Of a DNA stretch of 64,000 bases, positions 1 through 64,000 are shown piece by piece. Made by a program: the position numbers and the translations under genes. The notes below the pieces were generated by a model. That model saw nothing but the letters and a program-made list of their open reading frames with translations. It did no database searches and was not told the origin of the DNA. How positions within the stretch are numbered: position 1 is the first letter of the stretch; every line of letters begins with the position of its first letter. The DNA lies in the NCBI GenBank assembly GCA_027490955.1, contig JAIXXB010000006.1, positions 88,051 through 152,050 of the forward strand. The letters are read 5' to 3'. This DNA comes from Rhodobacter sp. (GTDB taxonomy: Bacteria; Pseudomonadota; Alphaproteobacteria; Rhodobacterales; Rhodobacteraceae).

Positions 1-962
1 ATAACACCCTTGGGCGGCGCGATAACAAATATAAGGCGCGTATCAAGATCACCGTGCATGAAACGGGCGCTGCCGAAATCACCCGCATGGTGGAAGAGCG
101 GTTTGTGGAAACTCGCGCGCAGTTTGGCGGGGCCGATCAGGCGCTGCTGGCGGATATTCGCGCGGCTTTCGCGCCGCCGGCCTTCCGCAATGCCGATACA
201 GCCGCCTATGATGCCGCCTACCGCACAGACGGCGCGTTTCGCGCTTGGGCCGATACGAACCTGTCGGCGCACCGCGTGGATGGCTATGCCATTGTGACCG
301 TCTCGCTGAAGGCGCATGGCGACACGCCCGGCGATGCAACGGGCGCGCAGATGCGTGTGTTGGCCGATTTGGCCGAGACCTATGGCCATAGTGATCTGCG
401 CATCAGCCACGAGCAGAACGTGATCCTGCCGCATGTGCATAAATCTGATCTGCCAGCGGTCTATGCCGCCCTGAAAGCTGCGGGTTTGGCCACAGCCAAT
501 ATCGGCCTTTTGTCCGATATCATCGCCTGCCCCGGCATGGATTATTGCAGCCTTGCGACAGCGCGCTCGATTCCCGTGGCGCAGGAATTGGCCCTGCATT
601 TCAAGGCGCTAGACCTTGAACATGATATTGGCCCGATCAAGCTGAAAATCAGTGGCTGCATCAATGCCTGCGGGCATCACCATGTGGGCCATATCGGCAT
701 TTTGGGGCTAGACCGCGCGGGGGTGGAAAACTACCAAATCACCCTTGGCGGCGATGGCAGCGAAACCGCCGCCATTGGTGAAAAAATCGGCCCCGGCTTT
801 GCCTATGACGAGGTGACCCCCGCCATTGAACGCCTGCTGCGCGCCTATCTGGAGCTGCGGCTAGAGGCGGGCGAAAGCTTTATCAACGCCTATCGCCGCC
901 TTGGCCCTGCGCCGTTCAAGGCTGCTTTGTATGGGACTGGGGATCACCTTGATGCCGCTTGA
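1..962 (+). CDS. cysI: Sulfite/nitrite reductase hemoprotein subunit, 3' part (5' end outside window)
   Basis: Reduces sulfite to sulfide in assimilatory sulfate reduction, using a siroheme coupled to a 4Fe-4S cluster in the cytoplasm. The reading frame is open from the first bases, so the ATG at 54 is internal. The opening residues RRDNKYKARIKI are typical of the middle of this family. Both cluster/siroheme cysteine pairs are visible: C-x5-C in CPGMDYCSLA and C-x3-C in CINACGHHH. Downstream cysH starts inside its last codons, so they are probably one operon (cysI-cysH-DUF934). The visible part cannot fully separate a sulfite reductase from an assimilatory nitrite reductase, but the cysH neighbour strongly favours sulfite. 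Confidence 0.9.
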   Translation, partial: NTLGRRDNKYKARIKITVHETGAAEITRMVEERFVETRAQFGGADQALLADIRAAFAPPAFRNADTAAYDAAYRTDGAFRAWADTNLSAHRVDGYAIVTVSLKAHGDTPGDATGAQMRVLADLAETYGHSDLRISHEQNVILPHVHKSDLPAVYAALKAAGLATANIGLLSDIIACPGMDYCSLATARSIPVAQELALHFKALDLEHDIGPIKLKISGCINACGHHHVGHIGILGLDRAGVENYQITLGGDGSETAAIGEKIGPGFAYDEVTPAIERLLRAYLELRLEAGESFINAYRRLGPAPFKAALYGTGDHLDAA

Positions 963-1707
963 TGCAGCGCCCAAACATGGGGCCGCGCGGGTGGCCGACC
1001 GCGTGGCAGCGCTGAATGCGCGGTATCGCCATCACGGCGCGACGGCGGTGCTGGAACATGCGCTGAAAGATGCCGATCTGGGGCAAGTGGCGCTGGTGTC
1101 CTCATTTGGGGCGGAATCGGTGGTGCTGCTGCATTTGGTATCCGTCATCGCACCGCAAACGCCTGTGCTGTTTGTCGATACCAAAATGCTGTTCCAAGAA
1201 ACACTCGACTATCAGCGCGCGCTGGCCGAAAGCCTGAACCTATGCGATCTGCGCACCATCCGCGCGCCCAAAAGCCGTTTGGATTTTGAAGACCCAGACG
1301 GCACGCTGCACCAGTTTAACACCAATGCCTGCTGCAACGTGCGCAAGGTGGAACCCTTGGAACACGCCCTTGCGCCTTTTGACGGCTGGATCACGGGGCG
1401 CAAACGTTTTCAGGGCAGCACCCGCGCCGCAGTCGAGTTTTTTGAATCTGAAAATGACACTCGGATCAAGGTCAACCCGCTTGCCCATTGGGGGCGCGAG
1501 GATATCGAAGACTATATGGTCAACAACCGCCTGCCCCGCCATCCTTTGGTGGCCAAGGGCTATCCTTCTATCGGCTGTGCGCCCTGCACCACACCCGTAG
1601 CCCCCGGCGAAGATCCGCGCGCAGGGCGTTGGCGTGGGTCCGCCAAATCGGAATGCGGTATTCACGTCATCGGCGGGGCCACCGCCAGAAAGGACAGCGC
1701 AGCATGA
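952..1707 (+). CDS. cysH: Adenylylsulfate/phosphoadenylylsulfate reductase
   Basis: Reduces APS (or PAPS) to sulfite with thioredoxin or glutathione, the step before CysI. The ORF track begins at a TTG at 901, but the ATG at 952, overlapping the end of cysI, gives a normal 251-residue protein. Visible motifs are SSFGAESVVLLH (nucleotide-binding loop), RKRFQGSTR, an adjacent Cys pair (ACCNVRK), a later CAPC and the C-terminal catalytic ECGIH. The CC...CxxC set is the 4Fe-4S signature of the bacterial APS-reductase branch, so APS is the likely substrate. Its stop overlaps the next start (ATGA), implying translational coupling. Confidence 0.93.
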   Translation: MPLDAAPKHGAARVADRVAALNARYRHHGATAVLEHALKDADLGQVALVSSFGAESVVLLHLVSVIAPQTPVLFVDTKMLFQETLDYQRALAESLNLCDLRTIRAPKSRLDFEDPDGTLHQFNTNACCNVRKVEPLEHALAPFDGWITGRKRFQGSTRAAVEFFESENDTRIKVNPLAHWGREDIEDYMVNNRLPRHPLVAKGYPSIGCAPCTTPVAPGEDPRAGRWRGSAKSECGIHVIGGATARKDSAA

Positions 1708-2108
1708 GCGTTCTTGTCACAGATACAGGTTTTTCCCCTGCCCCCGAAATAGAAACAGTGGGGCTGGCCGATATCGCCGCCCATAAAGGCGCGCTGCTGC
1801 TGGCCCATACCGATGCGCCCGATGCCGTGCAGCCCTATCTGGCCGTTTTGTCCACTATTCGCGTGGCGTTTCCCGCCTTTAACGATGGGCGCGCCTTTAC
1901 CATCGCGCGCCGTCTGCGCAGCCTTGGCTATACGGGCACGCTGCATGCCATCGGCCCTGTGATTGCCGATCAATATGCCATGGCGCGGCGCGTGGGCTTT
2001 GACGGGGTCATCATCCCCCAAGCCTTGGCCGCCCGCCAACCCGAGGCGCAATGGCTGGCGCGCGCCGATTGGCAAGACAACCATTATTTGGCCCGCCTGC
2101 GCGCCTGA
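1704..2108 (+). CDS. DUF934 family protein of the cys operon
   Basis: A 134-residue protein of the DUF934 family, which in proteobacteria is nearly always found next to cysI and cysH and is thought to assist sulfite reduction. No catalytic role is established. The start is the ATG at 1704 overlapping the cysH stop by four bases; the longer ORF in the track (from 1488) runs antiparallel to no known domain and lies over cysH. The conserved core RIAFPAF-like stretch (here IRVAFPAFNDGRAF) and GFDGVIIP are visible. The protein is soluble with no signal peptide. Confidence 0.85.
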   Translation: MSVLVTDTGFSPAPEIETVGLADIAAHKGALLLAHTDAPDAVQPYLAVLSTIRVAFPAFNDGRAFTIARRLRSLGYTGTLHAIGPVIADQYAMARRVGFDGVIIPQALAARQPEAQWLARADWQDNHYLARLRA

Positions 2109-2183
2109 TCGCGCGCAACCTCTGCGCCAGATTGCCCCCTACCCCTGCACAGCCCTACAGGCTATAGACGCGAAAGATGTGAT

Positions 2184-3002
2184 ATGACCGAGGCTGCGAT
2201 GCAAGACGCCCCACCCAAAGCCCACCTGCCCGATGCGCAGGTGGTCACAGCGGTAACCCATTGGACAGACCGTTTGTTTTCCTTCCGCGTTACGCGGCCC
2301 AAAACCCTGCGCTTTCGCAGTGGCGAGTTTGTGATGATTGGCCTTTTGGGCGAGGGTGGCAAACCCCTGCTGCGGGCCTATTCCATCGCCTCGCCTGCTT
2401 GGGATGAAGAACTCGAGTTTTACTCGATCAAAGTGCCTGATGGCCCACTGACCAGCCGTCTGCAGCATATCCAAATCGGCGACGAGATTATCTTGCGCCC
2501 CAAACCCGTGGGTACATTGGTGCATGATGCGCTGCTGGGCGGCAAGCGTCTGTGGCTGCTGGCAACGGGCACAGGCTTTGCCCCCTTTGCCAGCCTGCTG
2601 CGCGAGCCTGAGACATACGAGAAATACGACAGCGTTATCATGATGCACACCTGCCGCGAGGTGGCCGAATTGGACTATGGCCGCCAATTGGTCGAAGGGC
2701 TGGCAGATGATCCGCTGATCGGCGAGATGGTGGGGGGCAAGTTACATTACTATCCCACTACCACGCGGGAAACATCGCCGCAGATGGGCCGCATCACCGA
2801 TAACCTGACATCGGGCAAAGTCTTTGCCGATCTCGGCCTGCCACCCATGACCCCTGCAGATGACCGCGCGATGGTCTGCGGCAGCTTGGCCTTTAACATC
2901 GATGTCAAGGCCGTTCTGGAAGGATTTGGCCTGCGCGAAGGGGCCAATTCTGACCCCAAAGAATTTGTGGTGGAAAAAGCCTTTGTTGGCGATGGGATTT
3001 AG
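2184..3002 (+). CDS. fpr: Ferredoxin--NADP+ reductase
   Basis: A 272-residue FAD enzyme that transfers electrons between NADPH and ferredoxin or flavodoxin. The FAD-binding motif RAYSIASP is near residue 65 and the NADP-binding ATGTGFAPFASL near 130, in the usual order for this family. It lies 75 bp after the DUF934 gene and could supply electrons to the ferredoxin-dependent sulfite reductase upstream, which is inference from position. A strong palindromic terminator follows. The C-terminus extends past the usual VEKAF to end in VGDGI. Confidence 0.92.
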   Translation: MTEAAMQDAPPKAHLPDAQVVTAVTHWTDRLFSFRVTRPKTLRFRSGEFVMIGLLGEGGKPLLRAYSIASPAWDEELEFYSIKVPDGPLTSRLQHIQIGDEIILRPKPVGTLVHDALLGGKRLWLLATGTGFAPFASLLREPETYEKYDSVIMMHTCREVAELDYGRQLVEGLADDPLIGEMVGGKLHYYPTTTRETSPQMGRITDNLTSGKVFADLGLPPMTPADDRAMVCGSLAFNIDVKAVLEGFGLREGANSDPKEFVVEKAFVGDGI

Positions 3003-3023
3003 CGCGAGCTCTGCGCACAAATG

Positions 3024-3053
3024 AAAAGGCCGCGCAGATCTGCGCGGCCTTTT
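3024..3053. terminator. Bidirectional terminator between fpr and the coiled-coil gene
   Basis: A 30-bp perfect palindrome, AAAAGGCCGCGCAG followed by its complement, with A and T runs at both ends. It sits between two convergent genes and can end transcription from either side. Confidence 0.88.
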
Positions 3054-3071
3054 GCATTCAGACGGATCGCC

Positions 3072-3491
3072 TTACAGGCCCAAAGCGGCCTTTACAGCGG
3101 TGATCGCACCCGCCACCAAGGCAGGGTTGGTCGCAGCCGCGGTCACGCCAGCCTTCAGCGTGGTTTTGGTCATATCGTCCAATGTCGAGGCGTCGATCAA
3201 AGCGGTCACTTTGGCCGCGTCGAATGCGGCAGGGTCCAGCACTGCGGCAGCTTCTGCCTTCAACGCTTCCAATGCTGCAGCAGCGGCAGCAGCCTCTTCT
3301 TCGGCCTTCTTGGCAGCAGCGGCAGCTTCTTCTGCAGCTTTTGCAGCCGCTTCTTCAGCAGCTTTTGCTTCCGCTTCTGCAGCGGCAGCAGCAGCGGCAG
3401 CAGCCTCTTGTGCGGGCTTCACGCTGAACTGGTAATAACCGCCACCAGCCAAAACAACCAAGATCAAACCAATCAGGATATTTCTGTTCAT
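3072..3491 (-). CDS. Membrane-anchored Ala/Glu/Lys-rich coiled-coil protein
   Basis: A 139-residue protein of unknown function. One N-terminal hydrophobic segment (residues about 4-22, [18 protein letters not shown]) looks like an uncleaved anchor. Residues 28-85 are almost entirely Ala, Glu and Lys and should form a long charged helix or coiled coil. A globular tail of about 50 residues follows (ending [13 protein letters not shown]). A good Shine-Dalgarno (AGGAGA) precedes the ATG. Its composition resembles the OmpA-type repeat protein at 10452-12632, but the sequences are not obviously related. It may be periplasmic, tethered to the inner membrane. Confidence 0.75.
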
Positions 3492-3665
3492 CTATCTCTC
3501 CTATCGCCGAGGGAGGTTCGGCGCGCTGCCTATTGCACATGATTTACCAAATGGAAAGGTCATGGGGCAAAACTGCTGGCAATTGCGGCATTTTCCCCGC
3601 AGATGCCCGTTTTGCGGTTGAAGATAGGCACGGTTCTGCTTATCTTGCGCGCAATCCAAACAACC

Positions 3666-3682
3666 AAAGGACCACGACCATA
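3666..3682 (+). promoter_or_regulatory. Shine-Dalgarno and AUA start codon of infC
   Basis: AAAGG at 3666-3670 lies nine bases before an ATA codon at 3680. No ATG, GTG or TTG occurs in a sensible place. Starting here gives 179 residues, the normal IF3 size. Non-canonical start codons such as AUU are known in infC and let IF3 repress its own translation. Confidence 0.65.
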
Positions 3683-4219
3683 GCCCGCAGACCGCACAAC
3701 GCCCCGCCACAAAGAGACACTGGCCCGCGTATCAATGACCGTATCCGCAACCCTGAAATCAGGCTGATCGGAGCAGATGGTGAAAATGTGGGTCTGGTGA
3801 CACCTGCCGTTGCCATGCAGATGGCCGAAGATGCAGGGTTAGATTTGGTGGAAATCAGCCCCAATGCCGAACCGCCCGTCTGCAAGATTATGGATTTCGG
3901 CAAATTCAAATTCGAACAGCAAAAGCGCGAGGCAGAAGCGCGCCGCAAGCAAAAAGTTATCGAAATCAAGGAAATCAAGTTCCGCCCTGGTACGGATACC
4001 CATGATTACGAAGTGAAAATGCGCTCGGTGCTTAAGTTTCTGGGCGAAGGCGACAAGGTGAAAATCACCCTACGCTTTCGTGGCCGCGAAATGGCGCACC
4101 AAGATTTGGGGCTTGAATTGCTCAACCGCGTGGCTGCCGATGTGGAAACGGCAGGCAAGATTGAATCCATGCCAAAGCTGGAAGGCCGCCAGATGGTGAT
4201 GATGATCGGGCCGAAATAA
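3680..4219 (+). CDS. infC: Translation initiation factor IF-3
   Basis: Binds the 30S subunit, prevents premature joining of the 50S subunit and proofreads start-codon choice. The ORF track starts it at 3533 with about 49 extra residues that look non-coding. The conserved part begins [10 protein letters not shown] and continues INDRIR, then [17 protein letters not shown] and KFKFEQQKR (N domain and linker), then [18 protein letters not shown] and [12 protein letters not shown] (C domain). The start chosen is ATA at 3680, giving 179 residues against about 180 in the family. It is not followed by rpmI-rplT; a terminator follows directly, so it is monocistronic. Product certain, start inferred. 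Confidence 0.93.
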
Positions 4220-4239
4220 GCCTGATTTATACCTTTCAT

Positions 4240-4263
4240 CAGGGCGCCTTCGGGCGCCCTTTT
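4240..4263 (+). terminator. infC terminator
   Basis: AGGGCGCC-TTCG-GGCGCCCT followed by five T. It has a UUCG-type tetraloop and a T run, and lies 20 bp after the infC stop. A classical intrinsic terminator. Confidence 0.93.
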
Positions 4264-4372
4264 TGTTGGCGCACCCCCCGCCGCCCCTTTGCGACATTTT
4301 TTGTCGCGCGCAGTCATGCCACCTGCCTGCTCTGGCGGCAGTCTGACAAAAATTTTCGTAAGGATTCCCAAG

Positions 4373-6799
4373 ATGAAAACTCATGCCCGCGTGGTGGTGA
4401 TTGGCGGCGGTGTCGTTGGCTGTTCGGTTCTGTATCATTTGACCAAACTTGGCTGGTCGGATGTGATGCTGATCGAACGTTCGGAACTGACCTCGGGCAG
4501 CACATGGCATGCGGCGGGGGGGTTTCACACGCTGAACGGCGATACCAATATGGCCGCGCTGCAGGGCTATACGATCCGCCTGTACAAAGAGTTAGAGGCG
4601 ATCACGGGCATGTCCTGCGGGCTGCACCATGTGGGCGGCATCACGCTGGCCGATAATGAGGCGCGCTTTGAACAGCTTAAGGCCGAACGCGCCAAGCACC
4701 GCTATATGGGGCTGGATACCGAGATTCTGGGCCATGAAGAAATCAAAAAACTGACCAATGGATTGGTGAATTTAGAAGGGATCATCGGCGCGCTGTATGA
4801 TCCCCTCGACGGCCACCTTGACCCATCGGGCACCACTCATGCCTATGCCAAGGCCGCGCGCATGGGCGGGGCAGAGATTGTGCTGCACAACCGCGTGCTG
4901 GCGACCACGCAGCGCGCCGATGGCGGCTGGGATGTGGTCACCGAAAAGGGCACAGTGACCTGCGAGCATTTGGTGAACGCGGGCGGTTTGTGGGCGCGGG
5001 AAATTGGCGCAATGGCAGGCGTTTACCTGCCGCTTTTGCCTATGGCGCATCAGTATTTGGTTACCGACGATATTCCCGAAATCATGGACATCCTGAAAAC
5101 GGGCAAAGAGTTTCCGCATGTGATGGATCCGGGCGGCGAGTCCTATTTGCGCCAAGAAGGGCGCGGGCTGTGCATTGGCTTCTATGAAAAACCCTGCGAG
5201 CCGTGGTCGGTGGATGGCACGCCTTGGGAATTTGGCCATGAACTGTTGAACGAACAATTCGACAAAATCGAAGATTCCGTCAACTTTGCCTATCGCCGTT
5301 TCCCTGTGCTTGAACGCACAGGGGTAAAGCGCGTGATCCACGGCCCCTTCACCTTTGCCCCCGATGGCAACCCGCTGATTGGCCCCGTGCAGGGTCTGCG
5401 CAATTATTGGAGCGCCTGCGCCGTGATGGCGGGCTTTAGCCAAGGCGGCGGCATGGGCCTTGCGCTGGCGCAATGGATGATCGAAGGCGAGGTAGAGCGT
5501 GATCCGCGCGGCTTTGACGTCTCGCGTTTTGGCACATGGACAACGCCCGGCTATACTGTGCCAAAGGTGATCGAGAATTATCAGATGCGCTTTAGCGTGT
5601 CTTACCCGAACGAGGAACGCCCCGCCGCGCGCCCGTTCCGCACCACGCCCATGTATGACACCTTTACCGCGATGCGCGCGGTTTGGGGCCAGCAATACGG
5701 GCTTGAAGTGCCCAATTACTTCGCGCTAGACGGCCAGCCTTTGTATGAAACCCCAACCTTCAAACGCAGCAATGCGTGGGAAGCCACCGCGCAAGAAGTG
5801 GCCGCCGTGCGCGGCGGTGTGGGCATCAACGAGGTGCAAAACTTTGGCAAATATCGCGTCACGGGGCCAAATGCGCGGGCGTGGCTGGATCGTATCATGG
5901 CGGGCAGCATCCCCAAAGTGGGCCGCCTGTCGCTGACCCCAATGCTGGCCCATTCGGGCAAGATCATCGGGGATTTCACGGTATCTTGCCTAGCCGAGGA
6001 AGAATTCCAACTGACCGCCAGCTATGGCGCGCAGGGCTGGCATATGCGCTGGTTCGAACAAAACGCCATGGAGGGCGTGCAGGTGGAAAACATCTCGGAC
6101 GCGCGGTCGGGTTTTCAAATTGCAGGCCCGCGCGCCCGCGACGTGCTGGCAAAAGTTACCCGCGCCGATGTGTCTGGCGAGGCATTCAAGTTTATGGATG
6201 TGCGCCGCATGACCGTGGGCATGGCCAATTGCATCGTGCAGCGCGTGTCCTACACCGCCGATCTGGGGTTCGAGATTTTCTGCGACCATATGTCGGTGCG
6301 CCATTTGTGGGATGTGCTGATGGCGGCAGGGGCCGAATATGGCATCCGCCCCTTCGGGATGCGCGCGATGATGAGCTTGCGCTTGGACAAATGGTTCGGA
6401 TCATGGGGGCGCGAGTTTAGCCCCGATTACACCCCCTGCGAGACGGGGCTGGATCGGTTCATCCGCTGGAACAAAGAGGCCGATTGGATTGGCCGCGCCG
6501 CAGCATCTGCCGAAAAGGCGGCAGGGCCAAAGCGCAAACTTGTGTCCTTTATCGTGGATGCCAAAGATGCCGATGTTGTCGCATGGGAGCCGATTTGGCT
6601 GGATGGCGAAGTGGTGGGCTTTTGCACATCGGGCGGCTATTCGCACCATACCAAACAATCGGTCGCCATGGGATTTTTGCCCAGTGGCCGTGTGGCAGAC
6701 GGGCTGGCGGTAGAGATAGAAATCTTGGGCGAACGCCGCCCCGCCCGCGTGCATTTGTCCCCTTTATGGGACGCAGATGGCGCGCAAATGCGCGGATAA
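4373..6799 (+). CDS. FAD-dependent dimethylglycine/sarcosine dehydrogenase-like protein with GcvT domain
   Basis: An 808-residue two-part enzyme. Residues about 5-365 form a DAO-type FAD domain opening VVVIGGGVVGCSVLYHL. The STWHAAGG motif contains the histidine that carries covalent FAD in dimethylglycine and sarcosine dehydrogenases. From about residue 430 a GcvT-like tetrahydrofolate domain follows, ending with a GcvT C-terminal barrel. The family oxidatively demethylates N-methylated glycines and passes the one-carbon unit to folate. The start is the ATG at 4373 with AAGGA upstream; the ORF-track start at 4289 lies in the infC terminator region. It stands alone between terminators, so the exact substrate cannot be told. 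Confidence 0.88.
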   Translation: MKTHARVVVIGGGVVGCSVLYHLTKLGWSDVMLIERSELTSGSTWHAAGGFHTLNGDTNMAALQGYTIRLYKELEAITGMSCGLHHVGGITLADNEARFEQLKAERAKHRYMGLDTEILGHEEIKKLTNGLVNLEGIIGALYDPLDGHLDPSGTTHAYAKAARMGGAEIVLHNRVLATTQRADGGWDVVTEKGTVTCEHLVNAGGLWAREIGAMAGVYLPLLPMAHQYLVTDDIPEIMDILKTGKEFPHVMDPGGESYLRQEGRGLCIGFYEKPCEPWSVDGTPWEFGHELLNEQFDKIEDSVNFAYRRFPVLERTGVKRVIHGPFTFAPDGNPLIGPVQGLRNYWSACAVMAGFSQGGGMGLALAQWMIEGEVERDPRGFDVSRFGTWTTPGYTVPKVIENYQMRFSVSYPNEERPAARPFRTTPMYDTFTAMRAVWGQQYGLEVPNYFALDGQPLYETPTFKRSNAWEATAQEVAAVRGGVGINEVQNFGKYRVTGPNARAWLDRIMAGSIPKVGRLSLTPMLAHSGKIIGDFTVSCLAEEEFQLTASYGAQGWHMRWFEQNAMEGVQVENISDARSGFQIAGPRARDVLAKVTRADVSGEAFKFMDVRRMTVGMANCIVQRVSYTADLGFEIFCDHMSVRHLWDVLMAAGAEYGIRPFGMRAMMSLRLDKWFGSWGREFSPDYTPCETGLDRFIRWNKEADWIGRAAASAEKAAGPKRKLVSFIVDAKDADVVAWEPIWLDGEVVGFCTSGGYSHHTKQSVAMGFLPSGRVADGLAVEIEILGERRPARVHLSPLWDADGAQMRG

Positions 6800-6811
6800 G
6801 CAAGAAAACCA

Positions 6812-6838
6812 AAAAAGGGGGCGTTCTGCCCCCTTTTT
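6812..6838 (+). terminator. Terminator after the dehydrogenase
   Basis: AAAAAGGGGGC, loop GTTCT, GCCCCCTTTTT: an 11-bp stem with a T run, directly after the stop at 6799. Confidence 0.92.
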
Positions 6839-6964
6839 CCCCTTTATTTGGGCCAAAATCTGCCCTTTACCACAGGCAGCGATGCCTTCAATCTATAGGA
6901 AACCGACCCTTACCAAACATCATAACCGCGTCAGAAACACATTCATTTCCGAAAAGGGATAGAC

Positions 6965-8125
6965 ATGTCAAATATACAAGTCACGCATACCTCTTGGTTC
7001 ACCCGCCTGAAGAATGCCCTAACAGGTATTGTGGTGGGCATTATTTTGATTATTGCGACATCGATCTTGCTGTTTTGGAACGAAAGTCGGGCGGTCAAAA
7101 CCTATGATTCCTTGGCCGAGGGCAAGGCCGCCGTTGTGGCCGCATCGCCCGATGCAATCGATCCCAGCCTAGAAGGCAAGTTGATCCATCTGCAAGGCAC
7201 CATCACCCCCAATTCCGACCCCGAAGACACAGCAACAGGCGTTTGGGCCGAAGGCGCGATTTCGCTGACCCGCAGTGTCGAGATGTATCAATGGGTCGAA
7301 CAAGAAGAATCGAAAACCGAAAAGAAATTGGGCGGCGGCGAGGAAACGGTCACCACCTATACCTATGCCAAAGAATGGCGCAGCACGCCGCAGGATTCCT
7401 CTGGCTTTTTTAACCGCGAAGGCCATGAAAACCCGCCCTTCCCTGTCGAATCGGCGCAGTTCACTGTGGGAGATGCAGCTTTGGGGGCCTATACGATTGC
7501 AGGCGATGTGCTGGCCCCGATGGGCACATCGCAGGTGATCGAGTTTTCGGATGATGACGCAACCGCCATTGGCGAGGCGCTGGGCCTAGGCGCACCGACA
7601 ACCCAGATTGCAGGGGCGCTCTATGCAGGCAATAACCCCAATTCCCCCGAATTGGGCGATGTCAAAGTGATTTACGCGCGCGTTGATCTGACCGAGGCCA
7701 GTTTTGTCGCCAAACAGGCGGGAACTGGGCTAGAGGAATATGCCACATCAAACGGCTATACGGTGTTTTTGTCATCGGCGGGGCTGGTGTCGGCAGATAA
7801 GATGTTTGCAGATGCGCAAGATGCCAATGTTCTGCTGACGTGGATTTTGCGCATTCTCGGGCTGATTTTCATGTTCGCAGGCTTTGCCGCCAGCCTGAAA
7901 ATCTTGTCTGTGATTGGCGATGTGATCCCATTTGTCGGCACCATCATCAGCTTTGGAACAGGGCTGTTTTCGTTCATCGCCACGCTGTGCCTTGGCTCTG
8001 TCGTGATCGCGCTGGGCTGGTTCGCCGCGCGCCCACTGTTGTCGATTGGTATTTTGCTGGCCGCAGGGCTGATCGTGGCAGGCATCACCTATCTGAAGAA
8101 AAAGCAGGCCGCAGCGGTGGCTTAG
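6965..8125 (+). CDS. TMEM43 (LUMA) family membrane protein
   Basis: A 386-residue protein of the TMEM43 family, shared with a eukaryotic inner-nuclear-membrane protein; its bacterial role is unknown. One N-terminal membrane span (about residues 18-40) ends in LLFWNESRAVKTYDSL, where the NE-R pattern is characteristic. A large extracytoplasmic domain of about 240 residues follows. Three or four closely spaced hydrophobic spans at about 290-378 end in a basic cytoplasmic tail. AAAGGGA precedes the ATG. Flanking terminators make it a single-gene unit. The neighbours give no functional clue. Confidence 0.85.
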   Translation: MSNIQVTHTSWFTRLKNALTGIVVGIILIIATSILLFWNESRAVKTYDSLAEGKAAVVAASPDAIDPSLEGKLIHLQGTITPNSDPEDTATGVWAEGAISLTRSVEMYQWVEQEESKTEKKLGGGEETVTTYTYAKEWRSTPQDSSGFFNREGHENPPFPVESAQFTVGDAALGAYTIAGDVLAPMGTSQVIEFSDDDATAIGEALGLGAPTTQIAGALYAGNNPNSPELGDVKVIYARVDLTEASFVAKQAGTGLEEYATSNGYTVFLSSAGLVSADKMFADAQDANVLLTWILRILGLIFMFAGFAASLKILSVIGDVIPFVGTIISFGTGLFSFIATLCLGSVVIALGWFAARPLLSIGILLAAGLIVAGITYLKKKQAAAVA

Positions 8126-8143
8126 CCGCCTTCTCAGCCATCA

Positions 8144-8168
8144 GGGGCGCGGCGCGTGGCTGCGCCCC
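8144..8168 (+). terminator. GC-rich hairpin after the TMEM43 gene
   Basis: GGGGCGC and GCGCCCC separated by 11 bases, 18 bp after the stop. There is no T run directly after it, so termination is only possible. Confidence 0.4.
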
Positions 8169-8193
8169 GATATCAGGCCAAATAGGCCCAAAC

Positions 8194-8227
8194 AAAACGG
8201 CCCCCGCAGATAGCGAGGGCCGTTTTC
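8194..8227. terminator. Bidirectional terminator between TMEM43 gene and tRNA-Leu
   Basis: AAAACGGCCC ... GGGCCGTTTT forms a 10-bp stem with A/T ends. It can end the + strand TMEM43 transcript and the - strand tRNA transcript. Confidence 0.85.
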
Positions 8228-8242
8228 ATTACAAAATAAGGT

Positions 8243-8325
8243 GGTACCCGAGGTCGGACTCGAACCGACACGCCTCTCGGCGGAGGATTTTGAATCCTCT
8301 GCGTCTACCATTCCACCACTCGGGC
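8243..8325 (-). tRNA. tRNA-Leu (anticodon CAA)
   Basis: On the minus strand the sequence starts GCCCGAGTGG and ends CTCGGGTACCA. It has a 7-bp acceptor stem with one G-U pair, an anticodon stem GAGGA/TCCTC with loop TTCAAAA, a variable region typical of class II tRNAs and a T arm GTTCGAGTC. The CCA end is encoded. The length is 83 nt. It decodes UUG. Confidence 0.95.
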
Positions 8326-8383
8326 ACGTGAGGATCGTTTAGCGATGCGCACAGGCGGCGTCAACACCCCGCAGTGCGCAAGG

Positions 8384-9241
8384 TTACAGTTTGCGGGCAG
8401 AAAATGTATCGCACTGCGTCAGGCTATCGGCCTTTAGCCCGCGGTCAAACCATGCCATGCGCTGCGCCGATGTGCCGTGGGTAAAGGTATGGGGCATGGG
8501 CACGCCCCCCGCATTGCGTTGCAACGTGTCATCGCCGATTTGCTTGGCCGCGTTCAGCGCCTCGGCAAAATCACCCTTTTCAATGGTGCCGAATTGCGAC
8601 TGCACCTGCGCTGCCCAAATCCCTGCCAAGCAGTCAGCCTGCAATTCGATCCGCACCGAGATTTGGTTGCCCGTCACCTGATCGCTTTGCGCGCGCAGGC
8701 TCTGCGCCTGTGCCATGATTCCCAATTCGTTTTGCACGTGATGGGCCACTTCATGGGCGACAACATAGGCCATGGCGAAATCGCCGCCCGCGCCCAATTC
8801 GCGCTGCATCGTGTCAAAAAACGCAGTGTCGAGGTAGATTTTCTGATCGCTTGGGCAATAGAACGGCCCTGTCGCCCCCGAGGCATCGCCGCAGGGGCTG
8901 TCAGTTATCCCCGAATACAGCACCAGAACAGGCGCGGTATAGCGCATACCAAGACTGTTTTCGAAAATCCCGCCCCAGATATCTTCGCTTTTGGCCAGCA
9001 CCACGGCCACAAAATCGCCCGCAGCACGCTCGCTTTGCGACAATTCGGCGCTTTGGCTGCGGGTGCTTGGCGCGCCAGTTTGGTTCAGCAATGGGGTCAG
9101 ATCGATGCCCAAAAAATAGCCGATGATGACCACCGCCAGCACACCAATGCCGCCAACCCTGCCCGCACGCCCGCCTGCAGGCCCCGCGCCGCGCCGATCT
9201 TCGATATTGTCACTGCGTCTTTGCCCGCGCCATTGCATCAA
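8384..9241 (-). CDS. YpfJ-type neutral zinc metallopeptidase, membrane-anchored
   Basis: A 285-residue protein of the putative neutral zinc metallopeptidase family. The N-terminus has a conserved MQWRGQRRSDNIEDRRG leader. One membrane span follows (about residues 28-46), so the peptidase domain is probably periplasmic. The active site HEVAHH fits the HExxH zinc motif, followed by the family's GLKADSLTQCDTF-like C-terminus. Substrates are unknown. It is transcribed toward the tRNA-Leu and is divergent from the YqaA-like gene. Confidence 0.88.
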   Translation of the reverse strand: MMQWRGQRRSDNIEDRRGAGPAGGRAGRVGGIGVLAVVIIGYFLGIDLTPLLNQTGAPSTRSQSAELSQSERAAGDFVAVVLAKSEDIWGGIFENSLGMRYTAPVLVLYSGITDSPCGDASGATGPFYCPSDQKIYLDTAFFDTMQRELGAGGDFAMAYVVAHEVAHHVQNELGIMAQAQSLRAQSDQVTGNQISVRIELQADCLAGIWAAQVQSQFGTIEKGDFAEALNAAKQIGDDTLQRNAGGVPMPHTFTHGTSAQRMAWFDRGLKADSLTQCDTFSARKL

Positions 9242-9346
9242 TCACACTCCGCCAGTTTGGGGCAGATTAGCGCAAGCTATGCGCGTTGCAATCGGCCATT
9301 GACCCCGCCTGCGCCGCGCCGCAAGAAGGCAGCAAAGGAGCGCGCG

Positions 9347-9931
9347 ATGTTTCGCAAACTGTATGATTGGACTTTGGCACAAGCCGCCTCGCGCCATGCT
9401 GATAAGGCGCTGGCGGCATCGTCCTTTGCGGAAAGCAGCTTTTTTCCGATTCCTGCCGATGTTTTGTTCATTCCGATGTGTCTGGCGCGGCCAGATGCGG
9501 CCTACCGCTTTGCGGCCATTGCCACGGCGACATCGGTTTTGGGCGGGATATTCGGCTGGTGGATTGGGCATTTCGCCTTTGAAACCTTGGCTGCGCCCTT
9601 GCTGACCTTTTATGGCAAGATGGCCGCATTCGAAGGGCTGAAATCCAGCGCAGGCGATGGGGCGATTTTGCTGATGCTGGTCACCTCTGGCGCCAGCCAT
9701 ATCCCGCCGATGAAAGTGGTTACGATCTTATCTGGCGTGATCAATTTCGATCTGAAATGGTTTGTCTTATCGGCCATTGTGGCGCGGGGAGGGCGGTTTT
9801 ATCTGCTGGCCTATCTGCTGCGCCGCTATGGCGCGCAGGTGGTCAGTTTCATCGAGCGCCGCCTGCCTTGGGTGGCTGCAGTTTTGGTGGGTGCAGCAGC
9901 AGCGCTGTGGTGGGTGATGCAACATGGATAA
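9347..9931 (+). CDS. YqaA/DedA-like VTT-domain membrane protein
   Basis: A 194-residue membrane protein with the VTT (SNARE-associated) fold of the YqaA branch. Members of the wider DedA family act in lipid transport and membrane homeostasis. The segment FAESSFFPIPADVLFIPM contains the family's E-SxxPxP re-entrant motif. The ORF track extends it to 8477, but that part only mirrors the opposite peptidase gene; the ATG at 9347 has AAAGGAG six bases upstream. The end overlaps the dsbB start by eight bases, so the two are likely co-translated. Confidence 0.85.
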   Translation: MFRKLYDWTLAQAASRHADKALAASSFAESSFFPIPADVLFIPMCLARPDAAYRFAAIATATSVLGGIFGWWIGHFAFETLAAPLLTFYGKMAAFEGLKSSAGDGAILLMLVTSGASHIPPMKVVTILSGVINFDLKWFVLSAIVARGGRFYLLAYLLRRYGAQVVSFIERRLPWVAAVLVGAAAALWWVMQHG

Positions 9932-10397
9932 CGAGATGATGACGCGCAAATCTTACATTCTGATCGCCGCAGGCGGGTCTGCTGCGCTGCTGGCAGGGGC
10001 CTTTGGTTTTGAATACATCGGCGGGCTTTTGCCCTGCACATTGTGCCTGTGGCAACGCTGGCCCCATGCGGCGGCCCTTGTGCTGGGCGCGTTTGGCCTT
10101 GCCCTGCCGCAGCGCATTTGGCCGATTCTGGGGGCAGTGGCGGCCCTAAGCACAGCCGCGATTGCGCTGTTTCATGTTGGGGTCGAGCAAACTTGGTGGG
10201 AGGGTTTGGCCACCTGCACCGCCGATGCGCTGGCGGGGGTCAGCGTGGATGATCTTCTATCGACGCAAACCACCGTTGGCGCGCCAGTGCGCTGCGATGC
10301 CATTGCATGGCAAATGCTGGGTATTTCGATGGCAGGTTGGAATGGCCTGATCTCGCTGCTGCTGGCTGGGTTTTGGATCAAGGCAGCGCGGGCCTAA
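9924..10397 (+). CDS. dsbB: Disulfide bond formation protein DsbB
   Basis: An inner-membrane protein that reoxidizes DsbA and passes electrons to quinone. The 157-residue size and four predicted spans fit the family. Both required cysteine pairs are present: CTLC after the first span (LPCTLCLWQRW) and the periplasmic pair in ATCTAD and VRCDAIAW. The start at 9924 overlaps the upstream gene by eight bases; a second ATG at 9936 is also possible. No dsbA is in the window. A terminator follows directly. Confidence 0.92.
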   Translation: MDNEMMTRKSYILIAAGGSAALLAGAFGFEYIGGLLPCTLCLWQRWPHAAALVLGAFGLALPQRIWPILGAVAALSTAAIALFHVGVEQTWWEGLATCTADALAGVSVDDLLSTQTTVGAPVRCDAIAWQMLGISMAGWNGLISLLLAGFWIKAARA

Positions 10398-10400
10398 AGA

Positions 10401-10431
10401 AAAGGCCCCGCTGCGATGCTGCGGGGCCTTT
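10401..10431. terminator. Bidirectional terminator between dsbB and the OmpA-family gene
   Basis: AAAGGCCCCGC and GCGGGGCCTTT, 11-bp arms around a 9-base loop. It lies between convergent genes. Confidence 0.9.
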
Positions 10432-10451
10432 GTGGTGCAGTAGTTGTCTTC

Positions 10452-12632
10452 CTATTGCGCCGAACGCAACAGCGGTGTGATCACCCGCACGGCGACACGG
10501 CGGTTTTGCGGCTCGCTCGCTTGGGTATCGATGCGCAGTTCCGTCTCGCCATAGCCCTGAACGATCATGTTTTCAGGCGGAATGGCGAAATATTCAGACA
10601 GGGCCAGCGCCACTGATTCTGCGCGCCGATCAGACAGGGCAAGGTTCATCGCCGCAGCCCCCGTGGCATCGGTATGGCCTTCGATCAAGAACATCTCGGC
10701 AGGGTTTTTGACCAGCATATCTTGCATCACCTCGCCCAAATCGGCCAAGGCATTGGCCTGTTCGGGTGTTATCGCAGCAGAGCCAGAGGCAAAGGTCACC
10801 CGTTCGACATCCACCTCGGCGGCCAGTGCGCGCACCTCGGCGATGTCGCGGATTTGCCGCAGGCTAAAACCGCGCCCCAGTTTTTCGATTTGACGCGCAG
10901 CAATGGCGGCGCGCAGGGCGGCATCCTCGCTGCGGGTCGAGCCAATCACGCGCGGGCGCGGCAATTGGGCCACATTCACAGGCGTTTCGGGCGCAAATTC
11001 GTCCAGCAGCACCAATTCGCGGCCCAAACGATCATATTGTGCGCGGCGCAAAACGCGGCCAGTCGCATCGCGCACAGTGACAACTTGGGTGCCGTCAGCG
11101 CGCTGGACGATGGTGCGCGAAGACCCGTCGTTATAGGTTTCCGTGCGCACAGTAGACCCCGCTTGGCGCAAGATGGCATCATCATCTTTGTACAGCCCAT
11201 AGGTGCCATCGGGGTTTTGCACCACCACGCGGTCACCCGTATTTGACACAACAGTCGAGCGGCCCGTGATCGAATCCAGCACTTGGCCAATCACCACGGC
11301 GCCCAGCACGAAAAGCCCGACCTTTTCCAAATCGGAAAGCCCTGTCTTTTTGCCATCCGCGGTTTTCTTTGGCGCGGCATTGAATTCTTGCGCCGACGTG
11401 CGCGTTTGCGCGGCAGTTAGGGTTTCCACAGTGGTGGCGACTGTGTTTTCGGGTGCGGGAAGCGCGGCCAGCGCAGCCTCGGCGGCGGCAGGATCGATTG
11501 GGGCATCGCCGCCCGCATCGGCGGCAATCATCGGCACGGGCGCATCCAAAGGTGCGGCCACTTCGGGTGGGGCAGCCTCTTCGGTTGGGTCTGCTGGGGC
11601 GGCAAGAAGGGTCGAAAGCGCCTCTGCCTCGGTTTGCGAGACGACGGGCGCATCAATCAGCGGCGCGTCTGGATCAATTGGCGCTTCCTCGGCCACCAGC
11701 CCTGCGGCGGGATCAATCAAAGTGCCATCAGCGGCGGTCGTCTCTGCCGCCCCCTCGGCCAAAGCTGCCTCGGTCTGGGCCTGAATCTCGGCCTCGGTCG
11801 CAGCATCGGCCTGTGCGGCGGCGTCAGCCTCGGCTTGGGCGGCGGCGTCAGCTTCGGTCTGTGCGGCGGCGTCAGCCTCGGCTTGGGCGGCGGCGTCAGC
11901 TTCGGCCTGTGCGGCAGCATCGGCTTCGGCCTGTGCAGCGGCGTCAGCCTCGGCTTGGGCGGCAGCATCAGCTTCGGCCTGTGCGGCGGCATCAGCTTCG
12001 GCTTGGGCAGCGGCATCAGCCTCGGCTTGGGCAGCGGCATCGGCCTCGGCTTGGGCGGCAGCTTCGGCTTCGGCCTGTGCGGCAGCTTCAGCTTCGGCCT
12101 GTGCAGCAGCCTCTGCCTCTGCCTGTGCCGCGGCCTCTGCTTCTGCCTGCGCTGCGGCCTCTGCTTCAGCCTGTGCCGCGGCCTCTGCTTCAGCCTGCGC
12201 AGCGGCTTCTGCTTCAGCTTGTGCTGCAGCTTCTGCTTCTGCTTGTGCAGCAGCCTCTGCCTCTGCCTGTGCAGCAGCCTCTGCTTCTGCCTGTGCAGCA
12301 GCCTCTGCTTCAGCCTGCGCGGCGGCCTCTGCTTCAGCCTGTGCTGCGGCTTCGGCTTGCGCAGCAGCTTCTGCCTGCGCGGCGGCTTCGGCTTCGGCCT
12401 GTGCAGCGGCGGCAGCCTCGTTGTCTAGGCGGCGCTGAATCTCATTCGCGGCTTTCAAAATCTCTTCATCTTCCAGACTGCAGACAATATCGGCGGTCGG
12501 CTCGCACAGAACAGTGCCATCTGCTGCAATAATTCTGCCAGCATCGTCCATCACCTGCGCCATCATCGGCAGCGGAGCCATGGGGGCCATCGCCATCGAT
12601 ACGATTGTGGTTGAGGTCAGCAAACGCTTCAT
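10452..12632 (-). CDS. OmpA-family outer membrane protein with long Ala-Glu-Ala-Gln repeat domain
   Basis: A 726-residue exported protein. A signal peptide (MKRLLTSTTIVSMAMAPMAPLPMMAQ) precedes a short Cys-containing segment. Residues about 70-290 are some 28 near-identical octads AEAEAAAQ, shifting to AEADAAAQ. A Pro/Ala linker, a possible glycine-zipper helix (LGAVVIGQVLDSITGR) and a C-terminal OmpA domain (about 610-720, with IEGHTDATG and LSDRRAESV) follow. The OmpA domain should bind peptidoglycan. The repeat is probably a long helical spacer. The ORF-track start at 12788 is too early; tandem ATGs at 12635/12632 follow AAGGA and begin the signal peptide. Confidence 0.85.
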   Translation of the reverse strand: MKRLLTSTTIVSMAMAPMAPLPMMAQVMDDAGRIIAADGTVLCEPTADIVCSLEDEEILKAANEIQRRLDNEAAAAAQAEAEAAAQAEAAAQAEAAAQAEAEAAAQAEAEAAAQAEAEAAAQAEAEAAAQAEAEAAAQAEAEAAAQAEAEAAAQAEAEAAAQAEAEAAAQAEAEAAAQAEAEAAAQAEAEAAAQAEADAAAQAEADAAAQAEADAAAQAEADAAAQAEADAAAQAEADAAAQAEADAAAQAEADAAAQTEADAAAQAEADAAAQADAATEAEIQAQTEAALAEGAAETTAADGTLIDPAAGLVAEEAPIDPDAPLIDAPVVSQTEAEALSTLLAAPADPTEEAAPPEVAAPLDAPVPMIAADAGGDAPIDPAAAEAALAALPAPENTVATTVETLTAAQTRTSAQEFNAAPKKTADGKKTGLSDLEKVGLFVLGAVVIGQVLDSITGRSTVVSNTGDRVVVQNPDGTYGLYKDDDAILRQAGSTVRTETYNDGSSRTIVQRADGTQVVTVRDATGRVLRRAQYDRLGRELVLLDEFAPETPVNVAQLPRPRVIGSTRSEDAALRAAIAARQIEKLGRGFSLRQIRDIAEVRALAAEVDVERVTFASGSAAITPEQANALADLGEVMQDMLVKNPAEMFLIEGHTDATGAAAMNLALSDRRAESVALALSEYFAIPPENMIVQGYGETELRIDTQASEPQNRRVAVRVITPLLRSAQ
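11775..12420 (-). repeat. 24-bp coding tandem repeat (about 28 copies) in the OmpA-family gene
   Basis: The unit encodes AEAEAAAQ or AEADAAAQ. Copies differ mostly at synonymous positions (gcc/gct/gca; gag/gaa), so it is an old repeat kept at protein level. The regular 3-base pattern opens long ORFs in other frames, which are shadows. Confidence 0.9.
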
Positions 12633-12744
12633 CATTCGTCCTTCCATCTGCAAACGGCCACCCGTCGTGCCGTCTTTGCCCCCTTTTGCCAAATCTGCGC
12701 CCGCTATGCGATAGCAGTTTGGCACATTGTGCAAATTGGCGCGC

Positions 12745-12757
12745 GTTATCTGATAAC
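12745..12757. promoter_or_regulatory. Palindrome in the divergent OmpA/glycosyltransferase intergenic region
   Basis: GTTATC-T-GATAAC, a perfect 6-1-6 inverted repeat, with GCACA-T-TGTGC at 12722-12732 just upstream. The ~200-bp gap (12633-12836) holds the promoters of both genes. These are operator candidates only. Confidence 0.35.
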
Positions 12758-12836
12758 ATTGGCCAAAAGTTGCTTGGCCCTGCGCCACCTTTTGTGCAGA
12801 TTACACCCAAGGTTGATCCGCCCATCAGGAGACAGA

Positions 12837-13865
12837 ATGCGCGCGCTTGCCATAACCTGTGTTAAGAATGAAGGCGCGTTTTTGCTGGAATGGCTGGCCC
12901 ATCACCGCGCGGTCGGATTTACCGATTTTCTGGTTTATTCGAACGATTGCAGCGATGGCACAGATGTGATGCTGGACCGCTTGCAAGAAATGGGTTGGCT
13001 GACCCATATCCGCAACGATGGCCCCCATGACAAAGGGCCACAATGGGCGATGTTGAAAGATGCCGAAACCCATGCGCTGACGCTGGCCGCAGCTTGGGTC
13101 TTGGTTCTGGATATTGACGAATTCGTGAATATTCACGCAGGGGCCAAAACGCTGGGCGATTTGCTGGCGGCCCTGCCAGATGCCGATGCAATCACCCTGA
13201 CATGGCGGCTGTTTGGCAATGCAGGCACGGTTGAGATGCGCGATGTTCCCGTAACCGCCAGCTTTACCCGCGCCGCCCCTGCCACGCTGGGCTGGCCATG
13301 GCGCGCGCATATGTTCAAAACCCTGATGCGCGGGCCTGCGCATGGCCCCTTTGCCAAACTGGGCGTGCACCGCCCGCGCGGTGCGAAAGACGGCGTAAGC
13401 CCGCGCTGGTATGATGGCGCGGGCCGCATCTTGGGCGGCGCATTTGCAGGTGGGCGGGTGTTTTCCGATTACACGCAAAACAGCTATGCCTTGGTGCAAT
13501 TGAACCATTACCCGCTGGGGTCGATCGAAAGCTATCTGATCAAGGCAGACCGTGGCCGCGCCAACCGCGATGCCTCTGGCTTTGATCTGGGCTATTGGAT
13601 CGAGCGGAATTTGAACGAGGTGGACGATCGCAGCATATTGGGCCTAGATAGCCAAAACCTGCGCGCCGCGCTGCACGCCGACCCCGTGCTGGGTGATCTG
13701 CATCTACGCGCCTTTGCATGGCGCAAAACCCGCTTTGCCCAATTGATGCAGCACGAGCCGTGGCGCGCCCTTTATGGTCGTTTGCGCATGGCCGCGCCGT
13801 CACGGGCGCTTAGCATTGAAGAGGCGCGCGAGATCACGCGCCATATCCCGCAGGGCCAAGATTAG
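12837..13865 (+). CDS. Glycosyltransferase family 2-like protein
   Basis: A 342-residue protein of the GT2-like group common in Rhodobacteraceae. It opens ALAITCVKNEGAFLLEWLAHH, typical of the nucleotide-sugar fold, and has a DxD-like VLDIDEFV at about residue 97. It lacks a signal peptide and spans, so it should act in the cytoplasm, perhaps in exopolysaccharide or lipopolysaccharide synthesis. CAGGAG sits five bases before the ATG at 12837; the track start at 12729 lies in the intergenic region. A related but distinct protein is encoded at 47271. Confidence 0.82.
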   Translation: MRALAITCVKNEGAFLLEWLAHHRAVGFTDFLVYSNDCSDGTDVMLDRLQEMGWLTHIRNDGPHDKGPQWAMLKDAETHALTLAAAWVLVLDIDEFVNIHAGAKTLGDLLAALPDADAITLTWRLFGNAGTVEMRDVPVTASFTRAAPATLGWPWRAHMFKTLMRGPAHGPFAKLGVHRPRGAKDGVSPRWYDGAGRILGGAFAGGRVFSDYTQNSYALVQLNHYPLGSIESYLIKADRGRANRDASGFDLGYWIERNLNEVDDRSILGLDSQNLRAALHADPVLGDLHLRAFAWRKTRFAQLMQHEPWRALYGRLRMAAPSRALSIEEAREITRHIPQGQD

Positions 13866-13882
13866 CGCCCAAGATTAGCGCC

Positions 13883-14302
13883 TTAATACCGCACCAAACG
13901 GGCCAAAACCTCGCTGCGCGCCTCTGTCTCGTCCAGCATGCAAGACATCACGGCAATGCCCTGCCCCGATCCGCCCACCCAATTAAACCCCTCGGCCGCG
14001 CAAGTGCCATCGCGCACCGCAATCCATGCGCGCTGGGCAGAGCGCAGGGCATCTTGCGCGCCGCGTTCGGATTTCGGCAGGCTTTCATCGATGGATTTCA
14101 TCTGCGCCATGGCCGATTTATAGGCCGCGTTCAGCACTGCATCGGCGGCGGCATATTGTTTGTCCAAACAGGCGGCCATAGACATCGTGTCTTGCGCCAA
14201 ATCACAATTGGCATTTTGCGCGGCGGCCTGCCCCGCAGCCAAACCCGCACCAAACAAGGGCAGTGCGATGCTCAGGGCAAGGCCGAAATAAAGTTGGCGC
14301 AT
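13883..14302 (-). CDS. Secreted LprI-like (DUF1311) protein
   Basis: A 139-residue exported protein with a cleavable signal peptide (MRQLYFGLALSIALPLFGAGLAAGQAAA). The mature part matches the DUF1311/LprI type: paired Cys (NCDLAQDTMSMAACLDKQY), then a helix with AYKSAM and the AQRAWIAVRDGTC block. LprI of mycobacteria inhibits lysozyme; whether this protein does is unknown. The start is the ATG at 14302 with GGAGAG upstream, not the track's 14362. Confidence 0.8.
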   Translation of the reverse strand: MRQLYFGLALSIALPLFGAGLAAGQAAAQNANCDLAQDTMSMAACLDKQYAAADAVLNAAYKSAMAQMKSIDESLPKSERGAQDALRSAQRAWIAVRDGTCAAEGFNWVGGSGQGIAVMSCMLDETEARSEVLARLVRY

Positions 14303-14403
14303 CTTTGTCTCTCCACAATGGACGGGTTGGTTTGCGCAACTATGGCCCAGATGGGCGCGCATTGCATCTGGAAATACGCGCGCCGATGCGCTAACCCGCA
14401 GCC

Positions 14404-15447
14404 ATGACCGATCGGCTGACCATTCCTCGCCCCGACGATATGCATCTGCATCTGCGCGATGGTGCGATGCTGGCTGCGGTTTTGCCCGAAACCGCGCGCC
14501 ATTTTGGCCGCGCCTTGATCATGCCCAATTTGGTGCCGCCCGTGGTCACGATGGCCGATGCAGCCGCCTACCGCGCCCGCATCATGGCTGCCCTACCTGC
14601 GGGGGCAGATTTCACCCCGCTGATGACGCTGTATTTGACCGAAGGCACCGATCCTGCCGATGTGGCAAAGGCCCATAAGGCAGGGCTGATCCATGCGGTC
14701 AAACTCTACCCGGCAGGGGCCACCACCAATTCGCATGGCGGTGTGCGCGATATCGCCCGCGTTTTGCCTGTGCTGGAAAAAATGGCCGAAATTGGCCTGC
14801 CGCTATGCCTGCATGGCGAAGTGACCGATGCCGATGTTGATATCTTTGACCGAGAGGCGGTGTTTATTGATACGGTGCTAGATCCGCTGCGCCGCCGCCT
14901 GCCTCAGTTGCGCGTGGTGATGGAACATATCACCACATCGCAAGGCGTGGATTATGCGCGCACAGGCGGCGACAATCTGGCCGCCACCATCACCACGCAC
15001 CACCTGATCATCAACCGCAATCACATCCTCGCAGGTGGGATCAAGCCGCATTACTACTGCCTGCCCGTGGCCAAACGCGAAAGCCACCGCTTGGCCCTGC
15101 GGGCGGCGGCCACATCGGGCGAGGCGCGGTTTTTTCTGGGCACCGATTCTGCGCCGCATATCGATGCGCTCAAAGAACATGCCTGCGGCTGCGCGGGATG
15201 CTTTACGGCCACCAACACCATGCCGCTGCTGGCGCATGTGTTCGAAGAAATGGGCGCGCTGGACAGGCTGGCGGGATTTACCGCGCGCTTTGGCGCGGCG
15301 TTTTACGGCCTGCCCGTATCAGACAAAACCCTGACGCTGACCAAATCCGCCGCCCCTATGATCTGGCCCGAAAAGCTGGATACTGGCGCAGGCCCCGTGA
15401 CGATTTTCAACCCAGGCTTTCCAGTGTTCTGGCAGGTAAGCTCTTGA
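14404..15447 (+). CDS. pyrC: Dihydroorotase
   Basis: Closes carbamoyl-aspartate to dihydroorotate in pyrimidine synthesis. The 347-residue length and sequence fit the class II (E. coli-type) enzyme. HLHLRD near residue 15 supplies two metal ligands, the carboxylated lysine lies in [13 protein letters not shown], and further ligands are in CLHGE and MEHITT. GTDSAPH near residue 255 supplies the metal-binding Asp. It is followed by pyrE after 103 bp that contain a large inverted repeat. Confidence 0.95.
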
Positions 15448-15450
15448 TTT

Positions 15451-15530
15451 CACTTTGGCTTAAATATCCGCGCCGCAGGCATATGACGCTGCGGACAGGA
15501 GCCTTCGGCGAGGATATTTGTGCTAAAGTG
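15451..15530. repeat. Inverted-repeat copy of the AGGATATTTG intergenic element (pyrC-pyrE gap)
   Basis: CACTTTGGCTTAAATATCC (15451-15469) pairs with GGATATTTGTGCTAAAGTG (15512-15530) at 16 of 19 positions. Inside lie two smaller hairpins, CCGCAG/CTGCGG and GCC-TTC-GGC. The AGGATATTTG core recurs at 43225 and 60737 after paired hairpins. It may act as a terminator or attenuator between pyrC and pyrE. Confidence 0.65.
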
Positions 15531-15550
15531 AAAGCGCGAAAGGCAAGCTC

Positions 15551-16225
15551 ATGATCCCCACCTCCTTCCCCCCCGCCGATGAGATTGCCCGCCTCACCGC
15601 GCGCGCGCTTTTGGAAATCAAGGCGGTTCATTTCAACGCAGATCAGCCCTTTACGCTGGCCTCTGGCCTGCCCAGCCCGACCTATATCGATTGCCGCAAG
15701 CTGATATCTTATCCGCGCATCAGGTCCACCTTGATGGATTTTCTGTGCATCACGGTCATGCGCCGTGCGGGCTTTGAGGCCTTTGACAATATCGCAGGCG
15801 GCGAAACAGCGGGCATTCCCTTTGCTGCGCTTGTGGCCGAACGGATGGCCTTGCCGATGAGTTATGTGCGCAAAAAGCCAAAGGGCTATGGGCGCAATGC
15901 CCGTATCGAGGGCGCGATGCGCGAGGGCGAGCGCGTTTTGCTGGTCGAAGATCTGACCACGGATGGCGGATCGAAACTGTCCTTCGTCGATGCCATCCGC
16001 GAGACGGGGGCAAGCTGCGCCCATACTGCTGTGATCTTTTACTACGGGATTTTCCCCGAAACCACGCAGCGTTTGGCCGATCACGGCGTGGCGCTGCACC
16101 ATCTGTGCACATGGTGGGATGTTTTGGCCGAAGCGCGCGCGCAAGGCGCATTTGATGCAGCAACCCTTGCCGAGGTGGAGGTGTTTTTGCAAACCCCCCG
16201 CGCATGGCAAGAGGCGCGCCGCTGA
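15551..16225 (+). CDS. pyrE: Orotate phosphoribosyltransferase
   Basis: Joins orotate to PRPP to give OMP. The 224-residue protein has the PRPP-binding signature [14 protein letters not shown] at about residue 131 and the lysine-rich [17 protein letters not shown] loop of this family. [13 protein letters not shown] near the N-terminus binds orotate in relatives. With pyrC just upstream it gives two steps of the same pathway. pyrF is not in the window. Confidence 0.95.
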
Positions 16226-16380
16226 TCGTTTTTTCGGGGGATGGGGCTGTGCAGCCTTTGGGGATAAGGCAAAAGCGAATCTGCCACTCTCGCCTAAACC
16301 CGCAAGATATGGTAGAAGGCGCGCAGGGATTGTCTATAAAACCGCCCAATCGGCGTTTTCGCGCGCAACTCCCCCCTAAG

Positions 16381-16389
16381 TTATCCACA
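16381..16389 (+). promoter_or_regulatory. Perfect DnaA box upstream of dnaB
   Basis: TTATCCACA, identical to the consensus DnaA-binding 9-mer, about 70 bp before the dnaB ATG. The 234-bp gap 16226-16459 holds no gene. A TATAAA at 16335-16340 could serve as a -10. Confidence 0.6.
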
Positions 16390-16459
16390 TTGCGGGGGCG
16401 CGCGCGGCGCAGTAGCTAGGGTGTAACGAAAGACATATCAGGCCAGAAAAGAGGACGCG

Positions 16460-17968
16460 ATGAACGAAGTTGCCACGCTGCGCCCTGTTCTTCCCCCCGC
16501 GCCAGAGGCCGCGCAGACCGATGTTTTGCCGCAAAACATCGAGGCCGAACAGCAGCTTTTGGGCGCGATTTTGACCAATAACGATGTGTATGATCGCATC
16601 AGCAGCCTTGTGAAACCTGAACATTTCTTTGACCCTGTCCACCAGCGCATTTTTGAACGCGCCGCCGCGCGCATTCAAAAGAACGCCATTGTCAGCCCTG
16701 TCACCCTAAAACCCTTTTTCGAAGAAGATGAGGGTTTGAAAGAACTTGGCGGCCCGTCTTACTTGGTGCGTCTGGCGGGGGCTGCGATTTCGGCCTATGC
16801 GGCGCGCGATTATGCGCAGATGATCTATGATCTGGCGGTGCGGCGCGAATTGATTGCGCTGGGCCGCGATATCGCCGCCAAGGCGGGCAAGATCGAAGTG
16901 GACAGCGAGCCGAAAGAACAAATCATCGAGGCCGAGCAGCGCCTGTATAAGCTGGGCGAACAGGGCGTGGCCGAGCGCGGCTTTCAATCCTTTCTCAAGG
17001 CCGTCACGCAGGCGGTGGATGTGGCCAATGCCGCCTATCAGCGCGATGGCGGGCTTGCGGGCATCTCTACGGGTTTGATCGATTTGGACAAGAAATTGGG
17101 CGGGCTGCACCCATCGGATTTGCTGATCCTTGCAGGCCGCCCGTCTATGGGCAAAACCTCGCTGGCGACCAACATCGCCTTTAACATTGCCAAGGCGCAT
17201 CGGCGCGGCGTGTTGCCCAATGGCGATCAGGGCAGTGTGCAAGGCGGGGTGGTCGGCTTTTTCAGTTTGGAAATGAGCGCCGAGCAATTGGCCGCGCGTA
17301 TCCTGTCCGAAGCTGCCGAAATCCCGTCCGAACAGATCAGGCGCGGCGATATGACCGAAGGCGAGTTTCGCCGCTTTGTCGAGGCGGCAAAATCGCTGGA
17401 AACCTGCCCGCTGTTCATCGACGACACCCCTGCCCTGCCCATTTCGCAAGTTGCCGCGCGCGCGCGCAGGCTGAAGCGGACGCATGGGCTGGACGTGCTG
17501 ATCATCGACTATTTGCAACTGCTAAAGGGATCCAGCAAAGACAACCGCGTGCAGGAAGTGTCCGAAATCACCCAAGGGCTAAAGGCGATTGCAAAGGAAT
17601 TAAACATTCCCGTAGTGGCCCTGTCGCAGCTGTCGCGCCAAGTGGAAAGTCGCGAAGATAAACGCCCGCAACTGTCAGACCTGCGCGAATCAGGCTCGAT
17701 CGAACAAGACGCCGATGTGGTGATGTTTGTGTACCGCGATGAATATTACAAAGAGCGCGAAAAGCCCGGGGATCACGAATTGGAAAAAATGGCGCAGTGG
17801 CAGGCCGTGATGGAACAGGTGCATGGCAAGGCCGAGGTGATTATCGGCAAGCAGCGCCACGGGCCGATTGGGTCGGTTGAACTGGCCTTCGAAGGGCAGT
17901 TTACCCGATTTTCCAACCTTGCCAAAGCATGGCAGGGCGGCGGCACAAGCAAAGACGTGGGGTTTTGA
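16460..17968 (+). CDS. dnaB: Replicative DNA helicase
   Basis: The hexameric 5'-3' helicase that drives the replication fork. The 502-residue protein has the N-terminal DnaB domain opening LPQNIEAEQQLLGAIL, then the RecA-like motor with Walker A GRPSMGKTSLA at about residue 232, Walker B LDVLIIDYLQLL and the sensor stretch VVALSQLSRQVE. SGSIEQDADVVMFVYRDEYY is near-invariant. GAGGA precedes the ATG. The last base of its stop is shared with the start of the next gene (TGATG). Confidence 0.97.
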   Translation: MNEVATLRPVLPPAPEAAQTDVLPQNIEAEQQLLGAILTNNDVYDRISSLVKPEHFFDPVHQRIFERAAARIQKNAIVSPVTLKPFFEEDEGLKELGGPSYLVRLAGAAISAYAARDYAQMIYDLAVRRELIALGRDIAAKAGKIEVDSEPKEQIIEAEQRLYKLGEQGVAERGFQSFLKAVTQAVDVANAAYQRDGGLAGISTGLIDLDKKLGGLHPSDLLILAGRPSMGKTSLATNIAFNIAKAHRRGVLPNGDQGSVQGGVVGFFSLEMSAEQLAARILSEAAEIPSEQIRRGDMTEGEFRRFVEAAKSLETCPLFIDDTPALPISQVAARARRLKRTHGLDVLIIDYLQLLKGSSKDNRVQEVSEITQGLKAIAKELNIPVVALSQLSRQVESREDKRPQLSDLRESGSIEQDADVVMFVYRDEYYKEREKPGDHELEKMAQWQAVMEQVHGKAEVIIGKQRHGPIGSVELAFEGQFTRFSNLAKAWQGGGTSKDVGF

Positions 17969-18759
17969 TGCGGTCTTATTCCTTTACACATGCTATCACG
18001 CGCCTGCCTGCGCCCAGCATTTTGGACGGGCTGCGCGCTGTGGACACAGGCGCGCCAGATTTGGCGCGCATGATGCAGCATCACGCCGATTATTCAAAGG
18101 CTTTGGCCGAAACAGGGGCAAAGGTTATTCAATTGCCCGCCCTGCCCGCCTATCCTGACAGTGTTTTTGTCGAAGATACCGCGCTGTGCCTGCCCGAAGG
18201 CGCAGTGATCATGCGCCCCGGCGCTCCCAGCCGTTTGGGCGAGGCGGGCGAAATGGCCCCGCATCTGGCGCAGCTTTACCCAAATCTGCACCACATCACA
18301 GGCGCAGATAGTTTTATCGAGGCGGGCGATATCTTGATGTGCGAGGGCGAGGTGCTGGTTGGCAGATCGGCGCGCACCAACGGCGCGGGCATAGCCGAAC
18401 TTGCGGGGATTTTGGCGCAGTGGGGCATCAAAACCCGTGAAGTGTTTACCCCCGCGGGCGTTTTGCATTTTAAAACCGATTGCAGCCTGATGGATGCGGA
18501 AACCATCCTTGCCACGCCGCGCCTTGCGGCATCGGGCTGCTTTGATGGCTATCGCGTGATCCACACAGGCGATGGCGAAGAGGCGGCGGCCAATGCCATT
18601 CGCTTTAACAATCTGGTGCTGATGGCGGCAGGTTTTCCGCGCACGCGCGATGCGCTGCTGCGCGCAGGATATGAGCTGCGCGAGATTGGCAACAGCGAAT
18701 GCGCCAAACTTGATGGCGGCATGTCCTGCCTGTCCTTGCGCTTTACCCCGCCAAGCTGA
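17968..18759 (+). CDS. Dimethylarginine dimethylaminohydrolase (DDAH)-like protein
   Basis: A 263-residue amidinotransferase-fold enzyme. DDAH cuts asymmetric methylarginines to citrulline and methylamines. Substrate-pocket residues are visible in SVFVEDTALCLP, the catalytic His in LHFKTDCSLMD and the catalytic Cys in KLDGGMSCLSLRF. An arginine deiminase is longer, so DDAH is preferred. Start at 17968, sharing a base with the dnaB stop; the track's 17929 lies inside dnaB. It is probably translated with dnaB, although the functions are unrelated. Confidence 0.85.
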   Translation: MRSYSFTHAITRLPAPSILDGLRAVDTGAPDLARMMQHHADYSKALAETGAKVIQLPALPAYPDSVFVEDTALCLPEGAVIMRPGAPSRLGEAGEMAPHLAQLYPNLHHITGADSFIEAGDILMCEGEVLVGRSARTNGAGIAELAGILAQWGIKTREVFTPAGVLHFKTDCSLMDAETILATPRLAASGCFDGYRVIHTGDGEEAAANAIRFNNLVLMAAGFPRTRDALLRAGYELREIGNSECAKLDGGMSCLSLRFTPPS

Positions 18760-18792
18760 TCGGGCATAAGGGGAAAAAGCCTTAGGTTGTTC

Positions 18793-19806
18793 ATGCCCGC
18801 CAGCGCAAAAAAAGCCCCCAAAAAACCGCCCCCCTTTAACATCATCGCCGTGGCCCAAGCGGGCAGGCTGGGCTATGAGGCGGCGCTGCTGCTGGCCAGC
18901 CTGAGGGCCAACAGCCCAAGTTTTCAAGGCCGCGTCTTACTGGCCGAACCCTTGCCAGGGCGGCTGTGGCCGCGCGATCCGCGCATTCCAAACGGCCCGC
19001 TGCGCGAGGCGCTGCTGGCCATGGGGGCCGAATTTATCCCCTTTGAAACACAGGAATTCGGCGCGCCCTATGCGATTGGCAACAAAATAGAATGCCTCGC
19101 CGCCATGCCCGATGCGCCATTTTTGTTTTTGGACACAGACACGCTGATCACAGGCGATTTGGGCACTGTCGGGTTTGATTTTGCGCGCCCCTCCGCATCG
19201 ATGCGGCGCGAAGGAACATGGCCCATTATCGAACTTTATGGCCCAAGCTATCACCAAACATGGAAATCGCTGTATGATTTGATGGGGCTGGATATCACCC
19301 CCACAATCGACACTTCACAGCCAGATGAATATTGGCAGCGCTATATGTATTTCAACGCTGGCTGGTTTTTTGGCGCTTCGGCCCCCGAATTTGGACGGCG
19401 GTTTTTGCACACCGCTTGCACGATCCGCGACCGCACCCCAGCCGAAGTGGTGATCCAAGAGCTTTATCCATGGCTGGATCAAATCGCCCTGCCATTGGTC
19501 ATCCACAGTTTGGGCGGCGGGCGGCCAGATGCGGCGCTGGCAGGGCTGGATGGCGATGTCACCTGCCATTACCGCCTTTTGCCCCTGCTTTACGCGCGCG
19601 AATCCGACGCCGCAGTCGCAGCATTAGAGGCCGCCGCCCTGCGCGACGACCTGCGCCCCATTCTGCGCGATTACGCGCCTGTTAAAATGATGGTCTATCA
19701 AAACAAAGGCCGCAAAGCCCGCGCCCTGTTCGACCGCGCCCGCCTGCCGCGCCGCGAACAGGCAATTCGCAAACTGCTTAAGGCCGAGGGCCTGTGGCTG
19801 CGCTGA
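18793..19806 (+). CDS. Putative glycosyltransferase-like protein with DxD motif
   Basis: A 337-residue protein that I do not recognise firmly. It has no signal peptide. It opens KKPPPFNIIAVAQAGRLGYEA and contains LFLDTDTLITGDL near residue 115, the DxD-plus-hydrophobic pattern of nucleotide-sugar-dependent glycosyltransferases. MYFNAGWFFG later resembles the 'FNSG' block of GT8-type enzymes. The C-terminus is basic and helical. Start at the ATG 18793; a TTG lies six bases upstream. It sits 33 bp after the DDAH gene in the same direction. Confidence 0.6.
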   Translation: MPASAKKAPKKPPPFNIIAVAQAGRLGYEAALLLASLRANSPSFQGRVLLAEPLPGRLWPRDPRIPNGPLREALLAMGAEFIPFETQEFGAPYAIGNKIECLAAMPDAPFLFLDTDTLITGDLGTVGFDFARPSASMRREGTWPIIELYGPSYHQTWKSLYDLMGLDITPTIDTSQPDEYWQRYMYFNAGWFFGASAPEFGRRFLHTACTIRDRTPAEVVIQELYPWLDQIALPLVIHSLGGGRPDAALAGLDGDVTCHYRLLPLLYARESDAAVAALEAAALRDDLRPILRDYAPVKMMVYQNKGRKARALFDRARLPRREQAIRKLLKAEGLWLR

Positions 19807-19824
19807 ACAGGCGGGCTTGCCCTT

Positions 19825-20415
19825 TCAGGCCCATAGAACAGGCAGCATCGAGGCGATCAAAAGCGCGGCCATTGTCCAGTTGAACAGGCGCAAGCGCACA
19901 GGGTTTTGCAAAAGCACGCGCAGACCTTCGCCCATGGCGCACCACAGCGACACCGAGGGCAGATTGACCGCGGCAAAAACAGCGCCCACTGTGACGATGG
20001 CGGCCAAACTACCATCCCCGCCGTAAACTGTGGCCGCGGTGATGGACATGGCGATGGCCTTGGGGTTGACCCATTGAAACGCCGCCGCCTGAAAAAATGT
20101 CAGCGGCGCAGCACCCACTTTGCCCCGTGCAGGGGCCGCCGAATTTGCGATTTTCCACGCCAGCCACAGCACATAGGCCAGCGAGGCCACCTTTAGCGCC
20201 AGCATCACCCGCGGCTCGGCATGCAGCGCAGCCGCAAGGCCCAGCCCCATCACCACCACCATAAAGGAATGGCCCGCGCTAATGCCCAGCATATGGGGCA
20301 AACTGCGCCGCAGCCCGAAATTCGCCCCCGATGCCAGCAGCATCATATTATTCGGCCCCGGCGTCGCGCTGGTGGCAAAGGCATAGGCAATCAGGGGCAG
20401 AAATGTATGTTCCAT
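19825..20415 (-). CDS. LysE/RhtB family amino acid exporter
   Basis: A 196-residue inner-membrane protein with about six spans, of the LysE/RhtB group that exports amino acids or homoserine derivatives. The N-terminus FATSATPGPNNMMLLASGANFG holds the family's PGPN motif. QWVNPKA is the conserved second motif. It is divergent from an Lrp/AsnC regulator, the usual arrangement when the regulator controls the exporter. The ATG at 20415 is preferred; a GTG at 20430 is possible. No good ribosome-binding site is seen. Confidence 0.88.
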   Translation of the reverse strand: MEHTFLPLIAYAFATSATPGPNNMMLLASGANFGLRRSLPHMLGISAGHSFMVVVMGLGLAAALHAEPRVMLALKVASLAYVLWLAWKIANSAAPARGKVGAAPLTFFQAAAFQWVNPKAIAMSITAATVYGGDGSLAAIVTVGAVFAAVNLPSVSLWCAMGEGLRVLLQNPVRLRLFNWTMAALLIASMLPVLWA

Positions 20416-20421
20416 AAGGCA

Positions 20422-20435
20422 GTATTGCACAATAC
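20422..20435. promoter_or_regulatory. Operator candidate between lysE-like and lrp-like genes
   Basis: GTATTG-CA-CAATAC, 6-bp perfect arms around two bases, in the short divergent gap. Lrp-type regulators bind imperfect palindromes here, so it is a likely autoregulatory/exporter operator. Its overlap with the alternative GTG supports the ATG at 20415. Confidence 0.45.
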
Positions 20436-20485
20436 CGCGAAATTACATTGCAAACATGCGAATTTTGGCGAAAAATATGCAACAA

Positions 20486-20938
20486 ATGACGAAGATCGAC
20501 GAAATAGACCACAAAATATTGCGCGCGCTGTCTGCCGATGCGCGGCAATCAAACTTGCATTTGGCCGAAAAGGTTGGCCTTTCGCCCAGTGCCTGCCTGC
20601 GCCGTGTGCAAGAACTTGAACGCCGCGGCATCATCAGAGGCTACCGCGCCGTGATTGACCCTGCCAAACTGGGGCTTGGATTTCTGGCCTATGTCACAGT
20701 GGGCCTGAACAGCCACACCAAATCCGCGCAAGAGGCTTTTGAACGCGCTATGGCGCGCGCAGCCTCTGTCGTGGAATGCCACAACATCACAGGCACTGTG
20801 GAATATCTTTTGCGCGTGGAAACCCCAGATCTGGCCGCCTACAAACATTTCCACACCGAGATTTTGGGAGTGCTGCCGCAGGTCAATGCGATCACCTCTT
20901 TTGTGGTGATGGGCAGCCCCAAGGATATGCGCGCCTGA
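20486..20938 (+). CDS. Lrp/AsnC family transcriptional regulator
   Basis: A 150-residue regulator with an N-terminal helix-turn-helix (IDEIDHKILRALSADARQS ... LSPSACLRRVQELE) and a C-terminal RAM ligand-binding domain (VVECHNITGTVEYLLRVET). The family senses amino acids and often controls a divergent LysE-type exporter, as here. Starts at 20456 and 20477 are in frame; 20486 (MTKIDEIDHKI) matches the usual beginning of relatives. Confidence 0.9.
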   Translation: MTKIDEIDHKILRALSADARQSNLHLAEKVGLSPSACLRRVQELERRGIIRGYRAVIDPAKLGLGFLAYVTVGLNSHTKSAQEAFERAMARAASVVECHNITGTVEYLLRVETPDLAAYKHFHTEILGVLPQVNAITSFVVMGSPKDMRA

Positions 20939-21016
20939 ACGCCCATGCGCGTCAATCCATCTTGCCGCATGGGCTGATCACCCCTAGCTTGGCGTCAGGT
21001 TCATCAGGAGGCTGCC

Positions 21017-22297
21017 ATGACTCACCAATTTGATACCCTAGCCATTCACGCAGGCACTGCGCCCGATCCTGCCACAGGCGCGCGGCAGGTGCCTATCTAT
21101 CAGACCACCGCCTATGTGTTTCGCGATGCCGATCACGCGGCGAAACTGTTTAATCTGCAAGAGGTTGGCTATATCTATTCGCGCCTGACCAACCCGACCA
21201 TTTCGGCCCTTGCCAATCGCGTCTGCGCGCTGGAAGGCGGGGCGGGGGCGATTTGCTGCTCGTCTGGTCATGCCGCGCAAATCATGGCGCTGTTTCCCAT
21301 CATGGCGCCGGGGCGCAATATCGTGGCCTCGACCCGCCTGTATGGCGGCACGATTCAACAGTTTTCCAACACGATCCGCAAATTCGGCTGGTCAGCTAAG
21401 TTTGTCGATTTTGATGACCCCAAGGCGATTGAAGCGGCGATAGATGCGGACACGCGCGCGATTTTCTGCGAAACCATCTGCAATCCGGGCGGCGCGATTT
21501 CGGATTTGGACGCCATCGCCCGCGTGGCCGATATGGCGGGCCTTCCGCTGATTGTCGATAATACCACCGCCACACCCTATCTGTGCCGCCCCATTGAACA
21601 TGGCGCGACTTTGGTGGTGCATTCGGCCACCAAATACCTGACGGGCAATGGCACTGTCACGGGCGGGGTCGTGGTGGATAGTGGCAAGTTTAACTGGTCA
21701 GCGTCCGATAAATTCCCCAGCCTATCGCAGCCAGAGCCTGCTTATCATGGGCTGGTCTTTCATCCCACGCTTGGGGGCATGGCCTTTACCTTCCATTCCA
21801 TCGCCATTGGCCTGCGCGATTTGGGCATGACGATGAACCCACAAGGCGCGCATTACACGCTGATGGGGATTGAAACCCTATCTCTGCGCATGCAGCGCCA
21901 TGTGGAAAACGCGCAGATGGTGGCCGAATGGCTGGAAAAAGATGCGCGGGTGGAAAAGGTCACCTATCCCGGACTTGCCAGCAGCCCCTACCATGCGCTG
22001 GCGCGAAAAATCACGCCCAATGGCGCAGGGGCGCTGTTTACGGTGGCGGTCAAAGGCGGCTATGATGCCTGCGTGAAACTGGTGGACAGTGTAAAGCTGT
22101 TCAGCCATGTCGCCAATCTTGGTGATACGCGCAGCCTGATCATTCACCCCGCCTCGACCACGCATCGCCAATTGTCGCAAGAGGCGCAAATCGCCGCTGG
22201 GGCCGCGCCCAATGTCATCCGCCTGTCGATTGGGATCGAAGATGTGCGCGATATCATTGCCGATTTGGATCAGGCGCTGACGGCGGCCACGCATTAG
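21017..22297 (+). CDS. metY: O-acetylhomoserine sulfhydrylase (aminocarboxypropyltransferase)
   Basis: A PLP enzyme that makes homocysteine from O-acetylhomoserine and sulfide, so it can use the sulfide made by the cys genes at the window start. The 426-residue length and the opening FDTLAIHAG fit MetY. The PLP lysine lies in VVHSATKYLTGNGT, and YSRLTNPT and the SGHAAQIMAL loop are the family's cofactor-contact regions. CAGGAGG precedes the ATG. A hairpin follows the stop. Confidence 0.92.
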   Translation: MTHQFDTLAIHAGTAPDPATGARQVPIYQTTAYVFRDADHAAKLFNLQEVGYIYSRLTNPTISALANRVCALEGGAGAICCSSGHAAQIMALFPIMAPGRNIVASTRLYGGTIQQFSNTIRKFGWSAKFVDFDDPKAIEAAIDADTRAIFCETICNPGGAISDLDAIARVADMAGLPLIVDNTTATPYLCRPIEHGATLVVHSATKYLTGNGTVTGGVVVDSGKFNWSASDKFPSLSQPEPAYHGLVFHPTLGGMAFTFHSIAIGLRDLGMTMNPQGAHYTLMGIETLSLRMQRHVENAQMVAEWLEKDARVEKVTYPGLASSPYHALARKITPNGAGALFTVAVKGGYDACVKLVDSVKLFSHVANLGDTRSLIIHPASTTHRQLSQEAQIAAGAAPNVIRLSIGIEDVRDIIADLDQALTAATH

Positions 22298-22303
22298 CAA
22301 ATC

Positions 22304-22325
22304 GGGGGCGGTTTGCGCCGCCCCC
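22304..22325. terminator. Bidirectional terminator between metY and SIMPL gene
   Basis: GGGGGCGG-TTTGCG-CCGCCCCC, 8-bp perfect arms between convergent stops. It ends near CCCCCTTT. Confidence 0.75.
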
Positions 22326-22333
22326 AACCCCCT

Positions 22334-23026
22334 TTACTGAACGATTTCAAACACAACAGTCACTTGTGCGGAAATGCCAATCTCGCCCGCAGCAATGGGC
22401 ACGGCGGCCTCGTCCATCGCGGCTTTTAGCATGGGCATGGGGCTGACATAGCCGCCGTTTTCGCTGATCGAGACGATCTTGCCCAGACTTGCCCCCGCCG
22501 CGGTCACCATTTCGCGCGCTTTGGCCGTTGCATCCTTGATCGCCGATTGCCGCGCCTGCGATTGGGCGGATTTTGGATCTGACTGCTCAAAGCTCAGCCC
22601 ATTGAGCGCATTGGCCCCGTCTTTGACCGCCGCATCCACAACGCTGCCCAAAATCGACAAATCCCGCACCCGCACAGTCAGCATATTGCTGGCAGAATAG
22701 CCGCGAATTTCGGGGGTTTGCATCGACTCGTCCTGCACCCAATTGGGCTGCAATTGCAGATTAGAGGTCTGCAGATCGCGCGGCGCGATGCCCGCAGCTG
22801 CCAGCCTATCCATCACCGCCTGCATGGCGGCATTGTTTTGCGTCATCGCCTCGCCCGCGCTTTGCGCCTGCGTGGTCACACCCAAAGACAGGCTGGCCAT
22901 ATCGGGGGCCGCAGAAACTGTGGCCTCGCCCGTTACAGTGATGATACCTGCCTCTTCGGCCCAAACAGGGCTGCTGGTTGCGCCAAGGCACAGAATGATC
23001 GCCGCCGATGTCAAAAAATTGCGCAT
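22334..23026 (-). CDS. SIMPL domain (DUF541) periplasmic protein
   Basis: A 230-residue exported protein with a signal peptide ending at about SSPVWA. The mature part opens IITVTGEATVSAAPDMASLSLGV, the standard SIMPL/DUF541 beginning. The middle DLQTSNLQLQPNW and the C-terminal KIVSISENGG are also typical. Family members (for example BP26/YggE) form channel-like oligomers and are linked to oxidative stress resistance; the function here is unknown. Confidence 0.88.
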   Translation of the reverse strand: MRNFLTSAAIILCLGATSSPVWAEEAGIITVTGEATVSAAPDMASLSLGVTTQAQSAGEAMTQNNAAMQAVMDRLAAAGIAPRDLQTSNLQLQPNWVQDESMQTPEIRGYSASNMLTVRVRDLSILGSVVDAAVKDGANALNGLSFEQSDPKSAQSQARQSAIKDATAKAREMVTAAGASLGKIVSISENGGYVSPMPMLKAAMDEAAVPIAAGEIGISAQVTVVFEIVQ

Positions 23027-23193
23027 GTGTTTTCCCTAAATCAAACAACTCATAAGAGTAATGCCTATTTATGCGGGCTGTTTCTAGGGTTTTGCTTGCC
23101 CTTTTCGCGCATTTAGGCGAAAAGCTGCTACAAACAAAAAGAACAGACGCGCGGGCGTTTAACGCAGGGCGTGAATTGTGTTAGGCAGGCGCG

Positions 23194-26031
23194 ATGAAAC
23201 CAGATTTTGCCCTAGATTTCCGCGACAACCAGATTGCCCTATTGCATCGGCAAGATACGGGCTGGGCCATTATTGGCCGTGTTGGGATGGACGATCCCGA
23301 TCTAGATGCGGCTATGGCCTATCTGCGCGCAACCGCGCTGGGCCTGTCGCCGCGTGGGGTGGCATCGAAACTGATTTTGCCCAATGAGGCAATCCTTTAC
23401 ACCGAATTGCCTGACCTGCCCTATGGCCAAGATCGCCGCGCCGCCGCCATCGAACGCGCGCTCGAAGGGCGCACGCCCTATGCGGTGGCGGATTTGGTTT
23501 ATGATTGGACCGATGCAGGCAGTTCGGCCCATGTTGCGGTCATTGCCCGCGAAACCTTGGAAGAGGCCGAGGGTTTTGCCAGCCAGCACCGCTTTAACCC
23601 CGTCTCATTTGCCGCCCTACCCGACCAAGGCGGGTATGATGGCGAAGTGTGGTTTGGCGCAACGCAATTGTCGCAATCGCTTTTGGCGCGCGGCGAAGTG
23701 GTCGAGCGGGATGATGTCACGCTCTTGGCGGTAGATTCGGTTGCTGCGCCTGCCTCCAATCTTGCGGCCAGTGATTTTGAAATGGGCGCAGAACAAGACC
23801 TATCGCCCGCCGCAGAAGATATGGTTGCCGATGATGTTGCGGCCAAAGATGCTGCAGCAAAGCCTGATCCATCCCCCGAAACCGCGCCCGAGGCGCAGGC
23901 CGAACCTGCCGCACAGCCGCAGGCGGACGGGCGCGAGGTGTGGCAAGATTTTGTCGAGGATACATCCGCTGCAGCCCCGCCCGTGGCAGAGGCCGCACCC
24001 GTGGCAGAGCCCTTGCCTGCGTCGGCCCCTTTGGTTCTGGCGCATCAGGTGGCATCCGAGGCGCAGGACAACCGCGCGCCAGAGCCGCCCGCCAGTTTCG
24101 AGGCAACCTTTGCCCAAACGCCAGAACCTTCTGCCGCCCCAACACCGCCCGAGGTGGAAGAAGCCCCGATGGCAGTGGATGTGCCGCTGATCGACGATCT
24201 CCCCCCGCCAGAGAGTTTTGGCGAAAAAACCCCCACCCGCGCCGAAAAATTGCTGGCGGCCTTTGCCGCGCGCCGCGCTGCCGCCCTTGCCAAAGCCGAA
24301 GCAGACACCAATGCGCAGCGCGTCGAACCCATGCTGCGCGCGGCCAAGGGCGATACGGCGCAAGCCAGCCTGCCGCTGGACGAGGCCGAGCCAAGCCGCG
24401 CGCCTGATACCGCAGGCACCCGCACGCGCAAATCAAGCAAAGCGCAGGTGGACTCCGCGCCAGCCCCCAGCGCCGAATCCGAAACGCTCACCGCCGCGCC
24501 CTCCACCCCTACGCCAAAACTGGGCGCGCCCGAGGTGAAACTGGGCCGCGCGCCTGATATGCCTGCCGTCTCTGGTTTGCGGCCTGCCATCGTCAAACAC
24601 GTGCCCGCCAAGCCGCAGCCATATCGGCCACAGGATCTAAAGGCCATGCCAAAGCCAAAAGTGCAGCCGCGCTTTGGAATGGGACTGGGATGGATCCTGA
24701 CGGCCGTATTGCTGGTGGCGCTGGTGGCGGCAGGGGCGTTGTCAGAACTTTTGATGACATCGTATAATGCGCTTTACGGCAAAGACAGCGACGTGGCCGC
24801 AGTGGAACCCGCGCCAGATGCCCAGCCCGCGCAGCAAGCCCTTTCGGCGCAAATCGCAGCGCCAAATGCAGCCGCGCCGAAGCTGACCGCAGCCACCATC
24901 GCAGCCGCCCCAGCGCCAGTTCCGCAAGCCTCAGTTACGCCCGCGCCGATTGCCTCCGCGCAAGCGCCCCTAGCCAGCCCAGTTGCCCAAACATTGCCGC
25001 CCACCAGTGCCGCAGATTTAACCCTGCCGCCGCCCGCGATATTTGCAGCCGCGCAGGCCCCTGCCACTGCCGACTCTGTGCCAGAAGCGGCGGGCAGCGC
25101 GGCCACGGCCCTTGCACCTGCCAATGCCGATCTGCCCGCGCCATTGCCGCGCCCCGCCGAAGGGGCTGCGGCAGACACGGCTGCCGCCATTGTGCAGGTG
25201 GTGCAGGGCAAGCCCGCGCTTACCCCCATTCCGCGGCCCGATGTGGTGCTTGCGGCCGCCATTCTTGCGCGCCCTGCCGCCAGCAGTGAGGCTGCGCTTG
25301 CGCCTTTGCCTGCGGCTGATCCTGCCTTGGCAGGGGCAAAGCCCTTGCCGCGCCCTGACTCGGTGCTGGCCGCCGCCGCTGCAGCGGCCCCCGCGCTGGG
25401 CCCACCACCTGCCGCTGACCCGACCTTGGCCGATGCCCGCCCCGCCAAGCGCCCAGATGATATTTTGGCCGCAGGGCGCGCCGCGCGTCTTGCCGCTGCC
25501 TCGGCCTCGATCGTTGCGGGGGCGCAAGACGCCGTGGCCGAAGCCGCCCTTGCCCCCACACCGCTGGCAGATGATCCCAACCTCAGCCCCTTGGCCGTGG
25601 CCGTCAGCCGCTTTCCTGCGCCGCGCCCTGCAGGGCTGAAATCTGCCTTTGAACAGGCTTTGGCCGCCGCCGCCGCGCTAGAACCTGTGCCAGAGGCCAG
25701 CCCCCCTGCCGAAGAGGTGGCCAGCAACGCGGCCCCTGCCGATGCCAGTGTCGAAGACGAAGTTGGCCTAGATGGCGCTGCGGCCGAGCGCAGCGTAGTG
25801 GCAAAGCAGGCCACGCAGCGCAATATGCTAAACCTGCAAGACACGAATTTGATTGGCATATTTGGCAGCCAATCCAACCGCTACGCGCTGATCCGCCAAC
25901 CTGGTGGCAGTTTCAAACGGCTAAAGGTTGGCGATCGCTTTGACGGCGGGCGCATTGCCGCCATCACCGAAAGCGAAGTGCGCTATGAAAAGGGCGGCGA
26001 TTTGCTGGCCCTGCGCATGCCAAAAATCTAA
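23194..26031 (+). CDS. Large single-span protein with PilM/GspL-like N-terminus and PilP/GspC-like C-terminus
   Basis: A 945-residue protein without an established function. Residues 1-170 (FALDFRDNQIALLHR, then LILPNEAILYTELP) look like the actin-like cytoplasmic domain of PilM/GspL assembly proteins. Residues 180-485 are a Pro/Ala/Glu-rich linker. One membrane span lies at about 495-520 (WILTAVLLVALVAAGAL). A second Ala/Pro linker follows with repeated short blocks such as PLPRPDSVLAAA. The last 70 residues (NLIGIFGSQSNRYALIR ... RLKVGDRFDGGRIAAI) resemble the PilP/GspC homology-region fold. Domain calls are by eye. No other pilus or type II secretion gene is near. Confidence 0.7.
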   Translation: MKPDFALDFRDNQIALLHRQDTGWAIIGRVGMDDPDLDAAMAYLRATALGLSPRGVASKLILPNEAILYTELPDLPYGQDRRAAAIERALEGRTPYAVADLVYDWTDAGSSAHVAVIARETLEEAEGFASQHRFNPVSFAALPDQGGYDGEVWFGATQLSQSLLARGEVVERDDVTLLAVDSVAAPASNLAASDFEMGAEQDLSPAAEDMVADDVAAKDAAAKPDPSPETAPEAQAEPAAQPQADGREVWQDFVEDTSAAAPPVAEAAPVAEPLPASAPLVLAHQVASEAQDNRAPEPPASFEATFAQTPEPSAAPTPPEVEEAPMAVDVPLIDDLPPPESFGEKTPTRAEKLLAAFAARRAAALAKAEADTNAQRVEPMLRAAKGDTAQASLPLDEAEPSRAPDTAGTRTRKSSKAQVDSAPAPSAESETLTAAPSTPTPKLGAPEVKLGRAPDMPAVSGLRPAIVKHVPAKPQPYRPQDLKAMPKPKVQPRFGMGLGWILTAVLLVALVAAGALSELLMTSYNALYGKDSDVAAVEPAPDAQPAQQALSAQIAAPNAAAPKLTAATIAAAPAPVPQASVTPAPIASAQAPLASPVAQTLPPTSAADLTLPPPAIFAAAQAPATADSVPEAAGSAATALAPANADLPAPLPRPAEGAAADTAAAIVQVVQGKPALTPIPRPDVVLAAAILARPAASSEAALAPLPAADPALAGAKPLPRPDSVLAAAAAAAPALGPPPAADPTLADARPAKRPDDILAAGRAARLAAASASIVAGAQDAVAEAALAPTPLADDPNLSPLAVAVSRFPAPRPAGLKSAFEQALAAAAALEPVPEASPPAEEVASNAAPADASVEDEVGLDGAAAERSVVAKQATQRNMLNLQDTNLIGIFGSQSNRYALIRQPGGSFKRLKVGDRFDGGRIAAITESEVRYEKGGDLLALRMPKI

Positions 26032-26112
26032 GTTTCGGCCCCATAGGCCAAAGCGCCACTTGAAGGCGCGCTTTGCGCCTGCCACGATAGCACAATCTTT
26101 ACGGGAGTGGCG

Positions 26113-28110
26113 ATGGAAAGCCTGCTGCTGCAAGCCTCGATCTATTTGGGTGCCGCCGTTTTGGTGGTGCCCTTGGCGGTGCGTTATGGCCTAGGCTCGG
26201 TTCTGGGATATATCGCAGCGGGCATTTTGATGGCCCCCGTGTTGCGGCAAATCGGGGCCAATGCCACCGATGTGCAGCATATCGCCGAATTTGGCGTTGT
26301 GCTGATGCTGTTTCTGATTGGGCTAGAGTTAGAGCCAAAGACCCTTTGGGCCATGCGCGGCAAGCTGATCGGCATGGGCGGCGCGCAGGTGTTGGGCACG
26401 GCGCTGCTGGTGGCCTATGGCCTTTGGGCGATTGGGGTGATCTGGCCATCGGCGGTGGTGCTCGGTCTGCTGATGTCGCTGTCATCGACGGCAATCGTGC
26501 TGCAAAGCCTGTCGGAAAAGAACCTGATGCGCACAGCGGGCGGGCGTTCTGCCTTTGCGGTGCTGCTGACGCAGGACATCGCGCTGATCCCGATATTGGC
26601 ACTGGTGCCGCTGATGGCCCTGCCCGAAATCCAAGGCCCGAATGCCGCGCTGTTTGGTATTATCAATCCCGAAGATGCGCTGGCCGAGGCCGAGCATAGC
26701 GCGGGCGCCGCCGAATTGATCAGCCTTGTGCAATCGCTGCCCGATTGGGCGGCGGCAAGCCTGACTTTGACGATCGTGGTGGGCATCGTGCTGGCAGGGC
26801 ATTACCTGTCACGCCCGATTTTCCGCTATGTCCACGCCGCAAAACTGCCCGAAATGTCGACGTTTATTTCGCTGCTGCTGGTGCTGGGCATTGCGTTTTT
26901 GATGATGCTGGTCGGCCTGTCACCTGCGCTGGGCACATTTGTGGCGGGTGTTGTTCTGGCCAATTCGGAATTTCGCCACCAACTTGAGGCTGATCTGCGC
27001 CCCTTTAAGGGGCTGCTGCTGGGCCTGTTTTTCATGACAGTCGGTGTTGGTATCAACTTTGATATGTTCTTGCGCGCGCCCTTTACTGTGATGGGGCTGA
27101 CGCTGGGCCTTATGGCGATAAAGGCTGCGGTGCTGCTGGCCATTGCCTTTGCCTTCCGTCTGCGCGGGCAGGATCGCTGGCTGTTTTCGCTGTCCTTGGC
27201 GCAGGGCGGCGAGTTTGGCTTTGTCATCATCGCCTTTGCCCGCAGCGAAGGGGCGCTGTCCTTGGCCAATGGCCAAATGGCGCTGCTGGTCATCAGCCTG
27301 TCGATGTTGCTGACCCCTCTTTTGTTCATCGCCTATGACCGCCTTGCGCATCGCCTGCGCGCGGCCAAACCCAAACACACCCCCGATGACATCACCGAAC
27401 AGGGCGCGGTGATTATCGCGGGGATTGGCCGCTTTGGCCAAGTCGTCAACCGCTTGGTGCGCGGATCGGGCCTGACCACAGTGGTTTTGGACAATGACAT
27501 GGCCACCATTGAAGCCATGCGCAATTTCGGCATCAAAGGTTTTTTCGGCGACCCATCGCGGCCTGAACTGCTGGAGGCGGCGGGCCTTGCCACGGCGCAG
27601 GTCATGGTGGTGGCGGTGGATAACCGCGATGTCGCGCTGAATATTGTGCGCTTTGTGCGCGCCAAGCGCAGCGACATCCATATCGTCGCACGCGCGCGCG
27701 ACCGCGTGCATGTTTACGAGCTGTTCCAAGCGGGCGCGAATGACATTGTGCGCGAAACATTCGACTCCTCGGTGCGGGCTGGGCGCTATGTTCTGGAAAA
27801 CATGGGCTTTTCGGAATATGAGGCCGCAAAAGCCAGCCAGACCTTTGCCCGCGTGGATCGCGGGGCTATGCGCGATCTGGCCCAGCTTTGGGTGCCAGGC
27901 CAGCCGACGCATCTGAACGCGCCCTATGTGGCGCGCGCGCGCGAATTGGAACGCGATATCGCCACCGCGGTGATGGCAGAGCTGCATGACCTGACCCCAA
28001 TGCCCGCCGAGGCAGAACCACCGCCGCCGCCGCCGTCCGAGCCTGCCCTGCCATTGATGCCAGATATGCAGGAAGACGAGGGCGAAAAACGGCCCGCCAG
28101 CGATGTTTAG
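26113..28110 (+). CDS. CPA2-family cation:proton antiporter with RCK (TrkA-N) domain, KefB/KefC-like
   Basis: A 665-residue potassium/proton antiporter. Residues 1-390 hold about 12 spans with FLIGLELEPKTLWAM and FVAGVVLANSEFRHQLE, both typical. Residues about 428-545 form an NAD-binding RCK domain (AVIIAGIGRFGQVVNRL). The tail carries a poly-proline stretch. Relatives protect against electrophiles when glutathione adducts bind; gor is in the same window but 27 kb away. The ATG at 26113 follows GGGAG; the track start is a GTG six bases earlier. No separate KefF/KefG subunit gene is adjacent. Confidence 0.88.
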   Translation: MESLLLQASIYLGAAVLVVPLAVRYGLGSVLGYIAAGILMAPVLRQIGANATDVQHIAEFGVVLMLFLIGLELEPKTLWAMRGKLIGMGGAQVLGTALLVAYGLWAIGVIWPSAVVLGLLMSLSSTAIVLQSLSEKNLMRTAGGRSAFAVLLTQDIALIPILALVPLMALPEIQGPNAALFGIINPEDALAEAEHSAGAAELISLVQSLPDWAAASLTLTIVVGIVLAGHYLSRPIFRYVHAAKLPEMSTFISLLLVLGIAFLMMLVGLSPALGTFVAGVVLANSEFRHQLEADLRPFKGLLLGLFFMTVGVGINFDMFLRAPFTVMGLTLGLMAIKAAVLLAIAFAFRLRGQDRWLFSLSLAQGGEFGFVIIAFARSEGALSLANGQMALLVISLSMLLTPLLFIAYDRLAHRLRAAKPKHTPDDITEQGAVIIAGIGRFGQVVNRLVRGSGLTTVVLDNDMATIEAMRNFGIKGFFGDPSRPELLEAAGLATAQVMVVAVDNRDVALNIVRFVRAKRSDIHIVARARDRVHVYELFQAGANDIVRETFDSSVRAGRYVLENMGFSEYEAAKASQTFARVDRGAMRDLAQLWVPGQPTHLNAPYVARARELERDIATAVMAELHDLTPMPAEAEPPPPPPSEPALPLMPDMQEDEGEKRPASDV

Positions 28111-28127
28111 CCCTTGCCCGCAATGAA

Positions 28128-28150
28128 AAAGCGGCCCCATGGGCCGCTTT
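28128..28150. terminator. Bidirectional terminator between antiporter gene and carD
   Basis: AAAGCGGCCC-CAT-GGGCCGCTTT, a perfect 10-bp stem between convergent genes. Confidence 0.9.
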
Positions 28151-28197
28151 CGTAGCAATGTCTTGCGACGGGCCTTGGCCCCGCTTTTGGCCCCGCG

Positions 28198-28707
28198 TTA
28201 TGCCGCGCGGCCCACCAGCACTTCGCCAACTTTTTTCTGCGCGCCTGCCTCATCCGTGCCAGCCACTGCCGCCACTTCGCGGGTCAGGCGGTCAAGCGCG
28301 GCCTCATACAACTGACGCTCGGAATAGCTTTGCTCGCGCTGATCGTCGCTGCGGTGCAGATCGCGCACCACTTCGGCAATGGCCATCAGATCGCCAGAAT
28401 TGATCTTTTGTTCATATTCCTGCGCGCGGCGCGACCACATCGCACGCTTGACGCGGGCCTTGCCCTTTAGCGTATCCAGCGCCTTATTGATCAAATCAGG
28501 CGTGGACAGGCTGCGCATGCCAATTTCCGTGGCCTTGTGGGTGGGCACACGCAAGGTCATCTTATCTTTTTCAAAAGAAATCACGAACAATTCCAGATGG
28601 ATGCCAGCAATTTCCTGCTCTTCAATCGAGATGATCTTGCCCACGCCATGGGCGGGGTAAACAACAAACTCGTTTGGGCGAAAATCGGGCTTTTTCGATT
28701 TGGTCAT
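28198..28707 (-). CDS. carD: CarD family transcriptional regulator
   Basis: A 169-residue RNA-polymerase-binding protein that stabilizes the open promoter complex, as shown for CarD homologs including alphaproteobacterial ones. The N-terminal Tudor-like RNAP-interaction domain (FRPNEFVVYPAHGVGKIISIEE) is followed by a helical DNA-binding domain with the W-containing RVKRAMWSRRAQEYEQK. The start is the ATG at 28707 (MTKSKKPDF) after AAGGTG; the track start at 28821 lies in the upstream gap. It probably has its own promoter in the AT-rich region at about 28,840-28,880. Confidence 0.93.
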   Translation of the reverse strand: MTKSKKPDFRPNEFVVYPAHGVGKIISIEEQEIAGIHLELFVISFEKDKMTLRVPTHKATEIGMRSLSTPDLINKALDTLKGKARVKRAMWSRRAQEYEQKINSGDLMAIAEVVRDLHRSDDQREQSYSERQLYEAALDRLTREVAAVAGTDEAGAQKKVGEVLVGRAA

Positions 28708-29039
28708 CTTGCACCTTACGTTGGGCCCGTTTGCAGCAAACAGCCCACTCACCACAAGCACGGCTTGCGGAGGTTTGGGCCAGATTGTCCACAAAATGCA
28801 ACCTTGGGCGAGCAGCACCAAAGCAGGCGGCGGGCGGAAAATTATCTTGTGATTAAACTTATATCACAATTTTGTTGCATTTCCAACAGGCACCGCGTGC
28901 CACATCTGGCCTAAGCGTGGCTTTGTAGCGGTAAATGTAGCGTATTGGCGGCAAATGCCCCCGAATCGCCCCATTTGGGCCGAATCATTGCCGCAGTATC
29001 AGTGCGCCACTCTCATTGCCCCCATGCGGCAGGTGCAGA
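28708..29039. other. Intergenic region between carD and fdxA
   Basis: A 332-bp gap without a credible gene. Its middle (about 28,840-28,880) is AT-rich and contains the inverted repeat listed separately, which suits a carD promoter. The rest shows no structure I can support. Confidence 0.6.
28847..28869. promoter_or_regulatory. Inverted repeat in the carD promoter region
   Basis: TTGTGAT-TAAACTTAT-ATCACAA: perfect 7-bp arms around nine AT-rich bases, about 140 bp before the carD start. The arms resemble CRP/FNR half sites but the spacing (11 bases between TGTGA and TCACA) does not fit CRP. Confidence 0.45.
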
Positions 29040-29378
29040 TCAGCCGCCCTTGCCTGCCTTTTCGGAAAAATACTTCTCGCGCTTGCCCGTTTCGCCATCG
29101 CGTTCGGCGGCGCTTGGCAGCGGGTCTTTCTTGGTGACGATCACGGGCCACATTTCGGAATATTTGCGGTTGAAGGCCACCCATTCATCCATATTCGCCT
29201 CGGTATCGGGGCGGATGGCATCGGCAGGGCATTCAGGTTCGCACACGCCGCAGTCAATGCATTCATCAGGATGGATCACAAGCATGTTCTCACCCTCGTA
29301 AAAGCAGTCTACGGGGCAGACTTCGACGCAGTCTGTGTATTTGCAGGCGATGCAATTGTCGATCACGACATAGGTCAT
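29040..29378 (-). CDS. fdxA: Seven-iron ferredoxin (3Fe-4S / 4Fe-4S)
   Basis: A 112-residue ferredoxin. The cysteine sets [17 protein letters not shown] and [12 protein letters not shown] give one 3Fe-4S and one 4Fe-4S cluster as in the FdxA (Azotobacter FdI-type) family. The C-terminal extension with [11 protein letters not shown] is standard. Start at 29378 (MTYVVIDN); the track's 29432 adds residues that belong to the gap. It follows the S4-domain gene by about 50 bp and is probably transcribed with it and the helicase. Confidence 0.94.
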
Positions 29379-29428
29379 GGCTATATCCTTTTTGCTTGGC
29401 CGCTTGTTAGCCAAGGATTGCGCTGGAT

Positions 29429-29758
29429 TCAAGCAGGTTTGGGCGCTGTGCCTGCGTCAAGATCGACATAAAGCAATTGCGCAAGGGCGGCAGGGCCGCG
29501 CCGCTGGGCCAGTGCCGAAATACGGATCACCCGCACGCGCCCGCCTTGCACAAAGGTCAAAACATCGCCCACCCCCACCCCATGGCCAGGTTTGGCGCAA
29601 GGCTGCCCATTCAGGCGCAAATGGCCCTCGCCCACATGGGCGCTGGCAAGTTCGCGCGATTTGAAAAAGCGCGCGGCAAAGAGCCATTTATCAAGACGCA
29701 GCTTTTGGGGCGCAGCAGGCGCAGCAAAGGGTTTAGGCTTTGCGCTTGGGCCAGCCAA
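29429..29758 (-). CDS. S4-domain RNA-binding protein (Hsp15-like)
   Basis: A 109-residue protein with an S4 RNA-binding fold: [23 protein letters not shown] followed by [16 protein letters not shown]. Hsp15/HslR recognises stalled 50S subunits carrying peptidyl-tRNA; this is its likely relative. The start is TTG at 29758, with AGGGGA four bases upstream overlapping the stop of the helicase gene. No ATG fits, so an unusual start and tight coupling to the helicase are both supported. Confidence 0.85.
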
Positions 29759-29765
29759 TTTTCCC

Positions 29766-32750
29766 CTAAAGTTTTGATTTCAGCGCCATCAGGGCGGCGA
29801 AAGGATTGTCTGGATCGATGGGTTTTTCAGGGCGGGTGGGGCGCGCTTCAAAGGATTTGGGTTTGAAATCATCGCGCGGCTTGCCGCGATCTGCGCCTTT
29901 GCGATCTGCACGATCACCGCCACCGCGCGCGCCGTCCTTGCGATCACCCTTGGTGCTGCCACGATCATTGCGCCGATCTGGGCGCGCAGAGGCCGCGCCA
30001 TCAGCGGCAGCTGCCGCAGTGGGCGCGCCGTCTTTGGCAGGCTCGCTGCCCTGCGATGCGCGCTTTTGGCCGCGGTTTTGCCCGCCGCTCTTGCGCCCCG
30101 CATCGGCGCGCGCATCATTGCGGTTTTCCTTGGGCTGGCCCTCACCCTCGGGCCTGCGCGCGGGGCGTTCAAAGCGGGGCTTGGGTGCCCAAGTATAGGT
30201 GTAAAAGCTTTCCATTTCTGGGGCGGCTTCTGCGGCAGGTTCCACCACCTCGGGCGCGGCAAAGACCGATTCTTCCTCTGTGATCGGGTTCACGCGCGGG
30301 GTGTCATCCACCACCACGGGGGCCGCTGCCCTAACTTTGACACGCTCGCCCTTGGTGGCCTTATATCCCAGCCCGCCCATCAGATCGGCAAATTGCTCGG
30401 CGCTCATCCCAGTGATGGACAGCATGTCGGGGGTGGCTTCGAACCCTGCCTTGCTGTCGAGCGCGCGCAATATATCTGCCAGACGTTCCAGCATATCAAT
30501 GCGCAGCGCCCGCGCGCCAGCAGGGTGATAGCCTGCCAGCGTGTAATGGCTGCGCGGCACGGCGGGCAGGTTTGGAATGGTCACCAGACCTGGTGGCGGG
30601 CTTTCTGGAAACTCTTCCAGCCCGTTCCACAGCGACCAAAGCACCAAACGCAACCGCGTGGGCGCAGGTTTCAAAAGCGCGGGCATAAACACAGTGTATT
30701 GGCCAAAGCGGATGCCATGTTTGCGCAATGCGGCGCGGGCAGGCTGATCTAGGTCTTTCACCTCGGCGGCTACAGCCTCGCGGGCGATCACACCCATCGC
30801 TTCGGTCATGCGAAAGGCAAAGCCGCGAGCAAGGCCCGTCAGCGCCTCGTCGCGGCCCATGGCCAGCAAGGGTTCAAAGCCAGCAGCCACTTTGCGATCA
30901 ATGAAATGCTGCAAGCGGCGGGTGACCTTTTCGGCAACCTCGGGGCCTGCATCCTCGTCAACAAAGGCTGCGACCTGCGGGCGCTGTGGTTCGGCCCCTT
31001 TGACCAACTTGCCAACAGCGGAATTGCCCCACATCAGCCCGCCTTGGGTGGTGAAATCCATTTCCGTATCGGGCGCGTTGTAAAAGCGGTCTGCGCGCAG
31101 GTGAAGTTCTGGGCGCAGCGCCTCCATCGCGGCTTGGCGCAAGGTGGCATTGGCCACCCCTTCGCCACTGCCTGACCCTTCGCGCATGTCTTGCGCAAAG
31201 CGGAATCCATCCAGACGGCCAGCATATTCGCCTTCGACCATCACTTCGCCCTTATCGTTCACCTCGGCCACGAGGGTCTCCTTCTGTTTCAACCGCCGCA
31301 TCAACATGCTGGTGCGGCGATCTACAAATCTTTGTGCAAGCGCCGTGTGCAGCGCATCCGATAGACGATCCTCTACAGCACGCGTCGCCTGCCGCCAATG
31401 GTCTTCGTTCTGCACCCACCCGTCTGCGGTGGCAACATATGTCCAAGTGCGGATATAGGCCAGACGTTTTGACAGCGTGTCAATATCACCCGTGCTTTTG
31501 TCGATGCGATCCACGGCTTTTTCCAACCAATCATGCGGAATCCGCGTGCGCGCCAGCCCGCGCCCTGTCAGAAAACCAAAGATCATCGCCAAAAGGCTGG
31601 CGTGTTCGGATTCGGACACGCCGCGAAAATCGGGAATGCGGCAGACATCCCACAGCAGTTTGATCCGCTGCGGCGAGGTCAGTTTTTCGGCCACTTCTGG
31701 CAATTGCGACAGGGTTTTCAGCGCCACCACATCATCGGCATCGCGCGCGCGCGTCAGCCACGGGTCTGATGTGGGGGCCTCTAGGCTGCGGATCAGCTTA
31801 TCCACTGTGCCGAAATCCAAATCATGGTTGCGCCAATACAGTTTGCGTATGGGGTCAAAGCGGTGGGCTTCGATGGCCTCGATCACTTCGGGGGCAATCG
31901 GGCGCACCTCGCCAGTGGTGCCAAAGGTGCCGTTTTGCACATGCCGCCCCGCGCGCCCTGCAATCTGCGCCAATTCCTGCGGGTAGAGCGCGCGCATCCG
32001 CCGGCCGTCAAACTTGCCCGTGGCAGCAAAGGCGATATGCTTGATATCCAGATTCAGGCCCATGCCTATTGCATCGGTGGCCACCAGATAATCCACCTCG
32101 CCATTCTGATAAAGGGCGACTTGCGCGTTGCGGGTGCGGGGGGAAAGCGCGCCCATCACCACCGCGCAGCCGCCTTTGGTGCGGCGGATCACCTCGGCAA
32201 TGGCGTAAACGGCATCCACCGAAAAGCAGACAATCGCCGTGCGTTCGGGCAGGCGAGAGAGGTTTTTCTGCCCCGTATAAGACAGGGCCGACATACGATC
32301 GCGCCGCAGCAATTCCACCCGCGGGATCAGGCCCAAAATCGCCCCGCGCATGGTGTCTGAGCCCAAAAACAATGTCTCCACCAGCCCGCGCGCGCGCAGC
32401 AGGCGGTCGGTAAAGACATGGCCGCGATCAGGATCGGCGCAAAGCTGAATTTCATCGACGCAGACAAAATCGGCCCCAATCTCCAGCGGCATGGCCTCGG
32501 TCGTGGCAACCCAATATTGCGCGCGCGGCGGGATGATCTTTTCCTCGCCCGTAATCAGCGCCACAACAGAAGGGCCGCGCAGGGCGACAATTTTGTCATA
32601 CACCTCGCGCGCAAGCAGGCGCAGCGGCAGGCCAATTACCCCCGTGCGATGCCCCAGCATCTTTTCAATGGCGTAATGGGTTTTGCCCGTATTGGTTGGC
32701 CCCAGCATGGCCGTAACCCGCTGCGGCGGCGTGGTGGGTTTCGCGCACAT
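29766..32750 (-). CDS. SUV3-like superfamily 2 RNA helicase
   Basis: A 994-residue protein whose first half matches the mitochondrial SUV3 RNA helicase type: Walker A GPTNTGKTHYA at residue 17, DEIQ box in FVCVDEIQLC and the second RecA fold with IGMGLNLDIKHIAF and IAGRAGRH. SUV3 partners an exoribonuclease in mitochondrial RNA decay, so a role in RNA turnover is inferred. A helical region is followed from about residue 870 by a low-complexity basic tail rich in RGG/DRK (ARGGGDRADRKGADRG), probably disordered and RNA binding. Operon with the S4 protein. Confidence 0.87.
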   Translation of the reverse strand: MCAKPTTPPQRVTAMLGPTNTGKTHYAIEKMLGHRTGVIGLPLRLLAREVYDKIVALRGPSVVALITGEEKIIPPRAQYWVATTEAMPLEIGADFVCVDEIQLCADPDRGHVFTDRLLRARGLVETLFLGSDTMRGAILGLIPRVELLRRDRMSALSYTGQKNLSRLPERTAIVCFSVDAVYAIAEVIRRTKGGCAVVMGALSPRTRNAQVALYQNGEVDYLVATDAIGMGLNLDIKHIAFAATGKFDGRRMRALYPQELAQIAGRAGRHVQNGTFGTTGEVRPIAPEVIEAIEAHRFDPIRKLYWRNHDLDFGTVDKLIRSLEAPTSDPWLTRARDADDVVALKTLSQLPEVAEKLTSPQRIKLLWDVCRIPDFRGVSESEHASLLAMIFGFLTGRGLARTRIPHDWLEKAVDRIDKSTGDIDTLSKRLAYIRTWTYVATADGWVQNEDHWRQATRAVEDRLSDALHTALAQRFVDRRTSMLMRRLKQKETLVAEVNDKGEVMVEGEYAGRLDGFRFAQDMREGSGSGEGVANATLRQAAMEALRPELHLRADRFYNAPDTEMDFTTQGGLMWGNSAVGKLVKGAEPQRPQVAAFVDEDAGPEVAEKVTRRLQHFIDRKVAAGFEPLLAMGRDEALTGLARGFAFRMTEAMGVIAREAVAAEVKDLDQPARAALRKHGIRFGQYTVFMPALLKPAPTRLRLVLWSLWNGLEEFPESPPPGLVTIPNLPAVPRSHYTLAGYHPAGARALRIDMLERLADILRALDSKAGFEATPDMLSITGMSAEQFADLMGGLGYKATKGERVKVRAAAPVVVDDTPRVNPITEEESVFAAPEVVEPAAEAAPEMESFYTYTWAPKPRFERPARRPEGEGQPKENRNDARADAGRKSGGQNRGQKRASQGSEPAKDGAPTAAAAADGAASARPDRRNDRGSTKGDRKDGARGGGDRADRKGADRGKPRDDFKPKSFEARPTRPEKPIDPDNPFAALMALKSKL

Positions 32751-32768
32751 CGGGCAGCCTTTGCAAGG

Positions 32769-33329
32769 TTACAGGTCTTGGCCTTGGGCAGCGGCCTGAA
32801 TGCGGGCGATAGCATCCGCAGCACCGTTGGCAAAGGGGTTAATATCGAGCGCGGCCTGATAGGCCTCAATCGCCTTGTCAGGCGCGCCCAATTCTTCGAA
32901 AATCGTCCCAAGGCCCGATAGCGCCCCAAAATGGCGCGGGTTCAGCGTGAGTGTGCGCGCAATGTCCGACACCGAGGGGCCAAATTGCCCCAATTGGTAA
33001 TAGGCGGTGGCGCGGGCATTCCAGCCTTCGGCAAAATCGGGGGCATGATCGACCAGCGCCGTCAGATGTTGCACCGCAAGTTCCGCATCCCCCGCCGCCA
33101 TCGCATCGCGCCCGCGCTGCAAAAGCAAATCCATCGCATCCGATCCAGATTTTGACCATGCAATCCAGATTTCAGCCTGAATCTCCTCGGCCTCGGCAGG
33201 TTCGGCCGATTTCAGCCGATCAAACAGCGCATCCAAATCCGCGCTTTGCGCCGCAACAGGGCCTGCCGCGAAAAAAATCGCCACAAATGCCGCTTTGACA
33301 TAGGTCTGTAATGGAATACGCGCTTTCAT
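32769..33329 (-). CDS. Exported TPR protein
   Basis: A 186-residue protein with a signal peptide (KAAFVAIFFAAGPVAAQ) and about three tetratricopeptide repeats, for example AEGWNARATAYYQLGQFGPSVSDIARTL. It is likely a periplasmic scaffold; partners are unknown. It lies 18 bp upstream of the helicase gene on the same strand, suggesting co-transcription. Confidence 0.82.
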   Translation of the reverse strand: MKARIPLQTYVKAAFVAIFFAAGPVAAQSADLDALFDRLKSAEPAEAEEIQAEIWIAWSKSGSDAMDLLLQRGRDAMAAGDAELAVQHLTALVDHAPDFAEGWNARATAYYQLGQFGPSVSDIARTLTLNPRHFGALSGLGTIFEELGAPDKAIEAYQAALDINPFANGAADAIARIQAAAQGQDL

Positions 33330-33413
33330 AGTTGCAAGCCTAACGCAATGCGCGCAGATTTCAAGAAACTGGCGCGTGCCAAAGGCCCCAAAGGGCCGAG
33401 AAAAGGAAAAAAC

Positions 33414-33701
33414 ATGTCAGATGTGATAGAAAAAGCAGTGGCGGCCCTGTCGGCCAAGCTGGAAGATGGCTTTGACGGCATTGCAAAATTTGTCATCGAG
33501 GGAGAGGGCGCCATTATGCTGGATGCCCATGGCGTGCGCGCAGGCGATGAAGAGGCGGATGTGACGCTGACGGCCGATGCCGATGTCTTTGCCGCCATTT
33601 TGTCGGGCGAGATGGGGGCCACGGGGGCCTATATGTCGGGCAAGCTGCGCATTGACGGATCGCTGCCCATGGCGATGCGTCTGGGATCGGTATTGGCATG
33701 A
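33414..33701 (+). CDS. SCP2 sterol-binding domain protein
   Basis: A 95-residue single-domain SCP2 protein. It begins DVIEKAVAALSAKLEDGFDGIAKFVIEGEGAIML and has DVTLTADADVFAAILSGEM followed by AYMSGKLRIDG, the usual SCP2 pattern for binding lipids or acyl chains. The ATG at 33414 follows AAAAGGA; the track start at 33348 overlaps the divergent gene's leader. Its stop overlaps the next start (ATGA), pairing it with a lysophospholipase-like hydrolase. Confidence 0.87.
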   Translation: MSDVIEKAVAALSAKLEDGFDGIAKFVIEGEGAIMLDAHGVRAGDEEADVTLTADADVFAAILSGEMGATGAYMSGKLRIDGSLPMAMRLGSVLA

Positions 33702-34633
33702 CCGCAGCCCCCCTGTTCAGCGATGTCGCGCGCGGCCCCGAAGGCGGTTTTGCGCTGTGGGCCAAGGCCCCCGATGGGGTGCGCATCAGATTGGGCCTAT
33801 GGCCCAGCAAAGGGGCGAAAGGCACAGTTTTTCTGTTGCCAGGTCGCACGGAATATATCGAAAAATATGGCATGGCCGCCGCAGATTTGGGACGCGCAGG
33901 GTATAGCGTGATTTCGATCGATTTTCGCGGCCAAGGCCTGTCTGACCGCGCCGTGGCAGACCCCATGACAGGCCATGTCACAGATTTTGCAGAATATCAG
34001 CGCGATGTCGAGGCGATGCTGGACTGCGCCCAGCGCCATGATTTGCCCCAGCCCTACTATCTTTTGTCCCATTCGATGGGCGGCTGCATTGCCCTGCGCA
34101 CGCTGATGGGCAAGCACCCGTTCAAGGCGGCGGTGTTTTCTGCGCCGATGTGGGGGCTGCTGATGTCGATTTGGATGCGTCCCGTCGCAGGGGTGGTCAC
34201 GGCGGTCTCGTCCCTGTTCGGCCTGAGCCATCTCTATGCGCCCGGAACGGGGGCCAGCAGCTATGTAATAGATGCGCAGTTCATCGGCAATGTGCTGACC
34301 ACAGACCCTGATATGTGGCGCTATATGAAGGTGCAAGCCGAGGCACATCCAGAATTGCGCCTTGGTGGGCCCAGCATGGCATGGGGCCGCGCCGCTATGT
34401 TAGAGACGAACGCGCTGGCACTGATGCCCTCTCCCGCCCTGCCTGCCTATACCGCGCTTGGCACGGCGGAAAAGGTGGTCGATCCGATGCCCATCCACGC
34501 GCGCATGGCACTGTGGTCTGGATCGACGCTCGATCTGTATACGGGGGCCGAGCATGAGATTATGATGGAAGGCCCCGCCGCGCGAGCGCGGTTTATGGAT
34601 GCGGTGGCCGCGCTGTTTGCAGCCCATAGCTAA
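33698..34633 (+). CDS. pldB: Alpha/beta hydrolase, lysophospholipase-like
   Basis: A 311-residue serine hydrolase of the PldB/monoacylglycerol lipase group. The nucleophile elbow is SHSMGG (LLSHSMGGCIALR), preceded by DFRGQGLSDR. Probable Asp and His lie in STLDLYTGAEHEIMMEGP. It is co-translated with the SCP2-domain gene, which may present the lipid substrate (inference). No signal peptide. It converges on the Anbu gene. Confidence 0.85.
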   Translation: MTAAPLFSDVARGPEGGFALWAKAPDGVRIRLGLWPSKGAKGTVFLLPGRTEYIEKYGMAAADLGRAGYSVISIDFRGQGLSDRAVADPMTGHVTDFAEYQRDVEAMLDCAQRHDLPQPYYLLSHSMGGCIALRTLMGKHPFKAAVFSAPMWGLLMSIWMRPVAGVVTAVSSLFGLSHLYAPGTGASSYVIDAQFIGNVLTTDPDMWRYMKVQAEAHPELRLGGPSMAWGRAAMLETNALALMPSPALPAYTALGTAEKVVDPMPIHARMALWSGSTLDLYTGAEHEIMMEGPAARARFMDAVAALFAAHS

Positions 34634-34674
34634 GCTGCCATGGCTGCTGGCCCCGAAATCTGACCTTAGGCCAG

Positions 34675-35400
34675 TTATACCTTGATCTGTGCAAAGCCGT
34701 CGCGCAGGGCGCGGCTCCAGCTTTCGGACATGGCGCGAAAGGCTTCGTCGCCTGCCTCGATCCGCCGCATTCGGCTGATCTTTAGCGCGTCTTTTTCGAT
34801 GATGCACAGATCAAGGGGCATGCCCACCGACAGGTTCGACCGCAGGGTGGAATCCATCGACAAAAGCACCGCCTTTTCCGCATCGGCCAGCGTGGTGGCG
34901 GGTTTGACCACGCGGTCAAGGATCGGCTTGCCGTATTTATGCTCGCCGATTTGCAAGAAAGGCGTGTCTTCGGTGGCTTCGATGAAATTGCCTTCGGGAT
35001 AGATCAGGAACAGGCGCATCGGCCCGCCCTTGCGCTGGGCGGCGACCAGCATCGTGGCCGTGGCCCCCTGTTTCATTGTGGCCAGCTTTTCATCAATTTC
35101 CTGCCGCACCGCGCAAAGCGTGGCCCCGATGATCGAGGCGACCTTTAGCATGGTCGGCGCTTTCATGATCGACGTTTCTTCGCTGGCATCAGGATCATCG
35201 ATCGCCTCATGCAGCCGTGCGATGGTGGTTTGCGTGACCGAAAGGCTGCCCGCGGTGACGATGACAATCACCCGCTCGCCTTCCTGCACAAAGGTGAACA
35301 TTTTGCGATAGGTGGCGATGTTATCCAGCCCCGCATTGGTGCGGGTATCTGACAGCATCACCATGCCCTCGTTCAGCAAAAGTCCCACGCAATAGGTCAA
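34675..35400 (-). CDS. Anbu (bacterial proteasome-related) peptidase-like protein
   Basis: A 241-residue protein of the Anbu family, the ancestral beta-subunit-like relatives of proteasome/HslV. After Met removal the N-terminal nucleophile would be Thr2 (MTYCVGLLLNEGMVMLSDTRTNAG). The proteasome fold's D and K positions lie in SDTRTN and TYRKMF. Anbu assembles as helical rings in vitro and its substrate is unknown. It is the last gene of the ATP-grasp/alpha-E/transglutaminase cluster, its most common context. Confidence 0.9.
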   Translation of the reverse strand: MTYCVGLLLNEGMVMLSDTRTNAGLDNIATYRKMFTFVQEGERVIVIVTAGSLSVTQTTIARLHEAIDDPDASEETSIMKAPTMLKVASIIGATLCAVRQEIDEKLATMKQGATATMLVAAQRKGGPMRLFLIYPEGNFIEATEDTPFLQIGEHKYGKPILDRVVKPATTLADAEKAVLLSMDSTLRSNLSVGMPLDLCIIEKDALKISRMRRIEAGDEAFRAMSESWSRALRDGFAQIKV

Positions 35401-35448
35401 ATCCGATCCCCCACCGATTCCGCACTGCCGCTTTGTCCCACAATTAGG

Positions 35449-36273
35449 CTATTGTTCCTGCGCGGCAATCGCAACAGTGACGGATAAATTTTCCGACGCC
35501 GCCCCCGTGCTGCCCGCCGCGCGGGATATGCCGCGAATGGGCGCGGCATCGGTGGCGTCAAGCCCCGATCCAAGGCGGATATAGCGCGCATCGGGGCAGC
35601 ATCGGTTGGCAGGATCAAAGCCAATCCATCCAAAGCCTTGCACGCAAAGCTCGGCCCAAGCATGGGCGGCCTCATGCGGCGCGCCATCGGCATTGGCCTG
35701 CAAATAGCCCGACACATAGCGCGCAGGCAAGCCCGCCACGCGGGCGGCGGCAATCAGCACCTGCGCATGATCTTGGCACACGCCCATACCAAGGGCCAGC
35801 GCCTGCGCGGCTGTCGTGGCGCCATGGGTCGCACCTGGCGCATAGGCGATGGCATCGGATACGGCGGCAGACAGGGCATGCGCACCGCCCAGCGCGTCAT
35901 TTGGCGTGTAAAGCCGCGCCAGATCGGCAATGGCCGGATCAGGCTGTGTGGCTGCGGTGTGCCGCAAATAGGCCAAAGGCGGCACAGATTCGCGGTGGCC
36001 TTTCAGAACACCTGCCAAATCACGCGTCTCCACCTGCCCCTTCACATGCACGGAAATCTCTGTCACGGGGCCAGCCACTGTCCAGCTTTGCACCACATCC
36101 CCCGCCCCATCGCGGAAAGTGCCGCCCATCACGCCGCCCGTCACAGTCACGCCCCAGTCAACCACGCGCTGCCCGTCAAAGCGCGACGGGGTCAAGCGGT
36201 GGCTTTGCACCACGCCGCGCACAGGGCGGTCATAGGTGTAATGGGTGACATGATCGACGCTGAGCAACATCAC
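35449..36273 (-). CDS. Transglutaminase-like cysteine peptidase family protein
   Basis: A 274-residue cytoplasmic protein. An N-terminal beta domain (LSVDHVTHYTYDRPVRGVVQSHRLTP) precedes the transglutaminase core with Cys in GMGVCQDHAQVLI, His in AAHAWAEL and Asp in GFDPANR, a complete triad. Relatives cut or ligate peptide bonds. Its start overlaps the alpha-E stop by four bases (ATGA), so the two are co-translated. Confidence 0.9.
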   Translation of the reverse strand: MMLLSVDHVTHYTYDRPVRGVVQSHRLTPSRFDGQRVVDWGVTVTGGVMGGTFRDGAGDVVQSWTVAGPVTEISVHVKGQVETRDLAGVLKGHRESVPPLAYLRHTAATQPDPAIADLARLYTPNDALGGAHALSAAVSDAIAYAPGATHGATTAAQALALGMGVCQDHAQVLIAAARVAGLPARYVSGYLQANADGAPHEAAHAWAELCVQGFGWIGFDPANRCCPDARYIRLGSGLDATDAAPIRGISRAAGSTGAASENLSVTVAIAAQEQ

Positions 36274-37217
36274 GAAATATCCCCAGACAGATAGCTTTCA
36301 TGAATCACCCGCCCCAGATCGGCGGTTTGTGTGATGTAGCGGGTCAAAAACTCGTGCAGACCTTCTTCAAAAATCTGATCGGTGGTCTGGCGCTCTAACT
36401 CGGCCTGCAAGGCGGCCAGCGCATGGGTCGCCGCAGTCTCGCGCCCATATAATTTGGCCAGCCGCGCGGCATGGTTGTTCATGCCCGCCACACAGGTGAT
36501 CAGGCTGCGCGGGCATTGCGGGTTCAAAATCAGGAAATGGGCGATTTTGGCCGATGTAATCTCGCCGCCATAGGCCCAATGAAAGGCGCGGTTCGACGAC
36601 ATCGCACGCAGCAGCATGGACCATTGGTCATTGTCCAGCCCCGTGCCGATGAAATCGGCGCGCGGCAGCAGGACGTAATATTTCACATCCATCAATCGCG
36701 CGGTGCTGTCGCCGCGTTCCAGATAATAGCCGATGTTCAAAAAGTTATATCCATCATTGCGCAGCAAGGTGGCATCTATCGCCCCGCGCAACATGGCCGC
36801 CTGCCGCATCACCCAATCGGTCAGATGCGACAGATCGGCCCGCGTCTTTGCCCCCTCAATGGCGCGCAATTCTTGAAAGGCGGTGTTCAGCGCATCCCAA
36901 ACTTGGGTGGTCAGCGCGGTGCGAATAATGCGCCCATTTTCCCGCGCATTGGTGATGCAAGAGGCCACAGAATTGGGGTTGTCGCGGTCAAAGAACAAAT
37001 AGCTTTCGATATGGGCCTGTTCGGGCGGGCCGTATTTTTCGCGATAGCCCACAAGATTGCCCGATGCGCGCAAAAGGCTGTCCCAATCGCTGCGAAACCC
37101 CTGCGCTGTGGGCAGCAGCGACATGCGCGCGCCCACCTCAAGCAGACGGGCATTGGTTTCGGCGCGCTCCATGTTGCGGGCAATCCAATACAGGTTGTCT
37201 GCGGTTCTACTCAGCAT
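36270..37217 (-). CDS. Alpha-E domain protein
   Basis: A 315-residue all-helical alpha-E family protein. It begins MLSRTADNLYWIARNMERAETNARLLEV, the family signature, and contains the conserved TRPS-like helices (LERGDSTARLMDVKYYVLLP). No enzymatic function has been shown. It directly abuts the ATP-grasp gene (TGAATG) and overlaps the transglutaminase gene, so it is central to one operon. Confidence 0.9.
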   Translation of the reverse strand: MLSRTADNLYWIARNMERAETNARLLEVGARMSLLPTAQGFRSDWDSLLRASGNLVGYREKYGPPEQAHIESYLFFDRDNPNSVASCITNARENGRIIRTALTTQVWDALNTAFQELRAIEGAKTRADLSHLTDWVMRQAAMLRGAIDATLLRNDGYNFLNIGYYLERGDSTARLMDVKYYVLLPRADFIGTGLDNDQWSMLLRAMSSNRAFHWAYGGEITSAKIAHFLILNPQCPRSLITCVAGMNNHAARLAKLYGRETAATHALAALQAELERQTTDQIFEEGLHEFLTRYITQTADLGRVIHESYLSGDIS

Positions 37218-38630
37218 TCAATCCACCAGCACCCATGTATCTTTCACACCCCCGCCCTGAGAGGAGTTCACCACAAGCGAGCCTTCGCGCAGCGCCACCC
37301 GCGTCAGGCCACCCGGCACCAGTTCAATCTTTTCCCCCACAAGGCAATAGGGCCGCAAATCCACATGGCGCGGAGCGATGCCCTCATCCACAAAGGTTGG
37401 CGTGGTCGACAGGGCCAGCGTGGGCTGGGCAATATAGTTGGCAGGATTGGCAAGGATGCGCGCGCGAAACTCTTCCACCTCGGCGCGGGTGGATTTAGGG
37501 CCAACCAGCATCCCGTAACCGCCCGACCCATGCACCTCTTTCACCACCAAATCGGCCAAATGTTCGCTGACATAATTCAGATCGTCTTGATCGGCGCATT
37601 TCCATGTGGGCACATTGCTGAGAATTGGTTCCTCGCCCAAATAAAACCGCACCATTTCAGGCACATAGGTGTAAACCGCCTTATCATCAGCCACGCCCGC
37701 ACCGGGGGCCGAACAAATGGCCACCCCGCCTGATCGATACACATCCATCAACCCTGCCACCCCCAGCATCGAGGCGGGGTTGAAACATAAAGGATCCAGA
37801 AATTCATCATCCAAACGGCGGTAAATCACATCCACCCGCTTTGGCCCCTCGGTCGTGCGCATATAACAGAACTCGCCATCCACGAACAAATCTTGGCCCT
37901 CGACCAGCTCGACCCCCATCAAATCGGCCAAAAAGGAATGTTCGTAATAGGCGCTGTTGAAGTGACCGGGCGTTAAAATCACCACAGTTGGCGCGCCTTT
38001 GCATTTGGGCGGGGCAACAGAGGCCAGCGTGCGGCGCAGTTTATCGGGATAGCTGTCGATCGGCTCGATGCGGTTTTCGCGGAACAGATCAGGGAACATT
38101 CGCATCATCATCTCGCGCGATTCCAGCATATAGGACACGCCCGAAGGGGTGCGGCAATTATCCTCTAGCACGTAAAAATCCGTCGGCCCCGTGCGCACAA
38201 TATCCACGCCCACGATATGCGAATACACGCCTTTTGGCGGGATAATTCCCACCACCGCCTTTTCATAAGCGGCATTTTTATAGACAAGTTCGGCAGGAAT
38301 GCGCCCTGCGCGCACGATCTCGCCGCGCGCGTAAACATCGACCAAGAACGCATTCAGCGCGCGGGCCCGCTGTTTGATGCCGCGCTCTAGCTTGGCCCAT
38401 TCGCCGCCTGTGAACACGCGCGGGAACATGTCAAATGGGATCAATCGGTCTGGATCGCCGCCCTCGCCATAAACGGCAAAGGTGATGCCGATGCGGCGAA
38501 ACAGGGCCTCTGCCTCGGCCTGTTTGGCGCGGCGCTTGTCTGCTGGCATATCGGCGGCCCAAGGCTCTAGCCCGCGATAGGGCGCGCGCAGCCCGCCTGC
38601 CTGATACATTTCGTTGAAATAGCTGGTCAC
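37218..38630 (-). CDS. Circularly permuted ATP-grasp type 2 protein
   Basis: A 470-residue putative ligase with a permuted ATP-grasp fold. Characteristic blocks are DIVRTGPTDFYVLEDNCRTPSGVSYMLE, VDVIYRRLDDEFLDPL and VKEVHGSGGYGMLVGP. By comparative genomics the family is proposed to form amide or peptide bonds on an unknown carrier. The start is inferred as GTG at 38630 (VTSYFNEMYQ); the track's ATG at 38768 adds a 46-residue basic stretch. First gene of the Anbu operon. Confidence 0.87.
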   Translation of the reverse strand: MTSYFNEMYQAGGLRAPYRGLEPWAADMPADKRRAKQAEAEALFRRIGITFAVYGEGGDPDRLIPFDMFPRVFTGGEWAKLERGIKQRARALNAFLVDVYARGEIVRAGRIPAELVYKNAAYEKAVVGIIPPKGVYSHIVGVDIVRTGPTDFYVLEDNCRTPSGVSYMLESREMMMRMFPDLFRENRIEPIDSYPDKLRRTLASVAPPKCKGAPTVVILTPGHFNSAYYEHSFLADLMGVELVEGQDLFVDGEFCYMRTTEGPKRVDVIYRRLDDEFLDPLCFNPASMLGVAGLMDVYRSGGVAICSAPGAGVADDKAVYTYVPEMVRFYLGEEPILSNVPTWKCADQDDLNYVSEHLADLVVKEVHGSGGYGMLVGPKSTRAEVEEFRARILANPANYIAQPTLALSTTPTFVDEGIAPRHVDLRPYCLVGEKIELVPGGLTRVALREGSLVVNSSQGGGVKDTWVLVD

Positions 38631-38809
38631 AGCCCACCGCCTTTTGCGCCTTTGGTGCAGTAAAGGCGCGCGCGCGGGCGCGGTAAAGGGATTTGCGCTG
38701 AAATCCTGCGCAATTTTGCACTTTTGCCCAAATTTTAGGCGCGGGGCGGCGCTTGCGGCCCCGCCCAATGCGCCCTAGATGTAGCAAAACAACCATAAAG
38801 GGCCGCGCC

Positions 38810-40648
38810 ATGACTGTTTTTTCACTTTTTGCCAAACCCGCTGTTTTTGATGCAAACACCAGCGGCGCGGGCAGTTTTGGCGCCTTGCCAGATTGGGATT
38901 TGCGCGATCTGTATACGGCTGATGATGCGCCCGAAGTGGCGCGCGACATGGCATGGCTGGCGCAGGCAGGCACGGATTTTGCGGCCACCTATCAAGGCAA
39001 ACTGGCAGAGTTATCGGCAGATGCCCTGCTGGCCTGCGTGCAAGAATATGAGGCGATTGACATCATCGCAGGCCGCCTTGGGTCTTATGCGGGGCTGCGC
39101 TATTATCAAAACACGATGGACTCGGCCCGCGCGAAATTCATGGCCGATATGCAAGATCACATCACTGCGGCCACCACGCCCTTGGTGTTTTTCAGCCTAG
39201 AATTCAACCGCTTGGACGATGGACATCTGTCAAATCTTCTGGAGCAAAACGCCAAGCTGGCCCGCTATAAACCCGTGTTTGACCGCATGCGCGCCATGCG
39301 CCCGCACCAATTGTCGGACGAATTGGAAACCTTTTTGCACGATGCTTCGGTCGTGGGGGCCTCTGCGTGGAATAAATTGTTTGATGAAACCATGGCAGGG
39401 CTGATGTTTGCGGTCGAGGGCGAGGCCGAAGAGCTGAACCTAGAGGCCACGCTGAACCTGCTGACCGACCCTGCCCGCCCCAAGCGCGAGGCAGCGGCCC
39501 GCGCGCTGGCTGTGGTTTTTGACAAACATATCAAATTGTTCGCGCGCGTTCATAATACTTTGGCTAAAGAAAAAGAAATTGATGACCGCTGGCGCAAAAT
39601 GCCATCGGCCCAGCACGCGCGCCATCTGTCCAACCATGTCGAACCCGAAGTGGTTGAGGCGCTGCGCAATGCCGTGGTCGCAGCCTATCCCAAACTGTCG
39701 CACCGCTATTATCGGCTAAAGGCGAAATGGCTGGGGCTGGATCGCCTGCAAATCTGGGATCGCAACGCGCCCTTGCCCAATGAAACCCCGCGGCTGGTCA
39801 ATTGGGACGAGGCAACTGAAACAGTGCTATCGGCCTATGGCGCCTTTGATCCGCGCATGGCCGATCTGGCCAAACCCTTTTTCACCAAAGGTTGGATCGA
39901 TGCGGGCGTTAAGGCGGGCAAGGCACCCGGGGCCTTTGCCCACCCCACTGTCAGCACAGTGCATCCCTATGTGATGCTGAATTACCTTGGCAAGCCGCGC
40001 GATGTGATGACGCTGGCGCATGAGCTGGGCCACGGCGTGCATCAGGTGCTGGCGGCAGGTCAGGGCGAACTTCTGTCATCCACCCCGCTGACACTTGCGG
40101 AAACGGCATCTGTCTTTGGCGAAATGCTGACCTTCCGCCGCCTGCTAGATGCGGCCAAAACCCGCGCCGAGCGTAAGACCCTGCTGGCGGGCAAGGTGGA
40201 AGATATGATCAACACTGTCGTGCGCCAAATTGCGTTTTACGATTTCGAATGCAAATTGCACGCCGCGCGCCGCGAGGGAGAGTTGACCCCAGACGATATC
40301 AACGCCCTATGGATGAGCGTTCAGGCCCAATCGCTTGGCGATGCCTTCGACTTTATGGATGGTTATGAAACATTTTGGGCCTATATCCCGCATTTCGTCC
40401 ACTCGCCCTTTTATGTCTATGCCTATGCCTTTGGCGATGGGTTGGTGAATGCGCTTTATGCTGCCTATGAAAGCGGTCTGCCAGATTTTCAGGAAAAATA
40501 TTTCGCCATGCTGCGCGCGGGCGGATCGATGCATCACCGCGAATTGCTGGCGCCCTTTGGCCTTGACGCCTCTGACCCAAAGTTTTGGGACAAAGGTTTG
40601 TCGATGATTGCAGGGATGATCGACGAATTAGAAGCGATGGAAGATTAA
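38810..40648 (+). CDS. pepF: M3-family oligoendopeptidase F
   Basis: A 612-residue cytoplasmic zinc peptidase that cleaves short oligopeptides. The active site is HELGHGVH (LAHELGHGVHQVL), preceded by HPYVMLNYLGKPRDVMTL, with the downstream Glu in LAETASVFGEMLTF. Start at 38810 (MTVFSLF) after AAAGGG; the track's 38753 lies in the divergent gap. It is divergent from the Anbu operon and followed by a large nested palindrome. Confidence 0.93.
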   Translation: MTVFSLFAKPAVFDANTSGAGSFGALPDWDLRDLYTADDAPEVARDMAWLAQAGTDFAATYQGKLAELSADALLACVQEYEAIDIIAGRLGSYAGLRYYQNTMDSARAKFMADMQDHITAATTPLVFFSLEFNRLDDGHLSNLLEQNAKLARYKPVFDRMRAMRPHQLSDELETFLHDASVVGASAWNKLFDETMAGLMFAVEGEAEELNLEATLNLLTDPARPKREAAARALAVVFDKHIKLFARVHNTLAKEKEIDDRWRKMPSAQHARHLSNHVEPEVVEALRNAVVAAYPKLSHRYYRLKAKWLGLDRLQIWDRNAPLPNETPRLVNWDEATETVLSAYGAFDPRMADLAKPFFTKGWIDAGVKAGKAPGAFAHPTVSTVHPYVMLNYLGKPRDVMTLAHELGHGVHQVLAAGQGELLSSTPLTLAETASVFGEMLTFRRLLDAAKTRAERKTLLAGKVEDMINTVVRQIAFYDFECKLHAARREGELTPDDINALWMSVQAQSLGDAFDFMDGYETFWAYIPHFVHSPFYVYAYAFGDGLVNALYAAYESGLPDFQEKYFAMLRAGGSMHHRELLAPFGLDASDPKFWDKGLSMIAGMIDELEAMED

Positions 40649-40654
40649 ACCGCA

Positions 40655-40755
40655 GCAGGGCGCAAGGGTTTGAGGGGCGATCACATCCCCGCGCGGCGGG
40701 CCTGCAAAGCCTAGGCTTTGCAGGCGAGGGCGCGGGGATTAGGCTTGCGCCCTGC
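40655..40755. repeat. 101-bp nested palindrome, probable bidirectional terminator
   Basis: Three nested pairs share one centre: GCAGGGCGCAAG (40655-40666) with CTTGCGCCCTGC (40744-40755), ATCCCCGCGC (40685-40694) with GCGCGGGGAT (40730-40739), and the perfect 24-bp palindrome CCTGCAAAGCCTAGGCTTTGCAGG (40701-40724). It fills the gap between convergent pepF and the DUF4389 gene. Confidence 0.85.
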
Positions 40756-40763
40756 CCGCAGCC

Positions 40764-41066
40764 TTAGGTCAGCGGGCCCAGTGGCCAAGGCTTATCTTCG
40801 CTTTTGGCGGTCAAAAACTTGCCCGCCTGCGCCAACCATTTGCCCAAGGTTTCACCAAAATCGGCGATTTGGGCATTCGGCTCGCCGCGCGAGATGAGCA
40901 TCAGCAGGAATTGGATCAGCGCCAACAAGACCAGCACCGATTGCGCGGCCCCGATCAAAAAAGCGATGATGATCATGTAAAAGCCGCGCAGCCAAACCGC
41001 TTGGCGCGGCGCGCTTGCGCCTGCTTCGGGGGTGGGGGCGGCATTCTCGACATTTGCGTTAGACAT
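40764..41066 (-). CDS. DUF4389 membrane protein
   Basis: A 100-residue protein of the DUF4389 type: a disordered Ala/Pro N-terminus, then VWLRGFYMIIIAFLIGAAQSVLVLLALIQFL (one or two spans) and the conserved LISRGEPNAQIADFGETLGKWL and KPWPLGPLT end. Function unknown. AAGGAGG precedes the ATG at 41066, an unusually strong ribosome-binding site for this window. Confidence 0.82.
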   Translation of the reverse strand: MSNANVENAAPTPEAGASAPRQAVWLRGFYMIIIAFLIGAAQSVLVLLALIQFLLMLISRGEPNAQIADFGETLGKWLAQAGKFLTAKSEDKPWPLGPLT

Positions 41067-41156
41067 TCTGGCCTCCTTGGTTGCCTGCACCACATGTGGG
41101 AAGCCGCAGCCCCCCCTTCAATGCCAATGCGACATCGCCTTTGCCATCGGCGGAAA

Positions 41157-42107
41157 TTAGCCCAAATTGTCAAAATACCCTGTCGCTGCGATCTTGCCCA
41201 TCACGTCCGCGCCCAAGCTGGGCGATGTGATGGAAATGCAATTTTGGCGATAAAACCAGTATAGATACTGCGCATGGGGCCAGATTTTGGCTTCGGCGCG
41301 GGCAATGGCGTCATCAAACCCACCCCGCGCGCGCACCACTTCGGTGGCGTGGTGAAAATCGGCCTGCCCGCAGGTGATGACGGGGCGGCCATGGATCATC
41401 GCCTCAATCCCGACAGCCGAATTGATCGTCACCACCAGCGAGGCGGCGGCCAGAATATCGTGGATATTGGCAGGAATGATCTGCAACCGCGAATCTTTGC
41501 GCGCCTTTTGCACCAGCCAGCCCAGCGTATCAAAATCAATGTCGCGCGGATGCGGTTTGACCACAATCGCGCGCGGATCATCGCGCTCCAGCAGCGCCTT
41601 GACCATCTGGCGCATGGAAACATACAGCGCCTCGCCCACGGCGCGGTGGCTTTCCGATTGCAAAAACACCGCGATGCAGCCCTGCGGTATATCTAACCTT
41701 TCTTTGGGCTGTTCATAGCGCGATTTGCGCGCCTGCGCATGGGCGGCAAAAAGTTCGCCCTGAAAGGCCAAGGCGGCCTCTGGATCAATCTGCGCGGGAT
41801 CAAACAGCCTTTGCCCGATGGACGACAGATAGCGCGTGCCCACAGGGTCTAGGTAATGATAAGGCGCGATATAGGCAGAGCCACAGTTCAACGCGCGCGG
41901 ATGCTGAATGGTTCCGCGTTCCAGAATGTGAAAATCGCGGTCGCTTTCAATCAGCGCCCGCGCAGTTTCGCGGTTATGCAGCACATATTCAAACCGCGCG
42001 CCAAAAGGCTCTAGCGCGCGGCCAATGCGTTCGTAAACTTGCCGCTGCTCCCATGGGCTGTCCAGCGTGCGCTGGGGCAGATGCATTTTTACAGTAAACT
42101 TGGGCAT
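41157..42107 (-). CDS. Capsule polysaccharide synthesis/export-type glycosyltransferase
   Basis: A 316-residue protein of the capsule synthesis family (KpsC/KpsS-like). The typical blocks are IVVKPHPRDID, then SLVVTINSAVGIEAMIHGRPVITCGQADFHHATEVV. Relatives add Kdo residues to a lipid anchor for capsule export; the exact sugar here is unknown. It begins three bases after the Gfo/Idh/MocA gene, so the two are translated together. No export transporter genes are nearby. Confidence 0.78.
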   Translation of the reverse strand: MPKFTVKMHLPQRTLDSPWEQRQVYERIGRALEPFGARFEYVLHNRETARALIESDRDFHILERGTIQHPRALNCGSAYIAPYHYLDPVGTRYLSSIGQRLFDPAQIDPEAALAFQGELFAAHAQARKSRYEQPKERLDIPQGCIAVFLQSESHRAVGEALYVSMRQMVKALLERDDPRAIVVKPHPRDIDFDTLGWLVQKARKDSRLQIIPANIHDILAAASLVVTINSAVGIEAMIHGRPVITCGQADFHHATEVVRARGGFDDAIARAEAKIWPHAQYLYWFYRQNCISITSPSLGADVMGKIAATGYFDNLG

Positions 42108-42110
42108 CGA

Positions 42111-43100
42111 TCACAAAGTGATTTCTACCGCCTTTTCATAGACCGTATCCATCATCGCCTGCGTGCCGCGCACAAATTCCAGCGTGGGGCCATAGGGCGC
42201 GCCCGAGCGCACCGAATGGGAAAACGCTTCGACCTGCAGCACATATTGGTTGGCGGTTGGGAAACGTTCGGTCAGCACCGAATTGCCCGCGCGGTGCAAT
42301 TCAACGGCAGCGATGTCGTTCACATTGGCATTGAACGGCCCGCCATCCAAACGGATCATCCCCTTATCGCCCTGAAACACCACTGTTTGTCGGTTATACA
42401 GCCGCATCGATGTCATCGAGCCATAGGTAAAGCGGCCATGCGGCCCCTGCATAATGCCCGACACTTGGGCAAAGCTGTCAATCCCGCCGTCCAGAATGAT
42501 GCGCGCCGCAATATCGACGGGTTCAGAACTTGTGACATAGCGCGCCGAGCCAAAGGTATAGACCCCGATATCGCGCAGGCTGCCGCCACCTGCATCGGCG
42601 CGGTTGCGGATATTGCCCTTGTCCAGCAGGTGAAAGGAAAAGGCCGCATCCACATGGCGCAGCGTGCCAATTTCGCCCGCCTCGAGCCACTGTTTTGCGC
42701 GCTGCCATTGGGGGTGATGCACAATCATATAGGCCTCGGCGGCGATCAGGCCGCTGGCATCGCGCGCGGCGATGATTTGGTCAATCTCATCAGCCTGCAA
42801 GGCGATGGGCTTTTCTGTCAGCACATGCTTGCCTGCTGCCAGCGCCTTCAGCGTCCATTCCACATGCATATGGTTGGGCAAGGGAATATAGACCGCTTCG
42901 ACCATCGGGTCGGCCAGCAGCGCCTCGTAACTGGCATGCACCTTCAGCGCGGGGTTAAAGGCGGCAAAACCTGCGGCCTTATCGGTGCTGGAGGTGGCCA
43001 GCGCATAAAATTCGGCCCCTTTGGCGGCATGGATGGCGGGGGCCATATGCCCCAAGGCAAAATTGGCCGCGCCTAAGACGCCCCAACGAACTGCGGTCAT
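42111..43100 (-). CDS. Gfo/Idh/MocA family NAD(P)-dependent oxidoreductase
   Basis: A 329-residue sugar dehydrogenase-like enzyme. The N-terminal Rossmann fold opens VRWGVLGAANFALGHMAPAI; EKPI (LTEKPIALQADE) is the family signature. GGSLRDIGVYTFGSARYV holds the substrate-side Asp/Tyr/His region. Substrates are sugars or inositols; its link to the capsule-type glycosyltransferase suggests a role in nucleotide-sugar or glycan precursor metabolism (inference). AAGGAGAG precedes the ATG. Confidence 0.88.
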   Translation of the reverse strand: MTAVRWGVLGAANFALGHMAPAIHAAKGAEFYALATSSTDKAAGFAAFNPALKVHASYEALLADPMVEAVYIPLPNHMHVEWTLKALAAGKHVLTEKPIALQADEIDQIIAARDASGLIAAEAYMIVHHPQWQRAKQWLEAGEIGTLRHVDAAFSFHLLDKGNIRNRADAGGGSLRDIGVYTFGSARYVTSSEPVDIAARIILDGGIDSFAQVSGIMQGPHGRFTYGSMTSMRLYNRQTVVFQGDKGMIRLDGGPFNANVNDIAAVELHRAGNSVLTERFPTANQYVLQVEAFSHSVRSGAPYGPTLEFVRGTQAMMDTVYEKAVEITL

Positions 43101-43172
43101 GATATCTCTCCTTGTTTGGCGGGATATTAGGGGTAAAACGCGCCCAAGGAAATGCGCAATTTTGCTGGCAGA

Positions 43173-43250
43173 TGGGGGGCTAGCCCCCCAAGGTGCTAAA
43201 GCAGGGCTTTAGCACCCTCCCCCCAGGATATTTGCCAAAAAGAGAAGCGC
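43173..43250. repeat. Double-hairpin + CCCAGGATATTTG element (Gfo-pssA gap)
   Basis: Perfect palindrome TGGGGGGCTAGCCCCCCA (43173-43190), then GTGCTAAAGC-AGG-GCTTTAGCAC (43193-43215), then CCCCCCAGGATATTTG (43219-43234) and CCAAAAAGAGAAG. The same order recurs at 60699-60756. It sits after pssA (- strand) and upstream of the Gfo gene, and may terminate pssA. Confidence 0.75.
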
Positions 43251-43260
43251 GAGATGCTCT

Positions 43261-44019
43261 TTAAACCGGCTTGGCGCGGCGCGGGATCAGGTTGACCAGC
43301 AAAATCGCGATATAGGCCAAATCCAAGGCCACCAGCGTGATCCACGGGTAATTCCACAATGCGGCGACCAGCACCACAAAGCCCAGCACGATGAAGGACA
43401 CAGCTTCGGGATACACGCCGATTCTTTTGAAAGATGGGGTGGGAAAGCGGCCCACCATCAGCGCGCCCACAGCCGCCATCCACAGCGCAATGGCCCATGT
43501 AGCACCATGCGGCAGCGTCAGATCAAAGGCTTTGACCACAAAGATCGGCAGCAAGACCAGCATCGCCCCTGCAGGCGATGGCACGCCCTGAAAACTGCTG
43601 GAATCCGTATCAGGGGCGCGCGCGCCCACGTTAAAGCGGGCAAGGCGCAAAAGGCAGGCCACAGTATAGACCAGCGCCGCAATCCAGCCTTCGGCGCGCA
43701 TATCTTGCAGCGCCCACAGATATAAGACCAAGGCAGGGGCCACACCGAAATTGACAAAATCGCACAGGCTGTCCAGTTCGGCGCCAATCTCGCTTTCGCT
43801 TTTCAAAAGGCGGGCAATGCGCCCGTCCAGCCCATCCATAATGGCGGCGGCAATAATCAGCCCCACCGCCATGCCAAAGCGTCCTTCGGTGGCAAAGCGC
43901 ACGGCCGTCAGCCCCGCGCACAGCGCGCCAACAGTCACGAAATTCGGCAAAAGCTGCCACAGATTCATCATGCGGCGCGGCGTTGTGCGGCGCGGGGCAG
44001 CCTTTGGCGGGATGGCCAT
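43261..44019 (-). CDS. pssA: CDP-diacylglycerol--serine O-phosphatidyltransferase
   Basis: An inner-membrane enzyme that makes phosphatidylserine. The 252-residue protein carries the CDP-alcohol phosphatidyltransferase motif DGLDGRIARLL...GAELDSLCD and about seven spans. It starts three bases after the psd stop, so both steps to phosphatidylethanolamine are made from one transcript. Confidence 0.94.
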   Translation of the reverse strand: MAIPPKAAPRRTTPRRMMNLWQLLPNFVTVGALCAGLTAVRFATEGRFGMAVGLIIAAAIMDGLDGRIARLLKSESEIGAELDSLCDFVNFGVAPALVLYLWALQDMRAEGWIAALVYTVACLLRLARFNVGARAPDTDSSSFQGVPSPAGAMLVLLPIFVVKAFDLTLPHGATWAIALWMAAVGALMVGRFPTPSFKRIGVYPEAVSFIVLGFVVLVAALWNYPWITLVALDLAYIAILLVNLIPRRAKPV

Positions 44020-44022
44020 GGG

Positions 44023-44715
44023 CTATTCCAATGTGGCGCTGCGCGCCAAAGTCTCGCGGCCCAGTTCGGCCATCACCGTCTCGCCTGCGATCATGGTTTG
44101 GCCTAGGCAAACCTGCGGCAGCACGCCTTCGGGCAGGTAGACATCCAGCCGCGATCCAAAACGGATCAGGCCAAACCTCTCGCCCGTGCGCAGGCTTTGC
44201 CCTTCGCTGACAAAAGGCACAATGCGGCGCGCCACCAGACCTGCGATTTGCACCACCACCAGTTTGCGCCCGCCGTCGATCTCGAACAACAGGGAGTTAC
44301 GCTCGTTATCCACGGAAGCTTTGTCCAGCGAGGCGTTCAAAAACTTGCCTGGACGATAGGCCATTTTGACCAATTTGCCCGCAATGGGCGCGCGGTTGAC
44401 GTGGCAGTTGAACACCGACATGAACACCGACACGCGCAGCAAGGGGGTATCGCCCGCGCCCAATTCGGGCGGCGGCACGGCGCGTTCGATCAGCGAGACC
44501 ACCCCATCGGCGGGCGACAAGATCAGCCCGCGCGCATCGGGAACGGCGCGCTTTGGGTCGCGGAAAAAGTAATAGGTCCATACTGTTAGGCCAAGGCAGA
44601 CCCAGCCCAAAGGATCCCAGATCACAAAGGCCAAAAGGCTGATCCCCGCGGCGATTGCCACAAACTTACGCCCTTCGCGGTGCATCGGTTTGACAAAGGT
44701 ATCAAGCATGTTCAT
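44023..44715 (-). CDS. psd: Phosphatidylserine decarboxylase proenzyme
   Basis: Converts phosphatidylserine to phosphatidylethanolamine. The 230-residue form is the short (PSD-A) type. Features are an N-terminal hairpin anchor, [23 protein letters not shown], and the self-cleavage site [11 protein letters not shown], where the Ser becomes pyruvoyl. The ATG at 44715 is preferred, since AAAAGG is nine bases away; the track's ATG at 44724 lies right against that site. Confidence 0.93.
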
Positions 44716-44759
44716 CGGCTGCATCCTTTTGGCTGTTTGCGCGCTGCATAGGCGGTTTT

Positions 44760-44786
44760 GGGCGGGCGCGCAACTGCGGCCCGCCC
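44760..44786 (-). terminator. Hairpin after rpoH
   Basis: GGGCGGGC and GCCCGCCC separated by 11 bases, between the rpoH stop (44809) and psd. There is no T run, so termination may be weak and rpoH-psd readthrough is possible. Confidence 0.45.
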
Positions 44787-44808
44787 GACAGCAGCAAGGC
44801 GGTTGGGC

Positions 44809-45705
44809 CTAGGCAGGCACAACCATGCCCTTGGCTTTGGCCAATTCGCGCATCCGTTCTTGCAGCTTTTCAAAAGCGCGCACCTCGATTTGGCGGATAC
44901 GCTCGCGCGAGACGCCATAAGATTCGGACAATTCTTCCAGCGTCACAGGCACTTCGGCAAGGCGGCGTTTGGCCAGCACATCGCGTTCGCGTGCGTTCAG
45001 CACGGACATGGCTTGCCCCAAAAGGGCATAGCGGGTGTCAAACTCGTCCTTCGCCTCGTAATCGGCGGCTTGGTCGCTGTCTTCATCCTCTAGCCAATCT
45101 TGCCACTGAGTGCTGTTGCCCTCTTCGCTGCCCACTGTCACGTTTAGGCTGGCATCCCCGCCCGACAGCCGGCGGTTCATATCGACAACTTCGGTTTCGG
45201 TCACGCCAAGCTCGGTTGCAATGCGCGCCACGTTTTCGGGGCGCAAATCGCCCTCTTCCAGCGCGCCAACCTTGGCCTTGGCCTTGCGCAGGTTGAAGAA
45301 CAGCTTTTTCTGCGCAGATGTCGTACCCATTTTCACCAATGACCACGAGCGCAGGATATATTCTTGGATGCTGGCGCGGATCCACCACATTGCATAGGTG
45401 GCAAGGCGAAAGCCCTTTTCAGGATCGAACCGCTTGACCGCCTGCATCAGGCCCACATTCGCCTCGGAAATCACTTCCGATTGCGGCAGGCCATAGCCGC
45501 GATAGCCCATGGCGATTTTCGCCGCCAATCGCAGATGCGAGGTGACCATTTTATGCGCGGCCTGACTGTCTTGATGATCCACCCAGCGCTTGGCCAGCAT
45601 GTATTCTTCTTCGGGTTCCAACATGGGGAACTTGCGGATTTCTTGCATATATCGGTTTAGCCCCTGTTCAGGACTTGGGGCTGGAAGGTTTTGATAGGTG
45701 CTCAT
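44809..45705 (-). CDS. rpoH: RNA polymerase heat-shock sigma factor
   Basis: A 298-residue sigma-32 type factor. Region 2 (LRLAAKIAMGYRGYGLPQSEVISEANVGLMQAVKRFDP ... LATYAMWWIRASIQEYIL) is followed by the RpoH box QKKLFFNLRKAK, which marks RpoH against other sigma-70 members. Region 4 ends YGVSRERIRQIEVRAFEKL. CAGGAG precedes the ATG. Many alphaproteobacteria have two rpoH genes; which one this is cannot be told from the window. Confidence 0.94.
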   Translation of the reverse strand: MSTYQNLPAPSPEQGLNRYMQEIRKFPMLEPEEEYMLAKRWVDHQDSQAAHKMVTSHLRLAAKIAMGYRGYGLPQSEVISEANVGLMQAVKRFDPEKGFRLATYAMWWIRASIQEYILRSWSLVKMGTTSAQKKLFFNLRKAKAKVGALEEGDLRPENVARIATELGVTETEVVDMNRRLSGGDASLNVTVGSEEGNSTQWQDWLEDEDSDQAADYEAKDEFDTRYALLGQAMSVLNARERDVLAKRRLAEVPVTLEELSESYGVSRERIRQIEVRAFEKLQERMRELAKAKGMVVPA

Positions 45706-45812
45706 TTTGACGCTCCTGTTGATCGCGGTGCGTTCGCGCCCCCGCTGATGCCCTCACCTAAGTATCGCAGCTTTGGCCCGCAAGAGAGGGTCACAAAAAT
45801 ATGAAGAGGCGG

Positions 45813-46895
45813 TTAAGCCACGGGTTGCTCGCCCGCAGCCCCTGCCCGCAGCGCCGCAATCAGGGCCGCGATATCGGCAGGCAAGGGGCTGGTAAATTCC
45901 ATCCGCTTGCCCGTTTTGGGGTGATCAAAGCCCAAAGAGGCGGCATGCAGCGCTTGGCGCGGGAAAGTGTTGGCCAATTCTGCCGCCGCAGCGTAGATTT
46001 TGGGAGAAAACTTGCGCGCGCCGCCATAGGTCTGATCGCCCAGCAGCCCGTGGCCTGCATAGGACATATGCACGCGAATTTGATGCGTGCGCCCTGTCTC
46101 TAGCCAGCATTCCACCAGCGCGGCAGAGGGGCCAAGATCCTCGACCACGCGGGTGCGGGTGACAGCATGGCGGCCGCTGTCCCAAACCACGGCTTGGCGC
46201 TGGCGATCGGTTTTGTGGCGCGCCAAATGCGTGGCAATCTTCAAAATACCTGCACCTTCAAAGGTTACCCCGCGCAGGCCCCGAATGCGCGGATCATAGG
46301 CCGAAGGCGCGCCATGCACCACCGCCAGATAGCGGCGCGTCACCGAATGGTCGGCAAATTGTTCCGACAAAGCATGATGCGCGCGGTCGGTTTTGGCCAC
46401 CACCAAAAGGCCTGTGGTATCCTTATCAATGCGGTGCACAATGCCAGGGCGGCGCGCCCCGCCAATGCCTGCCAGCGTGTCGCCGCAATGGTGCAGCAGC
46501 GCATTGACCAAAGTGCCCGATGGCGTGCCTGGCGCGGGATGCACCACCATGCCTGCAGGTTTATCGATAACGATCAGCTCTTTATCTTCGTAAATGATCG
46601 CAAGCGGAATATCTTCGGGCAGGGTTTGCAATTCTTCGGGCGGGGCCAGACGCAGGGTTATCACATCGCCCGCCTGCACCCGCGCCTTGGCATCGGTCAC
46701 CGCCACGCCAGCGCGCATCACATCGCCCGCCTCGATCATTTTCATCAACCGCGACCGCGACAGCGCCGCGCCCTCTGGCACTGCGGCGGCCAGTGCTTTA
46801 TCAAGGCGCGTGGCGGCCTCATGCAAGATGACCGTGATCTCGCCCAGCGCAGCCGCGCCGTCATCATCAAGGTCGTCGTCAAAGGGGTTTGGCAT
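45813..46895 (-). CDS. rluD: 23S rRNA pseudouridine synthase, RluD-type
   Basis: A 360-residue pseudouridine synthase. An acidic N-terminal stretch (PNPFDDDLDDDG), an S4 domain (SRSRLMKMIEAGDVM) and the catalytic domain with GIVHRIDKDTTGLLVVAK, holding the catalytic Asp, follow in order. It resembles RluD, which modifies helix 69, but RluC-type cannot be excluded. The start chosen is the ATG at 46895, with GGGAG eight bases upstream; this codon interlocks with the start of the divergent gene. Confidence 0.88.
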   Translation of the reverse strand: MPNPFDDDLDDDGAAALGEITVILHEAATRLDKALAAAVPEGAALSRSRLMKMIEAGDVMRAGVAVTDAKARVQAGDVITLRLAPPEELQTLPEDIPLAIIYEDKELIVIDKPAGMVVHPAPGTPSGTLVNALLHHCGDTLAGIGGARRPGIVHRIDKDTTGLLVVAKTDRAHHALSEQFADHSVTRRYLAVVHGAPSAYDPRIRGLRGVTFEGAGILKIATHLARHKTDRQRQAVVWDSGRHAVTRTRVVEDLGPSAALVECWLETGRTHQIRVHMSYAGHGLLGDQTYGGARKFSPKIYAAAAELANTFPRQALHAASLGFDHPKTGKRMEFTSPLPADIAALIAALRAGAAGEQPVA

Positions 46896-47217
46896 GGCAG
46901 ACACTCCCGCAGATGAACAGGGCTTGCCCCCATCGCTGCGCTTTTTGAAAGGCTTAGTGATCACATTGATGATCACCATGATTTTGGGTGTCATAGCGGT
47001 GGTTTACCTGCTTGTCACCCGCATGCCTGACGGGCGGGCGCAAATCCCCGCTTTGCCGCCCGATATCGTGCTGCCGCAGGGCACAGTGGCCGAGGCCGTC
47101 ACCTTTGGTGCAGGGTGGAGCGCGGTTGTCACCACATCGCAAAGCCTGCTGATTTTCGATGCAAAAGGGGCCTTGGTGCACAGCGTGGATTTGGCCGATT
47201 TGGCCGCCCAGAATTGA
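46894..47217 (+). CDS. DUF6476-like small membrane protein
   Basis: A 107-residue protein with one span (LVITLMITMILGVIAVVYLLVTRM, about residues 21-44) and an extracytoplasmic tail forming a small beta domain (GTVAEAVTFGAGWSAVVTTSQSLLIFD). It looks like the DUF6476 family of Rhodobacteraceae; function unknown. AAAGGGG lies six bases before the ATG at 46894. The track start at 46594 is inside rluD. The start codon shares a CATG with that of rluD on the other strand. Confidence 0.78.
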   Translation: MADTPADEQGLPPSLRFLKGLVITLMITMILGVIAVVYLLVTRMPDGRAQIPALPPDIVLPQGTVAEAVTFGAGWSAVVTTSQSLLIFDAKGALVHSVDLADLAAQN

Positions 47218-47270
47218 CATTTGCGCGCCCACATGAAACAGGCGCTGGGGCATAGGCAAAGGATACGGCG

Positions 47271-48104
47271 ATGAAGCGCGTGGCAATCATGACGACAGTG
47301 CGCAATGACACCTTGTTTTTGACACGTTGGATTGCCTATTACGGCGCGATTTTCGGGATGAAGAACCTCTTTGTTATTTTTGATGGCCATGATCAGACCA
47401 TCCCCGATGCCGCGCGCGCTGTGAACACAGTGCAATTGCCCAACATCCCCCGTTCGGTGGTGATTGGCGAGAGGTTTCGCGCGGCAGCCTCGTCGAATTT
47501 CGCGGCGGCCTTGTTTGCCAGCTATGACATTGTGATCGCGATGGATGTGGACGAATTCATTGTTGTTGATCCCAATTTGGGCATGAATTTGCACGAATAT
47601 CTGTCCAGCAAAGACCTGCCCTCTTCGGTGTCGGCGCTGGGGTTGGATGTGATCCAACATATTGACCGCGAGGGTGCGCTTGATTTGTCCAAAGGCTTTT
47701 TGGCCCAGCGGCACTATGCGCTGGTCTCGGCCCGCTATACCAAGCCCAATATCATCACCAAACCGCTGCGCTGGGGCGCGGGGCATCACCGCATCAAGGG
47801 GCGCAATTTTCACATCGACCCGCATTTGTTTATGTTTCACTTCGGCTCGGTCGATTTGGCCTTTTCGGCCGCGCGCAATGGCGACCGCGATGCCACTTCG
47901 GTCGGCTGGACGGCGCATATCGCGCGGCGCTATGCGCTGTTTGATCTGATGAAAAAATCCACCCCCATCGAAGGTGACAGCTATTTTGACACAGCGCGCC
48001 GTTTGCTGACATGGCGGCGTCCAATTTATGCGTGGAACAAACCGCAAATGATCAAGGGCGATCCTGTGGTGGTTATTCCGCAGCGCTTTCACACAGCGGT
48101 TTAA
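47271..48104 (+). CDS. Glycosyltransferase family 2-like protein
   Basis: A 277-residue protein of the same broad GT2-like group as the gene at 12837: MKRVAIMTTVRNDTLFLTRWIAYYGAIFG, with a DxD-like VIAMDVDEFIVV. The rest differs greatly from the first, so they are not recent duplicates. It should act in the cytoplasm on surface glycans. AAAGGA precedes the ATG. The gap after it is AT-rich and probably carries the promoter of the Nudix gene. Confidence 0.8.
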   Translation: MKRVAIMTTVRNDTLFLTRWIAYYGAIFGMKNLFVIFDGHDQTIPDAARAVNTVQLPNIPRSVVIGERFRAAASSNFAAALFASYDIVIAMDVDEFIVVDPNLGMNLHEYLSSKDLPSSVSALGLDVIQHIDREGALDLSKGFLAQRHYALVSARYTKPNIITKPLRWGAGHHRIKGRNFHIDPHLFMFHFGSVDLAFSAARNGDRDATSVGWTAHIARRYALFDLMKKSTPIEGDSYFDTARRLLTWRRPIYAWNKPQMIKGDPVVVIPQRFHTAV

Positions 48105-48213
48105 CACCCCCCCCGCACAGCGCTGTTTTTGTGACAAAGTTTACAAAATATTCAGCGTAATATTGTAATTTTGGATTATTTGCGCAGAATTCTGCCAAAA
48201 AGAGAGCAGTGAG

Positions 48214-48675
48214 ATGACCCTATTGACCCGCACGCTTGTGGCGGCGCAAGCTGTTGAACAGCTCAGCCCACAAATCGCAGCCCTGTGCTGGCGCAAAAGG
48301 CGCGGGCAGATTGAAGTATTGCTGATCACCAGCCGCGATACGGGGCGCTGGGTGGTGCCAAAGGGCTGGCCGATGGAAGGCCGCAGCAACCCAGAGGCCG
48401 CCGCGATCGAAGCATGGGAAGAGGCGGGCGTGCGCGGCGATATCATCGATCTGGAACTGGGCCGCTTTCAATATGACAAGCTGCATCCTGCCAAACCGAC
48501 CAAGCGCTGCGAGGTGACGCTGTTCCCGCTGCGTGTGGCGCGGCTAGAGCCGAAATTCCCAGAACGCAAAGAACGCCGCCGCAAATGGTTTTCTGCGCGC
48601 AAGGCGGCCAAAGCGGTGCATGAACCCGAATTGGCAGAGTTGATTTTGAAGGCCAGCACAGAGCTTGGCCGTTAA
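48214..48675 (+). CDS. Nudix hydrolase
   Basis: A 153-residue Nudix protein. The box reads GWPMEGRSNPEAAAIEAWEEAGV, keeping the metal-binding EAWEEAG core but with Ala-Ile where the usual RE stands, as in the diphosphoinositol-polyphosphate-phosphohydrolase-like bacterial group. It opens with SPQIAALCWRKRRGQIEVLLITSRDTGRWVVPKGW. The substrate is probably a nucleotide diphosphate derivative. Upstream 48188-48212 resembles the 3' half of the dispersed AGGATATTTG element. Confidence 0.85.
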   Translation: MTLLTRTLVAAQAVEQLSPQIAALCWRKRRGQIEVLLITSRDTGRWVVPKGWPMEGRSNPEAAAIEAWEEAGVRGDIIDLELGRFQYDKLHPAKPTKRCEVTLFPLRVARLEPKFPERKERRRKWFSARKAAKAVHEPELAELILKASTELGR

Positions 48676-48740
48676 GGCAGGGCTTGCGGCGCGTCCAAAA
48701 ACGCCTACATTCACGGCCCTAAGGGTGTTGGGACACGGGA

Positions 48741-49166
48741 ATGATTTGTTTCACTCTGCGCTGCGGCAAAGATCATAATTTTGACAGTTGGTTTACCTCG
48801 TCCGATGCGTTTGACGCTTTGGCACAGGCGGGGCATTTGGCCTGCCCAATGTGCGGTGACACCCATGTTATCAAAGGCTTGATGGCCCCTGCCATTGCCA
48901 GCAAATCGGGTGATGCGCCGCCCACGCCGCTGACAAAATCGCAGAGCGAGATTGAACAGGCCATGGCGCAGATGCGCCAGATGATCGAAGCGAATTCCGA
49001 TTATGTCGGGCTGAATTTTGCCGCCGAAGCGCGCAAAATCCATTTGGGCGAGGCACCAACCCGCGCCATTTATGGCGAGGCCAAGTTGGAAGAGGCGCGC
49101 GCGCTGCTCGAGGATGGAATCCCCGTGGCCCCGCTGCCCTTTATGCCCCGCGCCAAGGTGAATTGA
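48741..49166 (+). CDS. DUF1178 family protein
   Basis: A 141-residue conserved protein. The N-terminal zinc-ribbon-like part (MICFTLRCGKDHNFDSWF ... ACPMCGDTHVIKGLMAP) and the C-terminal EARKIHLGEAPTRAIYGEA block are the DUF1178 signature. Function unknown. It shares the last base of its stop with the start of the SDR gene. Confidence 0.87.
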   Translation: MICFTLRCGKDHNFDSWFTSSDAFDALAQAGHLACPMCGDTHVIKGLMAPAIASKSGDAPPTPLTKSQSEIEQAMAQMRQMIEANSDYVGLNFAAEARKIHLGEAPTRAIYGEAKLEEARALLEDGIPVAPLPFMPRAKVN

Positions 49167-49807
49167 TGCAGGTCGTCATCACAGGGGCCAATCGCGGCAT
49201 TGGGCTGGCCTTGGCCCAGCATTACACAGCCACGGGCGCGCAGGTGCAGGCAGGCGCGCGCCAGCCCCATGCGGGGCAGATGGCCCTAGATGTGACCGAC
49301 CCCGCAGCCTTGCAGGCGGCATCGGCGCAGATCGATGGGCCTGTGGATCTGCTGATTTGCAATGCAGGCGTCTATTTGGATCAGGGCGAGACCTTGGCCG
49401 CGGGCTATGCAGAACCGCTTTGGGCGCAAAGTTTTGCGACCAATGTGACAGGAGTTTTCCATACTATTCAGGCCTTTATGCCGCAGCTGCGCGCGGGGCG
49501 GGGCAAGATTGCCATCATCTCATCCATCATGGGATCGAGCGCAGCCGCTTCGGGCGGCAGCTATATCTACCGCGCATCAAAGGCGGCGGTGGCCAATCTG
49601 GGGCGCAATCTGGCGGTGGATTTGGCCCGCGATGGCATTGCGGTTGGCATCTATCATCCCGGATGGGTGCAAACCGATATGGGCGGCGCGGGCGCAAGCA
49701 TTACCGCGCACCGCGCGGCCACGGGATTGGCACAGCGCTTTGCGGCGCTGTCACTGGCAAGTTCGGGATGTTTTGAAAGCTATGATGGCAGTCCCCTGAC
49801 CTATTAG
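49166..49807 (+). CDS. Short-chain dehydrogenase/reductase
   Basis: A 213-residue SDR. The cofactor motif is TGANRGIG, NAG follows in LLICNAGV, Ser lies in IISSIMGS and the catalytic pair in YRASK. Substrate unknown. Start at 49166, sharing a base with the DUF1178 stop (TGATG); the track adds a TTG three bases earlier. It ends C-terminally in SSGCFESYDGSPLTY, typical of the C-factor-like SDR subgroup. Confidence 0.86.
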   Translation: MQVVITGANRGIGLALAQHYTATGAQVQAGARQPHAGQMALDVTDPAALQAASAQIDGPVDLLICNAGVYLDQGETLAAGYAEPLWAQSFATNVTGVFHTIQAFMPQLRAGRGKIAIISSIMGSSAAASGGSYIYRASKAAVANLGRNLAVDLARDGIAVGIYHPGWVQTDMGGAGASITAHRAATGLAQRFAALSLASSGCFESYDGSPLTY

Positions 49808-49826
49808 CGCGCCCCGTTTGGCGCGC
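49807..49826. terminator. Hairpin between SDR and ferredoxin genes
   Basis: GCGCGCC-CCGTTT-GGCGCGC, 7-bp arms beginning at the last base of the SDR stop codon. It lies between convergent genes, without a T run. Confidence 0.45.
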
Positions 49827-49848
49827 GCGCGGCGGCGACAATGCCAAT

Positions 49849-50175
<327 letters not shown>

Positions 50176-50331
50176 TCATGTTCCTTGACTGTTTGGCGGC
50201 GTGATACGCCAAGGGCGCGGGAATTTCCAGTGCAGATTGAAAAAAATGCGTATGGCGCGCGTCTGCTGCGCGTCTGGCATCTGTATGGCATCCGTCCCGA
50301 CAGCGCAGTTTGTGGCCCGCCCAAGCTGGCC

Positions 50332-50364
50332 TTGCAAAGGGCGGCGGATGTTCTATATTTGTTC
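50332..50364 (+). promoter_or_regulatory. Promoter with LexA (SOS) box upstream of the OB-fold gene
   Basis: -35 TTGCAA (50332-50337), 16-bp spacer, -10 TATATT (50354-50359). The alphaproteobacterial LexA box GTTC-TATATTT-GTTC (50350-50364, GTTCN7GTTC) covers the -10 exactly. The expected start of transcription is at about 50366, at the ATG of the next gene. Confidence 0.65.
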
Positions 50365-50366
50365 TT

Positions 50367-50798
50367 ATGACCCTGATCCGCCCCACCCCCACCCCCAGCA
50401 CCGATTGGATGGCGCAAACCCCTGCGCCCGACACGTGGCCGCGCCCGCCTGCCGCCTTGCCCGCGCATCGGCTGGTCGAGCCGCGCGTGGGTGCAAAAGT
50501 TTGCGTGGCAGGTCTGGTTTTGGTGCGCCAGCGCCCTGGCACGGCCAAGGGGGTGATTTTTCTGACGCTAGAGGATGAAACAGGCACGGCCAATGTGGTG
50601 GTCTGGGCGCAGACCTATGAAAAATATCGCCGCGCGGTGATTGCAGGGCGGCTTTTGCGCGTGACGGGGCGTTTGCAGCGCGACTGTAACGTGGTGCATG
50701 TCGTGGCCGAACAGATCGAAGATATATCCTATATGCTGGATCGGTTGCTGACATCGGGCTTTGCCCCTGATGGGGTGCGCGCGGGCGATCAGCCCTAA
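50367..50798 (+). CDS. Free-standing OB-fold protein matching the DnaE2 C-terminus
   Basis: A 143-residue protein. Residues about 42-125 (VCVAGLVLVRQRPGTAKGVIFLTLEDETG ... GRLQRDCNVVHVVAEQIEDIS) match the C-terminal OB-fold of the error-prone polymerase DnaE2 (ImuC). No polymerase, ImuA or ImuB sequence precedes it in any frame. The ATG at 50367 has no Shine-Dalgarno and lies where the predicted promoter would start transcription, so it may be leaderless. Either a dnaE2 remnant placed beside its SOS promoter by deletion, or a maintained SOS-induced DNA-binding protein. Ending and frame are intact. Confidence 0.75.
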   Translation: MTLIRPTPTPSTDWMAQTPAPDTWPRPPAALPAHRLVEPRVGAKVCVAGLVLVRQRPGTAKGVIFLTLEDETGTANVVVWAQTYEKYRRAVIAGRLLRVTGRLQRDCNVVHVVAEQIEDISYMLDRLLTSGFAPDGVRAGDQP

Positions 50799-50878
50799 GG
50801 CGCGACGCAGACTAGCCAGCGCAGCGATTTTGCGCTATAAGGCGCGAAATGCCCCCGCAGAGGGGCTGATGGGCAGCA

Positions 50879-51430
50879 ATGGGCAAGAAGAACACGAGAT
50901 CTCTTTGGCAGGCGCAGCCAGCGGCGATTATTGCCGCGCTGGTGCTGATGGCATGCCAAAGCGCCCCTGCGATTGATCTGGCCAAAACCAGCAGCGAAAT
51001 CGCCGTTTTGCGCCTAAAGGCAGGAGAGGTGCCTCCGCCGAGCCCGGGGAAATGCTGGGCCTCTGACACCAGCCCTGCGGTGATTGAAACCATCACCGAA
51101 CAGGTGCAGGTGCGGCCAGAACGGCGCGACAGCGCGGGCAATATCACCCAAGCCGCCCAGTTTCAGACCCATACCGCGCAGCGCATGGTGTCAGACCGCG
51201 CTATAGTCTGGTTTGCCGCCCCCTGCCCCAGCGAAATCACAGTGGGCTTTGTGGCCAGCCTTCAGCGCGCCCTCAAGGCGCGCGGGCGCTTTTATGCCCC
51301 CGTCACAGGCGCGTGGGATGACGAAACCCTTGCCGCCTTGCAAAAGTTTCAGCGCGAGCGTGGGCTGGATTCGCCCGTCATCTCGCTGGCGGCAGCGCAG
51401 GAATTGGGGCTGATCGCGGCGGGCCGATAA
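50879..51430 (+). CDS. Peptidoglycan-binding domain lipoprotein
   Basis: A 183-residue protein with a lipoprotein signal (IIAALVLMACQSAP, lipobox LMAC). The middle part has two Cys (GKCWASD and APCPSEI). The C-terminus is a PG_binding_1 domain: LQRALKARGRFYAPVTGAWDDETLAALQKFQRERGL. It probably anchors at the outer membrane and contacts the cell wall. A GC-rich hairpin follows. Confidence 0.82.
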   Translation: MGKKNTRSLWQAQPAAIIAALVLMACQSAPAIDLAKTSSEIAVLRLKAGEVPPPSPGKCWASDTSPAVIETITEQVQVRPERRDSAGNITQAAQFQTHTAQRMVSDRAIVWFAAPCPSEITVGFVASLQRALKARGRFYAPVTGAWDDETLAALQKFQRERGLDSPVISLAAAQELGLIAAGR

Positions 51431-51432
51431 AA

Positions 51433-51458
51433 AGGGCGGCAGGTTTCCCCGCCGCCCT
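51433..51458. terminator. Hairpin between the lipoprotein gene and degP
   Basis: AGGGCGGC and GCCGCCCT around a ten-base loop that can pair further (GG/CC). It lies between convergent genes; AAAA precedes it, so it reads as a terminator mainly for the minus strand. Confidence 0.7.
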
Positions 51459-51487
51459 GTGATGCGCAAGCGCTTTATGGCAAAGGA

Positions 51488-52987
51488 TTATTCGACCGAC
51501 AGCGCAATAAAGCGTGGGTTGCCTTCGCGGCGAATAAGCAGCAAGATCGATTTGCGGCCTTCATCGCGCGCGGCGGTCACGCGGGCCTTGAAATCGGCAA
51601 TGGTTGCCACTTTTTGCTGGCCTGCCTCGACAATCACATCGCCTGCAGCCAGACCTTTGGCCCCTGCATCCGATGCGGCATCTACACCCATAACCACCAA
51701 CCCTTCGCTGCCTGCGGGCAAGTTCAGGCTTTTGGCGATGTCATCGCTCATTGGCTGCACTGTCAGGCCCAAAAGCTCCATTTCTTCAGGCTCGGCGGGG
51801 GTTTCGCTGCCTTGGGCGCTTGCGGGTTTGGCATCGGCGGCCTCGGCCTCTTCGCGGCGACCCAGCTTGACAGGGATCGTCATTTCATCGCCATCGCGCA
51901 GCACCACCACAGGCACAGCTTCGCCAATGGGGCTGTCGGCCACAGTGCGGGTCAAATCGCGCACATCTGTGATCTCTTGCCCATTAAAGGTGGTGATCAC
52001 ATCTCCCGCCAGCAGACCAGCGTCCAAAGCAGGCCCTGCGGGCACATCGGTGATCAACGCGCCTGCGCTGACCGCAAGGCCCATCGCTTCGGCCACATCG
52101 GGGGTGACATCTTGAATCTTCACGCCCAGCCAACCGCGCCGCGTTTCGCCAAATTCGCGCAATTGATCCACGACTTTGGTTACCACGTTAGAGGCCATCG
52201 AAAAACCAATGCCAATCGAGCCGCCAGAGGGCGACAAAATGGCCGTGTTCACGCCGATCACCTCGCCGTCAAGGTTGAACAAGGGGCCGCCAGAATTGCC
52301 TTTGTTGATGGCCGCATCGGTTTGCAAAAAGTCGTCATAGGTGCCCGACAATTCGCGCCCGCGGGCCGAAACAATACCAGCCGAAACAGAAAATCCCTGC
52401 CCCAGCGGGTTGCCCATGGCCATCACCCAATCGCCCACGCGCATCTCGTCGCTGTTGCCAAAGGCGACATAGGGCAAATCACTGGCATCAACCTTCAGCA
52501 CGGCGATATCGGTTTTGGGATCGGTGCCCACCAATTTGGCGTCAAGGCGTTTGCCATCAAAAAACTCGATGCTGATTTCATCGGCGCCTTCGATCACGTG
52601 ATTGTTGGTGACGATAAATCCGTCATCAGAAATGACAAAGCCTGAACCCAATGCCTCGGATCGTTGCTGGCGGTCATCGCCGCCTTGACCATTGCGATCC
52701 ATGAAATCTTTGAAGAAATCTTCAAAGGGCGATCCTTCTGGAACCATGGGGGCATCGCTGGTTGTGGTGGCCACGATAGAAGAGGTGGTGATATTGACCA
52801 CCGAAGGGCTGACCTTTTCGGCCAAATCGGCAAAGCTGTCAGGCGTGCCCAAGGCAAGGGCCGATGTGGCAGGCAGCACCGATGTGGCAAGGCCAAGGCC
52901 CAAGGCAAGGGCGGCCGCTCGGCTGGTTGCCCGCGCTTTGCTAAGGCCGCGAGAGGGTGCAAAATATGTCAGAGAAAGGTTGCGCAC
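51488..52987 (-). CDS. degP: Periplasmic serine protease DegP/HtrA (Do family)
   Basis: A 499-residue envelope protease-chaperone. A long signal peptide ends at about ATSALALG. The triad is His in VTNNHVIEG, Asp in KTDIAVLKV and Ser in KGNSGGPLFN. Two PDZ domains follow (RGWLGVKIQDVTP; LLGLTVQPMSDD), separated by an acidic Ala/Glu linker. The start is GTG at 52987 with AGGAGA upstream. Located after hflK-hflC on the same strand but separated by a terminator, so it is probably expressed on its own. Confidence 0.93.
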   Translation of the reverse strand: MRNLSLTYFAPSRGLSKARATSRAAALALGLGLATSVLPATSALALGTPDSFADLAEKVSPSVVNITTSSIVATTTSDAPMVPEGSPFEDFFKDFMDRNGQGGDDRQQRSEALGSGFVISDDGFIVTNNHVIEGADEISIEFFDGKRLDAKLVGTDPKTDIAVLKVDASDLPYVAFGNSDEMRVGDWVMAMGNPLGQGFSVSAGIVSARGRELSGTYDDFLQTDAAINKGNSGGPLFNLDGEVIGVNTAILSPSGGSIGIGFSMASNVVTKVVDQLREFGETRRGWLGVKIQDVTPDVAEAMGLAVSAGALITDVPAGPALDAGLLAGDVITTFNGQEITDVRDLTRTVADSPIGEAVPVVVLRDGDEMTIPVKLGRREEAEAADAKPASAQGSETPAEPEEMELLGLTVQPMSDDIAKSLNLPAGSEGLVVMGVDAASDAGAKGLAAGDVIVEAGQQKVATIADFKARVTAARDEGRKSILLLIRREGNPRFIALSVE

Positions 52988-53040
52988 GGCGGATCTCCTG
53001 AAGTGCTAAAATCTTGGCGCAGAGGGCTGCGTCACGGGCA

Positions 53041-53124
53041 AGATGATCTGAGCGCGCAGCATCAGCAAGGGATGTTTCAGCATGATCATCTGCTTGTGAA
53101 AACATATCGCGCGGGCGTGATATG
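53041..53124. promoter_or_regulatory. Inverted repeats in the degP upstream region
   Basis: AGATGATC (53041-53048) pairs with GATCATCT (about 53083-53090), and CATATC with GATATG (about 53103-53124). They lie in the 182-bp gap before degP, where its promoter must be. Candidates only; no known operator matches. Confidence 0.3.
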
Positions 53125-53136
53125 TCTGTGAAAGGA

Positions 53137-53162
53137 AAGTGCCGCGCACAGGCGCGGCACTT
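53137..53162 (-). terminator. hflC terminator
   Basis: AAGTGCCGCGC-ACAG-GCGCGGCACTT: 11-bp perfect stem with a 4-base loop, just past the hflC stop, followed on the minus strand by TTTCCTTTC. Confidence 0.85.
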
Positions 53163-53169
53163 GAGGCGG

Positions 53170-54063
53170 TTATGGTGCGGGGGCGGCGCTGGCGGCCCCG
53201 CGCCCGTTCGGATCGCTTAGATAATCAAAAAACGCGCTGTCGGGCTGCATGACAATCGATGAATTCCCCGACTGTAGCGCGCGTTCATACGAGGTGAGCG
53301 AGCGTGTAAAGGCAAAGAATTCAGGGTCTTGGCCAAAGGCCTGCGCATAGATGGCGTTGCGGGCAGCGTCCGCCTCACCGCGAATAATCTCGGCATCGCG
53401 GCGCGCTTCGGATGTCACCTCGATCACCTCGCGGTCAGCGGTGGCGCGCACGCCCTGCGCAGCCTCGTTACCGCGCGCAATCTCGTCCGTTGCCTCGCGC
53501 TGACGTTCGGCGCGCATACGGGCAAAGGTGGCCTCTAGGTTTTGCTTGGGCAAATCGGTGCGTGTCAGGCGCACGTCAATGACATCCACGCCCAGCGAAA
53601 GGGCCTTGGCGCGGGCATTGTCGCGGATGGTATTCATCAGCTTGGTGCGATCTTCTGACAGCACGTTGCGGCTGGCGACCGAACCCAAAACAGTGCGGAT
53701 TTCGGCATTGATGATCTGCTCTAGGTTTGCACGCGCGGCAAGCTCCCCCCCCGCGCCCACGGCACGGCGGAACTGTTCCAAATCAACAATACGCCAGCGG
53801 GCAAAGGCATCGACCACAAGGCGGCGGTCATCGGACGGGGTGACTTCCTGCGGCTGGGTCGGCAGGCCCAAAATGCGATCTTCATAGCGGATCACCTCTT
53901 GGATAAAGGGAATCTTAAAGCCAAGACCGGGCTCATCCACCACTTGTCTGACCTGACCAAACTGCAACACCAGCGCCTTTTGGCGTTCATCCACGATGAA
54001 CAGCGACGATGAGATCAGCCCAAAAACCACGGCTACGGCGGGAAGAATATAGGCGCTGCGCAT
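53170..54063 (-). CDS. hflC: HflC, SPFH/band-7 modulator of FtsH
   Basis: A 297-residue inner-membrane protein that with HflK forms a large periplasm-facing complex around the FtsH protease. One N-terminal span (SAYILPAVAVVFGLISSSLFIV), then the SPFH domain (VDERQKALVLQFGQVRQVVDEPGLGFKIPF) and a long helix rich in Ala/Arg/Glu (REATDEIARGNEAAQGVRA). It overlaps the hflK stop by one base. The C-terminus is Ala/Pro-rich. Confidence 0.94.
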   Translation of the reverse strand: MRSAYILPAVAVVFGLISSSLFIVDERQKALVLQFGQVRQVVDEPGLGFKIPFIQEVIRYEDRILGLPTQPQEVTPSDDRRLVVDAFARWRIVDLEQFRRAVGAGGELAARANLEQIINAEIRTVLGSVASRNVLSEDRTKLMNTIRDNARAKALSLGVDVIDVRLTRTDLPKQNLEATFARMRAERQREATDEIARGNEAAQGVRATADREVIEVTSEARRDAEIIRGEADAARNAIYAQAFGQDPEFFAFTRSLTSYERALQSGNSSIVMQPDSAFFDYLSDPNGRGAASAAPAP

Positions 54064-55277
54064 CAGTTTGTCCCCCCAGAGGTTGATGGTGCGGTGCTTG
54101 ATGTGGCGGCGGCCCCTTTGGCCATGCTGCCCAACTCATTCAGCGGCAAGAACGGCACAACGCCTTGGCCTCCCTCGCCCGAACCCACGCCATCTAGGAT
54201 CACTTTATTCATGCCTCCAAGCACTTTTTCCATTGTTTCCAAATACATGCGTTCCCGCGTGACTTCGGGGGCCTTTTTATATTCCTCGTAAACGGCCAGA
54301 AAACGGCTGGCTTCACCCTGCGCGTTATTGACCACTTGGGCGCGATAGCCTTCTGCCTCTTGCCGCAGTTGGGCGGCCTGACCGCGCGCACCTGCGGTGA
54401 CTTTGTTGGCATAGGCATCCGCCTCTTTTTCAAGCCTGTCACGCTCTTGCTGGGCGGCCTGCACCTCGCGGAAGGCATCGATCACCTCGGCAGGTGGGTC
54501 GGCGCGGTCAAAGTTGACGCGGATCACCGAAATGCCCGAATTATAGCTGTCCAGCGTGGATTGCACGGCGGCCTGCAAATCGGTCGCAATCACGCCGCGG
54601 TCTCGGTTCAGCACGGGGGCCAGTTCGCTGCGCGCAATAATGTCGCGCATGGCCGATTCAGACACAGCGCGGATCGTATCTTCGGGATCGGCCAAGTTAA
54701 ACAAATACTTGGCTGGATCATTGATGTTCCAGACCACTTCAAACTGAATATCCACGATATTCTGATCGCGCGTCAGCATCAGGCCATTGTCCATTTCGCC
54801 ATTGGCACCCGAGCCGATGACAGTGCCGCGCTGGCGCGTGGTTTGCACGATTTCGGCGCTGACAAAGGGCCATGGGGCAAAGTTTAACCCCTCTACCCCC
54901 ATGCCGCTGAATTCACCCAAGAACAGCTCGACACTGCTTTCTTCGGGTTTGACAGTGTAAAAGGACATAAACCCCCATGCCGCCACCGCCAGCAGCCCGC
55001 CCAAAGCCAGCCCTCTTTTGGAAAACAGCTGGTTCATATCACCGCCGCCGCCACCTTCGCCGCCCGAGCGATTGCCGCCGCCGCGCCCACCCATCAGCAC
55101 GCGCAACTGTTCTTGCCCGCGCTTCATCAGCTCGTCAATTTCGGGCATTTGGCCGCCGTCATTGGGCCTGCGCGGAGGGGGCCGATTTGCCCCGTTCGAG
55201 CCGCGATTATCGTCGCCGCCGCCGCTGCCGCTGCCGCCGCCACCACCTGCACCCCAAGGGCCGCCATTACCTGCCAT
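54063..55277 (-). CDS. hflK: HflK, SPFH/band-7 modulator of FtsH
   Basis: A 404-residue partner of HflC. The Gly/Asn-rich cytoplasmic N-terminus (GGPWGAGGGGGSGSGGGDD) is typical. One span (GLALGGLLAVAAWGFMSFYTV, about residues 90-110) precedes the SPFH domain (EESSVELFLGEFSG ... QNIVDIQFEVVWNI) and a helical part (AQQERDRLEKEADAYANKV). GAGGT precedes the ATG. Operon hflK-hflC. Confidence 0.95.
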   Translation of the reverse strand: MAGNGGPWGAGGGGGSGSGGGDDNRGSNGANRPPPRRPNDGGQMPEIDELMKRGQEQLRVLMGGRGGGNRSGGEGGGGGDMNQLFSKRGLALGGLLAVAAWGFMSFYTVKPEESSVELFLGEFSGMGVEGLNFAPWPFVSAEIVQTTRQRGTVIGSGANGEMDNGLMLTRDQNIVDIQFEVVWNINDPAKYLFNLADPEDTIRAVSESAMRDIIARSELAPVLNRDRGVIATDLQAAVQSTLDSYNSGISVIRVNFDRADPPAEVIDAFREVQAAQQERDRLEKEADAYANKVTAGARGQAAQLRQEAEGYRAQVVNNAQGEASRFLAVYEEYKKAPEVTRERMYLETMEKVLGGMNKVILDGVGSGEGGQGVVPFLPLNELGSMAKGAAATSSTAPSTSGGTN

Positions 55278-55393
55278 TCAATTACCTCTTATATCTTCAA
55301 TCACGGTTGTCATGGCCCGCGGCATCTGCCTGCGGGTGTTTGGTCAGATGTGGGGTCGCGCGCGGCTAAATCAAGCAGGCCAAGCCCAAAAAC

Positions 55394-56773
55394 TTAAGCA
55401 GGGCCGATGCTGCGCGTGGCTTTGCGCAGGGTGACAAGTTCTTCGGCCACTGTGGGATGCACGGCCACTGTGGCATCAAAATCAGCCTTGGTTGCGCCCA
55501 TTTTCACCGCAATGGCGGCCAGCTGAATCATCTCGCCCGCGCCTTCGCCCACGATATGGCAGCCCAGCACGCGCTGCGTTGCGGCATCGACAATCAGCTT
55601 CATCAGCATCCGATCGCCCCGCCCTGCAAAAAGGGTTTTCATCGGGCGAAAGCTGGCGGTGTAGACATCACAGCGGCCCTGCGCTGCGGCCTGCTCTTCG
55701 GTCAGCCCAACGCTGCCCAATTCGGGTGTGGTGAAGACGGCGCTGGCGACATTTGTGTGGTCAGCCTTGGTGGGGATGCCGCGAAAAACCGTATCGGCAA
55801 AGGCATGGCCTTGGCGGATGGCGACAGGGGTTAGGTTGATGCGATCGGTCACATCGCCCACGGCAAAGATCGAGGGCACGGCGGTTTGGCTGTAGTCATC
55901 GACGATGATCTGCCCGCGCGGGCCAAGCTGCACGCCCAAGGCGTCTAGGCCAAGCCCCGCCACATTGGGGATGCGGCCCGTGGCGTAAAGAACCAGATCG
56001 GCGGTGATTTCGCCGCCCGATTTCAGCGTGGCGGTGATGCCTGCGGTGCTGCGCGACAGGGCTGCGACATCGGCGTTCAGGCGCATATCAATGCCGCGCG
56101 CAGCCAGTGCTGCGGCCAGATGGTCGCGCGCCTCTGCGTCAAATCCGCGCAGAATGGCCCCGCCGCGATAGGCCAAGGTGACCTGCACCCCAAGCCCCTG
56201 CAAGAGCGATGCAAATTCGCAAGCGATATAGCCGCCCCCCACCACAAGCGCGCGGCGCGGCAGATGGTCTAGGTGGAACATCTCGTTCGAGGTGACGGCC
56301 AGTTCGGCCCCCGCAATATCGGGCACAAAGGGGCGGCCGCCCGTGGCGATCAGGATGTGCTTGGCACTGATGTGGCGGCCATCGGCCAAGGTGACTTGAT
56401 GCGCGCCTGATAGGGTGGCGCGGGTGTCGAACACCTGCACGCCCGCATTGGCAAGGGTAGTGCGATAGGCCGTCTCAAGCCGCGTCAACTCGGCCTCGAG
56501 TTGGCTGCGAAAGCGCGGCCAATCAAAGCCGCCTGCCCGCACATCCCAGCCATAGGCGCGGGCATCTTCGATCTGCGCGGGGAAAGCGCCCGCATAGACC
56601 ATCAGCTTTTTGGGCACGCAGCCACGGATCACGCAGGTGCCGCCCATGCGCAATTCCTCGGCCAAGGCCACTTTTGCCCCGCCCTCGGCAGCGGCAATGC
56701 GCGCCGCGCGCACACCGCCCGACCCGCCGCCGATGACAAACAGGTCAAAATCAAAAGCGGCGCGATCAGTCAT
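55394..56773 (-). CDS. gor: Glutathione-disulfide reductase
   Basis: A 459-residue FAD/NADPH enzyme that keeps glutathione reduced. FAD motif VIGGGSGGVRAARIA, redox-active pair in GGTCVIRGCVPKK, NADPH fold ALVVGGGYIACEFASLLQGLG and the C-terminal interface with catalytic His in VAVHPTVAEELVTLR. The reductase loop IRGC (not LNVGC) and the general sequence fit Gor. It overlaps rpiA by eight bases, so they are translated together. Confidence 0.92.
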   Translation of the reverse strand: MTDRAAFDFDLFVIGGGSGGVRAARIAAAEGGAKVALAEELRMGGTCVIRGCVPKKLMVYAGAFPAQIEDARAYGWDVRAGGFDWPRFRSQLEAELTRLETAYRTTLANAGVQVFDTRATLSGAHQVTLADGRHISAKHILIATGGRPFVPDIAGAELAVTSNEMFHLDHLPRRALVVGGGYIACEFASLLQGLGVQVTLAYRGGAILRGFDAEARDHLAAALAARGIDMRLNADVAALSRSTAGITATLKSGGEITADLVLYATGRIPNVAGLGLDALGVQLGPRGQIIVDDYSQTAVPSIFAVGDVTDRINLTPVAIRQGHAFADTVFRGIPTKADHTNVASAVFTTPELGSVGLTEEQAAAQGRCDVYTASFRPMKTLFAGRGDRMLMKLIVDAATQRVLGCHIVGEGAGEMIQLAAIAVKMGATKADFDATVAVHPTVAEELVTLRKATRSIGPA

Positions 56774-57554
56774 CTAGATTAGAAAAAATATTGTCAGAGG
56801 GGGAAAACTGAATGTGATCATCGGTTTCCGACCCTGCATTTATGTCGCGCACTGTCACGCGGCCATCGCCATGGCCAATCACCAGAATATCGCAAATATC
56901 AATAAACAGCCCGTTTTCCACCACACCTGGAATTTGGTTTAAAATCAACGCCATCTGGCGCGGATTGCCAATGCGGCGCAGATGCAAATCAAGGATATAA
57001 TTGCTTTCATCCGTCACCAAGGGGCGATCGCCATTCATGCGCACTGTCACCTCGCGCGCCAGAACGTCCAAGGATTCCAGCGTTTCTTCGACCAAGGCTT
57101 TGGTGGTTTGCCAGCCAAAGGGGATCACTTCGATGGGCAGGGGAAATGCGCCAAGTTGCTGCACCTCTTTGGCGGCATCGGCGATGACAATCATCTGATC
57201 AGAGGCTGTGGCCACGATTTTCTCTTGCAGCAGGGCCGCGCCGCCGCCTTTGATCAGGGCAAGGTTTTGATCCACCTCATCTGCGCCATCAATGGTGATG
57301 TCGAGCCATTTCGCCTCGTCCAGCGAGACGATTTTCACCCCAACGGCGCGGGCCAGTTCGGCGGTGCGGGTGGATGTCGGCACGCCGACGATTTTCAGCC
57401 CCTCTTCGCGCACCCTTTCGCCCAGACAGCGCACCATCCATGCCGCCGTAGACCCTGTGCCAAGCCCGACCTTCATCCCATTTTCGACAAAGCCAACGGC
57501 CCGCTTTGCGGCCACAAATTTCGCTTTATCGATGGGGGAAAGATCGGCTGCCAT
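56766..57554 (-). CDS. rpiA: Ribose-5-phosphate isomerase A
   Basis: Interconverts ribose-5-phosphate and ribulose-5-phosphate in the pentose phosphate pathway, which also makes NADPH for Gor downstream. The 262-residue protein has the phosphate loop GLGTGSTAAWMV, the active-site DGADEVDQNLALIKGGG and the catalytic Glu in LLQEKIV. A longer C-terminus (SETDDHIQFSPSDNIFSNLDD) than E. coli RpiA (219 residues). Start at 57554 after AAGGGTG. Confidence 0.94.
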   Translation of the reverse strand: MAADLSPIDKAKFVAAKRAVGFVENGMKVGLGTGSTAAWMVRCLGERVREEGLKIVGVPTSTRTAELARAVGVKIVSLDEAKWLDITIDGADEVDQNLALIKGGGAALLQEKIVATASDQMIVIADAAKEVQQLGAFPLPIEVIPFGWQTTKALVEETLESLDVLAREVTVRMNGDRPLVTDESNYILDLHLRRIGNPRQMALILNQIPGVVENGLFIDICDILVIGHGDGRVTVRDINAGSETDDHIQFSPSDNIFSNLDD

Positions 57555-57627
57555 GCTACACCCTTGGTACGCTTTGCCCCTGTATAATCAATGCGGGGCG
57601 CAGGGGCTAGGCGGAAAATGCCCCAAG

Positions 57628-57688
57628 TTGCAGCCACTGGGCTGCGGGTTTGAATTGCAGCCACTGGGCTGCGGGTTTGAATTGCAGC
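57628..57688. repeat. 27-bp tandem direct repeat, two copies plus a partial third
   Basis: TTGCAGCCACTGGGCTGCGG plus GTTTGAA at 57628-57654 and again at 57655-57681 without a change, then TTGCAGC. Each copy holds a GCAGCC-ACTG-GGCTGC hairpin. It is in the rpiA/GST divergent gap. Confidence 0.9.
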
Positions 57689-57749
57689 GCGGGCGGGCTT
57701 GGGGCAGATTGGCGGTCAGGGCGCAGATGACACAGCGAAAGGGGCGATG

Positions 57750-58430
57750 ATGTACCGACTGCACGGGGTTTATGATTGGGGCTCGCTTGTGGTGCATATG
57801 GCACTGGAAGAAATCGGGGCAGAGTTTGAATTTGTGCAGCTTGACCCCTCGCAGGGCGATTTGGCGCGCCCAAGCTATCTTGCGCTGAACCCGTTCGGCC
57901 TTGTGCCTGTCTTGGAAACGCCAGAGGGGCCGATGTTTGAAACCACGGCGATTTTGCTGTATCTGGCCGATCGCCACGGCGCTTTGGCCCCTGCCCCTGA
58001 TGCGCGTGATCGGGGGGCGTTTTTGGTCTGGCTTGCCGTGCTGTGCCAGCAATTGCACCCGATGGTGTTGCAAGTGATCCATCCCGAACGATTGCTGGGC
58101 CCAGAGGGCCAGCGCGCCGTGGCCGATGCCACGTATCGCCGCCTGCAAGACATTTGCGCCCAGCTTGAGGCGCGCGCACAGCAGGGCGATTGGTGGCTGT
58201 CGGCGCAGCGCCCCTCGATCGTGACGCTGTATATGGCCATGCTGCTGCGCTGGGCGCAGGCCCTGCCGGCCTACCGCGCGCATATTCTGCCCTTGGCCGA
58301 TTATCCTGCCCTACAGGCCATTGTCGCAGCGCTGGAGCGCCGCGCGCCCATTGCCCGTGTCTTGGCCCGCGAAGGGCTAAGCGCTGCTATGGCAAACCCG
58401 CTTTCGGCCCCGCTGTACGAAGGCGCATAG
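57750..58430 (+). CDS. Glutathione S-transferase family protein (first)
   Basis: A 226-residue GST-fold protein. N-terminal thioredoxin-like domain: MYRLHGVYDWGSLVVHMALEEIGAEFEFVQ, with NPFGLVPVLETPEGPMFETTAILLYLAD as glutathione-site motif. The C-terminal helical domain follows. AAAGGGG precedes the ATG at 57750. Substrate unknown. A second, related GST-type gene follows 108 bp downstream; the similar layout suggests an old duplication. Confidence 0.86.
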   Translation: MYRLHGVYDWGSLVVHMALEEIGAEFEFVQLDPSQGDLARPSYLALNPFGLVPVLETPEGPMFETTAILLYLADRHGALAPAPDARDRGAFLVWLAVLCQQLHPMVLQVIHPERLLGPEGQRAVADATYRRLQDICAQLEARAQQGDWWLSAQRPSIVTLYMAMLLRWAQALPAYRAHILPLADYPALQAIVAALERRAPIARVLAREGLSAAMANPLSAPLYEGA

Positions 58431-58538
58431 ACGGCGGGCAAAAGGGGTCGCTATTGCGCAGAAGTGGTCGCAAATGATGTGCAGATTGGGGCGTTTTGCG
58501 GCAGGATGGGCGGATGAACCCAGATCGCAGGATGCGAG

Positions 58539-59270
58539 ATGCAAGGCCAAGCCTATATTCTGCACTATGCCCCAGACAATGCCTCGCTGATTGTGCGCTT
58601 GGCCCTGCTGGAACTGGGCCTGCCCTTTCAAACGCGTCTGGTTGATCGCAGCACGCGCGCCCAAGACAGCGCCGCCTACCGCGCGCTGGCCCCCACGGGG
58701 TTGATCCCTGCGCTGGATATGGGCGATCAGGTGATGTTTGAAACGGGGGCAATTTTGCTGGCGCTGGCAGATCGCGCCGCAGCACAGGGCCGCGCCAGCC
58801 TGTTTCCTGCAGCGGGTGCGCCGCTGCGCGAGGATGGGTTGAAATGGCTGTTCTTCATCGCCACCACCTTGCATGCAGATTGCCGTTTGCATTTTTATGC
58901 AGACAGCTATGCGGGCCGCAGCCCTGCCGCGCCCGAGTTTTGCGCCGCCACCCGCGCGCGCCTGCACACACATATCACCTTGCTGGAACAGGCCGCGCGC
59001 GCGCAGCCCGATTTGTTCTGGCCACAGGGCCATGAGGCGCAGCCCAGCCTTTTGACCCTATACACGCTGACCATCACCCGCTGGCTGCGCCTGTATCCAG
59101 AAACACAAGCGCCATGGCTGGATTTGCGCGATTTTCCGCAGCTTTACGCCTTGGCTGCGCGGCTAGAAAAGCGGCAGAGCGCCTTGCAGGCCGCGCGTGA
59201 CGAGGGCCTTGGCCCCAACCCCTTTACCGCCCCTATCATGCCCAACCCGCCCGAAGGCAGCCCCCTTTAA
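58539..59270 (+). CDS. Glutathione S-transferase family protein (second)
   Basis: A 243-residue GST-fold protein. The N-terminal part (YILHYAPDNASLIVRLALLELGLPFQTRLVD ... APTGLIPALDMGDQVMFETGAILLALAD) parallels the first GST closely. The C-terminal part is more divergent (TTLHADCRLHFYADSYAG). The role of neither GST can be assigned. The following gene sdaA starts 41 bp later with its own strong ribosome-binding site. Confidence 0.85.
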   Translation: MQGQAYILHYAPDNASLIVRLALLELGLPFQTRLVDRSTRAQDSAAYRALAPTGLIPALDMGDQVMFETGAILLALADRAAAQGRASLFPAAGAPLREDGLKWLFFIATTLHADCRLHFYADSYAGRSPAAPEFCAATRARLHTHITLLEQAARAQPDLFWPQGHEAQPSLLTLYTLTITRWLRLYPETQAPWLDLRDFPQLYALAARLEKRQSALQAARDEGLGPNPFTAPIMPNPPEGSPL

Positions 59271-59311
59271 CCCCGCTGCCCGCCCACCCCCCAATCCCCA
59301 AAGGAGCGCCT

Positions 59312-60691
59312 ATGTTTCTATCGGTCTTTGATATGTTCAAAATCGGGGTTGGCCCGTCTTCGTCGCATACGATGGGGCCAATGGTGGCGGGGGCGCGATT
59401 TTTGGATGCGCTGCGCGCCCTGCCCTTTGCCGTGCATGGGCTGCGCGCCAGCCTGCATGGCAGTTTGGCCTTTACGGGCAAGGGCCATGCCACCGACCGC
59501 GCCACGATCTTGGGCCTTGCGGGGTTTGAACCCGCCACCTATGACGCTGCCCGCGCCGAGACCGTGCTGGCGCAGATTGCACAGACCAAAACCATCACGC
59601 CGCAGGGCATGGGGCCACTGACATTTGACCCTGCGCGCGATTTGATTTTTGATTATGGCCCTGCGCTGGCGGGCCATGCCAATGGGATGATCTTATCGGC
59701 GCTGGACGCACAGGGTGATGTGATTTTCACCGAAACCTATTATTCGATTGGCGGCGGCTTTGTGCTGACCGCAGCCGAGCAGGCCAATGCCAAATCGGCC
59801 AAAGCCACGGCGCGCGCCAATGTGCCCTATCCGTTTGAAACGGCAGAAGAAATGCTGGAAATGGCCGCCGCATCGGGCAAGTCGATTGCGCAGATGAAAC
59901 GCGCCAACGAGCTGCGCTTTCGCAGTGAGGCCGAGTTAGAGGCAGGCATCGCGCGCATTTGGGAGGTGATGAATGCCTGTATCGCGCGCGGCATGGAAGG
60001 CACTGGTATTTTGCCCGGCGGGCTGAATGTGCGCCGCCGCGCGCGCGGCATTCACGAGGCGCTGAAGGCCGAGGCAGGTCTGAACATGACCCCGCCCCAT
60101 ACGATCAACGATTGGATGAGCCTTTATGCCATGGCCGTGAACGAGGAAAACGCCGCGGGCGGGCAAGTGGTGACAGCGCCGACCAATGGTGCGGCAGGGG
60201 TGGTGCCTGCGGTGCTGCGCTATTACCTTGACCATATCCCCTCGGCCACAACGGCGCGCATTCCTGATTTTCTGCTGACGGCGGCTGCGATTGGCGGGCT
60301 GGTCAAGCATAACGCCAGCATATCAGGGGCGGAATGTGGCTGTCAGGCCGAAGTGGGCAGCGCCGCGGCCATGGCCGCAGCCGCCCTATGCGCCGTTCTG
60401 GGCGGCACGGCCAAGCAGGTGGAAAACGCCGCTGAAATCGCGCTGGAACATCATCTGGGCATGACCTGCGATCCTGTCAAAGGGCTGGTGCAAGTGCCCT
60501 GCATCGAGCGCAATGGCTTGGGTGCAATCAAGGCCGTGTCGGCAGCATCGCTGGCGCTGCGCGGCGATGGCGACCATTTGGTCAGTTTGGATGTATGCAT
60601 TGAAACGATGCGCCAAACGGGCAGCGATATGCATGAGAAGTATAAGGAAACCTCGCTGGGCGGATTGGCCGTGAACGTGCCGAATTGTTAA
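59312..60691 (+). CDS. sdaA: L-serine ammonia-lyase (L-serine dehydratase)
   Basis: Deaminates L-serine to pyruvate with an oxygen-sensitive 4Fe-4S cluster. The 459-residue single-chain type begins [21 protein letters not shown], the standard SdaA opening. Cluster cysteines lie in [12 protein letters not shown] and [17 protein letters not shown]. The ending VNVPNC carries the conserved C-terminal Cys that reaches the cluster. AAAGGAG precedes the ATG. Confidence 0.95.
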
Positions 60692-60698
60692 GGGGGCA

Positions 60699-60757
60699 GA
60701 GGGGCTTTGCCCCTCGGAGCTGACGCTCCTCACCCCAGGATATTTGGGAAAAGAAGA
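60699..60757. repeat. Double-hairpin + CCCAGGATATTTG element (sdaA-kinase gap)
   Basis: GAGGGGC-TTT-GCCCCTC (60699-60715), then GGAGC-TGAC-GCTCC (60716-60729), then CCCCAGGATATTTG (60733-60746) and AAAAGAAGAAGG. Same order as at 43173-43250. It lies between convergent genes and may terminate both. Confidence 0.78.
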
Positions 60758-60781
60758 AGGCGGAAACGCGCTCTTTGGCGC

Positions 60782-62116
60782 CTAGCGCGCGATACGCAAT
60801 TCGGCGCGCAGGCCGCCGAGGCGCGCGCTTTGGGCCAAGATCAGCTCGCCGCCATGGCTGCGGGCGATGTCTGTGGCAATGGCCAGACCCAGCCCCACCC
60901 CGCCGCCGTGGTTCGGGTTGCGCGCCGCATCCAGCCGCGCAAAGGGTTCGGTTGCCTGCAGGCGCTGATCTTGTGGAATGCCGGGGCCATTATCTTCGAC
61001 AATGAAATGCACAGTTTCGGGCGAGACCTGCAAGGAAACCTCGACTTGGCTGCCATAGCGCTGCGCATTGCCGATGAGGTTATCTAATGCGCGCGCCACC
61101 GCATCTGGGCGCATCATCGAGGCGTCGCAAGGCGCAATTTGGCCTATGGTCAGACCGCCCGCCCCCGCAATGCGCGCGCGCTGCGCCACAACGCGGCGCA
61201 ATACCTCGGCAGGGTCTGCCAAAACGTTTTCCTCGCGCGCATCGCCGCGGGCAAAGGCCAAAAACTCGTCCAACAGCCGTTCCATATCGGCGATATCTGC
61301 CAAGAGGGCGCGGGTATCGTCATCTTCGGGGAGCAGCGCAAGGCCCAGTTTCAGCCGCGTGAGGGGGCTGCGCAAATCATGGCTGACGCCCGACAGCATC
61401 AAAGTGCGGCTTTCGATTTGCCGTTCGATGCGCGCGCGCATGGCCAAAAACGCCTGCCCCGCAGCGCGCACTTCGATCGCGCCGCGCGGGGCATAGGGCA
61501 CATGTTGGCCGCGCCCAAAGGCCGCAGCCGCAGCCGCAAGCCGCGTGATCGGGCTGAGTTGGTTGCGCATAAACACAAAGGCGATCAGCGTCATCACCAC
61601 GCTGGCAAAGACCATCAGCACCAAGAGTTGATGCGGATTTGACGGGGCAAAGCGGCCCCGCGCGATATCCAGCCGAATGGGCCCTTGCGGGGTTTGCAGG
61701 TAGATTTTGACAGTGCTTGTATTGCTGAGCAGATCAACGGCAATCAAATCGGGCACGGTTTCGCGCAGCGTTCGCAAAATGGACAGGCCCGCCAAATCAA
61801 AAAACGGGCGCAGATCGGCTGTGGGTATGGGATCTGGCTCTTGGCTGGGCAAGACCATGCGAATTGCCAAAAGGCGCGATAGGGTGCGCGCCGTGCTGGT
61901 TTGGCGCGCGGGCGGCTTGCCCGCGTCAAGCTGGGGCAGCAAGACCTGCACATCTCGCGCCACAGCGCTGGTAAGCTGCACTGTCACGCGATCATAATGG
62001 CGCTGGATAAAGGCGACCGACACTGAAAGCTGCACCACAATCACAGGCACCAGCAAGATCAGGGCCGCGCGGCCAAAAAGGGATTGGGGCAAATAGGACT
62101 TGAGTGTCAGGCGCAT
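60782..62116 (-). CDS. EnvZ-like two-component sensor histidine kinase
   Basis: A 444-residue inner-membrane kinase. Two spans (about residues 14-36 and 150-172) flank a periplasmic sensor of about 115 residues. HAMP (MRNQLSPITRLAAAAAAFGRG), the H box SGVSHDLRSPLTRLKL with phospho-His, and the ATPase with N box DNLIGNAQRYG and G boxes DNGPGIP and GGGVGLGLAI follow. The protein resembles EnvZ of alphaproteobacteria; its response regulator is not in the window. Start at 62116 (MRLTLKSYLPQSLFGR); the track's 62164 would overlap the next gene. Confidence 0.88.
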   Translation of the reverse strand: MRLTLKSYLPQSLFGRAALILLVPVIVVQLSVSVAFIQRHYDRVTVQLTSAVARDVQVLLPQLDAGKPPARQTSTARTLSRLLAIRMVLPSQEPDPIPTADLRPFFDLAGLSILRTLRETVPDLIAVDLLSNTSTVKIYLQTPQGPIRLDIARGRFAPSNPHQLLVLMVFASVVMTLIAFVFMRNQLSPITRLAAAAAAFGRGQHVPYAPRGAIEVRAAGQAFLAMRARIERQIESRTLMLSGVSHDLRSPLTRLKLGLALLPEDDDTRALLADIADMERLLDEFLAFARGDAREENVLADPAEVLRRVVAQRARIAGAGGLTIGQIAPCDASMMRPDAVARALDNLIGNAQRYGSQVEVSLQVSPETVHFIVEDNGPGIPQDQRLQATEPFARLDAARNPNHGGGVGLGLAIATDIARSHGGELILAQSARLGGLRAELRIAR

Positions 62117-62157
62117 TGCGGCAAGATAGCCGCGATTGGCCCGATGGAACAAGCCCG

Positions 62158-63015
62158 ATGACATTTGAAAGCGCAGTTTGCCAGATTGGGCCTGATGTTT
62201 TGCGCCTGCGGGCGGCCAATTCGGGGCCGCTGACAGGGCCTGGCACGAATTGCTACCTGCTGCGCGGGGAAGGTGGCGCGGTGTTGGTGGATGCAGGCCC
62301 TGACCTGCCCGCCCATGTTGCGGCCATTGCGGCGGCGCTAGAGGGACAGGCCCTGCGCGCCATCGTCATCACCCATCCGCATTTGGATCATTCTGCCGCC
62401 GCGCCGCGCATTGCTGCGCAGACAGGGGCGCGGATTTATTCCTTTGGCCCCGCCACGCGCCATGCGGGGGCGCAAGGGCAAGAGGGGGCAGATACCGCCC
62501 ATCACCCCGACATTCTGCTGCGCGATGGCGGGCAGATCTCTGTGGGCGACATCTGCCTGACGGCCCTGCACACACCGGGCCATATGCAGGGGCATATGTG
62601 CTTTGGCTACCGCGATCTGTTGTTCTCGGGCGATCATGTGATGGGCTGGGCCACCAGCCTTGTTTCCCCACCCGAAGGTGATATGGCCGCATACCGCGCC
62701 TCTTTGCGCAAATTGCAAGGGCTGGATTTTGCGCGCTATCTGCCGGGCCATGGCGAGGCGATAGAGGATCCCGCCGCGCGGCTGGCCTATTTGATCGACC
62801 ATCGCAACCAGCGCGAGGCGCAGATTCTGGCCACCCTCGCCCATGGCCCCGCCCCTGCCGAAGCGATTGCAGCGCAGATTTACAGCGATATCCCCCCAAA
62901 CCTGCTGCCCGCCGCCGCGCAAAATGTGCTGGCCCATTTGATCGAACTGGCCGCAGAGGGGCAAGCAGTCGGCCCGCCAAACCCAAGCCGCAGCAGCGTT
63001 TTTGCCGCAAGATAA
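62158..63015 (+). CDS. MBL-fold metallohydrolase (LACTB2-like)
   Basis: A 285-residue metallo-beta-lactamase-fold hydrolase. Metal ligands are in THPHLDHSAAAP, HTPGHMQGH and SGDHVMGWA, with the later His in YLPGHGEAI. The C-terminal winged-helix-like end (AEAIAAQIYSDIPPNLLPAAAQNVLAHLIEL) matches the LACTB2 group, whose mitochondrial member is an RNA endonuclease. Start at 62158 (MTFESAV), divergent from the kinase by 41 bp. Confidence 0.85.
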   Translation: MTFESAVCQIGPDVLRLRAANSGPLTGPGTNCYLLRGEGGAVLVDAGPDLPAHVAAIAAALEGQALRAIVITHPHLDHSAAAPRIAAQTGARIYSFGPATRHAGAQGQEGADTAHHPDILLRDGGQISVGDICLTALHTPGHMQGHMCFGYRDLLFSGDHVMGWATSLVSPPEGDMAAYRASLRKLQGLDFARYLPGHGEAIEDPAARLAYLIDHRNQREAQILATLAHGPAPAEAIAAQIYSDIPPNLLPAAAQNVLAHLIELAAEGQAVGPPNPSRSSVFAAR

Positions 63016-63107
63016 GAAGGGCCTGCCATGCGCGCAGGAAAACGCAGAATTTTCTACGCGCCCCCCTTGCCGCGCCGAACCCCTGTTGCTATACGCCCCC
63101 TTACCGT

Positions 63108-63182
63108 TCCGACGTAGCTCAGAGGTAGAGCAGTTGACTGTTAATCAATTGGTCGTAGGTTCGATCCCTACCGTCGGAGCCA
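63108..63182 (+). tRNA. tRNA-Asn (anticodon GTT)
   Basis: TCCGACG/CGTCGGA acceptor stem, D arm GCTCAGAGGTAGAGC, anticodon loop CTGTTAA with GTT, T arm GTAGGTTCGATCCCTAC and an encoded CCA. The length is 75 nt. An AT-rich accessory stretch starts just after it. Confidence 0.96.
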
Positions 63183-63189
63183 AAATATC

Positions 63190-63228
63190 AAAGGGCGTCA
63201 ATGGGTTACACTGTTGACGCCCTTTTGA
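63190..63228 (+). terminator. Terminator after tRNA-Asn
   Basis: AAAGGGCGTCAA (63190-63201) and TTGACGCCCTTTT (63214-63226), 12-bp perfect arms plus a T run, seven bases after the tRNA. Confidence 0.92.
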
Positions 63229-63229
63229 T

Positions 63230-63586
63230 TTTGTCGAGCAAATAGTTATAAAGTGTTATAAAGATTTTCGTTCGAGACGAACTGACACTTGAAATTGAGA
63301 TTGTTGTTTTTGATCGGGGGGCTCAGGTCCAAATCCTGACGGACGACTCATTTTTCTGAAAAAACAATAAGTTATCCCGTTTTCGTCATTTTCATTTTGT
63401 GCGACGAAGCGTTACTAACAGATTTTTGGAATAAGAGTTCGGCGGGATCGAAGAGTGATGTCACTGTTTGCACGCTAGATTTTGATTGATCAACATTGCC
63501 TTCGTCAATATTGTTTAGGTTAGCGGTGCCCGCATCGAGAGGAAGCTTAATTTTCCTCGTGTATATCTTTGAACGAAAGCTGAAAA
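63230..63586. other. AT-rich stretch after tRNA-Asn, no gene seen
   Basis: About 357 bp with visibly lower GC than the rest. No ORF of useful size. At about 63320-63341 there is TCAGG-TCCAAAT-CCTGA, a T-arm-like hairpin, followed by CGGACGACTCA. It may be a tRNA 3'-end remnant or chance. Confidence 0.5.
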
Positions 63587-64000
63587 ATGAGAAGAATCTT
63601 AAGTTTTTATGTCTACTTTCTAGCCGTCTTTCCGATAATCGACATCTTTGAGCTTGTCGCAGACCCTAGACCTGCAGTCATTGTTCGAATAATTGTAGAA
63701 GTTGTCATCGCTTATATTGTGATAAAAGGATATCTCATTGGATATTACCACCGTCTGAGCATTGGTTCGACGCTCTATGGTTTTGGTGGGATCGGTACAT
63801 TAATAATAGCATCGATCCTTGGCAGCTTCCAATTCTATTTGCTAGCTGCTTTTGCACTTTTTGGGTGCTATGTGCTCGGCTTTAGGCTCAGGACTCATAG
63901 CCAGAACAATACGATTGCGGCAAGTGCGCAGGCGGACAGGAAGATTTCTGGGCGTCGGTCGAACCGCATGGCGACCCTACGCCAATCCTTGATGCGCCCG
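63587..64000 (+). CDS. Putative multi-span membrane protein, probably cut by an IS and open at the window end
   Basis: Too near the edge for the ORF track. From the ATG at 63587 the frame is open to 64000 (138 codons). It reads MRRILSFYVYFLAVFPIIDIF, then IIVEVVIAYIVIKGY, GFGGIGTLIIASILGSF and LAAFALFGCYVLGF: about four hydrophobic spans with AT-rich codons (tta, ata) unlike the core genes. No family is recognised. From about residue 100 it runs antisense through the IS5-type transposase, so the true protein is truncated or has an IS-derived tail. Confidence 0.55.
   Translation, partial: MRRILSFYVYFLAVFPIIDIFELVADPRPAVIVRIIVEVVIAYIVIKGYLIGYYHRLSIGSTLYGFGGIGTLIIASILGSFQFYLLAAFALFGCYVLGFRLRTHSQNNTIAASAQADRKISGRRSNRMATLRQSLMRP
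63883..64000 (-). mobile_element. IS5-family insertion sequence, end of transposase gene (rest outside window)
   Basis: On the minus strand, 63895-64000 encodes GRIKDWRRVAMRFDRR followed by PEIFLSACALAAIVLFWL and a stop, the typical end of IS5/IS427-group transposases (usually GRIKD.RR.ATRYD). The stop at 63895-63897 leaves few bases to the element's end, so the terminal repeat is expected close by at about 63,883-63,894 (TAGGCTCAGGAC). The other end lies beyond the window. Confidence 0.8.

What the first reader, a model, noticed from the sequence alone, without database searches (positions are those of the whole stretch)
23194..26031. One protein with PilM/GspL-like and PilP/GspC-like ends
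The N-terminal domain resembles the cytoplasmic actin-like part of secretion/pilus platform proteins. A single span and a GspC/PilP-like C-terminal domain follow, joined by linkers of about 300 and 350 residues rich in Ala and Pro. In known systems these are separate subunits. No other pilus or secretion gene is adjacent, so it may be an orphan envelope-spanning tether.
Basis: inference. Interest (0 to 1): 0.6.

Follow-up and report, generated by a model that had tools for sequence, protein, structure and literature searches.

The report
Family-wide fusion of secretion-machine parts
A single inner-membrane protein, found in every one of 296 sampled genomes of one marine and soil bacterial family, joins the inner end of one secretion-machine subunit (GspL) to the outer end of another (GspC/PilP), and it is kept even in genomes that have no detectable secretion machine for it to work with.

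Summary
ORF 23194-26031 encodes 945 aa: a folded N-domain (1-172), an Ala/Pro-rich linker, one membrane span (about 494-516), a second Ala/Pro-rich linker and a folded C-domain (about 875-945). The fold claims hold too. The N-domain model (pLDDT 95.6) best matches GspL cytoplasmic domains, then PilM; the C-domain model best matches PilP and GspC-HR. Profile-profile comparison to alphaproteobacterial GspL (E 2e-14) and to the small HR protein two genes downstream of gspL (E 1.5e-13) agrees; shuffled controls fail. Searched separately, both profiles lead to the same T2SS operons (15 of 19 outside hits). The protein is thus a fusion of the two ends of a gspL-gspM-gspC/N operon without the middle. 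It occurs in all 296 family genomes sampled (one copy cut by a contig end), in shared synteny, and in 20 genomes with no detectable secretin, at least 7 of which lack any GspE-type ATPase. The window genome has only Tad. The periplasmic spacer never drops below about 268 residues and carries RPxxL motifs; the cytoplasmic linker can shrink to about 20. Best reading: a T2SS-derived, secretin-independent envelope-spanning scaffold or tether. Partner and phenotype are unknown.

The parts
23194..26031 (+). whole gene, 945 aa: GspL-like N-domain / cytoplasmic linker / one membrane span / periplasmic linker / HR-like C-domain
   Evidence: ORF; orthologues in 296/296 family genomes sampled; synteny
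23194..23709 (+). N-terminal domain, residues 1-172, one-lobe GspL-type cytoplasmic domain
   Evidence: AF2 pLDDT 95.6; Foldseek best PDB hits GspL 4pht, EpsL 1yf5, PulL 5tkw, then PilM; hhalign to alphaproteobacterial GspL prob 98.3, E 2.2e-14; TIGR01709 GspL hits 16 of 49 orthologues, best 2.7e-7
23710..24672 (+). cytoplasmic Ala/Pro-rich linker, about 320 residues, variable in length across the family (about 20 to about 530)
24673..24741 (+). single transmembrane span, about residues 494-516, with basic residues on its N-terminal side
   Evidence: hydropathy
24742..25803 (+). periplasmic Ala/Pro-rich spacer, about 354 residues, carrying RPxxL-type motifs
   Evidence: length 298-487 in 27 orthologues, about 268-340 in the shortest forms; RPxx[LI] 53 observed vs 6.8 expected
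25234..25248 (+). periplasmic [RK]Pxx[LIVFM] motif 1 (residues 681-685)
25351..25365 (+). periplasmic [RK]Pxx[LIVFM] motif 2 (residues 720-724)
25450..25464 (+). periplasmic [RK]Pxx[LIVFM] motif 3 (residues 753-757)
25624..25638 (+). periplasmic [RK]Pxx[LIVFM] motif 4 (residues 811-815)
25774..26028 (+). C-terminal HR-like (PilP/GspC) beta domain; core about residues 880-942
   Evidence: PF04351 PilP E 1.5e-4, 54 of 58 orthologues match; AF2 core pLDDT 78-91; Foldseek PilP 3jc8, GspC-HR 3oss, PulC 6hcg; hhalign to alphaproteobacterial HR proteins E 1.5e-13

Best explanation
The gene encodes a bitopic inner-membrane protein that arose by fusing the two ends of an alphaproteobacterial type II secretion operon (gspL - gspM - small HR gene): the GspL cytoplasmic domain plus a membrane span, and the HR domain of the GspC/PilP-like protein; the GspL ferredoxin-like periplasmic domain and GspM are absent. 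It was then domesticated early in the Rhodobacteraceae as a stand-alone scaffold. Proposed mechanism (inferred): the N-domain docks a cytoplasmic partner at the inner membrane without using nucleotide; the long periplasmic spacer crosses the periplasm and offers repeated RPxxL sites; the HR domain clips onto an outer-membrane or cell-wall partner other than a canonical secretin. It would thus link cytoplasm to outer envelope much as GspC, GspB/OutB or TonB do, without being part of a secretion machine. Shown here: architecture, folds, ancestry, distribution, retention without detectable secretins. Inferred: the fusion event itself, tethering, partners, biological role.
For: N-fold and GspL ancestry. 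C-fold and GspC/PilP ancestry. Both ends map to the same T2SS loci, 15 of 19 extra-family C-domain hits within 4 kb of a GspL. Universal and syntenic in the family, nearly always one copy. Kept in 20 genomes with no secretin hit, 7 of them with no T2SSE-family ATPase hit. Spacer constraint and motif enrichment.
Against: No partner, localisation or phenotype is known and no paper describing the protein was found. The HR fold is known for binding secretin N0 domains (PMC9239104), and 276 of 296 genomes do have a secretin. Most secretin-free genomes belong to one genus (g7), whose C-domain is among the most diverged, so relaxed function there is possible. Secretin absence rests on one Pfam model and on draft genomes (G173 has a full-length T2SSE ATPase hit near the start of a contig, so its secretin may simply be missing from the assembly). 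The spacer motifs could be compositional relics; the window protein lacks several blocks that other genera share.
Confidence: 0.55

Rival explanations
1. It is an accessory of the Tad pilus: the C-domain binds the N-terminal region of the Tad secretin CpaC and the N-domain binds the Tad ATPase CpaF, supplying the GspL/GspC functions that Tad loci seem to lack.
For: Tad is the only secretin system in the window genome, and 276 of 296 family genomes have a secretin. HR domains of GspC, PilP and OutB bind secretin N0 domains (PMC9239104).
Against: 20 genomes without a detectable secretin keep the gene, and at least 7 of them have no T2SSE-family ATPase hit either. Within genus g7 the domains are not detectably more diverged in secretin-free genomes (Mann-Whitney p 0.11 for C, 0.39 for N; few genomes). 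No Tad gene was seen next to it in the loci inspected. In Pseudomonas aeruginosa the Tad alignment role is filled by RcpC (PMC12307814), and a CpaB-like ORF is present here.
Confidence: 0.15
2. It is a cell-division or polarity scaffold, with the actin-lobe-like N-domain working like FtsA or PilM in binding a short tail of a polar or divisome protein, and the C-domain reporting on the cell wall or outer membrane.
For: Universal, syntenic, nearly always single-copy gene, as expected for core envelope functions. FtsA appears as a weaker structural neighbour of the N-domain. The layout resembles FtsN, ZipA and TolA (general knowledge).
Against: No genomic link to division genes seen. No enrichment of CtrA, GANTC or CenR-type sites upstream of 57 orthologues. 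The one-lobe domain lacks the second lobe of FtsA.
Confidence: 0.2
3. It is a relic of a lost T2SS that persists without a selected function.
For: No other T2SS gene is adjacent in the loci inspected, and the linkers look low-complexity.
Against: The ORF is intact in almost every one of 296 genomes, with N-domain identity of about 40-60% to the window copy across genera and invariant residues, and the periplasmic spacer keeps a minimum length. A relic would decay.
Confidence: 0.04
4. The Ala/Pro-rich reading frame is a chance ORF or a wrong frame call.
For: GC-rich DNA gives long antisense ORFs here, such as 24774-25877 on the minus strand.
Against: Same-frame orthologues with folded ends in 296 genomes.
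Confidence: 0.005

Closest known systems
GspL (T2SS; PF05134 / TIGR01709), especially the alphaproteobacterial form with a short cytoplasmic domain
   Same: Cytoplasmic domain fold and sequence profile, followed by a single membrane span, N-in
   Different: Periplasmic ferredoxin-like domain replaced by a long spacer and an HR domain; no gspE, gspM or gspD partner nearby
GspC / PilP HR domain (PF11356 / PF04351)
   Same: C-terminal six-stranded beta fold and profile similarity; periplasmic end of a membrane-anchored protein
   Different: HR at the extreme C-terminus after a spacer of about 350 residues; retained without a detectable secretin; fused to a GspL domain
GspB/OutB (PMC9239104)
   Same: Bitopic inner-membrane protein with a periplasmic HR domain that anchors an outer-membrane component
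   Different: OutB HR binds the secretin N0 domain; no GspL-like domain there; described from gammaproteobacteria and betaproteobacteria with T2SS
PilM (T4P; PF11104)
   Same: Related fold of lobe one
   Different: PilM is a full two-lobe protein solved with ATP/ADP (5eou, 5eoy, 5eox); here one lobe, membrane-attached, no nucleotide site expected
TonB / TolA (general knowledge)
   Same: Layout: inner-membrane span, long Pro/Ala-rich periplasmic spacer, small C-terminal domain
   Different: Different folds; no ExbB/TolQ-type partner adjacent

Membership tests
T2SS GspL | GspL cytoplasmic domain fold and sequence | tested here: met
   (Pfam T2SSL itself scores only weakly, best E 0.019)
T2SS GspL | Periplasmic ferredoxin-like (PilN-type) domain after the membrane span | tested here: not met
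   Only a spacer and an HR domain follow; no PF05137 hit
T2SS GspL | Encoded in a genome with a T2SS (gspD, gspE and the rest) | tested here: not met
T2SS GspL | Binds GspE N1 domain | not testable with these tools
   Needs a binding assay; no GspE-type ATPase hit in several carrier genomes
GspC/PilP HR domain | HR fold and profile similarity | tested here: met
   PF04351 below its curated cut-off
GspC/PilP HR domain | Interacts with a secretin N0 domain | tested here: inconclusive
   20 carrier genomes lack any detectable secretin; binding itself not testable here
T4P PilM | Complete two-lobe actin-like fold with nucleotide site | tested here: not met
   172-residue single-lobe model
Tad pilus component | Linkage to and co-occurrence with a tad/cpa locus | tested here: not met
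   Not linked; kept without a detectable secretin
GspB/OutB | Co-located with gspA or other T2SS genes, HR domain tethering a T2SS secretin | tested here: not met
   No T2SS genes adjacent; no T2SS secretin in the window genome

The most novel reading that the evidence does not exclude
A family-defining, secretin-independent envelope-spanning scaffold made by collapsing a T2SS assembly-platform operon into one protein: secretion-machine parts turned into general cell-envelope architecture, whose HR domain binds a new class of outer-envelope partner.
Probability: 0.4. Interest if true: 0.8.

Novelty: new variant of a known kind. Interest (0 to 1): 0.6.

Why it matters
GspL and GspC/PilP are normally separate subunits whose coupling is central to how T2SS and type IV pili link a cytoplasmic motor to the outer membrane. 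A natural covalent fusion shows which ends can be joined. Its persistence in genomes with no detectable machine implies that these parts can do something useful alone. As a near-universal protein of unknown function in a large, ecologically important family, it is also an easy and consequential knockout target in laboratory strains such as Rhodobacter sphaeroides or Paracoccus denitrificans.

Tried and rejected
PilM as the direct source of the N-domain: GspL profiles and structures score better, and the only PilM_2 hit in the genome is MreB. A weak PDB profile hit to designed TPR proteins (7e-5) was rejected as a sum of many insignificant repeats and contradicted by the model. A hidden pilus operon nearby: none seen in the window locus or the 26 related loci compared. 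Regulation by CtrA, CcrM (GANTC) or CenR: no enrichment upstream of 57 orthologues. Known domains in the periplasmic spacer: none significant. The class-level N-domain hit in G362 is an unrelated ORF. Literature: no paper found on this protein.

Full report
WHAT IS THERE. The ORF at 23194-26031 (+) encodes 945 aa. Residues 1-172 are compositionally ordinary. A 327-residue linker (37% Ala+Pro) leads to a single strong hydrophobic span near 494-516, preceded by a basic stretch (KPKVQPR), so the N-terminus should be cytoplasmic. A 354-residue linker (48% Ala+Pro) leads to a compact C-terminal domain of about 70-85 residues. The genome is Rhodobacteraceae by its nearest relatives (Pseudorhodobacter and Rhodobacter MAGs). 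The neighbours are a SIMPL/DUF541 gene upstream on the opposite strand and a KefB/KefC-type antiporter 75 bp downstream on the same strand.

THE N-TERMINAL DOMAIN. Pfam and NCBIfam give nothing convincing for the window copy alone, but TIGR01709 (GspL) matches 16 of 49 orthologues, best E 2.7e-7. A profile built from 8 orthologues, run over 289 genomes of the class, found outside the family one credible hit (E 7e-5): the gspL gene of a gspK-gspL-gspM-(small HR gene) operon. A 70-sequence N-domain alignment compared with 19 alphaproteobacterial GspL cytoplasmic domains gave probability 98.3 and E 2.2e-14 over residues 5-145; a reversed and five column-shuffled controls gave E 0.31 or worse. AlphaFold2 gives pLDDT 95.6. 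The best PDB matches are GspL (4pht), EpsL (1yf5) and PulL (5tkw), then PilM, with FtsA weaker. The domain is about the size of the cytoplasmic domain of alphaproteobacterial GspL (membrane span mostly at 200-240 including an N-terminal extension), so it is not a complete actin-like ATPase.

THE C-TERMINAL DOMAIN. PilP (PF04351) matches the window copy at E 1.5e-4, below its curated cut-off, and matches 54 of 58 orthologues. The AlphaFold2 model (pLDDT 75; core 78-91) best matches PilP (3jc8, 2lc4, 2y4y) and GspC-HR (3oss, 6hcg). Small proteins picked only by position (second gene downstream of gspL in alphaproteobacterial T2SS loci) align to the C-domain profile at E 1.5e-13; controls give E 0.027 or worse.

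A FUSION OF ONE OPERON'S ENDS. Two separate searches meet: of 19 class-level C-domain hits outside the family, 15 lie within 4 kb of a GspL found by a GspL query. The remaining four were not placed next to a GspL; two of them sit beside a GspE/PilB-like ATPase gene and one beside a secretin fragment and a GspM-like ORF. In those operons gspL, gspM and the HR gene are adjacent. A deletion from the end of the GspL membrane span to the HR domain, with later growth of linkers, would give this protein (inference).

DISTRIBUTION. In 296 genomes of the order (all one family in the sample), the first N-profile hits 293 and the C-profile 295. The three N-negative genomes carry a diverged N-domain upstream of the C-domain. 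The one C-negative genome (G187) has its gene near a contig end. It is nearly always single copy. Neighbourhoods are conserved (SIMPL, a methionine-type PLP gene, KefB-like antiporter, CarD-like gene), with no secretion genes seen in the 26 related loci compared.

INDEPENDENCE FROM SECRETION MACHINES. The window genome has one secretin and one T2SSE-type ATPase, together in a Tad locus. Across the family 20 of 296 genomes have no detectable secretin, yet all 20 carry the N-domain. Seven have no T2SSE-family ATPase hit and three more only sub-threshold hits. In genus g7, where most secretin losses lie, neither domain is detectably more diverged in secretin-free genomes (p 0.11 and 0.39, few genomes). 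Caveats: one Pfam model, draft assemblies (G173 is suspicious), and most losses in one genus.

LINKERS. The cytoplasmic linker ranges from about 20 residues (L197, L204, L206) to over 500; the periplasmic spacer stays between about 268 and 490 residues. RPxx[LI] occurs 53 times in 27 periplasmic spacers against 6.8 expected from shuffles, and not in excess in cytoplasmic linkers (4 vs 4.9). Other genera share further blocks (YAxTGIW in 37 of 57, RP[RK]xRP in 43 of 57) that the window protein lacks. This points to a spacer under selection, perhaps with docking sites, rather than free filler. The 27 spacers are related sequences, so the motif counts are not independent events.

MECHANISM, AND HOW FAR IT IS SHOWN. 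Shown: architecture, folds, common ancestry with T2SS parts, family-wide retention, retention without a detectable secretin. Inferred: N-domain as docking site for a cytoplasmic protein, spacer crossing the periplasm, HR domain binding a non-secretin partner. HR domains of OutB, GspC and PilP bind secretin N0 domains (PMC9239104), and Tad in Pseudomonas uses RcpC for periplasmic alignment (PMC12307814), so a Tad role is possible but not required. I put the scaffold/tether model at 0.55, a division/polarity scaffold at 0.2, and a Tad accessory at 0.15.

NOVELTY. Every domain is known; the combination, the absence of the machine and the family-wide fixation were not found in the literature searched. 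I file it as a new variant of a known kind, not as a member of GspL, GspC, PilM or GspB, since tested defining features fail.

Noticed in passing
L081:1513-1779, L083, L084, L085, L087 (other Rhodobacteraceae): Nearly half of the family genomes (22 of the first 50 rows) carry a second, stand-alone copy of the HR-like C-domain, about 88-120 aa with no evident signal peptide or membrane span, next to purF, an SDR gene and surE in those inspected. It looks like a duplicated C-terminus working in the cytoplasm. Not found in the window genome.
   Followed up: partly
periplasmic spacers of 57 orthologues, e.g. L006, L094, L109: Shared blocks with no significant Pfam match: YAxTGIW, DDxYxxSIDP, LDxRGLVxATPEGAL, RPRxRP. 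Possible periplasmic docking sites, lacking in the window protein.
   Followed up: partly
genus g7 (e.g. G022, G054, G201, G284, G291): Most sampled genomes of this genus lack any secretin hit, and several lack all T2SSE-type ATPase hits, so Tad was lost or never gained there.
   Followed up: partly
window 24774-25877 (-): A 367-aa antisense ORF runs opposite the Ala/Pro-rich linker; probably a by-product of GC-rich codon usage.
   Followed up: no
L195, L196, L197 (G110, G229, G141): Diverged versions of the fusion, one of 614 aa with almost no cytoplasmic linker; useful as a minimal construct for structural work.
   Followed up: partly
L169, L177 (two genomes of about 0.9 Mb, f68): HR-like C-domain at the end of a coiled-coil periplasmic protein next to a GspE/PilB-like ATPase gene: an unusual filament system in reduced genomes.
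   Followed up: no

Follow-up and report, generated by a model that had tools for sequence, protein, structure and literature searches.

The small gene that begins at 50,367 in the window (the whole 64-kb stretch of Rhodobacter sp. DNA that was analysed) is one half of a split DnaE2, the other half being an OB-less polymerase core encoded on another contig of the same genome, so that the core and OB genes together make one DnaE2. DnaE2 is an SOS mutagenesis polymerase in many bacteria. In this case its OB domain, which binds single-stranded DNA, has been detached, yet kept as a gene of its own across an abundant bacterial family.

One DnaE2 in two unlinked genes

Against error-prone polymerase models, the product of the window gene, whose stop codon ends at 50,798, aligned solely with the C-terminal OB segment (E 7e-31 with NCBIfam NF004225, positions 943-1041 of 1047), the DnaE1 models giving E values of 1e-7 or weaker, which identifies the domain as a DnaE2-type OB. 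The Pfam OB fold PF01336 was assigned to it as well, and the proposal of the sequence-only reading that the 143 residues correspond to the DnaE2 C-terminal OB domain only was thus borne out. The AlphaFold2 model displays a five-strand OB fold (mean pLDDT 85.6, most of the domain above 90), for which Foldseek returned OB folds including RPA and Stn1-type DNA-binding ones. An alternative longer in-frame start, TTG, lies at 50,310; conservation begins only at the ATG. A search of the genome gave the window gene as its single OB match. The features of the locus are listed in Table 1.

Table 1. Features of the OB gene, its promoter and its divergent neighbour (window coordinates)
Feature	Position	Strand	Evidence or remark
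2Fe-2S ferredoxin gene, divergent neighbour of the OB gene	49849..50172	-	divergent in 133/133 loci where both were found
-35 hexamer TTGCAA	50332..50337	+	sequence; most of the 103 upstream regions aligned have T(T/G)G here
LexA box GTTC-N7-GTTC, GTTCTATATTTGTTC, covering the -10	50350..50364	+	exact box conserved in orthologous loci
-10 hexamer TATATT inside the box spacer	50354..50359	+	sequence; TAT.TT kept in 103 upstream sequences
Standalone DnaE2 OB-domain gene	50367..50798	+	143 aa, apparently leaderless; dN/dS 0.061 vs nearest relative
N-terminal motif WPRPP	50436..50450	+	residues 24-28 of the OB protein
OB fold proper	50493..50723	+	residues 43-119; PF01336, AlphaFold2 five strands, Foldseek

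The DnaE2 core of the same genome (G000, contig C34) comprises the PHP, Pol3, finger and HhH regions with an intact catalytic motif; no OB domain was found in it by domain search, and it ends where the OB should begin. On the 1047 positions of NF004225, the core covers 4-939 and the window OB gene 943-1041. Core and OB of the split genomes were not found in one polypeptide, the two genes lying on different contigs or far apart in complete chromosomes, as in genome G045 where the core stands at 25 kb, imuB at 507 kb and the OB gene at 2,921 kb.

The break falls at the same point throughout. All 41 split-type core loci examined stop after an HPxxLLRxxLTP-like stretch, where fused DnaE2 continues into the OB, and the LTP-like ending is present in 39/41 cores vs 0/24 fused DnaE2; the core of the window's own genome ends in an odd tail, not in the usual LTP. 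On the other side, WPxPP was found in 52 of the 57 standalone OB proteins and in none of the last 250 residues of 24 full-length DnaE2, the fused Albimonas protein also having it. Both motifs mark the new ends of the two proteins and could, as a guess, be docking elements. The PDIDxDF catalytic motif is present in all 65 proteins compared.

The sequence-only reading had considered that a lineage might have kept the OB fold alone as a DNA-damage protein, which does not agree with a genome that also encodes ImuB, an ImuA-like protein and a core lacking the OB; a scenario in which DnaE2 was lost and only its OB kept was ruled out once the core search had found that core. Regarding the full imuA-imuB-dnaE2 cassette whose search in the same genome had been suggested, its members were recovered, at separate loci however and not as a cassette. 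ImuB is encoded on contig C29 and the ImuA-like match, a weak one (E 9e-15), on C6. No operon of imuA-like, imuB, core and OB genes was found, these lying on different contigs or at distant positions, with imuB near the core in some genomes only. Both partners are diverged, with about 42-46% (ImuB) and 31-39% (ImuA) identity to the proteins of a cassette from the same bacterial family. Matches of ImuB from split genomes (L072-L077) to canonical ImuB are interrupted near residue 165 of the latter, which suggests a lineage-particular insertion of roughly 40 residues in the split-lineage protein.

Co-occurrence of core and OB, and a proposed reassembly

Comparison was made with 150 Rhodobacteraceae genomes, one per genus. 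In about 57 of them the counterpart of the window gene is a short ORF of its own (55-79% identity), most others having a full-length DnaE2, and diverged standalone versions with boxes were found in three further genomes (G084, G033 and G091). With OB and core genome sets assigned by hand from two homology searches, 57 genomes have both, 3 the OB only, 3 the core only and 87 neither (Fisher p = 9e-34, a value which overstates independence since the genomes are related and the co-occurrence is largely one vertically inherited event). Five of the six mismatches are explained by assembly gaps or contig edges: among the core-only genomes, the ferredoxin neighbour is missing from the assembly of G044, the contig of G064 ends about 220 bases beyond ferredoxin and that of G099 starts inside it, and in the OB-only genomes G061 and G119 pieces of the core lie at the ends of contigs. 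Consequently, the only real exception is G051 (7 contigs, rated 100% complete), in which no DnaE2 core was found and the OB gene, ImuB and the ImuA-like protein are present. The OB may therefore sometimes persist alone.

Beyond the family, 385 class-level genomes gave no convincing case of spread to other alphaproteobacterial families, their short matches being mostly at contig edges as judged by coordinates. One genome outside Rhodobacteraceae (G448, L157) carries a broken dnaE2 remnant. Carriage of the standalone gene on plasmids was not seen: the 826 plasmid records that gave a match all stayed below 80% query coverage, and among the plasmid matches listed most are annotated as error-prone DNA polymerase. 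Two genomes carry the split set plus a full-length DnaE2 (G035, C4, L065; G540, C16, L268), the full-length protein at G035 C4 appearing to be the copy on the 126,304-base Dinoroseobacter shibae plasmid.

We consider it likely that DnaE2 was split once and that the OB, induced separately in the SOS response, is a mutasome subunit held to the core by non-covalent contacts. In this scheme, the core, OB, ImuB and ImuA-like genes, which lie at separate loci and whose starts all carry a LexA-type box, would all be induced when LexA is cleaved upon DNA damage; the OB protein would then attach to the core without a covalent bond, or the two would come together on ImuB/ImuA and the template, and we infer that this would give a complete and active lesion-bypass polymerase for whose activity the OB may be required. 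In the published AlphaFold model (PMC12926913), DnaE2 contacts ImuB mainly via its PHP and HhH regions and not via the OB, so that the mutasome could still assemble with the OB detached. An extension of this scheme, which we hold as tentative and rather doubtful, is that the OB is a regulated switch: the core would be inactive or poorly processive alone, leaderless and SOS-controlled translation of the OB would time the mutagenic polymerase, and one OB could possibly serve the split core, a plasmid-borne DnaE2 or DnaE1.

Alternatively, the OB could have parted from DnaE2 long ago and now work alone as an SOS-induced ssDNA-binding protein or adaptor, with the core working without it. Such independence would account for the retention of the OB gene in G051, where a detectable core is absent, for its lack of linkage to the core and for the Foldseek matches to DNA-binding OB folds, and several DnaE2 and other C-family polymerases are reported without an OB domain in PMC3919608. 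It is nevertheless unlikely, given that 57 of the 60 genomes with an OB gene have a matching OB-less core, the mismatches being mostly of assembly origin as described above, that 30 positions conserved at 90% or more are common to standalone and fused OB domains, and that OB and core are both SOS-boxed.

Promoter, LexA box and conservation of the OB gene

The promoter hexamers of Table 1 are separated by a spacer of 16 bases, and the ATG sits two bases past the LexA box and seven past the -10. The exact GTTC-N7-GTTC box, searched in either orientation, has this one occurrence in the 64-kb window. An exact box near the OB start was found in 54/57 orthologues of the one-per-genus set and in 74/79 named loci, which include Rhodobacter, Gemmobacter, Ruegeria, Roseovarius, Shimia, Salipiger, Tropicimonas and Rhodovulum; it is missing near the start in 3/57 and 5/79 loci respectively. 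Of the 103 distinct upstream sequences whose box lies 1-3 bases before the start, 78 have a spacing of exactly 2 bases between box and start; a Shine-Dalgarno-like motif was seen in none of the 103. The -35 T(T/G)G, the -10 TAT.TT and the box are conserved upstream of the OB orthologues, and the flanking sequence is not.

These comparisons agree with the sequence-only reading on the TTGCAA-16-TATATT promoter with a LexA box over its -10, on an overlap too precise for chance, same-place exact boxes in orthologues being far above chance expectation, and on SOS control, which the orthologous promoters strongly back. Membership of the OB gene in the alphaproteobacterial LexA regulon is strongly supported by the conserved GTTC-N7-GTTC in its promoter, from which we infer LexA binding, and a LexA homologue is encoded in the same genome. 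Moreover, the OB gene seems to yield a leaderless mRNA, as had also been suggested, the +1 being predicted at the start codon from the placement of the -10 and from the lack of a Shine-Dalgarno motif in the upstream sequences.

The partner genes likewise carry LexA-type boxes, at the start of imuB in 13/13 loci and of the imuA-like gene in 19/19. At the cores, an exact box was found in 16 of 41 scanned stretches, and in 37/41 a box lies close to the start with no more than one mismatch, one-mismatch boxes with an ATTC half site being common there; the exact-box background amounts to 0.03 per 220 bases across all examined loci, real boxes included. Single boxes do arise by chance within a genome, and the SOS control of the OB gene is read from sequence. 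Still, that the overlap of box and promoter is fortuitous and the OB gene outside SOS control is very improbable when the exact box is kept at a fixed spacing in nearly all orthologues while the flanks vary, and when the partner genes are boxed as well.

The nearest named relative of the window gene comes from a Pseudorhodobacter antarcticus MAG. Codon comparison indicated purifying selection on the OB gene, with a dN/dS of 0.061 between the window gene and its nearest relative (L162) and a median of 0.156 over 63 pairs; together with an ORF intact across 57 genomes, the dN/dS test proposed by the earlier reading gave no sign of relaxed constraint. At this locus the junction between the ferredoxin and OB genes is conserved, and the same neighbourhood is seen in relatives that have no OB gene. 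An internal deletion of imuA-imuB-dnaE2 leaving the promoter joined to the polymerase tail, as had been supposed, is contradicted by this conserved junction and by the survival of the core elsewhere; a deletion within a local cassette was ruled out by the OB-less core elsewhere in the genome and the conserved neighbourhood in relatives. That the window gene is a decaying leftover of such a deletion, to which its sequence limited to the DnaE2 tail might point, can be practically discounted in view of its low dN/dS against the nearest relative, its intactness in 57 genomes, a conservation across genera that refutes decay, its dedicated conserved promoter and conserved location, and a DnaE2 core still present in its own genome.

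Relation to known systems and origin of the split

The two genes resemble DnaE2/ImuC (C-family, DnaE2A group, NF004225) in that core and OB align to one model, with the catalytic motif and LexA-type boxes; outside the split clade, however, every clear relative sampled has DnaE2/ImuC as a single polypeptide, in contrast with the two unlinked genes found here. All members of the ImuA-ImuB-DnaE2 cassette are likewise present and LexA-boxed in the split genomes, whereas the cassette is usually an operon and its members are here mostly apart, with diverged ImuB and ImuA. In cyanobacteria, a split DnaE is joined by a split intein. There too a C-family polymerase is made from two genes, but the standalone OB proteins consist over their whole length of a short N-terminus and the OB fold and hold no intein; joining would therefore have to be non-covalent. 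Intein-split sequences are mentioned in PMC3919608. In DnaE2X systems, according to PMC12926913 and PMC6511836, ImuB is split into an inactive Y-family polymerase and a standalone ImuB-C, so that a mutasome protein is in two pieces as well, though it is ImuB there and the polymerase here.

Neither the passages of PMC12926913 that sort DnaE2 systems into classes and treat split ImuB nor those of PMC3919608 on DnaE2 without an OB domain mention an OB encoded by its own gene; a phrase search of the literature, with many subscription papers outside its coverage, was likewise empty. This looks like a two-piece mutation-making polymerase for which no earlier description was found, priority not being proven. 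The split allows a clean test of the contribution of the OB to lesion bypass and mutation, with the OB removed or supplied in trans; surveys, for their part, may label split polymerases as OB-less or the small OB gene as an orphan.

In a tree of the cores cut before the OB, one branch parts split from fused proteins (SH-aLRT 98). In a second tree, from which three long branches including G033 and G091 were excluded, the exact place of these two being unsure, the split proteins and Albimonas form one group (SH-aLRT 99) with the sequences of other families outside. Since the split cores form one clade, fission probably happened once in Rhodobacteraceae, and with a single branch between split and fused cores there is no need to assume repeated independent fissions.

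Within the split group, Albimonas and G084 take the basal position. In Albimonas donghaensis (L232, L266), DnaE2 is still one ORF, in which a 361-residue low-complexity linker rich in Ala, Gly, Pro and Arg separates core and OB; it lies between ...LLRSRLSPG and DWPRPP...OB, that is, between both junction motifs of the split lineage. This fused DnaE2 is likely an intermediate; its single ORF may instead represent a secondary fusion. The OB gene of G084 (C42, L060) is separate and has a LexA box; its product starts with a long stretch of low complexity and keeps the ancestral DnaE2 C-terminal tail, and the gene is not beside ferredoxin. The simplest history would be linker expansion, then fission, then a move beside ferredoxin with trimming. 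The full-length outgroups and Albimonas fit such a stepwise fission, and a possible route to gene fission is thereby shown, in which a linker expands before the two parts separate.
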